Assembly: GCA_030154265.1 (NCBI GenBank)
Contig: JASKKH010000019.1
Location: 1 to 32,448, forward strand
Direction: 5' to 3'
Length of the DNA stretch: 32,448 nt
DNA from: Clostridia bacterium
Lineage (GTDB): Bacteria > Bacillota > DSM-521 > Neomoorellales > Neomoorellaceae
Under the pieces are notes generated by a model. It had not been told where the DNA came from, did no database searches, and saw only the letters and a list, made by a program, of their open reading frames with translations. The position numbers and the translations under genes were made by a program. This document shows positions 1 through 32,448 of this stretch, piece by piece (the first letter of the stretch is position 1; every line of letters begins with the position of its first letter).

Positions 1-330
1 CTTTCAGTCCCCTTGTTACCGGGTCAATAGGTGCAACTCACCCCATAAAAGGGACACATTATGATTATATATCCTTTCAGTCCCCTTGTTACCGGGTCAA
101 TAGGTGCAACAGTGTGAGCCGCCATCTTTTGGCGGCTTTTGTATTCTTTCAGTCCCCTTGTTACCGGGTCAATAGGTGCAACTTTTATAATCATCAAATT
201 GTGTTTTAATAGTTTCTTCCTTTCAGTCCCCTTGTTACCGGGTCAATAGGTGCAACGTAAAAAGTGTAAGATGGTTTATAAGTAAATAAATTTCTTTCAG
301 TCCCCTTGTTACCGGGTCAATAGGTGCAAC
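1..330 (-). CRISPR. CRISPR array 1 (partial, 5 repeats seen)
   Basis: Five identical 37-nt repeats lie at 1-37, 74-110, 146-182, 220-256 and 294-330, separated by unique spacers of 36, 35, 37 and 37 nt. The array runs off the left edge of the window. Read on the minus strand, the repeat starts GTTGCACC and ends GGGGACTGAAAG. The GAAAG-type 3' end is usual for type I/III repeats, so I infer leftward transcription with the leader on the right. The type cannot be fixed because no intact cas gene is present. The spacer at 111-145 contains a terminator-like hairpin. Confidence 0.97.
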
Positions 331-518
331 CGACCGTGGGCTATACCGTTAAACTTTTGATATTCCTCATTTTTTTTGCATCCTGCTCCAAGCAAAAAGC
401 AGTCTTTTTTTCGAAAAAGGTATTTCTGCACAAAAACCCCCTTCATTTGCGAAAAAACGAAGCCTCCTTTATAGGCATTTGCCACTTTTAGTAAAAATCC
501 TTCTTTAACCTTACCATC
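331..518 (-). promoter_or_regulatory. Putative leader of CRISPR array 1
   Basis: This is an AT-rich, gene-free stretch on the inferred upstream side of array 1. It contains T- and A-runs, small hairpins around 378-418, and the motif ACAAAAACCCCC at 430-441, which recurs next to the second array. The leader call follows from repeat orientation and position. I did not identify a precise promoter. Confidence 0.55.
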
Positions 519-1002
519 TTAATTATTTTTCCCATGACAATGTAAATTATATGGGCAGCTATTATAGCAATCTCCATTACCAGGGTCAATTTCTTCATAT
601 ATCATACGCATTTTTTCGTCTCGTCCTTCAATAAACCTCTGTCGCAGCTCAATCGTCAATAATATGAATATCTTTCTTTATTACCAAACGCCCATTTTTA
701 AATTCTCCATAAACTATACAACCGAGATTAATTGAAAATTCATATAACGTTTCCATCACCAGGGCGTATCCGGTGGTGGTCAGGCGGTGAAGATCCTTAA
801 CCTCACCAAACTTTAAATCTAGTACCATTGGTTCAGAAAAGGTAAAAGCATCAGCACTGAGGTTAGAACTAAGCCCCAAAAACAAGCCTTCCAGCTTTTG
901 TTCCAGAATAACGGGTACTGCTAAAGCTGCAAGGGAATCTTCCCCTATATTGACACTACCCTTCGACTTCAAAGCCGTCTTCCTGACGGTATCGCGTCGC
1001 TA
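519..1002 (-). pseudogene. Cas4/Csa1-like CRISPR nuclease remnant, frameshifted
   Basis: The main reading frame (649-972, extendable without a stop to about 1002) contains PMVLDLKFGEVKDLHRL and TTGYALVMETLYEF, which resemble the nuclease core of Cas4/Csa1 proteins. That frame stops at TGA 649-651. One base over, the protein continues from about 652 as ELRQRFIEGRDEKMRMIYEE and ends at TAA 519-521 with CYNSCPYNLHC. This C-x3-C-x5-C cysteine cluster matches the iron-sulfur ligands at the C-terminus of the Cas4 family. A single extra base at 651-652 explains the break. The N-terminal half, which would carry the first cysteine, is missing, and the frame closes at TAG 1000-1002 beside array 2. The protein would normally trim or select prespacers during adaptation; here it is very probably non-functional. 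The family call rests on recalled motifs, and no other cas gene is visible. Confidence 0.68.
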
Positions 1003-1017
1003 ATTGATAGTAAGCTT

Positions 1018-1179
1018 GTTTCCGTCCCCTATAGCCGGTCATAAAGTAAACTCTTTTGAATTTGTTTGGCTAATCGTCAAAGCGTTTCCGTCCCCTATAG
1101 CCGGGTCATAAACCACCATGCCGAGGCTAGTAAATGTACGGTTCAGGACGTTTCCGTCCCCTATAGCCGGGTCATAAAC
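1018..1179 (-). CRISPR. CRISPR mini-array 2 (3 repeats, 2 spacers)
   Basis: Repeats lie at 1018-1046 (29 nt, one G deleted and the last base changed), 1084-1113 and 1150-1179 (30 nt, identical). Spacers are 1047-1083 (37 nt) and 1114-1149 (36 nt). On the minus strand the repeat runs from GTTTATGACCCGG to GGGGACGGAAAC. The degenerate left copy is typical of the leader-distal end, agreeing with leftward transcription. The repeat shares TGACCCGG and AGGGGAC-GAAA blocks with array 1, so the two are related but distinct. Confidence 0.9.
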
Positions 1180-1300
1180 CATTTTAAAAACAAATCATGC
1201 CAAGGCTTTAGCAATTTACAATAACCACATTTTGTCGTCAACCTCCAGTAGTACAAAAACCCCCGGACATCGACGACAATTTAATTTTACAGTTCATTAA
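1180..1300 (-). promoter_or_regulatory. Putative leader of CRISPR mini-array 2
   Basis: This is an AT-rich stretch on the leader-proximal side of array 2. It carries a perfect 8-bp inverted repeat, TTGTCGTC at 1232-1239 and GACGACAA at 1272-1279, enclosing ACAAAAACCCCC at 1253-1264. The same 12-mer lies in the array 1 leader at 430-441. The leader role is inferred from position, orientation and the shared motif. I see no gene between 1180 and 1380. Confidence 0.55.
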
Positions 1301-1382
1301 AAATCAGGTCCTTGTTTGTTTTCCTCACTTTTTAACACTTTATCACCTCTAAAGTTTTTCTTTATACTTTAGAATTTCTATT

Positions 1383-1418
1383 AAAAAAGGCTGTTGACCT
1401 GCTACTTTGTCAACAGCC
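1383..1418 (-). terminator. Strong intrinsic terminator (leftward)
   Basis: A perfect 10-bp stem, GGCTGTTGAC (1389-1398) with GTCAACAGCC (1409-1418), has a 10-nt loop. On the minus strand it is followed by six T (1383-1388). It sits downstream of the small gene at 1463-1624. Confidence 0.9.
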
Positions 1419-1419
1419 T

Positions 1420-1441
1420 GAGAGAACCCATGGGTTCTCTC
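1420..1441. repeat. Perfect 22-bp palindrome
   Basis: GAGAGAACCCA (1420-1430) is followed directly by its exact reverse complement (1431-1441). It abuts the terminator at 1383-1418 and lies 21 nt after the stop of the small cysteine-rich gene. It has no T-run of its own, so it may stabilise the mRNA 3' end or bind a dimeric protein. Its function is unknown. Confidence 0.75.
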
Positions 1442-1462
1442 TTCCTTTTAAGGTAATATCTA

Positions 1463-1624
1463 TTATTTAAGTTTAAAGGTCTCACAACAAGTATTTTCCG
1501 ACATACTACATTTTTTATCAGCAACACTTGACCTTACTTTTATGCTCGCTGCTTCACATGAACCCCCATTATTATGATAACACTCTTCTATTTGGCAACT
1601 TACACCTTGAGGAATTGTAATCAT
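1463..1624 (-). CDS. DUF1540-type small cysteine-rich protein
   Basis: A 53-aa reading frame begins MITIPQGVSC and ends ETFKLK. Cysteines at 10, 15, 23, 39, 46 and 47 follow the DUF1540 layout: a V-x-C-x4-C-Y start, a central G-x-C-x-A followed by I-x-V, and a C-x-T-F end. Members are small proteins of unproven function, often suspected to bind metal; function is not established here. The start is uncertain. An AAAGGAG Shine-Dalgarno (around 1625-1631) directly touches the ATG at 1622-1624, leaving no normal spacing, so initiation may use a weaker codon slightly downstream (ATT is codon 4). A palindrome and a strong terminator follow the stop. The gene is divergent from the copA remnant. Confidence 0.72.
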   Translation of the reverse strand: MITIPQGVSCQIEECYHNNGGSCEAASIKVRSSVADKKCSMSENTCCETFKLK

Positions 1625-1724
1625 CTCCTTTCTAAGTTTTTCATTAATTAATTTAACTCATATATAAGCATTTAATACATAAAAGCAATATTTTCAGCAA
1701 GTAATCAAAACGCTAATAGCATAA

Positions 1725-1753
1725 TTTACCTGAATAGGTTATTCTCATAAAAT
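1725..1753 (+). promoter_or_regulatory. Candidate sigma-A promoter of the copA remnant
   Basis: TTTACC (1725-1730) and TAAAAT (1748-1753) are separated by 17 nt. The spacer holds a short inverted repeat, GAATA-GGT-TATTC (1732-1744), that could be an operator. The site lies about 57 nt upstream of the ATG at 1811 in an otherwise empty AT-rich divergent region (1625-1810). Confidence 0.45.
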
Positions 1754-1810
1754 TAATCCTAAATAAAAATACATACATTTAAGGAAAAAGATAGTAAGTG
1801 GAGGTTTAGA

Positions 1811-3624
1811 ATGACAACTAAAAAAAATTAACATTTAAAATCGAAGGTATGAACTGTACTTCATGCGCAGCCAAAATAGAGAAAGGTCTTCAAAAACTGG
1901 AAGGTGTCCAGTCTGCAGGTGTTAATTTTGCCGTTGAAAAAGCAACCGTAGAGTATAACCTTACTGTGGTAGGGCCGGATAAGTTCTTCCAGGTAGTTGA
2001 AGACCTAGGTTATCACGTGGGTAAGGAACGGGTCGAACTCAAAATCAGCGGTATGACCTGCGCTTCCTGTGCTGCCAGGGTGGAGAAAAAGCTCAGCAAT
2101 CTGCCAAGCGTAGTTAGGACCAGTGTCAACTTTGCCATGGAACGGGCCACGGTAGAATTTGACTCCTCTCAAGTATCGGTAAACGATATGCAAAAAGCCG
2201 TTGCTGATATTGGTTATAAAGCAAATCCTGGCGAAAAAAGGTTTGACGAAGATTCCGAAAAGCTGGAGCGGCAGCAGGAAACCCGCCGACAGACTTGCCT
2301 TTTGATACTCTCGGCAGTGCTATCCCTTCCCTTACTAGCATATATGTTCGGAGAGTTATTTAACCTTCCCCTTCCTGCCATATTTGATAATAAAGTATTT
2401 CAGTTCGCCCTGGCCACTCCGATCCAGTTTATCGCCGGGTGGCAGTTTTACCGCGGTGCCTACCAAAATTTGCGTCATGGTACTGCCAACATGGATGTCT
2501 TAATTGCCATGGGTACCTCCGCGGCTTACTTCTACAGTGTGGCTACCACCTTTTTTTATTCCGGGCCACGTCTACTATGAGACATCAGCTTTTATTATTA
2601 CCCTTATTCTACTGGATAGGCTTTTAGAATCCATAGCTAAAGAGGCCGTACCTCAGAAGCCATCAAGAAGCTTATTATGGGTCTTCAGGCCAAAGCAGCA
2701 CGGGTATTGCGAGATGGCCGGGAGATGGACATCCCGGTAGAAGACGTACAGGTTGGCGATATCGTTATCGTCCGGCTTGGAGAAAAGATACCGGTAGATG
2801 GAGAAATTATTGAAGGTTTTTCAACAGTAGATGAATCAATGCTGACCGGTGAAAGTATTCCCGTGGATAAAAAGGTCAGAGATGAAGTCATCGAAGCTAC
2901 CATAAATAAGCAAGGGTCTTTCAAATTCCGGGCCACTAAAGTAGGGTCAGAAACAGCCCTGGCTCAGATCATCAAAATCGTTGAAGAAGCCCAAGGGTCT
3001 AAAGCCCCTATCCAGCGGCTGGCCGACGTCATCTCCGGATATTTTGTTCCCACAGTTGTGGCTATAGCAGTACTCACCTTCTTAATCTGGTATTTTGGGG
3101 CGGCACCCGGCGATCTGGCTCGGGCCCTAATAAATTTCACCGCCGTGTTGGTCATCGCCTGCCCCTGCGCCCTCGGTCTCGCCACTCCTACCTCCATCAT
3201 GGTAGGTACCGGACGGGGAGCAGAAAATGGCATACTAATCAAAGGCAGAGAGCACCTGGAAAAAGCCTACCGCCTACAGAGCATCGTCCTGGATAAGACC
3301 GGAACCATCACCAAGGGACAGCCAGAAGTAACTGATGTAGTACCTCTAAATGAAAATATGGATATAAACGAACTACACCGACTGGTAGCATCACTCGAAC
3401 GCAACTCTGAACACCCTTTAGGTCAGGCTATTGTCGAAAGTGCAAAAGAACGCAAACTTAACCTTGAAGAACCCAAAGACTTTGAGGCTATCCCCAGCCA
3501 CGGCGTGGTTGGATCAAACATTAATCGTCGTACGATGGAAAATATAAAATTAGCAGGTATACATTTTCAAAATGTTGAAAATGTATATGGAAAGATTGTT
3601 AAGCTGATAGTAGCTACTCCATAA
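1811..3624 (+). pseudogene. copA: Copper-exporting P1B ATPase, multiply broken
   Basis: An intact gene would export Cu(I) across the membrane using ATP. The natural start is ATG 1811 with GGAGG at 1800-1804, but this frame stops at 1829-1831 after an A-run (1820-1827) that appears one base short. The next frame then reads TFKIEGMNCTSC. Two HMA domains (GMNCTSC and GMTCASC) and the first membrane segments follow. A second shift at a T-run (2551-2557) leads to TGA at 2578-2580, and a third lies near 2640-2646. Frame 2677-3624 then carries the TGES loop, the [11 protein letters not shown] metal site in the membrane, DKTGT phosphorylation site and SEHP nucleotide-binding motif. After about 3505 the protein decays: part of the N-domain is scrambled and the GDG-x-ND hinge and last two membrane helices are absent. 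Sequencing error could explain the homopolymer shifts but not the missing C-terminus. Confidence 0.9.
3559..3586. repeat. Perfect 12-bp inverted repeat at the copA 3' end
   Basis: ATACATTTTCAA (3559-3570), a 4-nt AATG loop, and TTGAAAATGTAT (3575-3586) form a perfect hairpin inside the degraded 3' part of copA. It could mark a rearrangement endpoint or simply be a decayed coding segment that folds. Confidence 0.7.
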
Positions 3625-3668
3625 TAATATAGGCCCCGCACTTAATAGATGATTTAATCCCAAAAAAG

Positions 3669-3721
3669 TATCCCGTATCACTACAAAAGTGGTACGGGAT
3701 TAACTATTTATGACGCGATTT
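3669..3721. repeat. 53-bp palindromic dispersed repeat, copy A
   Basis: This stretch is identical over 53 nt to 10709-10761. Its left part folds into a 13-bp stem with one G-T pair, ATCCCGTATCACT (3670-3682) against AGTGGTACGGGAT (3688-3700). The remainder, TTAACTATTTATGACGCGATT, is unstructured. Imperfect inverted repeats flank this copy: GGCCCCGCACT near 3631-3641 and AGTGGGGC near 3723-3730. It lies after the copA remnant and resembles a REP- or MITE-like intergenic element. Confidence 0.85.
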
Positions 3722-3772
3722 CAGTGGGGCAGCCCGATATTTAGCACAAAAACTATAACTAGAACTTATTGA

Positions 3773-3808
3773 CAAAAGCGGTTAGGGGGTAAAACCCAAC
3801 CGCTTTTG
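3773..3808 (-). terminator. Intrinsic terminator of cbiK
   Basis: CAAAAGCGGTT (3773-3783) pairs with AACCGCTTTTG (3798-3808), and GGG/CCC extends the stem inside. The T-rich descending arm faces leftward, 18 nt after the cbiK stop. Confidence 0.7.
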
Positions 3809-3825
3809 TTGGTAAAATTTGCTAC

Positions 3826-4674
3826 TCAGTTTTCACCTTGAATAGTGTCTTTTACATGGTCAATATAAATCTGCTGAAAAGCAGGGTTTTCACCCAATCC
3901 ATGGAGATAAGTACTAACTACATAACCTTCTTTTTGTAAGATGGTCTTCCAAGAATCTTCTTCATCACCAGCCATATCATTAATGGCATGGTCTCCAGCA
4001 ACCAACATAAAGGGCATCAAGATTACTTCATTAATATTTTTTGTTTTAAGGTCTTCAATAACATAATCTAAAGTTGGATAACCTTCCACAGTGGCAATGA
4101 AAACCTTACCATTTAAATCCGAATGGTTAATTACACTTTGTAAACATGCATAAGCAGAGTTGGCCGGATGCTCTGAGCCATGACCCATAAAGACTACTGC
4201 CTGTCCCTTATCGAGTTTAGGCAGCTGCTCTTTTATTGCTTCTACTGCAATTTTATAATCCTTCACATGAGTCAAAATAGGTCTACCTAAACTTAGTTTA
4301 TCAAATGACCCTTCAAATTCCTTAACAACTTCTACGATTTCTTCAAATTCTGAACCATTAATAATATGTAAGGGTTGAACGATTACCTCACTAAACCCTT
4401 CTTCTTTCATTTTTTGTAGAGCTTCTTTAGGGTTATCAATTTTTATATTGTCTCTTTCCGCTAATTTTTTAATTATAATCTGTGAAGTAAAAGCCCTGCG
4501 AATTTCATATTCTGGAAAAATTTTGGCAATTTTGTTTTCTACACTTTCAATACAAGCTTTACGGGTATTTTCATAACTGGTTCCAAAACTAACGACCAAA
4601 ATACCTTTTTTCCCTATGGACTGATTTGATGATTGCTTTTTTTGGTCAGAAGGTTGTTGGTCTTGCTGATTCAT
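3826..4674 (-). CDS. cbiK: Sirohydrochlorin cobaltochelatase CbiK
   Basis: CbiK inserts Co2+ into sirohydrochlorin in the anaerobic cobalamin pathway. The 282-aa protein has the N-terminal chelatase signature ILVVSFGTSYENTRKA (25-40). The metal-site residues sit at the family spacing: His165 in FMGHGSEHPAN, Glu197 in VEGYP and His229 in AGDHAINDMAG. These correspond to His145, Glu175 and His207 of Salmonella CbiK as I recall it. The first 20 residues are a Gln/Ser-rich extension with no signal peptide, so the enzyme is probably cytoplasmic. The start is ATG 4674 with GAGAGG upstream. The gene stands alone with its own promoter, a long leader containing a terminator-like hairpin, and a terminator after the stop. 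No other cobalamin gene is in the window. Use in siroheme synthesis or with nickel cannot be excluded. Confidence 0.93.
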   Translation of the reverse strand: MNQQDQQPSDQKKQSSNQSIGKKGILVVSFGTSYENTRKACIESVENKIAKIFPEYEIRRAFTSQIIIKKLAERDNIKIDNPKEALQKMKEEGFSEVIVQPLHIINGSEFEEIVEVVKEFEGSFDKLSLGRPILTHVKDYKIAVEAIKEQLPKLDKGQAVVFMGHGSEHPANSAYACLQSVINHSDLNGKVFIATVEGYPTLDYVIEDLKTKNINEVILMPFMLVAGDHAINDMAGDEEDSWKTILQKEGYVVSTYLHGLGENPAFQQIYIDHVKDTIQGEN

Positions 4675-4732
4675 GATACCATCCTCTCGAAAAATTAACT
4701 CTTACTAAAGAGCTTCTTTTATAGCTCTTATC

Positions 4733-4766
4733 AAAAAATGGATACCCCTTCCGCAGGAATATCCAT
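4733..4766 (-). terminator. Candidate attenuator in the cbiK leader
   Basis: On the minus strand ATGGATA (4760-4766) pairs with TATCCAT (4738-4744), with an inner TTCC-TGC-GGAA stem, followed by a run of six T (4733-4738, the last overlapping the stem base). It lies between the promoter (4833-4861) and the cbiK start at 4674, where a functional terminator would act as a transcription attenuator. Upstream GGGGAA around 4791-4796 could pair with the inner TTCC and form an alternative fold. The ligand or regulator is unknown. Confidence 0.65.
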
Positions 4767-4832
4767 TATAAGACTTAATGCATACGTCTTCCCCTCCGAA
4801 AGAAATAGGCAACACGTACATTTTATATGGTC

Positions 4833-4861
4833 ATTTTAATTTCATTTTTCGACTTTGTCAA
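4833..4861 (-). promoter_or_regulatory. sigma-A promoter of cbiK
   Basis: On the minus strand TTGACA (4856-4861) and TAAAAT (4833-4838) are spaced by 17 nt. It implies an untranslated leader of about 150 nt before cbiK. Confidence 0.8.
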
Positions 4862-4918
4862 TCAATTTTTCAGGTGTCCCTCTTGCTTTTAAATATACCT
4901 TGTGGTATTTATGCTATA

Positions 4919-5842
4919 TTAAACATCAACTGAAAATAAATCTGTACTAAGATAGCGCTCGCCGGAATCAGGTGCAATCGCCATGACCTTTTTCCCTTTC
5001 CCAAAAATACGCCCTACTTTAAGGGCCGCAGAAATAGCTGCACCTGAAGAAATCCCTACTAAAAGACCTTCTTCTCGAGCCAAACGCCGTGAGGTTTCCA
5101 TGGCTTCTTCATCCGTAACAGTTATAATATCATCAATCAAATCTAAACTTAAAACCTTAGGTATAAAGCCAGCTCCTATTCCTTGAATTTTATGAAAGCC
5201 AGGTTGCCCACCGGAAAGTACAGGGGAAGCTGCCGGTTCTACAGCAATTATTCTTATATCAGGTATTTCAACTTTTAAAACCTCGCCTATTCCCGTAATT
5301 GTGCCTCCAGTTCCTACAGCAATAACTAAAGCATCAAGTTCTCCGTCCATCTGTTTTATAATCTCTCTGGCCGTGGTTTGGCGGTGAATTGCTGGATTGG
5401 CCGGGTTTTCAAACTGCTGGGGCATAAAGTAATCCGGGTTTTCATTGACTAATTCCATAGCCTTTTCCACGGAACCTCTCATTCCTAGTTCCCCAGGAGT
5501 TAAAATAATTTCTGCACCATAAGCCGCAAGTAATTTCCTTCTCTCAATACTCATGGTATCTGGCATGACTAGAATTAATCGATAGCCGCGTATAGCTGAA
5601 ATTAAGGCTAGACCAATGCCGGTGTTACCGCTTGTTGGTTCAACAATAGTACCTCCCGGCCTTAAATCACCGTTTGCTTCAGCTTCTTCAATCATATTGA
5701 GGGCCACACGATCCTTAATACTGGCTCCAGGATTAAAATACTCAAGTTTAACATATACATCCGCAGAATCTTCCACTAAACAATTCAGACGAACTACAGG
5801 TGTCTTCCCTATTAATTTCGTTACATCCATAGCTACATCCAT
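4919..5842 (-). CDS. cysK: Cysteine synthase A (O-acetylserine sulfhydrylase)
   Basis: This PLP enzyme makes cysteine from O-acetylserine and sulfide. The 307-aa length is normal. The PLP lysine is Lys43 in NPGASIKDR. The substrate loop TSGNTG is at 70-75, the phosphate-binding GTGGTITG is mid-protein, and SSGAA and [10 protein letters not shown] lie near the C-terminus. The start ATG 5842 has a strong GGGGGAG five bases upstream; a second in-frame ATG lies at codon 5. The gene is monocistronic: the terminator of yunB lies just upstream and the cbiK promoter begins just downstream, at 4861. CysK and the related CysM are hard to separate, but the length and motifs favour CysK. Confidence 0.96.
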
Positions 5843-5879
5843 AAATACTCCCCCATTGATATAAAAAAATAATTTAACT

Positions 5880-5915
5880 AAAAAACCACGGCTTCAACTT
5901 TCCAGTATACCGTGG
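5880..5915 (-). terminator. Intrinsic terminator of yunB
   Basis: CCACGG (5886-5891) pairs with CCGTGG (5910-5915) and is followed on the minus strand by about six T (5880-5885). It lies 30 nt after the yunB stop. Confidence 0.8.
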
Positions 5916-5944
5916 CTAGTTTAAAAAGTCTTTATTTTAAACAC

Positions 5945-6628
5945 TCAAAATTGTGGTAACCGTAAAATACCTTTTAATAATTCCGAACTCAGGGAAACAT
6001 AGGTTTCGGGCACAGGTCCAACTATAATTGCCTCTGCTACAGGAATAATGGAAACTACCTTTACCTTTTCTATACTAAAGGGAGCTATTACCTCAACCTC
6101 GCTCTCTGCCTGAAGGTAAATACGGTGACGCGTCTGGTTTATCCCTACAGATTCAAAAGTATCCCCTACATTAACATCTATTGTACCCATAGGTACGAAT
6201 CTAAGGGGTACTGGTGGCCCATAAGCGGCCAATAGTTTTATCCCCAGTAACTGCCCCAGAGGCACGTGATAGGTTTTACCTTTTAGCTGGGAAAGACGCT
6301 CCTGAATAGCTAATTGAGCCTTGGCTTGGAGGCGGCTAATTTCCAGAGCATCAGCTTGCATAAATACAACCTTACCACCTTGAGTAGTACCAGGCTCAAG
6401 TAAACTATTATAATCTATTTCATCACCTACTTTATCTAAAACCGCCTGTTGCATGGCCTCGGTAGCCACCCAACGAGCCTGAGCCACAGCTACTTCTTCT
6501 ATAACAGGTCCTAAGCGCCATTCTATCAATAACAAAAACAATCCACAGAACAATACCACTAAAGCTATGGCTCCCCACGGCCGCTGTCCTGGGCGCCGCC
6601 ACCGCCGTCGCAAGGCAATCACCCCCAT
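5945..6628 (-). CDS. yunB: Sporulation protein YunB
   Basis: The 227-aa protein has a basic N-terminus (RRRWRRPGQRP), a single membrane segment at about 18-36 (IALVVLFCGLFLLLI) and an extracytoplasmic domain. The domain carries YunB-type features such as the PLGQLLG and GPPVPLRFVPMG region. YunB is a sporulation protein of the mother-cell programme in Bacillus and its mechanism is not well defined. It marks the host as an endospore former or a descendant of one. The listed start is ATG 6628. An alternative TTG at 6611-6613 (codon 6) is better placed behind the GGGGGTGAT Shine-Dalgarno, which overlaps the first codons. A terminator follows. It shares strand with tyrS upstream, 66 nt away. Confidence 0.87.
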   Translation of the reverse strand: MGVIALRRRWRRPGQRPWGAIALVVLFCGLFLLLIEWRLGPVIEEVAVAQARWVATEAMQQAVLDKVGDEIDYNSLLEPGTTQGGKVVFMQADALEISRLQAKAQLAIQERLSQLKGKTYHVPLGQLLGIKLLAAYGPPVPLRFVPMGTIDVNVGDTFESVGINQTRHRIYLQAESEVEVIAPFSIEKVKVVSIIPVAEAIIVGPVPETYVSLSSELLKGILRLPQF

Positions 6629-6694
6629 ATAGAAGTATACTCAGGGGGCGGTTAAAAAGTGAAATATATTTCTCTGGAATACCTATTTATTTGT

Positions 6695-7909
6695 CTATTT
6701 GTCAGAAAACACCCGAGCAAACTTACGTTTACCTACCTGAAGTACCATACCATTAGTGATATTGATGTCATCCTCTACATTTGTTATGCGCTCACCATCA
6801 ATTTTTACAGCTCCCTGACGAACTAAACGACGAGCTTCACTGTTACTGGGAGCCAATCCAGCTCTAACTAGTAATCTGGGTAACCATATTTTTTCTTCAT
6901 TAATGTGTACTTCAGGCATATCCTCAGGTAAATCACCTTGCTGGAAGACACTGCAAAACTCCTTTTCTGCCTCCCAGGCTGCTTCTTTACTGTGATATAA
7001 AGAAACGATTTCCCTGGCTAAACGCATTTTGACATCGCGGGGATGAAGACTGCCATCTTCCAGACCCTTACGAATAGTTTCCAGTTCATCTAATGGTACA
7101 GCCGTTACCAGTTCAAAGTAAGTCATCATGAGTTCATCAGGTATGGACATGGTCTTGCCGTACATTTCTTTGGGCGTTTCATTAACCCCTATATAATTAC
7201 CGAGGCTTTTACTCATCTTTTGTACACCGTCCAGACCCGGCAAAATAGGCATCATCATGGCCACCTGAGGTTCCTGACCATAATCTCGCTGTAATTGACG
7301 TCCCATCAAAAGGTTGAACTTTTGATCTGTACCACCTAATTCGACATCAGCGTTTAAAGCTATAGAATCATAACCCTGCATCAAAGGATAGAAAAACTCA
7401 TGTACACTTATAGGCCGGTTTTCACGATAACGCTTGGCAAAATCATCACGTTCCAACATCCTCGCTACAGTAATTTTAGCAGCAAGTTCAATCACATCGG
7501 CAAAATCCAGTTTACCTAGCCAGCTGCTATTAAAAGTAACCTCGGTTTTTGCCGGGTCTAAAATCTTAAAAATTTGTTCTTTATATGTTTCAGCGTTAGC
7601 CATGACTTCTGCTTCAGTTAATTGCTTACGGGTCTCTGATTTACCGGTGGGATCACCAATTCGACCGGTAAAATCTCCTATAATTATAATTATTTGATGG
7701 CCTAGTTCCTGGAATTGGCGCAACTTTTGTAATACAACCGTATGACCCAAATGAATATCAGGGGCAGTTGGATCTAATCCCAGTTTAATGCGCAAAGGTT
7801 TACCGGTAGTAATAGATTTTTCAATTTTAGCTTTTAATTCTTCCTCAGGAACAATCTCCACTACCCCACGTCGTAAAACTTTTAATTGTCGTTCAATTTC
7901 CTTATCCAA
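6695..7909 (-). CDS. tyrS: Tyrosyl-tRNA synthetase
   Basis: This class I synthetase charges tRNA-Tyr. The 404-aa protein has the HIGH-type motif HLGH (53-56), [10 protein letters not shown] (192-201) in the active site, and KMSKS (231-235). A C-terminal S4 RNA-binding domain (about 340-400) includes [20 protein letters not shown]. The length and the [15 protein letters not shown] context fit the TyrRZ/TyrS2 branch rather than the shorter TyrS1 type. The start is TTG 7909, forced by an in-frame TGA just upstream; AAGGAGG lies about 11 nt before it. No T-box is evident in the 196-nt divergent region with the penicillin-binding protein gene. Confidence 0.96.
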
Positions 7910-8068
7910 AAATCAAAAAACCTCCTTCTAATTTTCTTCATATCTCAACTTAACCCGCAACTTTTGTATGTAATATACGTCTATTATTAATATTGGCTAA
8001 CTTGTTTAAGTTTAGCATAAGCCCCAACTATCCTTCAAGTTGATATCGTTCCCCAATGGTTAAAGCTG

Positions 8069-8094
8069 TGTTATAATAGCCGATGGAAGGAGGT
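8069..8094 (+). promoter_or_regulatory. Extended -10 promoter and RBS of the PBP gene
   Basis: TG-T-TATAAT (8069-8077) is an extended -10 element with no good -35. AAGGAGGT (8087-8094) is the ribosome-binding site. If the -10 is used, the 5' leader is only about 20-25 nt. Confidence 0.6.
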
Positions 8095-8105
8095 CTTCTG
8101 GAAAA

Positions 8106-10688
8106 ATGGCGCCAGAGAAAAAAACAAAACGTAAATTAAATGTTTTTCGTGCTATCTTACTTAGTGTACTGGTCCTTAGCATTATTGCAGTGGGCGCCGG
8201 TGCAGGTTATACAATCGACGCTATTCGTTCCATGCCGGACTGGCAACCCGAAAATCTTGAGTTAGCAATGACCACATTTATTTACGATAAAGATAATAAT
8301 TTGGTTGAAGAACTGCATGGAGAACAAAACAGAATTATTGTTCCATTAGAGAAAATACCTGAAGATTTAAAAAATGCAGTAATAGCGACAGAAGATGCAC
8401 GATTTTATCAGCACCATGGTATTGACTTAAAAGCCATCGCGCGTGCTATTTTCATAAACCTAACTAGCGGTCATATCCGCGAGGGTGGTAGTACTATAAC
8501 CCAGCAGTTAGCTAAAAATGCTTTTATTGAAAAACCTGAAAAAACAATCAAACGCAAAATTCAGGAAGCCTTTATGGCTATCCAACTTGAACGTACCTAC
8601 ACTAAAGATGAAATATTGGAAAAATACCTAAACATTGTTTACCTTGGTCCAGGCACATATGGTGTTGAAGCAGCCTCACAATATTACTTTGGTAAAAGTG
8701 TGGAAGAATTGAATCTGGCTGAGTCTTCAATATTAGCAGGGCTAATTCAGGCTCCAGCCCTTTACTCACCTTTAAACAAGGATAATGAAGAGGCCACTAA
8801 AGCCCGTCAAGCTCATGTTCTTGATAACATGGTTAAATACGGTTATATAACCCAGGAAGAAGCAGAGCAGGCTAAAAAGCAAAAATTAACCTATGAGAAA
8901 GCAAATAATACCCAGGAGGCTGCCAAGTACCCGTATTTCGTTGATGCTGTTATTGAAGAAGCCAGCCGTTTACTAGAAAACAAAGGTATTGAATCATCTC
9001 AACTTTTCACAGGTGGGTTAAAGATTTACACAACCCTTGACCCCAAAGTCCAATCCAAAATGGAAGAAGTATATAGTGATTCAAAGAACTTTCCTGCCAG
9101 TAGTACATCAGATCGTTTAATTCAAAGTGCTATGGTAGTTTTGGATCCATCAAGCGGGGAAGTAAGAGGTTTGATTGGTGGTAGAGATTACATCACCCGC
9201 CGGGGATATAACCGGGCTATTCAGGCTACTCGCCAGCCTGGTTCAATAATTAAACCTTTAGTCGTCTATGGACCGGCAGTAGAAAAAGGATATCCACCTG
9301 CCCATGTTATTTATGATATTCCCACCAGCTTTGGTAAATATACCCCGCATAACTATGATGGCCGTTACCGTGGGATGATTAGTATGCGTGAAGCTCTACG
9401 CTGGTCGGTAAATGTACCAGCAGTTAGAATGTTGAAGACTATTGGGGTTGAAACTGCTTATCAATATGGTACAAAGTTAGGGCTACCACTAAGACCTGAA
9501 GATAAAAACCTAACCTTGGCCCTGGGAACCACCTCTGTGTCACCCCTACAGATAGCTGGTGCTTATGGTGCGTTTGCAAATCGAGGAGTATACATCAAAC
9601 CTCACTTAGTAACCAAAATAACTGACCGAAAAGGTCACGTTTTAGTCAAAGTAGTTCCTCAAAAAACTCCTGTTTGGAGTGAACAAACAGCCTATCTTGT
9701 AACTGATATGTTACAGACTGTAGTCAGATCTGGTACCGGTACCCGTGCTAGAATGAATCGACCAGTAGCCGGTAAAACAGGTACAACCTCATTACCAGAA
9801 AAATATAGTTATTTACACGGTGAAATGGATGCCTGGTTTGTCGGTTACACTCCTGAATTAGTAGGCGTTGTTTGGATGGGTTATGATGAATTTGACCCAG
9901 AACATTACCTTAAAAGCGTATTTGGAGGAGGACATCCGGCTAGTATCTGGAAAAAGGTTATTAGTGCAGCATTAGAAGGTGTTCCTGTAAAAGATTTCCC
10001 GCGTCCAAGCGGTATCGTTTATGCTGATATAGACGCCAAGTCAGGACAGTATCCCAGCGATTTAACACCTGAAAAATTTATTGTTAAAGAAATATTTACA
10101 CAAAACATGCTGCCGCATAAAGTCTCCGATGCTTGGGTAAAAACCCAAATTTGCACCGAAACCGCTAAACTTGCTACACCTTACTGTCCGGAAGTAGTTA
10201 CAAAAGTATTTTTAAAAACGCCTGAAGGATATTCAGATAAAGCCGAAGACTTTTACCTTATGGCACCTAAAGAAATATGTCCTGTACATGGTGGAGGAAT
10301 TAAAACTGGGGAAACGCCAATAGTTGATAAAACGCCTGATAATGAAAATGAAAACAGCCAGCCAACTATGGAACAAAATAATTCAGAACAACAAAAACTC
10401 ATTGCCCCAAATCTTAATGCAAGGTTAGAAGTTGACCCTAATGTAACCAAACCACGGGTAATTCTAAACTGGGATTCTCAGAATAATAATGATGAAATCC
10501 TATATTCAATAGAAAGGCATAGCAAAAAAGGCGGTCGTAAAAATATAGCAATTGTTAAAGAAACCACTTATACTGATGCCAATGTTAGACCAGGAACCAC
10601 TTACCATTACCGGGTTATCGCCTTAAATGAACAAGATGATGTTAGTAAACAGTCTAATGAAGTGACTATTACCATTCCAAAAAGATAA
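8106..10688 (+). CDS. Class A penicillin-binding protein (PBP1A type)
   Basis: This is a bifunctional peptidoglycan glycosyltransferase and transpeptidase, 860 aa, anchored by one N-terminal membrane helix (about 14-36). The GT51 domain has Glu96 in TEDARFYQHHG, GGSTITQQLAKN (127-138) and the KDEILEKYLN motif. The transpeptidase domain has Ser380-x-x-Lys383 in RQPGSIIKP, SVN (434-436) and KTGT (557-560). The C-terminus has a cysteine-containing linker (CTETAK, YCPEV, CPVHGG), an Asn/Gln-rich hinge at about 755-775, and a terminal fibronectin type III-like domain ending TYHYRVIALNEQD. It is the only rightward gene in the middle region and is convergent with mutS2. Genes of this layout are usually called pbpA, ponA or mrcA; I leave the symbol blank. 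Confidence 0.95.
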   Translation: MAPEKKTKRKLNVFRAILLSVLVLSIIAVGAGAGYTIDAIRSMPDWQPENLELAMTTFIYDKDNNLVEELHGEQNRIIVPLEKIPEDLKNAVIATEDARFYQHHGIDLKAIARAIFINLTSGHIREGGSTITQQLAKNAFIEKPEKTIKRKIQEAFMAIQLERTYTKDEILEKYLNIVYLGPGTYGVEAASQYYFGKSVEELNLAESSILAGLIQAPALYSPLNKDNEEATKARQAHVLDNMVKYGYITQEEAEQAKKQKLTYEKANNTQEAAKYPYFVDAVIEEASRLLENKGIESSQLFTGGLKIYTTLDPKVQSKMEEVYSDSKNFPASSTSDRLIQSAMVVLDPSSGEVRGLIGGRDYITRRGYNRAIQATRQPGSIIKPLVVYGPAVEKGYPPAHVIYDIPTSFGKYTPHNYDGRYRGMISMREALRWSVNVPAVRMLKTIGVETAYQYGTKLGLPLRPEDKNLTLALGTTSVSPLQIAGAYGAFANRGVYIKPHLVTKITDRKGHVLVKVVPQKTPVWSEQTAYLVTDMLQTVVRSGTGTRARMNRPVAGKTGTTSLPEKYSYLHGEMDAWFVGYTPELVGVVWMGYDEFDPEHYLKSVFGGGHPASIWKKVISAALEGVPVKDFPRPSGIVYADIDAKSGQYPSDLTPEKFIVKEIFTQNMLPHKVSDAWVKTQICTETAKLATPYCPEVVTKVFLKTPEGYSDKAEDFYLMAPKEICPVHGGGIKTGETPIVDKTPDNENENSQPTMEQNNSEQQKLIAPNLNARLEVDPNVTKPRVILNWDSQNNNDEILYSIERHSKKGGRKNIAIVKETTYTDANVRPGTTYHYRVIALNEQDDVSKQSNEVTITIPKR

Positions 10689-10708
10689 AATTATAACCCC
10701 AAAAAAAT

Positions 10709-10761
10709 TATCCCGTATCACTACAAAAGTGGTACGGGATTAACTATTTATGACGCGATTT
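10709..10761. repeat. 53-bp palindromic dispersed repeat, copy B (probable terminator)
   Basis: This is identical to 3669-3721. The 13-bp stem (10710-10722 with 10728-10740) lies between the convergent PBP and mutS2 genes. On the minus strand it is followed by AA and seven T (10701-10707), so it can terminate mutS2. The repeat's last bases overlap the mutS2 stop codon (10760-10762). Left of the stem the similarity to copy A continues imperfectly (AACCCCAAAAAAA against AATCCCAAAAAA). Confidence 0.85.
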
Positions 10762-13129
10762 ATTTCCCGACATCAACAACTGTAACACCACTACCGCCTT
10801 CACCAGCACCACCTAAACGAAAACTTTTTACTAAGGGGTGGTTCCGTAGATAATCTTGTAAAGCCCCTCTTAAAACCCCTGTGCCTTTACCATGAATTAT
10901 ACTAACTCTATTTAATCCTGATAGAACAACGTCATCCAAGTATTTATCTGTCTGGTGTATAGCCTCTTCTACTGTCATCCCTCGTAAATCTATTTCCGGG
11001 CTTATGTTGTTTGTACTGGTTGTTCTTACTGTCCAACCATCTGTCTGTGTCTGTTTTTTAACCCTTGGTGATGATTTAATAAGGCGCAGGTCTTTAAGAT
11101 TAACATTCATTTTTAAGACACCTACTCTAACTAAGACCTCTCCTTGGTCATTGGGTGGATTGATAACCTCTCCTTCCTGTCCCACGGATTGGATAATGAC
11201 TCTGTCCCCTGCCTTAACCTTGGCAGGTGGTTTTCCAGAAGGAACGGGTTGATAGGAGGTTATCTTTCCTTCAACATCCTCTTCCAAATTCTTTAGACGT
11301 CTACGAGCCATCTCGATAGCCCGTTGCTTATCCCTTACACTTTCTTTAGCTAATTCTTTTTCTAATCCGGACATAATTTCCCGAATTTCAGCCCGAGCTC
11401 TTCTAAGTAAAAGACGGGCCTCCTCCCGCATCTTTTCCGTTTGCTTAGCAGCTTTCTTCTGCCACTCTAACTTGGCCTTTTCAATTTCGGCCTTCTTAGC
11501 TTCCGTTTCTATACGTATGCGTTCAGCCTTAGCACGCTCCTCAGCACTAACCCGTTTATCTTCCGTTAATCCAGAAATCAAACGACTTACACGTTTACTT
11601 TCTTCACTAAGTAAACTCCGGCCTCTTTCAATTATTGACTGCGGTAAACCCAGGCGAGAAGCAATGGTAAAAGCATTACTTTCTCCAGGAGTACCAATAA
11701 TGAGATTATAAGTAGGTCTTAAGGTACGGCTATCAAATTCAACAGCAGCATTCTCTACTCTAGGAGTAGCATAAGCATAGGCTTTTAATTCGCTATAATG
11801 GGTAGTCGCTACTGTACGTACTCCTGCCTCTGTAAGATAATCCAGGATAGCCATGGCAAGGGCTGCCCCTTCAGTGGGATCTGTACCAGCGCCTAATTCA
11901 TCTAATAATACCAAACTACCTGGCTTTACCTCTTTAAGAATGTTTATTATCTGATCCATATGAGCCGAAAAGGTACTTAAGGATTGTTCTATGCTTTGTT
12001 CATCGCCAATATCAGCATATACTGATGCAGTAACAGAAATCTCTGTACTTTCTGCTGCCGGTAGATGCAAACCACACTGAGCCATTAGTGTAAACAAACC
12101 TATAGTTTTTAGGGTTACCGTCTTACCACCGGTGTTGGGTCCGGTTATCACCAACGTATCAAAATCATACCCTAACTCAATGGTAACAGGAACGACCTTA
12201 TCACCAAGGAGAGGATGCCGTCCTTTATTAATGCGCCAACATCCTTTAGAATTTAGTGATACCGGCTGAGCTTTCATCTTATGGCTTAACCTACCCTTGG
12301 CCAGAGTGAAATCCAGCTCTCCCAAGGCTGTCAAGGTAGCCAAAATATTATCTTTTTCCTCTTTAATAAGACTACTGAGGCTCATAAGAATTTCTTCAAC
12401 CTCTTTGTACTCAGCAGCCTGAAGCTGACGTAGTTCATTATTTAACTCAACGAGAGCCATCGGTTCAATAAAAAGGGTTGCTCCGCTGGCCGATTGGTCA
12501 TGGATAAGGCCTCTTACGTGTTGTCGGTACTCTTGTTTAACAGGTAGAACATATCGGTCATTACGAATGGTATATAAGTTATCCTGTAAATATTTCTGCA
12601 TTTCAGAAGAACGCAAAAAACTATCAAGTCGTTCCTTTATTCTATCCTGAGTCCTTTTAATCTGCTGTCTCAAATTAAACAAACGGGGTGTGGCCTGATC
12701 CATTACCTCCCCTTCAGGTCCAATTGAATTTTCTATAGCCTTTGTAAGCTTACGGAAATCTCCAATATTAGAGACCATCTGCTTCAAATTTGGCCATTCA
12801 CCCTCTATTCCAAGGATGAATTTACGTATACGCCAGGCATTAACCAGGGTGGTTTTTACCCTTAAAAGCTCAGACCCCTCTAACAACCCTCCAACAGCTG
12901 CCCTTCTGATTTCCGGACGAACATCATAAATATTCCCAAGTGGTAGATCAGGATAGCGCAGCAATATCTGATCCCCTTCGGTAGTTGCCATCTGTCGCCG
13001 TTTTACAGTCTCAAGGTCACGAACAGGTTCTAAAGACTTTACCAATTCAGCTCCTAAGGGTGAAATACAGTTTGCCTCTAAGCGATCCAGGATTTTATTT
13101 AATTCTAATTTTAAATTAGACTTATTCAA
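10760..13129 (-). CDS. mutS2: MutS2 ATPase/Smr-domain protein
   Basis: MutS2 proteins suppress homologous recombination or, as shown in Bacillus, help rescue collided ribosomes. The 789-aa length is normal. A lever/core region precedes the ATPase, with Walker A TGPNTGGKT (329-337), Walker B LVLLDELGAGTDP (406-418) and the ABC-type THYSELK segment. A long charged coiled coil occupies about 510-640. A linker with a small beta domain and a C-terminal Smr domain (IDLRGMTVEEA, then SIIHGKGTGVLR) follow. The start is TTG 13129 behind GGGGGCAGATGA. It has its own promoter and is convergent with the PBP gene. Confidence 0.95.
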   Translation of the reverse strand: MNKSNLKLELNKILDRLEANCISPLGAELVKSLEPVRDLETVKRRQMATTEGDQILLRYPDLPLGNIYDVRPEIRRAAVGGLLEGSELLRVKTTLVNAWRIRKFILGIEGEWPNLKQMVSNIGDFRKLTKAIENSIGPEGEVMDQATPRLFNLRQQIKRTQDRIKERLDSFLRSSEMQKYLQDNLYTIRNDRYVLPVKQEYRQHVRGLIHDQSASGATLFIEPMALVELNNELRQLQAAEYKEVEEILMSLSSLIKEEKDNILATLTALGELDFTLAKGRLSHKMKAQPVSLNSKGCWRINKGRHPLLGDKVVPVTIELGYDFDTLVITGPNTGGKTVTLKTIGLFTLMAQCGLHLPAAESTEISVTASVYADIGDEQSIEQSLSTFSAHMDQIINILKEVKPGSLVLLDELGAGTDPTEGAALAMAILDYLTEAGVRTVATTHYSELKAYAYATPRVENAAVEFDSRTLRPTYNLIIGTPGESNAFTIASRLGLPQSIIERGRSLLSEESKRVSRLISGLTEDKRVSAEERAKAERIRIETEAKKAEIEKAKLEWQKKAAKQTEKMREEARLLLRRARAEIREIMSGLEKELAKESVRDKQRAIEMARRRLKNLEEDVEGKITSYQPVPSGKPPAKVKAGDRVIIQSVGQEGEVINPPNDQGEVLVRVGVLKMNVNLKDLRLIKSSPRVKKQTQTDGWTVRTTSTNNISPEIDLRGMTVEEAIHQTDKYLDDVVLSGLNRVSIIHGKGTGVLRGALQDYLRNHPLVKSFRLGGAGEGGSGVTVVDVGK

Positions 13130-13161
13130 TCATCTGCCCCCATTTTCCCTTTGTCTCCCTC

Positions 13162-13190
13162 ATAATAACTATATCATCTTTTTAGGTCAA
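13162..13190 (-). promoter_or_regulatory. sigma-A promoter of mutS2
   Basis: On the minus strand TTGACC (13185-13190) and TATTAT (13162-13167) are spaced by 17 nt, about 33 nt upstream of the mutS2 start. Confidence 0.75.
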
Positions 13191-13194
13191 CAGG

Positions 13195-13221
13195 AAAGCC
13201 AGGCCATGAATACCTGGCTTT
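13195..13221 (-). terminator. Hairpin terminator after the U32 gene
   Basis: AAAGCCAGG (13195-13203) pairs with CCTGGCTTT (13213-13221). The T-run after the stem is short on the minus strand, so strength is uncertain. Confidence 0.55.
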
Positions 13222-13261
13222 AGATAATAAACTTCCCACGATTTTTTCTTTCCACAGAATT

Positions 13262-15778
13262 TTAAATCACTCCACGGAAGTAATGACCCCGAGTAATACC
13301 CTTAGGGGCAAGAGCCTTAACCTCCTCTACTGCAGCTGCCAAAATCTCCCCTTCATTCCTCATACCTAGTGATGCCAGGGCTTTACGGTAAATACCTGTA
13401 ATTCTATTGATATATTTAGGCGATTTTTCGCGGATTTCTAACCTAACCCAATTTAACCCCGGAACTTTAATCTTTCCTAAATGGTCAATCATCGTTAATT
13501 CTTTAGCGTTATACAAGTAAAAACGGCAATTCCGGTCAGTATTAACGGGAAATACCAAGTTCAAACGATCCTTCAAACTATATTTGCCTTTTAGACATGG
13601 TCCATTACATACCTGTCCCAGTTTTTTTCCACCTAAACGCGCTCCCAAAACACAGTGGGCTGAAATCATCAAAGGCAGGGCACCATGAACAATAACTTCT
13701 AAAGGTAATTCAGCCTTTAAATCCTGTATTTGTTCCAGCTTCATTTCTGGAGACAGAGTTACACCTTGTAAACCTTCTACCATTAACGCTTCTACCGTAC
13801 TACTATTAAAAATGTTTAAGGAATAATCACCCCAACCTTTTATACCTTTATCTTTTAAAAGTTTTAAGCCTCCCAAATTAGCAACTAATACGGTGCTTAT
13901 TCCCGCTTCCATAATTCTTTCCAGTTGCGCGGTAACCTGCTTAGCTTCCTTTTCATGCCACAACCGAGGTAAGGCAGGGATAAATTCTGCTCCTTTTTTT
14001 GTTACCTCATTTGCCAATTCAAAATAATCTTCGGTCTTTAAAGGAACGTTACCACGCCAAACCTCACCAGTCAGATAAATACGCTCGGCTCCAGCTGCTA
14101 AAGCAGCCCTGACTCCATCTGCATCACCAACAGCAACTGCCAACCGCGGTCTAACTTCCTCTATAATCTTATTCCTATCAATCTTTTTAGTAATCTTTTT
14201 AAGCTTGCCTTTGAAATCCGGTGATGCTGAAACCCATTTAGGCCACGAAGCCAAACGCTTTTCCCTTAACTCTTCGATTACATCACGACGTATCTTATTT
14301 AACTCACTTAAAGGAACCATTACCGGACTCTCCAGGTGTGAAATAACACGCTCTAATCTGTAAGGTGTATTACCTAAACGCCCGAGTTGTTTCGATAGAA
14401 CATCTTCATTAAGGGGATGTCGTTTTGCCACCTCAGCATTTACTGCTGTATATGCCTCTGCCCTATTACCTTTTGGATCAGTTACTTCCAGATATAAAGG
14501 TTCTCCGGGCTTAGCCTTGACCGTAAAGGTTAACGGTATAGACCTATCTTCCTTACTCGAAGTATAAGTGCACCTTATATCTTTAAGCAATTTAATGTCA
14601 CTTGTTTTAAATATTCTATCTCCCGTCCTGCTATTAGACGGCAGTTCAAGCATTACCGTGGAGCCAGCCGGCGCTGATGTAACTTCACAATTATCAAGCC
14701 AAATTTTATTTACAACCACTCCCTGGTGTCCTCCACGGCTAACCCAAACGTTCAAGCCATCACCTTTATATAAGGGTGCCTCGAGATTTACTTTATAACG
14801 TTTACCCAGTCGCCTTCCAACCCTGCCTAGATATAAACCACGATTGTTAGGTCGACCATAACCCATCAGTTCAGCACCAGGATCCCCCTTAAGATATCCT
14901 GGGGTGAAATCACGGTTAAAAATTTGGGCCACAGCTGTCTCTTCTTCAGCAGAGACTTTAAAATTCCTGGGGTCGCTTAAGTAACGATCAATAACCTGAC
15001 GATAAGCCCTTGTAACTACACCAACATATTCCGCTCGTCGCATCCGGCCTTCAATTTTAAAGGATTTAACCCCTGCTTCAATTAACCGGGGTACTAAATC
15101 AAGGGTGTAAAGGTCACGTGTACTCAAAAGATGCTCCGGTTTTAATTCTATATTTTTATTTTTATCATCAACTAAAGTATAGCTTAGTCGACAAGGTTGA
15201 GCACAACGCCCCCGGTTACCACTACGACCACCAACCATACTGCTAAACAGGCATTGTCCTGAATAAGAATAACATAAAGCACCATGAACAAATGCTTCCA
15301 ATTCCAATTTTACTTGACGATAAATATCTCTAATATCTTCCAGAGACAGTTCTCTACCTAAGACAACACGCTTAAATCCTTTCTCTTCTAAGTACCTGGC
15401 GCCTGCCGCATTGGTAACCGTCATTTGAGTGCTCCCAATCAAGGGTAGATCAGGTAAAAGACGCTTTGCCCAATAAGCCAGACCTAAATCCTGAATAATA
15501 ACACCGTCTACCCTGGCATTAGCAAGAAAATGAAGATAATCTAAAGCCTTTGGTATTTCTTCATCAGCCAATAAGATATTTACAGTTACATAAACACGTA
15601 CATCACGTTCATGAGCATAGTTAATAGCATTAATAATCTCGTCTTCATTAAAGTTTTCTGCTCCCTCGCGGGCATTAAATGATTTCCCGCCAAGATAAAT
15701 AGCATCAGCACCATTGGCAATGGCTGCTTTTAATGCCTCTGAATTGCCCGCAGGAGCCATTAATTCTGGTTTTTCCAC
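13262..15778 (-). CDS. U32 family protein, RlhA/TrhP-like, long form with DUF3656
   Basis: U32 proteins once called peptidases include RlhA and TrhP, which hydroxylate 23S rRNA and tRNA. This long form opens with KPELMAPAGNSEALKAA and GADAIYLG. In the 843-residue numbering from ATG 15793, four cysteines at 174, 181, 197 and 201 (HGALCYSYSGQC and GRCAQPC) match the Fe-S ligands of the family. A DUF3656-like region follows. A second U32-like half carries HGALPLMISAHC, QVCNGPC and DRNCR, suggesting a second cluster. I prefer the GTG start at 15778 because GAGGTG lies 7 nt before it. The ATG at 15793 is possible but would overlap the Shine-Dalgarno. RNA hydroxylation is an inference; the substrate is unknown. 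Confidence 0.87.
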   Translation of the reverse strand: MEKPELMAPAGNSEALKAAIANGADAIYLGGKSFNAREGAENFNEDEIINAINYAHERDVRVYVTVNILLADEEIPKALDYLHFLANARVDGVIIQDLGLAYWAKRLLPDLPLIGSTQMTVTNAAGARYLEEKGFKRVVLGRELSLEDIRDIYRQVKLELEAFVHGALCYSYSGQCLFSSMVGGRSGNRGRCAQPCRLSYTLVDDKNKNIELKPEHLLSTRDLYTLDLVPRLIEAGVKSFKIEGRMRRAEYVGVVTRAYRQVIDRYLSDPRNFKVSAEEETAVAQIFNRDFTPGYLKGDPGAELMGYGRPNNRGLYLGRVGRRLGKRYKVNLEAPLYKGDGLNVWVSRGGHQGVVVNKIWLDNCEVTSAPAGSTVMLELPSNSRTGDRIFKTSDIKLLKDIRCTYTSSKEDRSIPLTFTVKAKPGEPLYLEVTDPKGNRAEAYTAVNAEVAKRHPLNEDVLSKQLGRLGNTPYRLERVISHLESPVMVPLSELNKIRRDVIEELREKRLASWPKWVSASPDFKGKLKKITKKIDRNKIIEEVRPRLAVAVGDADGVRAALAAGAERIYLTGEVWRGNVPLKTEDYFELANEVTKKGAEFIPALPRLWHEKEAKQVTAQLERIMEAGISTVLVANLGGLKLLKDKGIKGWGDYSLNIFNSSTVEALMVEGLQGVTLSPEMKLEQIQDLKAELPLEVIVHGALPLMISAHCVLGARLGGKKLGQVCNGPCLKGKYSLKDRLNLVFPVNTDRNCRFYLYNAKELTMIDHLGKIKVPGLNWVRLEIREKSPKYINRITGIYRKALASLGMRNEGEILAAAVEEVKALAPKGITRGHYFRGVI

Positions 15779-15821
15779 ATTTGTACACCTCATGCTATAT
15801 TATATCTTGCTAGGCAATAAG

Positions 15822-15860
15822 AAAAAATGCCAGCAGTCGATTTTTCCAACTACCAGCATT
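15822..15860 (-). terminator. Intrinsic terminator of the AAA+/Fis regulator
   Basis: AATGCCAGCAGT (15826-15837) pairs with ACTACCAGCATT (15849-15860) on the minus strand, using some G-T pairs, and is followed by six T (15822-15827). It separates the regulator from the U32 gene. Confidence 0.7.
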
Positions 15861-15890
15861 TTAACCTTCAATAATATTATTAGACAAACT

Positions 15891-16937
15891 TTATACATAT
15901 TTTCCAGCATTTTTTACTTTTGATGACAAGTTATGCCTTTTAATCATCTCATTTAAAGTACTACGTTTTAACCCTAAAACCTTGGCAGCCCGTGCTTGGA
16001 CCCAATGGCTCTCTTTCATAGCTTGCAGAATTAGTTTTTCTTCATAATTGTAAATCGCTTCTTTTAAACTCATTCCCTGGGTATAAGGCCAGCCTGTTGC
16101 ACCTTTGGCCAAATTACGAATGTTACGTGGCAGGTCACTTAATTCTATCTTTCGACCTTCTGTCAAAATAACCGCTCTTTCGATTACATTTTTTAACTCT
16201 CTGACATTCCCCGGCCAGTCTGCTCGAATTAAAGCATCCATGGCTTCTTCCGATATACCGATAACCTTTTTTCCCAACTTCTTATTAACCTTAACCAGGA
16301 AATGACGAGCTAATAAAGATATATCATCTTTTCTATCTCTTAATGGCGGTACAGAGATTGATATAACATTAAGACGATAAAAAAGTTCCGGTCTAAAAGT
16401 TCCCTGCTTAACCTTATGTAATAAGTTACCATTAGTTGCCACTAATAACCTGACATCAGCCTTAGTAGAGGTTTTGGAACCTAATTTATAAAATTCACCT
16501 GTTTGGAGAAAACGCAAAATCTTGTTCTGCAGATTTATACTAATATTTTCAATACCTTCGATAAAAATTGTCCCGTGATTTGCAGCTTCTAAAATCCCTT
16601 TTTTGGCACCAGAGGGGTCTTGTTTTAACGCCCCTGCTGTGTAGCCAAAAAGTTCACTTTCTAATAAATCTTCCGTTAAAGCGGTACAGTTAAGGGTGAC
16701 AAAGTGTGCTTTTTGCCGTTTACTTAATTTATGAATTGAGCGAGCGACCAACTCTTTACCAGTGCCAACCTCTCCACGAATTAGTACAGGAGTATCTGTT
16801 TTAGCTACTTTTTTAATCAGTTTGTAAACATCCTGCATGGGTAAACTGTTACCTATAAGATTACCAAAATGACAATTATCCCACGCAGCCGGATCCAGTT
16901 TTGCCAGTTCCAAGACACTATGGCCTCCTACTCCCAA
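15891..16937 (-). CDS. AAA+/Fis-type regulator lacking GAFTGA
   Basis: The 348-aa protein has only the central AAA+ domain and C-terminal HTH of sigma-54 activators, with no N-terminal sensor domain. Walker A is GEVGTGKE (55-62). The arginine-finger region FRPELFYRLNV (181-191) and sensor II WPGNVRELKNVI are conserved. Two key motifs are not: ELFGYTAGALKQD (about 95-107) replaces the usual GAFTGA loop that contacts sigma-54, and Walker B is IFIEG instead of LFLDE (124-128). The Fis-type HTH lies at about 318-340 (QARAAKVLGLKRSTLNEMIK). It therefore probably binds DNA without activating sigma-54. The longest start is TTG 16937; TTG 16913 has AGGAGG 10 nt upstream and may be the real one. Inverted repeats lie in its promoter region. 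Confidence 0.87.
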   Translation of the reverse strand: MGVGGHSVLELAKLDPAAWDNCHFGNLIGNSLPMQDVYKLIKKVAKTDTPVLIRGEVGTGKELVARSIHKLSKRQKAHFVTLNCTALTEDLLESELFGYTAGALKQDPSGAKKGILEAANHGTIFIEGIENISINLQNKILRFLQTGEFYKLGSKTSTKADVRLLVATNGNLLHKVKQGTFRPELFYRLNVISISVPPLRDRKDDISLLARHFLVKVNKKLGKKVIGISEEAMDALIRADWPGNVRELKNVIERAVILTEGRKIELSDLPRNIRNLAKGATGWPYTQGMSLKEAIYNYEEKLILQAMKESHWVQARAAKVLGLKRSTLNEMIKRHNLSSKVKNAGKYV

Positions 16938-16941
16938 TATG

Positions 16942-16980
16942 CATTGTATAGGATATGTTTATATAATACATTATACAATG
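16942..16980. promoter_or_regulatory. Inverted repeats upstream of the regulator (putative operator)
   Basis: CATTGTATA (16942-16950) and TATACAATG (16972-16980) form a 9-bp inverted repeat spaced by 21 nt. A second half-site makes ACATT-ATAC-AATGT at 16968-16981. The location just before the regulator start suggests autoregulation, but this is inference. Confidence 0.45.
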
Positions 16981-17020
16981 TATTATTATGGATATCCAGG
17001 GCATATTTTGAATAAAAAAA

Positions 17021-17626
17021 TTAACTTTCTTTAATTTTAATATTTTTTAAAGAACTTAAAGCCATGTCGGCCATTACCTTATATCCCTCCTGGTTTGGAT
17101 GCCCCCCATCATTAAAAAATTCTTTTTTTCCCCAATTGTCTTTATCAAGTAAAGGTGGTGCAAAAAAATTAAGGATTTGCAAATCTCTCGACTTGGCAAT
17201 CTCTAAGTAGGCCTGCCGATAATTTTCTAAAAAGTCAGCCATTCTCTCTAAAAAAGCAATAGATACATGGACCTCTTTTTTGCAAAGGGGCGTTGGTAAG
17301 CCAATCACCGGTGTTATATTATTCTGCAGGGCTTTATCTGCCATGGTTTCAACATTATTTTTAACTTCACTTACCGATATACTTGCCCACGCGTCATTAG
17401 TTCCACCCATAATAATTACAATACGAGGTCTTAATGAAATAACATCTTGATCAAAACGAGTCAACATTTCGCCCGTTGTTTCACCACTTACACCCTTATT
17501 TACAACTATTAAGCCCAGTTTCTCCGCAACCAGGTTTAACCACGAAGCCTTAGGTCCATAAGGATAACCATATGTCAAGCTATCCCCCATACCAACTATA
17601 TCAATCAAACATCTATCACCCCACAT
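17021..17626 (-). CDS. GDSL/SGNH-family hydrolase
   Basis: The 201-aa protein has the four SGNH blocks: GMGDSLTYG with nucleophile Ser16, Gly48 in GVSGETT, GGTNDAW with Asn77, and FNDGGHPNQEGY with Asp173 and His176. It is predicted to be an esterase or lipase-like hydrolase in the TesA/lysophospholipase L1 class. It has no signal peptide, so it is probably cytoplasmic. The listed start is ATG 17626, but GGGGTGAT overlaps it. TTG 17608, which gives MIDIVGMGDSLTYG, is better spaced and is probably the true start. The terminator of the opuA operon lies upstream, so the gene likely has its own promoter. The substrate is unknown. Confidence 0.9.
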   Translation of the reverse strand: MWGDRCLIDIVGMGDSLTYGYPYGPKASWLNLVAEKLGLIVVNKGVSGETTGEMLTRFDQDVISLRPRIVIIMGGTNDAWASISVSEVKNNVETMADKALQNNITPVIGLPTPLCKKEVHVSIAFLERMADFLENYRQAYLEIAKSRDLQILNFFAPPLLDKDNWGKKEFFNDGGHPNQEGYKVMADMALSSLKNIKIKES

Positions 17627-17771
17627 GCGTGTTAATTATCTTTTACAAAAGGCTTTTAGTTATAATCTTAATGGTACCATTATTTATTATAGTAGAAGGT
17701 TATTCTACTTTTTGCCTTAGGTTATTTCTACAAAAGAATAATTTTTACCTTTTGGGAAATCTTATTTATCC

Positions 17772-17805
17772 AAAAAAGCCTGTATCTTTACTAGATACAG
17801 GCTTT
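17772..17805 (-). terminator. Intrinsic terminator of the opuA operon
   Basis: AAAGCCTGTATC (17775-17786) pairs perfectly with GATACAGGCTTT (17794-17805). On the minus strand a T-run (17772-17777) follows. It lies 27 nt after the opuAC stop. Confidence 0.9.
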
Positions 17806-17831
17806 CTTAATAAATTAATGAAACAAATATT

Positions 17832-18713
17832 TTATTCTCCTAACCAACCATTAATAATTTCTTCGTTCTCAGACATCCATTTACGTCCGGCTTCTACTGG
17901 GTCCATTCCGTCATTAATGTAACCCTCAAGGGTTCCAAGCTGTTGATCATCCATTTTAAAGTTTTTAAGCAACTTTGCTACTTTGGGAGCATCCTCTTCC
18001 AGACCTTTACGGGCAACCTTATCAATCCGTTCAACTTCACCATAAACGCCCTTAGGATCTTCCAGGAACTTAAGGTCCCAACGAGCAAACTTCCAGTGGG
18101 GAGCCCAACCAGTAACTACAACCCATTCATCGCTTTCAATAGCATCTTTTAAAGCTGCAGTCATTGCAGGTCCACTACTGGCAACTAATTCGTAATCTAA
18201 ATCATAATCCTTAATAGCCTTATTGGTAACCTTCATAATACCAGCACCAGCATCAATACCGACAATTTTCCCATCAAATTTATCTTTGTGATCGTTTAAC
18301 TCTTCGATGGAGTTAATTGTAACATAGGAAGGAACTACCAAGCCAATTCGGGCACCTTCATAAACAGTACCATAGTTATCAAGTTGATCGCCATATTCTT
18401 TCATATATGATTCATGAGTTACCGGTAACCAGGTATCTACAAAAGCATCAAAATCTCCTTCAGCTACACCAGTAAATATAGCACCTACATCACCTTGAAC
18501 AGTCTCAACTTCATAACCTAATTTATCTTCAATAATAGCCTGAAGAAGGTGAGTCATAGCAACACCTTCAGCCCAGTTAACATAACCAAACTTAATGACT
18601 TTTTTATCTGTCTGGTTTTGAGCTTCATTTTGCTGAGGACCACAACCAGCAACCATCATAGCTATCAGACTTATCATTATCACAAAAATTAAACCTTTTT
18701 TTACAAAGCGCAA
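17832..18713 (-). CDS. opuAC: Glycine betaine ABC transporter substrate-binding lipoprotein
   Basis: The 293-aa precursor has a basic N-terminus, a hydrophobic segment and a lipobox ending at Cys24 (MMVAGC), so it is a membrane-tethered solute receptor. The mature part matches the OpuAC/ProX type: VIKFGYVNWAEGVAMTHLL near the start, FDAFVDTWLPVTHESY and VVVTGWAPHWKFARWDLKF. The conserved Trp residues probably form the aromatic cage for quaternary ammonium compounds. The start is TTG 18713 with AAGGAGG and a 9-nt spacer. It is the last gene of a three-gene operon, 14 nt after the permease. Glycine betaine is the most likely substrate; proline betaine or choline are possible. Confidence 0.94.
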   Translation of the reverse strand: MRFVKKGLIFVIMISLIAMMVAGCGPQQNEAQNQTDKKVIKFGYVNWAEGVAMTHLLQAIIEDKLGYEVETVQGDVGAIFTGVAEGDFDAFVDTWLPVTHESYMKEYGDQLDNYGTVYEGARIGLVVPSYVTINSIEELNDHKDKFDGKIVGIDAGAGIMKVTNKAIKDYDLDYELVASSGPAMTAALKDAIESDEWVVVTGWAPHWKFARWDLKFLEDPKGVYGEVERIDKVARKGLEEDAPKVAKLLKNFKMDDQQLGTLEGYINDGMDPVEAGRKWMSENEEIINGWLGE

Positions 18714-18727
18714 TCGAAAAGACCTCC

Positions 18728-19588
18728 TTATTGGTTATTTTTATTATCTTGATTACCCTTCCCCAGGGACTCGGTAACCCTATCTAGAAACATTGCCACC
18801 AGGACTACAGCGAGACCTCCCTCGAAGCCTGTAGCAATATCTAGCTGGGTTACTCCGTATAACACCTCCTTCCCTAAGCCTGGTGCCCCGACCATAGAAG
18901 CAATAACTACCATAGAAAGGGACAGCATGATTGTCTGATTGATCCCCGCCATAATTGTTGGCAGGGCCATAGGAAGTTGCACTTTTACTAAAAGCTGATT
19001 ATCTGTAGAACCAAAAGCATGGGCTGCTTCCACTACATCTGCAGGCACCTGACGTATACCAAGGTTAGTAAGACGAATAGCTGGAGGCATAGCGAAAATA
19101 ACAGTTGATATCACCCCTGGTACACGCCCAATATGAAAGAACAAGATAGCAGGAATTAAGTATACAAAAGCTGGTAATGTCTGCATAAAATCTAATACCG
19201 GTCTCAATAATTTGTCCAACAAGTCACTTCTCGAAGCCCAGATACCCAAAGGTATTCCCACCCCCAGGGTAATTATGGCAGATATAAAAACTAATGAAAG
19301 TGTTTGCATGGTTTCTACCCAAAGATCCATACCTGCTATAAGAATAAACCCAACTAATGTAAAGACAGCAACACCGCGACCGGATATTCTCCAAGCTAAA
19401 AGCACTAATAGGATAATCATCACGGGTATAGGTATCATCTGCAAGGCATCCTCTAACCCTTTAACCGCTGTATTTAAAAAGTAAGTGATGAAATCGAAAA
19501 CACTCTCAAGTCTTTTATCAAGTAATTCTACCAAGGTACTAAAGGCTTGTCCTACAGGTATACGAAAAGTCATGTCATATAAGTTCAT
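18728..19588 (-). CDS. opuAB: Glycine betaine ABC transporter permease
   Basis: The 286-aa integral membrane protein has about six to seven helices, starting near residue 55. The EAA loop of ABC permeases is present: VVEAAHAFGSTDNQLLVKV, followed by QLPMALPTIMAGINQ. The VGAPGLGKEVLYGV and GFEGGLAVVLVAMFLDR segments are typical of the OpuAB/ProW family. Its ATG (19586-19588) shares one base with the TAA of the ATPase gene, so translation is probably coupled. The GGAGG for this start lies inside the ATPase gene. Confidence 0.95.
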   Translation of the reverse strand: MNLYDMTFRIPVGQAFSTLVELLDKRLESVFDFITYFLNTAVKGLEDALQMIPIPVMIILLVLLAWRISGRGVAVFTLVGFILIAGMDLWVETMQTLSLVFISAIITLGVGIPLGIWASRSDLLDKLLRPVLDFMQTLPAFVYLIPAILFFHIGRVPGVISTVIFAMPPAIRLTNLGIRQVPADVVEAAHAFGSTDNQLLVKVQLPMALPTIMAGINQTIMLSLSMVVIASMVGAPGLGKEVLYGVTQLDIATGFEGGLAVVLVAMFLDRVTESLGKGNQDNKNNQ

Positions 19589-20778
19589 TAACTTACCTCC
19601 TCTCCGGACATAGCAGCAAGGATATTTACCCTGGCAACTATCCCTAAGAGGTGATGTCTTTCGTCCACAACTGCTATTGGATATCTGGCTTCAGCAGCTA
19701 CCCCAAAAAGATCCCGAACAGGGGTATCTGGTGAAGTTGTTGGAATATCTGTTTGTATTAGTTCATTCAGGTCCTTCTTTTCCAAGTTCTTCCTATTATT
19801 AATTAGACTATCTACAGTGACCAGCCCTCTTAATTCGCGTTGTTTGTCTACTACAAAAATACTGGAAAGTCCCATTTCTTTCATTTTCCTTAAAGCCACA
19901 TGTGGACCATCTTTAGTGAAAATTACTTCAGGCTTTTTCATAATATTAGAAGCACTTAACACTTTACTCCTATCAACATCCTGGACAAATTCAGAAACAT
20001 AATCATTAGCAGGATTAGTTAAAATATCTTCTGGCGTACCTATTTGAACAATTACTCCATCCTTCATCACCGCAATACGGTCTCCAATTTTTAACGCTTC
20101 ATCTAAATCGTGGGTTATGAAAAGGATGGTCTTTTTCATTTTGGATTGTAAATCTAAAAGTTCATCTTGCATTTCCTTACGAATTAAAGGATCTAAGGCA
20201 CTAAAAGCTTCGTCCATCAATAAAATATCTGGATCATTGGCCAAAGCTCTAGCTAGTCCTACACGCTGCTGCATTCCACCACTTAGGTTATGGGGATAGC
20301 TTTCAGCATAATCGGCTAAACCCACCAATTCCAGTGCTTCCATGGAACGTCTGTGTCGTTCGTCCACAGGGATTCCCTGCACTTCCAATCCATATTCTAC
20401 ATTACGAATGATAGTTCTGTGAGGAAACAAAGCAAATCTTTGGAAAACCATACCTATTTTCTTGCGCCTGATATGGCGAAGTTGTTTATTATCTACTTTT
20501 AAAATGTCTTCCCCATCAATAAACATTTTACCCCGAGTAGGTTCAATAAGACGATTGACACAACGAATAAGGGTTGATTTTCCACTTCCTGAAAGGCCCA
20601 TAATAACAAAAATTTCTCCCTCTTCTACATCAAAAGAAGCGTCAATCACCCCTAATGTATGCCCAGTCTTTCGTAATATCTCGTCTTTTGTTAAACCTTT
20701 ATCTAACAATTTAAAAACTTTTTCGGGGTTGGGACCAAAAATCTTATATATGTTTTGTGCCGACACTTTGGTCGTCAT
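19588..20778 (-). CDS. opuAA: Glycine betaine ABC transporter ATPase with CBS domains
   Basis: The 396-aa ATPase powers betaine uptake. Walker A is GLSGSGKST (61-69), the Q-loop is FQRFALFPH, the ABC signature LSGGMQQR is at 165-172, Walker B is ILLMDEAFSALDP (about 185-197) and the switch His lies in ITHD. Two C-terminal CBS repeats (about 280-396) are the known ionic-strength sensor region of OpuA-type importers, so activity is likely gated by salt. The N-terminal KVFKLLDKGLTKDEILRKTG extension is typical of OpuAA/ProV. The first gene of the operon lies behind a consensus promoter at 20829-20857. Confidence 0.96.
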   Translation of the reverse strand: MTTKVSAQNIYKIFGPNPEKVFKLLDKGLTKDEILRKTGHTLGVIDASFDVEEGEIFVIMGLSGSGKSTLIRCVNRLIEPTRGKMFIDGEDILKVDNKQLRHIRRKKIGMVFQRFALFPHRTIIRNVEYGLEVQGIPVDERHRRSMEALELVGLADYAESYPHNLSGGMQQRVGLARALANDPDILLMDEAFSALDPLIRKEMQDELLDLQSKMKKTILFITHDLDEALKIGDRIAVMKDGVIVQIGTPEDILTNPANDYVSEFVQDVDRSKVLSASNIMKKPEVIFTKDGPHVALRKMKEMGLSSIFVVDKQRELRGLVTVDSLINNRKNLEKKDLNELIQTDIPTTSPDTPVRDLFGVAAEARYPIAVVDERHHLLGIVARVNILAAMSGEEVS

Positions 20779-20828
20779 CTTTCACCAAACAACCCCTTTC
20801 CTCTCTATGTTAATAAACATTGCGACTA

Positions 20829-20857
20829 ATTATATCAATAGTAATTACTACTGTCAA
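20829..20857 (-). promoter_or_regulatory. Perfect-consensus promoter of opuA with a palindromic spacer
   Basis: On the minus strand TTGACA (20852-20857) and TATAAT (20829-20834) are spaced by exactly 17 nt, with a TG element before the -10. The spacer contains a perfect 12-bp palindrome, TAGTAATTACTA (20839-20850), a likely operator. Such a strong promoter needs repression, probably by an osmolarity- or choline-responsive repressor, which is not in this window. Confidence 0.85.
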
Positions 20858-20891
20858 AAAGCCTCTATTTAAATCTCCTGGAAGAAACTAT

Positions 20892-20909
20892 AGAATCATC
20901 CTTGATTCT
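20892..20909. promoter_or_regulatory. Inverted repeat upstream of the opuA promoter
   Basis: AGAATCA (20892-20898), TCCT and TGATTCT (20903-20909) form a perfect 7-bp inverted repeat with AT-rich extensions. It lies about 35 bp upstream of the -35 and could be a second regulatory site. Evidence is structural only. Confidence 0.35.
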
Positions 20910-20946
20910 TATATAGCCTCTTTCAGTCGGAAAGATAAGATTAGAA

Positions 20947-20986
20947 TAAAAAACTGGTCTTTCCTAAAAAAAGGAAAAACCAGTTT
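20947..20986 (-). terminator. Intrinsic terminator of pfkA
   Basis: AAACTGG (20951-20957) with inner TTTCC pairs with GGAAA and CCAGTTT (20980-20986). On the minus strand a T-run follows (20947-20953). It lies 25 nt after the pfkA stop. Confidence 0.85.
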
Positions 20987-21010
20987 AAAATATTACCTTA
21001 ACATCTATTA

Positions 21011-22096
21011 CTATTCCCCAAAACTTATACCTATGGACCGGGCAGTATGAAGTAATTGATGGTCAAGAGGTATAGTCCTAGGCTCCCCAACAGCCTCCTC
21101 TATAGGTACATGGGTAATACGATTACCCTTCAGGCAGACCATAACACCATGGATACCTTTTACGGCAAGTTCAGCAGCAGTCGTCCCAAACTGAGTAGCT
21201 AAAATACGATCATAGGAAGACGGTGAGCCACCCCTTTGGATATGGCCTAAAACGGTTACCCTCGTTTCAATACCACTCTTCTCTTCAATTAATTGTCCCA
21301 CCAGTTGCCCAATACCGCCTAAACGGTTTTTCTCAACACTACCTTCTACCTGTCGCTTCACTACCAGTTTTCCCTCAGGAGATCTTACTCCTTCGGACAC
21401 AACCACAATGCTGAAAGGCTTACCCTCAGCCCTGCGGCTTTCAATTTTTTTGATAATGCTATCGAGTTTCCATGGGATTTCAGGTATCAAAATGACATCA
21501 GCCCCCCCAGCCAAGCCACTATAAAGAGAAATCCAACCAGCGTATCGACCCATGAGTTCCAGTACCATCACCCTGTGGTGAGATTCTGCTGTTGTATGTA
21601 GCTTGTCCAGAGCTTCTGTTGCTGTCCTGACGGCAGTATCAAAACCGAAGGTCTGGTCAGTAGCCTTAAGGTCATTATCAATGGTTTTAGGGATAGCAAT
21701 TAGTTTAACACCTTTTTTCTTAAACTCACATCCCCCTGCTAAAGTTCCATCTCCACCAACAATTAAAAGGACTTCAATCCCTAATTTTTTGAGGTTTTCT
21801 ACAGCTTGATCAGATAAATCACGAAATTCAGTTTTGCCGTCTACTTCTACAGCGTAATTGAAGGGGTTGCTGCGGTTATTAGTTCCTAAGATAGTACCAC
21901 CGCGGTGAAGAAGACCTGATATATTGGGAGAATCTAATTTAATGTATCGATTTTCAACCACCCCGGAGTAACCATCCAGAAAACCAATCATCTCGTACCC
22001 ATGCTTATTTGCTGTTTTCGTTGCCGCTCTAATAACAGCATTGAGCCCCGGACTATCTCCTCCACCTGTTAAGATACCTAACAGTTTGGCCATCAT
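21011..22096 (-). CDS. pfkA: 6-phosphofructokinase, mixed Gly/Lys (group III) type
   Basis: The enzyme phosphorylates fructose 6-phosphate in glycolysis. The 361-aa length exceeds the about 320 aa of classical bacterial ATP-PFK. The nucleotide site is GILTGGGDSPGLNA (7-20) and the catalytic motif is PKTIDND (136-142). Gly117 in VGGDGTLAGG corresponds to E. coli Gly104, a mark of ATP use. Lys137 corresponds to E. coli Gly124 and is typical of pyrophosphate-using enzymes. This Gly/Lys pair defines a mixed subgroup whose donor must be measured; Gly117 favours ATP. GHIQRGGSPSSYDR is conserved. Start ATG 22096 or the adjacent second ATG; GGGAGTGAT lies just upstream. It is 31 nt after polX and could be co-transcribed. 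Confidence 0.95.
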   Translation of the reverse strand: MMAKLLGILTGGGDSPGLNAVIRAATKTANKHGYEMIGFLDGYSGVVENRYIKLDSPNISGLLHRGGTILGTNNRSNPFNYAVEVDGKTEFRDLSDQAVENLKKLGIEVLLIVGGDGTLAGGCEFKKKGVKLIAIPKTIDNDLKATDQTFGFDTAVRTATEALDKLHTTAESHHRVMVLELMGRYAGWISLYSGLAGGADVILIPEIPWKLDSIIKKIESRRAEGKPFSIVVVSEGVRSPEGKLVVKRQVEGSVEKNRLGGIGQLVGQLIEEKSGIETRVTVLGHIQRGGSPSSYDRILATQFGTTAAELAVKGIHGVMVCLKGNRITHVPIEEAVGEPRTIPLDHQLLHTARSIGISFGE

Positions 22097-22127
22097 ATCA
22101 CTCCCAAGACAGATTATTTTGTAAAAA

Positions 22128-23924
22128 TCAACGGTTTCTCTTTAGCCTGGCTAATAATTTATCCAAATCCCAGGTGTTTACTACATCTTTGGGTTCTAAC
22201 CATCCTCGTCGGGCAGTAATTACACCATACTCCATTTCTCCCATGCGTTTAAGATCATGGGCGTCGGTATTAATTGCAATTGGAACACCATAGTCCTTCG
22301 CCAGGCGAACATAATTATCATTTAAATCTAAACGGTCGGGACTGGCATTTATCTCTAGAATAGTCCCGGTTTCAGCCGCCAATTCTATAATACGTTTTAC
22401 ATCAACAGCATAAGGCCTCCGCCGCCCCAATATCCGACCAGTAGGGTGTCCTAAAATATCGACATATGGGTGACGTAAAGCTTTCTCCACCCGAGCCATC
22501 ATTCTGTCTTGTTCCAAGCTAAAACCAGAATGGACTGAAGCTATGACCAAATCAAATTCCTTTAAAATTTCGTCCTCATAGTCAAGGCTTCCATCTTTTA
22601 AGATGTCCACTTCTATTCCTGCTAAGATAGTAATGTCTTCCAATTCTTGATTCAGCTGTTCTATTTCAGCCCTTTGGGCCTTTATCTGTTCAATACTTAA
22701 ACCTCTTGCCACAACCAAAGATCGAGAATGGTCGGTTATAGCTATGTAACGATACCCTCGTTCCCTGGCAGCCATGGCCATACGTTTAATATCCTCTGCA
22801 CCATCACTATAATTAGTATGCATATGGAGGTCACCCACAATATGGTCTAAACTGACCAATTGTGGCAGCTCGCCCTTCTGGGCAGCTTCAATTTCTCCCC
22901 GATCCTCACGTAATTCCGGCACGATATAGGGTAACCCCAGACGTTCATAAAAAACCTCTTCTTCATTTAATCCCGGATTTTTTATTACTTTAGTTTTGTT
23001 TTTGTCTTTTTGCTTAATATCTTCATGATTTCCGGTTAAAACTTTACTTTCCTCAGCCAGCCACCGAGGAGTCGAAAAACCGATATCCCGAGCGGTCTTC
23101 CCTTGTTCAGCCGCCAGTTGTAAAAGTTTTTGCCGATGAGCGGCAGAGCCTGTGGCATAAAGCAAGGTAGAAGCAAATTCTTCAGATCCGACCATGATAA
23201 TTTCGACTTTAAAGCCCAAGTTAGAAAGTAAAGCCAAACGCTCTGGTTCATTTGCTAAAACCTCTTTTACCTGAGGGTGCCCGGACATAACAGCAGCCAC
23301 CTGATTATCAGGTGTCACTTTGGCCACTAAGTCTATATCACCCACCATCTCACAACCCCGGCGAACACTGCCAGCAATTTCAACCTGTTTAACTCCCTGT
23401 ATTGCTAATAACTGATCTTTCAGCATCAAAGCTAAGGGAAGGGCCACTCCTAAAGGTATCTTATCCTGCTCTTCCTTTAACATCCTTATACCGCGTAAAA
23501 TAGCCAACTCTGTCTTGGTGCCCATTCCCGGTAATTTCCTTATTTGCTTGTTTTTGGCTGCCTTTTCAAGTTCTGCCAGAGTTTGGACTCCTAAATGCAT
23601 ATATATCTGATATACAGAACGGGTACCAAGACCGGGGATAACTAACATTTTTCTTAACCCCGGCGGTACCTCCTTGCGTAAGTCCTCTAAAAAAGTAGAA
23701 CGTCCTGTTCTTAAAAGCTCAGATATTTTCGCTGCCAGGTTTTTACCAATACCGGGTATCTTTTCTAAAGTACCATGAGTATAAAAGTTAGATACCTCTT
23801 CTTCAAGATTTTTTATATTTCCAGCAGCACGACGATAAGCACGAACTTTATAGGGCGCTTCCCCTTTTAACTCTAACAGGTCTGCCATTTCCGTTAGAGT
23901 CCAGGCAATTTCCAGGTTTGTCAA
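22128..23924 (-). CDS. polX: DNA polymerase/3'-5' exonuclease PolX
   Basis: PolX fills small gaps in base excision repair and carries exonuclease and AP-endonuclease activity in its PHP domain. The 598-aa protein has an N-terminal 8-kDa-like domain with helix-hairpin-helix motifs (KIPGIGKNLAAKI, VIPGLGTRSV, KLPGMGTKTEL). The palm carries GSVRRGCEMVGDIDL with Asp196 and Asp198. The third catalytic carboxylate position reads FKVEIIMV, with Glu241 where Asp is usual. The C-terminal PHP domain starts GDLHMHTNYSDG (364-375) and retains ITDHS and HPTGRILG metal motifs. A Lys/Asp-rich insert at about 300-318 makes it slightly longer than typical. The start is TTG 23924, overlapping the zapA stop (TTGA). 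Confidence 0.93.
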   Translation of the reverse strand: MTNLEIAWTLTEMADLLELKGEAPYKVRAYRRAAGNIKNLEEEVSNFYTHGTLEKIPGIGKNLAAKISELLRTGRSTFLEDLRKEVPPGLRKMLVIPGLGTRSVYQIYMHLGVQTLAELEKAAKNKQIRKLPGMGTKTELAILRGIRMLKEEQDKIPLGVALPLALMLKDQLLAIQGVKQVEIAGSVRRGCEMVGDIDLVAKVTPDNQVAAVMSGHPQVKEVLANEPERLALLSNLGFKVEIIMVGSEEFASTLLYATGSAAHRQKLLQLAAEQGKTARDIGFSTPRWLAEESKVLTGNHEDIKQKDKNKTKVIKNPGLNEEEVFYERLGLPYIVPELREDRGEIEAAQKGELPQLVSLDHIVGDLHMHTNYSDGAEDIKRMAMAARERGYRYIAITDHSRSLVVARGLSIEQIKAQRAEIEQLNQELEDITILAGIEVDILKDGSLDYEDEILKEFDLVIASVHSGFSLEQDRMMARVEKALRHPYVDILGHPTGRILGRRRPYAVDVKRIIELAAETGTILEINASPDRLDLNDNYVRLAKDYGVPIAINTDAHDLKRMGEMEYGVITARRGWLEPKDVVNTWDLDKLLARLKRNR

Positions 23925-24202
23925 CCCCGTTTTTCCTCCTGTATTAATTTCACTAAAGTGTCATAGTCCTGTTGAACCTTATATAACTCGTCAGCAATAT
24001 TTAGAGCTGTTAGTACAGCCAGTTTTGATGGTGGAAAGTTTGGAAACCTTTGACCAACCTGACGCATTTTATTATCAACATAAGCTGCCAATTCCTTAAT
24101 ATATTCTGAACGCTCCCCTTTGACAATGTACTCTTGGCCATTGATTATAACCGTAGTACGGTCCTCTGAGGAAGCCTTTTCATTTTCCATAGCCTCTGGC
24201 AA
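23921..24202 (-). CDS. zapA: Cell division protein ZapA
   Basis: ZapA binds and bundles FtsZ polymers at the division ring. The 93-aa protein has the beta-hairpin TVIINGQEYIVKGERSEYI and the helical segment AAYVDNKMRQVG. A coiled-coil tail follows, including KLAVLTALNIADELYKVQQD. The start is TTG 24202 behind a strong AGGAGG about eight bases upstream; an in-frame ATG is codon 5. Its stop overlaps the polX start, and pheT lies upstream on the same strand. The zapA-polX-mutS2 type of neighbourhood is common in Firmicutes. Confidence 0.93.
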   Translation of the reverse strand: MPEAMENEKASSEDRTTVIINGQEYIVKGERSEYIKELAAYVDNKMRQVGQRFPNFPPSKLAVLTALNIADELYKVQQDYDTLVKLIQEEKRG

Positions 24203-24277
24203 GATAATTACCTCCTCAATCTATAGTCCTATTAAAATTCTGTTTTGAGGTAAAAAAATCCTGCCATTCCTTCAAAA

Positions 24278-26692
24278 TCACTGTCTCAAAGTGGCTCCCA
24301 ATTTGTCAGCAAGGACTTTTTGAATACGTTCCTGGGCTTCATTAACTTCAGCATCTGTTAATGTGCGATCAGGAAGTTGATAAAACAAAGAATAGGCCAA
24401 ACTCTTATAACCTTCAGGAACTGATCCGCCTTGGTAAACATCAAATAAATAACTGGTTTTTAACAGCTCACCACCTGATTCCTTAATCACCTCAGTAACT
24501 CTGGCTGCCGGAAGGTCAGCAGGTACAACCAAGGCCAAATCTCTTTCTACTGCTGGGAAACGTGGCAAAGCTTCATATTTTGGTAGTTTGATAGCAAATC
24601 GACCTGCTTTTTCCCAATCCAATTCAAAAACACAGGCCCTTGACGGCAGATCTGCTGCATCAAGTACATCGGGATGTAACTCACCGATAAACCCTATTTT
24701 TTCTCCACAAGCATTTATATTTGCTGCCCTGCCAGGGTGGAGAAAAGGATATTCAGAAGTCCTTTCAAAGCTAATATCTTTAACCCTTAGCCTAGTCAAA
24801 ATGTCCTCTAATATACCTTTTAGATAATAAAAATCCATCTCTCGCTCCGGCCAATCCCAGCCGCCACTATCAGTTCCCATGACCAAGCCGCCTAAACGTA
24901 GAAGTTCATCGGGTAATAACTGTTCGGTAGGTACAAACACCCTCCCACATTCGTAAATAGTAACTGGAAGTACACGGCGTTTAGCATTACGTGTAGCTAC
25001 TTCAAGTAAACCAGGTAATAATGAAGTTCTTAAAACACTCTGTTCTTCCCTCAAGGGGTTTTTAATTTTTACTGTTTTTCGCCAGGGATGATCATCAGGT
25101 ATCTGTAACATCTCAAAAGCTTTAGAACCAATAAAACTATAAGTTACAACTTCCGATAAGCCAGCTTCTGCTGCCGCTTGGCGTCCAGCTTCTTCCCAGA
25201 GCTGTCCAAAAGTTTGTTTCTCCCGTGAAGTAATATTGCCAGGAAGAGTTACCTCAATTTTATTATATCCATATAAACGAGCTAGCTCTTCAACTAAATC
25301 TATTTCCTGAGTCAGATCCCCACGATATGGTGGTACTTCTACCTGAAATGGTCCTTCACCACTAACCTGTAAATGGAGACGTTCCAATAGTTCCTTCATA
25401 GTATCAGGTTTAAGATTAGTCCCCAATAAATAATTTACTCGCTCCGGCCTAAGCTCTATTTTAACAGGCTGACGTTCCTTTATATAACGGTCTATCCGGC
25501 CTTGAACTACTTGACCATTAGCAAGTTCCTGCATCAGCTGAGCAGCCCGGTCAGCAGCTTTTGCTGCCCCTTCTAAGTTTACACCCCTTTCAAATCTAAT
25601 AGAAGCTTCCGAGCGTAATCCAAGTTTTCGGGAAGTTCGACGGATACTAGCCCCGTCAAAATGAGCAGATTCAATTAAGATATTTACGGTATCAGATGTA
25701 ACCTCCGTGTCCCATCCACCCATAATTCCAGCTACAGCGACAGGACGTTCCCCGTCAGCAATAACAAGCATTTCCGAATTAAGTTCCCGATCAACACCAT
25801 CAATAGTTTTTATTTTTTCTCCAGATAACGGTCTACGGACAACTATCTTATGCCCTTTTAAAAGATCATAATCAAAAGCATGCAAAGGTTGCCCCATTTC
25901 CAGCATTACATAGTTGGTAATATCAACAACATTATTAATTGGCCGCATCCCTGCAGATCTAAGACAGGCCTGTAACCATGACGGTGAAGGACCAATTTTT
26001 ACATTCTTAACTAAACGGGCCACATAACGGGCACAGAGATCAGAAGCCTCTATTTCAACCGCTGCTAAATCCTCTATGTTCTCCTCTATATCTTCTCTTA
26101 CTGTAATTTCCGGCAGGTGTAATCTTCCCCCGGTGATAGCTGCCACTTCCCGGGCAACGTTAATAATACTAAGGCAATCAGCCCGATTAGGTGTTAATTC
26201 TATATCCAAAACCATATCATCAAGACCTAATACTTTGGCAACATCTTCCCCAGGAGTGGCGTCATATGGTAACGTAATTATACCGTCACGGTCTTCCGGA
26301 CTGACAAGGCTAACGTCAATTCCCAGTTCCTGGGCTGAACAGAGCATACCTTCGGAGGATACTCCTCTAAAGTTCGCTTTACGAATTTTCATGCCATCTG
26401 GTAATTCAGCTCCAATCAGAGCCACAGCCACCATCTGACCCTCATAGACGTTAGGTGCTCCTGTAACCAACTGTAATTCCTTGTCTGCATCCACCTGACA
26501 AATAACCAGGTGATCAGCATTGGGATGAGATTCAATAGATTTAATTTCTCCGGCAACAACACCGCTAAATTCTGGTTTTAAGGACTCAATTGTATCAACT
26601 ACCAACCCAGTCATCGTAAGCTGATGAGCCAGCTCCTCAGGGGTTAAATCTATGTCAACATATTTTTTTAGCCATTTGTAAGGAACTCGCAC
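24278..26692 (-). CDS. pheT: Phenylalanyl-tRNA synthetase beta subunit
   Basis: This is the beta chain of the (alpha-beta)2 enzyme that charges tRNA-Phe. It is 804 aa, full length. The N-terminal tRNA-binding domain is at about 40-150 (GEIKSIESHPNADHLVIC). The B3/B4 editing domain is at about 210-380, B5 at about 405-475, a catalytic-like core follows, and the C-terminal FDX-ACB anticodon-binding domain is at about 710-804 (YEALPRFPAVERDLALVV). The start is GTG 26692, with GGGGGAG upstream, 12 nt after pheS. Expression is controlled with pheS by the T-box leader. Confidence 0.97.
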   Translation of the reverse strand: MRVPYKWLKKYVDIDLTPEELAHQLTMTGLVVDTIESLKPEFSGVVAGEIKSIESHPNADHLVICQVDADKELQLVTGAPNVYEGQMVAVALIGAELPDGMKIRKANFRGVSSEGMLCSAQELGIDVSLVSPEDRDGIITLPYDATPGEDVAKVLGLDDMVLDIELTPNRADCLSIINVAREVAAITGGRLHLPEITVREDIEENIEDLAAVEIEASDLCARYVARLVKNVKIGPSPSWLQACLRSAGMRPINNVVDITNYVMLEMGQPLHAFDYDLLKGHKIVVRRPLSGEKIKTIDGVDRELNSEMLVIADGERPVAVAGIMGGWDTEVTSDTVNILIESAHFDGASIRRTSRKLGLRSEASIRFERGVNLEGAAKAADRAAQLMQELANGQVVQGRIDRYIKERQPVKIELRPERVNYLLGTNLKPDTMKELLERLHLQVSGEGPFQVEVPPYRGDLTQEIDLVEELARLYGYNKIEVTLPGNITSREKQTFGQLWEEAGRQAAAEAGLSEVVTYSFIGSKAFEMLQIPDDHPWRKTVKIKNPLREEQSVLRTSLLPGLLEVATRNAKRRVLPVTIYECGRVFVPTEQLLPDELLRLGGLVMGTDSGGWDWPEREMDFYYLKGILEDILTRLRVKDISFERTSEYPFLHPGRAANINACGEKIGFIGELHPDVLDAADLPSRACVFELDWEKAGRFAIKLPKYEALPRFPAVERDLALVVPADLPAARVTEVIKESGGELLKTSYLFDVYQGGSVPEGYKSLAYSLFYQLPDRTLTDAEVNEAQERIQKVLADKLGATLRQ

Positions 26693-26704
26693 TTTAACTC
26701 CCCC

Positions 26705-27727
26705 TTAAAACTGACGTAAAAAACGCAGGTCATTATCATAAAACATTCTTAGGTCATCAATACCATACTTTAACATGGCCACCCGATCTACTCCAAGCCC
26801 AAAAGCAAAGCCGCTGACTTCCTGAGGATCATATCCAGACATGCTTAAAACCCGTGGATGAACCATACCACAACCGAGTATCTCTAACCAACCGGTTTGG
26901 GAACAAACGCGGCAACCCTCACCGCCACACATAACACAAGACATATCTACTTCAGCACTAGGTTCCGTAAAGGGAAAATAACTGGGACGAAAACGCACCC
27001 CGACCTCTTTTCCAAACATCTGCTTTAAGAAAGCCATTAAAGTACCTTTGAGGTCACCAAAGGTTACCCTTTTATCAATTAACAACCCTTCCACCTGAAA
27101 AAACATTGGTGAATGGGTAGCATCATCATCACGCCTGTAAACTTTCCCCGGTGCTATTATCCTAATAGGAATTTCAGGTTTTCTGCTTTCCATAACCCGT
27201 GCCTGAACCGGTGAGGTATGGGTACGGAGCAAAACATCTGGTGTTATATAAAAGGAATCCTGCATATCCCGAGCCGGGTGATCTTTAGGTAAATTTAATG
27301 CCTCAAAGTTATAATAATCGCTCTCTACTTCTGGCCCTTCAGCCACATCAAAACCTAAACCAATAAAGATATCCTTAATTTCATTTAGTATCTGATATAA
27401 AGGATGGCGGGAACCTTTCCTTATTGGGCGACCCGGAAGGGTAACATCAATGGTTTCAGATTTTAGCCTTTCTGCTAGTTCTCTACGAGCAAGGTTTTCT
27501 TTAGCCTCCTGAAGGGCTTTTTCCAGCTCTTGTCGTACCTGATTAGCAAGCTGACCAACTTTTGGACGCTCTTCGGGGGGGAGTTTTCCCATACCCCTTA
27601 GTACCTGAGTTAACTCACCCTTTTTCCCCAGGTACTGAACTCTTAACTTTTCCAATTCCTCACTGCTGGTAGCTTCAGCTACCTTATCAATTGCTGTTGT
27701 CCGTATTTTTTCAATAGACTCAATCAT
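26705..27727 (-). CDS. pheS: Phenylalanyl-tRNA synthetase alpha subunit
   Basis: This is the catalytic alpha chain, 340 aa. The N-terminal coiled coil (about 1-95) includes [19 protein letters not shown]. Class II motif 2 is [20 protein letters not shown] and motif 3 is [14 protein letters not shown] near the C-terminus. [18 protein letters not shown] is the Phe-pocket region. A cysteine-rich insert ([12 protein letters not shown]) is common in bacterial PheS. Start ATG 27727 with GGGGTG upstream. It is preceded by the T-box leader and followed by pheT. Confidence 0.98.
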
Positions 27728-27753
27728 TCATTTTTCACCCCACTCTACCAAAA

Positions 27754-28005
27754 TAAAAAAAGCCTTCGCCCTTCGGGACGAAAGCTAATAAATATTCTGG
27801 AACCACCCCAAGCCAACGGCACCATCATGCCGTTCCCTTTTAACGGTGGGAGACCGACTCAGCCTACTTCAACTTTCAGCCTGCTGCTCCTGGGTGAACT
27901 TCACTCGGACTTCCCCCAGCAGCGCTTCCAGTCAACGACGCCGCCTCCCTGTGGGTTCCATACCGGTTACTTTACCCATTCATTGCATTTAAACTATTTA
28001 GGTAT
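27754..28005 (-). ncRNA. T-box leader of pheST
   Basis: The leader lies between the YqzL-like gene and pheS. On the minus strand, Stem I-like sequence includes a TTC Phe codon at 27896-27898 in AAGTTCACCC, a good specifier candidate. A stem III-like hairpin AACGGC/GCCGTT is at 27815-27834. The T-box core GGGGTGGT has TGGT at 27802-27805, which would pair with the ACCA end of uncharged tRNA-Phe. The terminator is AGCCTTCGCCC with GGGACGAAAGCT (27761-27786), followed by T7 (27754-27760). The TTTCGTCCC arm is the classic competing half. The bases after TGGT are TCC rather than the usual ACC-GCG. Left and right limits are approximate. Confidence 0.88.
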
Positions 28006-28019
28006 AATTTTTTCTTTTT

Positions 28020-28112
28020 TTACTGTAATACCAATTTCCTGTAAATCATGTAAGCAGTTATAGAACCTGTTTTTTCGAAAATCCTCCAAAAAAACTCCGC
28101 CGACAGGAACAC
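28020..28112 (-). CDS. YqzL-like small protein
   Basis: A 30-aa frame reads MFLSAEFFWRIFEKTGSI and then TAYMIYRKLVLQ. The FFW-x-IFEKTGSI-x-AY-x-IYRKL pattern resembles the YqzL family, tiny Firmicute proteins of unknown function. The start is GTG 28110-28112, with AAAGG about 10 nt upstream. A longer frame to 28226 overlaps the methyltransferase gene, crosses a strong promoter and looks non-coding. The gene lies directly after the promoter at 28158-28186 and just before the pheST T-box. Confidence 0.68.
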   Translation of the reverse strand: MFLSAEFFWRIFEKTGSITAYMIYRKLVLQ

Positions 28113-28157
28113 CCTATCACAACCTTTCAAGGAGCTTTTGGGGGTAACCTTTGCTAT

Positions 28158-28186
28158 ATTATAGCACAGCCCCCTACCCCTGACAA
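28158..28186 (-). promoter_or_regulatory. Strong sigma-A promoter before the YqzL-like gene and pheST
   Basis: On the minus strand TTGTCA (28181-28186) and TATAAT (28158-28163) are spaced by 17 nt, with TGC before the -10 (extended element). It begins transcription around 28150, so the T-box would follow the small gene in the same transcript unless another start exists near 28000-28050. Confidence 0.85.
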
Positions 28187-28194
28187 GGTAATGT

Positions 28195-28998
28195 TCAAGT
28201 ACCCTGACGTTGACGAACTGTTTCATATAAGAGAATAGCTGCTGCTACTGATACATTCAGGGACTCAAGGGGTCCTACCATAGGAATTATCACCCGACCC
28301 GAGGCAGCAGCCGTAAGTTCCGGATCCGGTCCCTTGTTTTCATTTCCTACTACCAAAGCCAAGGGTTCCGTTAAATCTACCTGCCACAGAGGTACTGAAG
28401 CCCCAACATCGGCCACTACTACTTTTAAACCGGCTGAAAATAGCTTCTCAACCAATTCCTTAGGTTTCTTATCAGTAACCACCGGCAGCTTAAAAGTAGC
28501 ACCCATAGCTGACCTGACCACTTTAGGATTAAAAGGGTCTACGCTGCCATGGGTTAAAACAAGGCCTTTAGCACCTGCCCCTAAAGCAGTACGCCAAATA
28601 GTCCCCAGGTTACCTGGGTCTTGAATTCCATCAGCTACAACTATCAATGAAACATTATCTTTTAACAGTTCATTTAAATCAGTTGCCGGAATTGGAGCTA
28701 TGGCTAGTACCCCAGGTGGGGTTACTGCCGTACTTATAACCTCCATTAGTTCTTCAGTTATCATCAGACAGCGATAACCAGCTCTATCTAAGTCCTTAGC
28801 CAACTGATAACCCTGACTATTTTTTAAAGCTTTGGGGCTAAAGAAAACAGCTTCTAAAGGTATTCCACTTATCCTTGCTTCCTCTAACAGGTGAATCCCC
28901 TCGATAAGATAAAACCCTTTCTTATTGCGAACAGACCTTTCTCTAAGAGAGCGAGCCAATTTGATATAACGGTTATTAATCGAGGTTATTTCTTTCAA
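28195..28998 (-). CDS. SpoU/TrmH-family rRNA/tRNA 2'-O-methyltransferase
   Basis: This SAM-dependent 2'-O-methyltransferase of the trefoil-knot class has 267 aa. An N-terminal substrate-binding domain (about 1-105) includes RNKKGFYLIEGIHLLEEA. The three SpoU motifs are present: QDPGNLGTIWRTA (126-138), VVGNENKG (216-223) and PLESLNVSVAAAILLYE (243-259). It resembles RlmB/YsgA proteins; the modified nucleotide cannot be named from sequence. TTG 28998 starts 2 nt after the ktrA stop. The gene precedes pheST, an arrangement common in Clostridia. Confidence 0.93.
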   Translation of the reverse strand: MKEITSINNRYIKLARSLRERSVRNKKGFYLIEGIHLLEEARISGIPLEAVFFSPKALKNSQGYQLAKDLDRAGYRCLMITEELMEVISTAVTPPGVLAIAPIPATDLNELLKDNVSLIVVADGIQDPGNLGTIWRTALGAGAKGLVLTHGSVDPFNPKVVRSAMGATFKLPVVTDKKPKELVEKLFSAGLKVVVADVGASVPLWQVDLTEPLALVVGNENKGPDPELTAAASGRVIIPMVGPLESLNVSVAAAILLYETVRQRQGT

Positions 28999-29000
28999 TT

Positions 29001-29648
29001 TTAACTATCCTGTAACCCTTTCAAATCTCTATTTGACCCTATAAGCACCAATATGTCACCTTCTCTTACTACATCATCAGCTCCAGGTGCAGCTATAATT
29101 TCCCCATTACGTTTTATGGCCATAACATTGACACCGTGTTTGGCTCGCAAATTAATTTCACCTAAGGTTTTACCTACCACTCTCTTAGGAGCTACCAGCT
29201 CAAGAATACTGTAATCAGGTGAAAGTTCAATATGATCAATAACATTACCAGATGTTAAAGTATAGGCTACTCTAGCCCCCATATCCCGTTCGGGAAAAAC
29301 TATTTTATCGGCACCAATTTTGGCCAAAACCTTACCATGGAGGCTGTTTATAGCCTTAGCTACTACAGTTTTAACACCCATTTCCTTTACCATCAGGGTT
29401 ACCAAAATATTGGCTTCAACATTCTCCCCAATTGCAACTATAACCACATCAGCATTCTGGATGCCTATGGATTTAAGGGTCTGTTCATCCCGGGCATCAG
29501 CCTGAATGGCTGTAGTTACTTCATCCATAATGTTTTCGACCTTTTGCTCATCACTATCAATTGCAATTACCTCATGACCCATTCGGGATAAGGTCCGGGC
29601 AACACTTATACCAAAGCGCCCCAGGCCAATTACAGCAAACTGCTTCAA
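29001..29648 (-). CDS. ktrA: Potassium uptake regulatory subunit (KtrA/TrkA, RCK domain)
   Basis: This cytoplasmic gating subunit binds NAD(H) or ATP/ADP and opens the KtrB channel. It has 215 aa: an N-terminal Rossmann RCK domain with GLGRFGISVARTL (8-20) and acidic AIDSDE at the second strand. A C-terminal RCK-C domain (about 135-215) includes KTLGEINLRAKHGVNVMAI and EGDILVLIGSNRD. The start is TTG 29648 with GGGGG eight bases upstream. It lies 11 nt after ktrB, which supports a two-component K+ importer, and its partner is that gene. Confidence 0.94.
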   Translation of the reverse strand: MKQFAVIGLGRFGISVARTLSRMGHEVIAIDSDEQKVENIMDEVTTAIQADARDEQTLKSIGIQNADVVIVAIGENVEANILVTLMVKEMGVKTVVAKAINSLHGKVLAKIGADKIVFPERDMGARVAYTLTSGNVIDHIELSPDYSILELVAPKRVVGKTLGEINLRAKHGVNVMAIKRNGEIIAAPGADDVVREGDILVLIGSNRDLKGLQDS

Positions 29649-29659
29649 AGTCGTGCCCC

Positions 29660-30991
29660 CTAGCCAACAATAATTCTTTCTTCAGGGTAACGCCTTAATC
29701 CCTTGCTACCTCCTTTTTGAGCAATAGCAAAGGCCATTGTCAAAGGTCCTACTCTTCCAATTAACATAGTCAAAGCAATGAGTAACTTGCCAATCACCGA
29801 GAGGTCAGAAGTTAAACCCGTAGATAAACCGACCGTCGCAAAAGCCGAAGTTGCTTCAAAAAGTACTGTCTGCAAACTGGCTTGTTCAGTTATTAGCAAA
29901 ATAACAGTCACTAAAACTACCCATAGCAAAGAAATAGATGCAATAGCCAGGGCTTTTAAAACAGTTCTTATGGGCAAACGCCGTTTAAAAAGCTCTACAT
30001 CATTATTTCCCCTGATAACAGACCAAATAGCCAGCGCAATGGCAGCAAAGGTGGTAGTCTTAATACCTCCACCGGTAGAACCTGGTGAAGCACCGATAAA
30101 CATGAACACAATAATTGACATCAACGTTGCTGAACGAAAATCTGCAAGGTTTAGTGTATTAAAACCTGCTGTACGCGGCATCACCGCCTGGAAAAAAGAA
30201 GCCAATATCTTCTCACCAAAGGGTAAATCAGCAATACTCTTGGGGTTAGTATACTCCAGGGCTAAAATAATTACCGTTGCCATAACAAGTAAGAAAATCG
30301 TAACCCGGATAACCACCTTACTATGTAAAGAAAGGCGCTTCCAAGAGCGTTTATTATAAATATCAGTAACCACACTAAAACCCAGACCGCCAACAACAAC
30401 TAAAAAAATTACAGTAAGGTTAACCAGTAAATCACCACGATAATCTACGAGACTTTTAGAAAACAAGTCAAAACCGGCGTTACAAAATGCAGATACGGCA
30501 TGAAAAATTCCAAAATAGATGGCTTGTCCTAAAGGCATCTGGCTGCTGAAACGAATACTTAATAAAACCGCACCGATACCTTCAGCCAGCAAAGTAAAAA
30601 GAATGACACTTCTTACTAAGCGTACCATCCCTTCCAGGCTTAACTGGTTCATGGCTTCTTGTATAACTAACCTTTCCTTTATGGTAATACGTTTACCAAT
30701 AATTAAAGCGACCATGGTTGATAATGTCATAAAACCCAGGCCACCTATTTGAATCATACAAAGGATTACTAATTCCCCAAACAATGAATAAGTTGTCTGG
30801 GTATCAACTGTTGCAAGTCCCGTTACAGCAGTAGCCGATGCAGCCGTAAATAATGCATCAATAAGAGCCACCGGCTTTCCGGTGGAACTAGCCACCGGCA
30901 AACTAAGAAGTAATGTGCCAATGGCTATAATTATTATAAACCCTATTGTTAAAATCTGTGGTGGACGCATTTGAAAGGGCCGTCGCTGCAC
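29660..30991 (-). CDS. ktrB: Potassium uptake channel subunit (KtrB/TrkH)
   Basis: This 443-aa membrane protein conducts K+ (with Na+ in some homologues). The four pore loops typical of the superfamily are present: SATAVTGLAT, SAFCNAGFD, MPRTAGFNT and SAFATVGLS. The intramembrane gate loop is GASPGSTGGGIKTTTF. The size and pairing with an RCK protein favour KtrB over the longer TrkH. The start is GTG 30991 with no strong Shine-Dalgarno; ATG 30970 (codon 8) is an alternative. It begins 19 nt after rplT, so it may be read from the infC operon promoter. Confidence 0.95.
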   Translation of the reverse strand: MQRRPFQMRPPQILTIGFIIIIAIGTLLLSLPVASSTGKPVALIDALFTAASATAVTGLATVDTQTTYSLFGELVILCMIQIGGLGFMTLSTMVALIIGKRITIKERLVIQEAMNQLSLEGMVRLVRSVILFTLLAEGIGAVLLSIRFSSQMPLGQAIYFGIFHAVSAFCNAGFDLFSKSLVDYRGDLLVNLTVIFLVVVGGLGFSVVTDIYNKRSWKRLSLHSKVVIRVTIFLLVMATVIILALEYTNPKSIADLPFGEKILASFFQAVMPRTAGFNTLNLADFRSATLMSIIVFMFIGASPGSTGGGIKTTTFAAIALAIWSVIRGNNDVELFKRRLPIRTVLKALAIASISLLWVVLVTVILLITEQASLQTVLFEATSAFATVGLSTGLTSDLSVIGKLLIALTMLIGRVGPLTMAFAIAQKGGSKGLRRYPEERIIVG

Positions 30992-31010
30992 TTTAACCGT
31001 TCTAGCTCAC

Positions 31011-31370
31011 CTACGCTCCAAGTTTTTCCTTGGCTATATCAACAAAACGTTTGAAAGCAGCGGTATCATTAACAGCCAAATCTGCCAACATCTTACGATT
31101 AACCTGTATACCAGCCTTTTTTAAACCATTCATTAAACGGCTGTATGAAAGGCCTTGCATCCTGGAAGCAGCATTAATCCTGGTAATCCAAAGTTTACGG
31201 AAATCACGTTTGCGGAGTTTACGGTGAGCATACGCATAAGCTAAAGACTTTATCACCTGTTGGTTAGCCACACGGAACAGTTTGGATTTTGCTCCATAAT
31301 AACCTTTGGCTAACTTTAAAATTTTCTTATGCCGACGACGTTTCGTTACAGCACTTGTCACTCGAGCCAT
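31011..31370 (-). CDS. rplT: 50S ribosomal protein L20
   Basis: This 119-aa, very basic protein is required early in 50S assembly and acts as the autoregulator of the infC operon through its leader. The [21 protein letters not shown]-terminal extension and [14 protein letters not shown] core are characteristic. ATG 31370 has AAGGAGG seven bases upstream. It is the third gene of infC-rpmI-rplT. Confidence 0.99.
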
Positions 31371-31385
31371 TTTAATACCTCCTTC

Positions 31386-31586
31386 TTAAGCCTGATACGG
31401 TAACAGTTTGTTCATACGTTTGCGATCACTGATATCAATTAAGTCAGAAGCACGAAGACGTCTTTTTCTTTTTGCTGATTTACCGACCAGTAAATGGCTT
31501 TTATTAGCTTTGGCTCTTTTAATTTTGCCAGTGGCAGTAACACGAAATCTTTTAGCTGCTCCACGATGAGTTTTCATTTTAGGCAT
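31386..31586 (-). CDS. rpmI: 50S ribosomal protein L35
   Basis: This 66-aa basic protein begins [14 protein letters not shown], the canonical L35 N-terminus, and contains [20 protein letters not shown] choose ATG 31586, which matches other L35 proteins. An upstream in-frame TTG at 31595 sits almost on the GAGGTGA Shine-Dalgarno and is less likely. It is 15 nt upstream of rplT and follows infC. Confidence 0.97.
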
Positions 31587-31615
31587 TTTATACAATCACC
31601 TCAAACAAATTTTCA

Positions 31616-32125
31616 CTAAGCCTTTGGGGCTAAAATCATAGTCATATTACGCCCCTCGACTTTGGGCGGTTTTTCAATGGAGGCAAGGTGCGACACCTGT
31701 TCTGCCAATCGCTGACACAGCTCTATTCCAAGTTGGGAATGGGCTATCTCCCGACCTCGGAACATAATGGTTACCTTAACCTTATCCCCTTTCTCCAAAA
31801 AACGGATAGCGTTACGCGTCTTGACCTGGAAGTCGTGTTCTTCTATGTTAAGCCTCATTTTAACTTCTTTAACGTTTATAACACGCTGTTTTTTCCTGGC
31901 TTCCCGTTCCCGCTTGCTTTGTACATATTTATATTTACCAAAATCCATAATACGGCAAACAGGCGGTCTTGCATTAGGAGCCACTTCTACCAGATCCATG
32001 CCGTGTTCCTGGGCTATCCGTAAAGCTTCCCGTGTAGGCATAATACCAAGTTGCTGTCCATCAGCACCAACCAGGCGCACTTCCCGGGTCCGGATTTCTC
32101 CATTGACCCTTAAATCCTTGCTGAT
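31616..32125 (-). CDS. infC: Translation initiation factor IF-3, non-canonical start
   Basis: IF-3 binds the 30S subunit and proofreads start-codon selection. Residues from the internal GTG 32080 give 154 aa, but homology continues upstream in frame as [19 protein letters not shown], matching the SKD N-terminus of Bacillus-type IF-3. No ATG, GTG or TTG precedes it in frame. GGAGGTGA (32132-32139) is followed by ATT-GTT-ATC-AGC; ATC 32123-32125 aligns with the known first residue, and ATT 32129-32131 is possible. Rare AUU/AUC starts allow IF-3 to autoregulate. [19 protein letters not shown] and [15 protein letters not shown] mark the two domains. The mature length is about 169 aa. Confidence 0.96.
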
Positions 32126-32172
32126 AACAATTCACCTCCAGTTTTATTTACCGCCCAGCAAAAGACCCCCCT

Positions 32173-32280
32173 AAAAAAAATAAGCGGGCAAATTCCACCC
32201 GCTCAAAAACAGACCTTTTCCTGGGCTAACCTTACGAGCTCATGCTGTAAGGTGAGAAGCGGATGGCTTCTACTTAATAC
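32173..32280 (-). ncRNA. L20-type autoregulatory leader of infC-rpmI-rplT
   Basis: The leader begins about 7 nt after the promoter. On the minus strand it contains the hairpins AGAAGC/GCTTCT and CCTTAC/GTAAGG. It ends in a terminator, AGCGGG (32183-32188) with CCCGCT (32198-32203), followed by eight T (32173-32180). This layout fits the Firmicute L20 leader, in which free L20 protein promotes premature termination. Exact limits are approximate, and the family name comes from recall rather than a covariance search. Confidence 0.82.
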
Positions 32281-32286
32281 TGGTAG

Positions 32287-32315
32287 AGTATAGCACAAAA
32301 ATCCATTGACGTCAA
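32287..32315 (-). promoter_or_regulatory. sigma-A promoter of the infC operon
   Basis: On the minus strand TTGACG (32310-32315) and TATACT (32287-32292) are spaced by 17 nt, with an extended TG-C. The -35 is half of the palindrome TTGACGTCAA (32306-32315), so a rightward promoter could share it. Confidence 0.85.
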
Positions 32316-32412
32316 TAAAATATCCTTATATTGGTTATTCCCGATTTTTTATTGTTAATTGTAAAATGAAATGCAACAAGCCCAAAAAGTAGAACCACAG
32401 CGTGAAACCTAG

Positions 32413-32448
32413 TATGATATTGGTGTCGAATCAAATACATACGGAGGT
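32413..32448 (+). promoter_or_regulatory. Possible rightward promoter and RBS at the window edge
   Basis: TATGAT (32413-32418) with a poor -35 is followed by GGAGGT (32443-32448) at the last base of the window. A rightward gene probably begins just beyond the edge. The stretch 32316-32412 holds no recognisable gene. Confidence 0.35.

Follow-up and report, generated by a model that had tools for sequence, protein, structure and literature searches.

A candidate transcription attenuator in the leader of a stand-alone cobalt chelatase gene of a Clostridia bacterium

Results and Discussion

The gene cbiK of a Clostridia bacterium (assembly GCA_030154265.1) is preceded by a predicted promoter-driven leader RNA with an intrinsic terminator between promoter and gene. 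With a confidence just above even, we interpret this leader as an ordinary terminator/antiterminator transcription attenuator that is off by default and precedes a cbiK gene standing apart from the other cobalamin genes. The analysis covered a window of 32,448 nucleotides (contig JASKKH010000019.1, positions 1 to 32,448), which was compared with the rest of the source genome (1.99 Mb in 70 contigs) and with related genomes.

Genomic setting of cbiK

The genes tyrS (6695-7909), a yunB-like sporulation gene (5945-6628), cysK (4919-5842; TIGR01139, 466.8 bits) and cbiK (3826-4674) follow one another on the minus strand of the window. The cbiK product is an anaerobic cobalt chelatase of 282 amino acids (PF06180, E 8.3e-105); it scores 331 bits against NF047852, under the 400-bit equivalog cut-off of that model. 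Between cysK and cbiK lies a gap of 244 nt that contains a promoter-like site and a terminator hairpin, all on the minus strand. On the other side, cbiK adjoins a copper-type P-ATPase gene on the plus strand (1849-3624), which is split into two frames (1849-2580 and 2677-3624), stops early within the hydrolase domain and is pseudogene-like. The plus strand also carries two CRISPR-like arrays at 1-335 and 1017-1181 with different repeats (CTTTCAGTCCCCTTGTTACCGGGTCAATAGGTGCAAC, spacing 72-74; GTTTCCGTCCCCTATAGCCGGGTCATAAAC, spacing 66), and between them lies a fragment resembling cas4/csa1 (649-972, minus strand).

This cbiK is the sole match to a CbiK/CbiX-type chelatase in the genome of about 2 Mb. 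Seven cobalamin riboswitches score above threshold in the genome, one of which precedes an operon of cobU, cbiD, three tetrapyrrole methylase genes, cbiG, cbiJ, cbiC and a CobB/CobQ-type amidotransferase gene; no chelatase is among the genes annotated there. As the only chelatase gene of its type, located outside the riboswitch-controlled operon, cbiK therefore needs a control of its own. In the cbiK loci of other species that were read out, the gene frequently lies after other B12 genes, and in Oleidesulfovibrio alaskensis cbiK(P) is reported to have a cobalamin riboswitch nearby (PMC11124144).

Promoter and terminator

A sigma-70-type promoter at 4833-4861 (minus strand) matches the consensus at 11 of 12 positions, with TTGACA at 4861-4856, a 17-nt spacer and TAAAAT at 4838-4833. 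When the cysK-cbiK gap was shuffled with dinucleotide composition preserved, only 0.46% of the shuffles contained a promoter of at least 11/12 on the same strand. Judging from the spacing to the -10 box, transcription is expected to start at about 4826, which would give an untranslated leader of about 152 nt (4675-4826) before the cbiK ATG at 4674. A scan of the gap sequence detected no good promoter between the terminator hairpin and cbiK.

The terminator (4733-4767, minus strand) consists of a hairpin of 13 pairs and -16.3 kcal/mol at 4767-4737, with the sequence AATGGATATTCC-TGCGG-AAGGGGTATCCATT, followed by T's to 4733. It is the first strong terminator after cysK. Two T-run hairpins of -16 kcal/mol or better occur in the surrounding 12 kb, compared to none in 20 shuffles of this region. 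The leader as a whole folds more stably than its shuffles (z -5.1), a large share of which is due to the terminator. The initial annotation had described a TTGACA-N17-TAAAAT promoter driving a leader with a T-run hairpin at 4733-4766 before cbiK; since promoter and terminator both exceed the shuffle expectation, that observation stands.

Predicted competing structures

Stepwise folding of the growing transcript predicts two mutually exclusive states. A 5' hairpin (4781-4819, minus strand; about -13 kcal/mol) forms first, followed by a long imperfect hairpin in which the strand 4807-4797 (UAUUUCUUUCG) pairs with 4753-4743 (CGGAAGGGGUA), the latter being the 3' arm of the terminator. This predicted antiterminator, which appears both in the co-transcriptional series of minimum-energy folds and in the fold with the terminator blocked, is the minimum-energy state while the transcript ends at 4745-4743. 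From 4740 onward, the minimum-energy state is the terminator together with the 5' hairpin, which sequesters 4807-4797 and is a possible anti-antiterminator. With the transcript end at 4737, the off state reaches about -30 kcal/mol, whereas folds that lack the terminator reach about -22 kcal/mol at best; the default is therefore off.

The statistical backing of these structures was assessed against shuffles and against terminators from 0.99 Mb of the genome (about half), fetched in stretches. When the terminator is blocked, 26 pairs connect the upstream 59 nt to it, a number reached by two of 300 shuffles. By this cross-pairing, the cbiK leader ranks second among 132 strong terminators; the top rank goes to the terminator of a cobalamin riboswitch, and the terminators at ranks 9, 10, 14, 16 and 18 also adjoin known riboswitches or T-boxes. 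Taken together, terminators in leader position do not exceed other terminators in cross-pairing (p 0.29). The energy of the alternative fold is modestly better than that of shuffles (36 of 500 equal it, p ~0.07), a p-value that 17% of the strong terminators of the genome reach or better. The stability of the 5' hairpin is only weakly above chance: among 500 shuffled versions of the 59-nt 5' part, 32 fold equally well. A seeming direct repeat shared by the 5' hairpin and the terminator (p ~0.02-0.03 in shuffles) was set aside.

On these folds, the antiterminator 4807-4797/4753-4743 is plausible, and its high rank among genomic controls is in line with the competing structure that was proposed initially. 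The proposed competitor itself, a GGGGAA segment, holds in part: it exists at 4794-4789, and AGGG at 4795-4792 pairs with terminator sequence in the alternative fold, but its share is minor, and most of the competition comes from the pyrimidine-rich strand 4807-4797.

In the predicted read-through RNA, the same strand has a further possible partner, the ribosome-binding site of cbiK. The mean unpaired probability of this site is 0.11, compared to 0.20 with the terminator blocked, which is a small difference. A second, translational layer of control is hence conceivable from the model, with a small predicted effect.

Comparison with other leaders of the genome

Among 371 genes with an upstream gap of at least 100 nt in the 0.99 Mb, 11 show the order of promoter, terminator and gene. 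Recognized Rfam cis-regulators occupy six of these leaders (two cobalamin riboswitches, a T-box, an M-box, a fluoride riboswitch and an L20 leader), so that the layout is a fair sign of attenuation in this genome, short of proof. A further case is a tRNA gene whose own terminator lies before a trigger-factor gene. The remaining layouts precede cbiK, valS, glnA and a dehydrogenase-like gene, as named by eye from the translations.

Several other leaders of the genome merit separate mention. The valS leader (stretch L198, 13680-13731, contig C53) is short and attenuator-like, with a promoter, a terminator of -18 kcal/mol and no T-box match. On contig C2 (stretch L144, 5743-6589), two divergent cobalamin riboswitches are separated by about 320 nt. 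Both have a terminator of their own, and no open reading frame of at least 80 amino acids starts within about 290-700 nt past the terminator. In the window, a T-box leader on the minus strand (27771-27992; 75 bits, E 1.6e-16) precedes pheS/pheT (26705-27727) and is followed by a terminator at 27786-27761; it was missed in the default scan because its score is below the gathering score of 93. An L20 leader (RF00558; 32170-32281, minus strand) precedes infC.

Searches for known RNA families and relatives

The leader was compared with 4227 Rfam families by cmscan, at the gathering score and again with relaxed filters and E up to 10. No family was matched at the gathering score. At E up to 10, the search returned only a terminator-like match to ncr1241 (24.9 bits, where the cut-off is 60; E 0.041), which spans little beyond the terminator and falls short of membership in this sRNA family, and two chance matches on the plus strand. 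The cobalamin riboswitch model (RF00174), which detects seven riboswitches elsewhere in the same genome, is unmatched in the cbiK leader at either setting; likewise, neither a NiCo model nor the T-box model (RF00230) matches at E up to 10. The cbiK leader is therefore not a cobalamin riboswitch, in agreement with the initial annotation, which had noted that the core of this riboswitch was absent.

Relatives of the leader were sought by sequence and by structure. A DNA search of 398 genomes of the phylum returned only partial matches of less than 50 nt (E 4e-4 or weaker per genome), and those read out sit in or beside unrelated sequence; none was taken as a homologue. A covariance model of the 5' hairpin and terminator found only the leader itself in its own genome and 22 genomes of the class, four weak matches resembling unrelated hairpins or terminators in the 398 phylum genomes, and no homologue at 58 cbiK loci. 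The 14.6-bit match in Clostridium mobile lies outside the cbiK leader and corresponds to an unrelated terminator. The nearest cbiK genes that were read out (best protein identity 66%) have leaders of different sequence, and several lie directly after another B12 gene. The genomes searched included no other species of the same genus.

Proposed mechanism and rival explanations

What the computations show is a promoter, a terminator, two pairings that exclude each other and an energy balance that favors the off state by default. From them, we infer a start of transcription, actual termination and a switch that works in the cell. RNA polymerase would start near 4826, and the 5' hairpin (4819-4781) would be the first structure of the nascent RNA. 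By default, the terminator (4767-4737) would form next and transcription would halt before cbiK. If the 5' hairpin were opened, or did not hold its 5' strand, 4807-4797 would be free to pair with 4753-4743; this pairing would block the terminator and allow cbiK to be transcribed. Candidate triggers are a small molecule, an RNA-binding protein and a ribosome, the last because the 5' hairpin conceals a consensus ribosome-binding site before the short frame ATG CAT TAA. Such a switch would presumably respond to the demand for cobalt, tetrapyrrole or B12; the initial suggestion that the leader could sense metal, tetrapyrrole or cobalamin demand gained no support from our searches. Several points speak against attenuation: the searches returned no homologous leader, the energy advantage of the alternative fold is modest, leader-placed terminators do not stand out by cross-pairing, the hairpin is also the first strong one past cysK, and a pyrimidine-rich strand such as 4807-4797 pairs readily with any purine-rich stretch.

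The leading rival, which we consider unlikely, is that the hairpin serves cysK as a normal 3' terminator and that cbiK is expressed through partial read-through or from the overlapping promoter, with termination that is partial, fixed and unregulated. The arrangement of the genes lends itself to this explanation: cysK is co-directional, its stop codon precedes the hairpin by 151 nt, and the sequence between them offers only a weak ATACC-ACAA-GGTAT stem lacking a T-run. Moreover, the tRNA gene among the 11 look-alike leaders is one instance of this layout in which the terminator is not part of an attenuator. However, the near-consensus promoter between cysK and the hairpin places the hairpin inside the predicted cbiK transcript regardless, the sequence from the hairpin to cbiK lacks a good promoter, and fixed termination sits poorly with the second-ranked cross-pairing. 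Still less probable is that the region 4826-4733 is transcribed as a small RNA in its own right, about 90 nt long and independent of cbiK. Promoter and terminator would bound such a transcript, and the lone sub-threshold Rfam match on the minus strand is to a Bacillus sRNA, ncr1241. That match is little more than the terminator, though, homologues were absent from the genomes searched, and cbiK would then be left with no recognizable promoter.

Translation within the leader provides another rival, one that we regard as improbable but slightly less so than the small RNA. Ribosomes on ATG CAT TAA, or on a 38-codon frame from 4821, would select among 5' hairpin, antiterminator and terminator. A translatable short frame does exist before the terminator: the possible mini-ORF (4775-4797, minus strand) comprises a consensus ribosome-binding site, GGAGGGG (4797-4791), at the correct spacing within the 5' hairpin, and the two-codon frame at 4783-4775. 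Shuffling the pre-terminator leader yields the pattern GGAGG-N5-10-ATG in 1.4% of cases, a value to be read in the light of the feature having been noticed after the fact. The leader has a single His codon and lacks a run of codons for a regulating amino acid, and a ribosome on the mini-ORF would partly cover the antiterminator strand. The 38-codon frame has neither a ribosome-binding site nor a family match. A short match in a methionine-synthase-like coding sequence had suggested that it is a gene remnant, a reading that was dropped since there was no Pfam match at E below 0.19 and no methyltransferase match.

A new riboswitch class before cbiK is possible, although nothing was found in its support. 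Such a small riboswitch would bind cobalt, nickel, sirohydrochlorin or a cobamide, its aptamer being formed by the 5' hairpin or by the terminator itself; we rate it as improbable as the small RNA. CbiK performs the cobalt-insertion step, known classes are absent from the leader, and terminator-embedded aptamers have been reported (PMC6478431). Conversely, this would be an unusually small sensor, and no conserved, aptamer-like core can be demonstrated because no second copy of the leader was found in the genome, the class, the roughly 400 phylum genomes or the 58 cbiK loci. The other B12 genes of this genome use the standard cobalamin riboswitch. The specific proposal that a very small, undescribed RNA sensor (~40-90 nt) for cobalt, nickel or sirohydrochlorin governs cobalt insertion apart from the cobalamin riboswitch of the pathway is the least probable we considered.

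The attenuator reading that we prefer would have consequences for cobalamin synthesis. If the switch is real, cobalt insertion would be controlled separately from the B12-riboswitch control of the remaining corrin synthesis, and its trigger would reveal the signal that commits sirohydrochlorin to cobalamin. At present, the cbiK leader is one plausible attenuator among several in the genome.

Comparison with known systems

The proposed attenuator can be placed beside several known regulators. Cobalamin riboswitches (RF00174) likewise control B12 genes through a choice between terminator and antiterminator; however, the approximately 60 nt before the cbiK terminator are too short for their aptamer of 189 positions. 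The NiCo (czcD) riboswitch is a metal-responsive leader RNA on a metal-related gene, but its models leave the cbiK leader unmatched. The HMP-PP riboswitch (thiS motif) is a very small control element near a terminator; the likeness is one of size only, as the cbiK leader is unmatched by Rfam and has a different gene context. ANTAR targets have two hairpins with hexanucleotide loops, whereas the predicted loops of the cbiK leader are of 4 and 5 nt. Leader-peptide attenuators differ in having a run of regulatory codons. While no known recognition motif was identified in the cbiK leader, its predicted organization resembles that of the TRAP/trp, PyrR, ANTAR, LicT and leader-peptide attenuators: in all of these, a short leader holds a 5' hairpin, an antiterminator and a terminator that are mutually exclusive.
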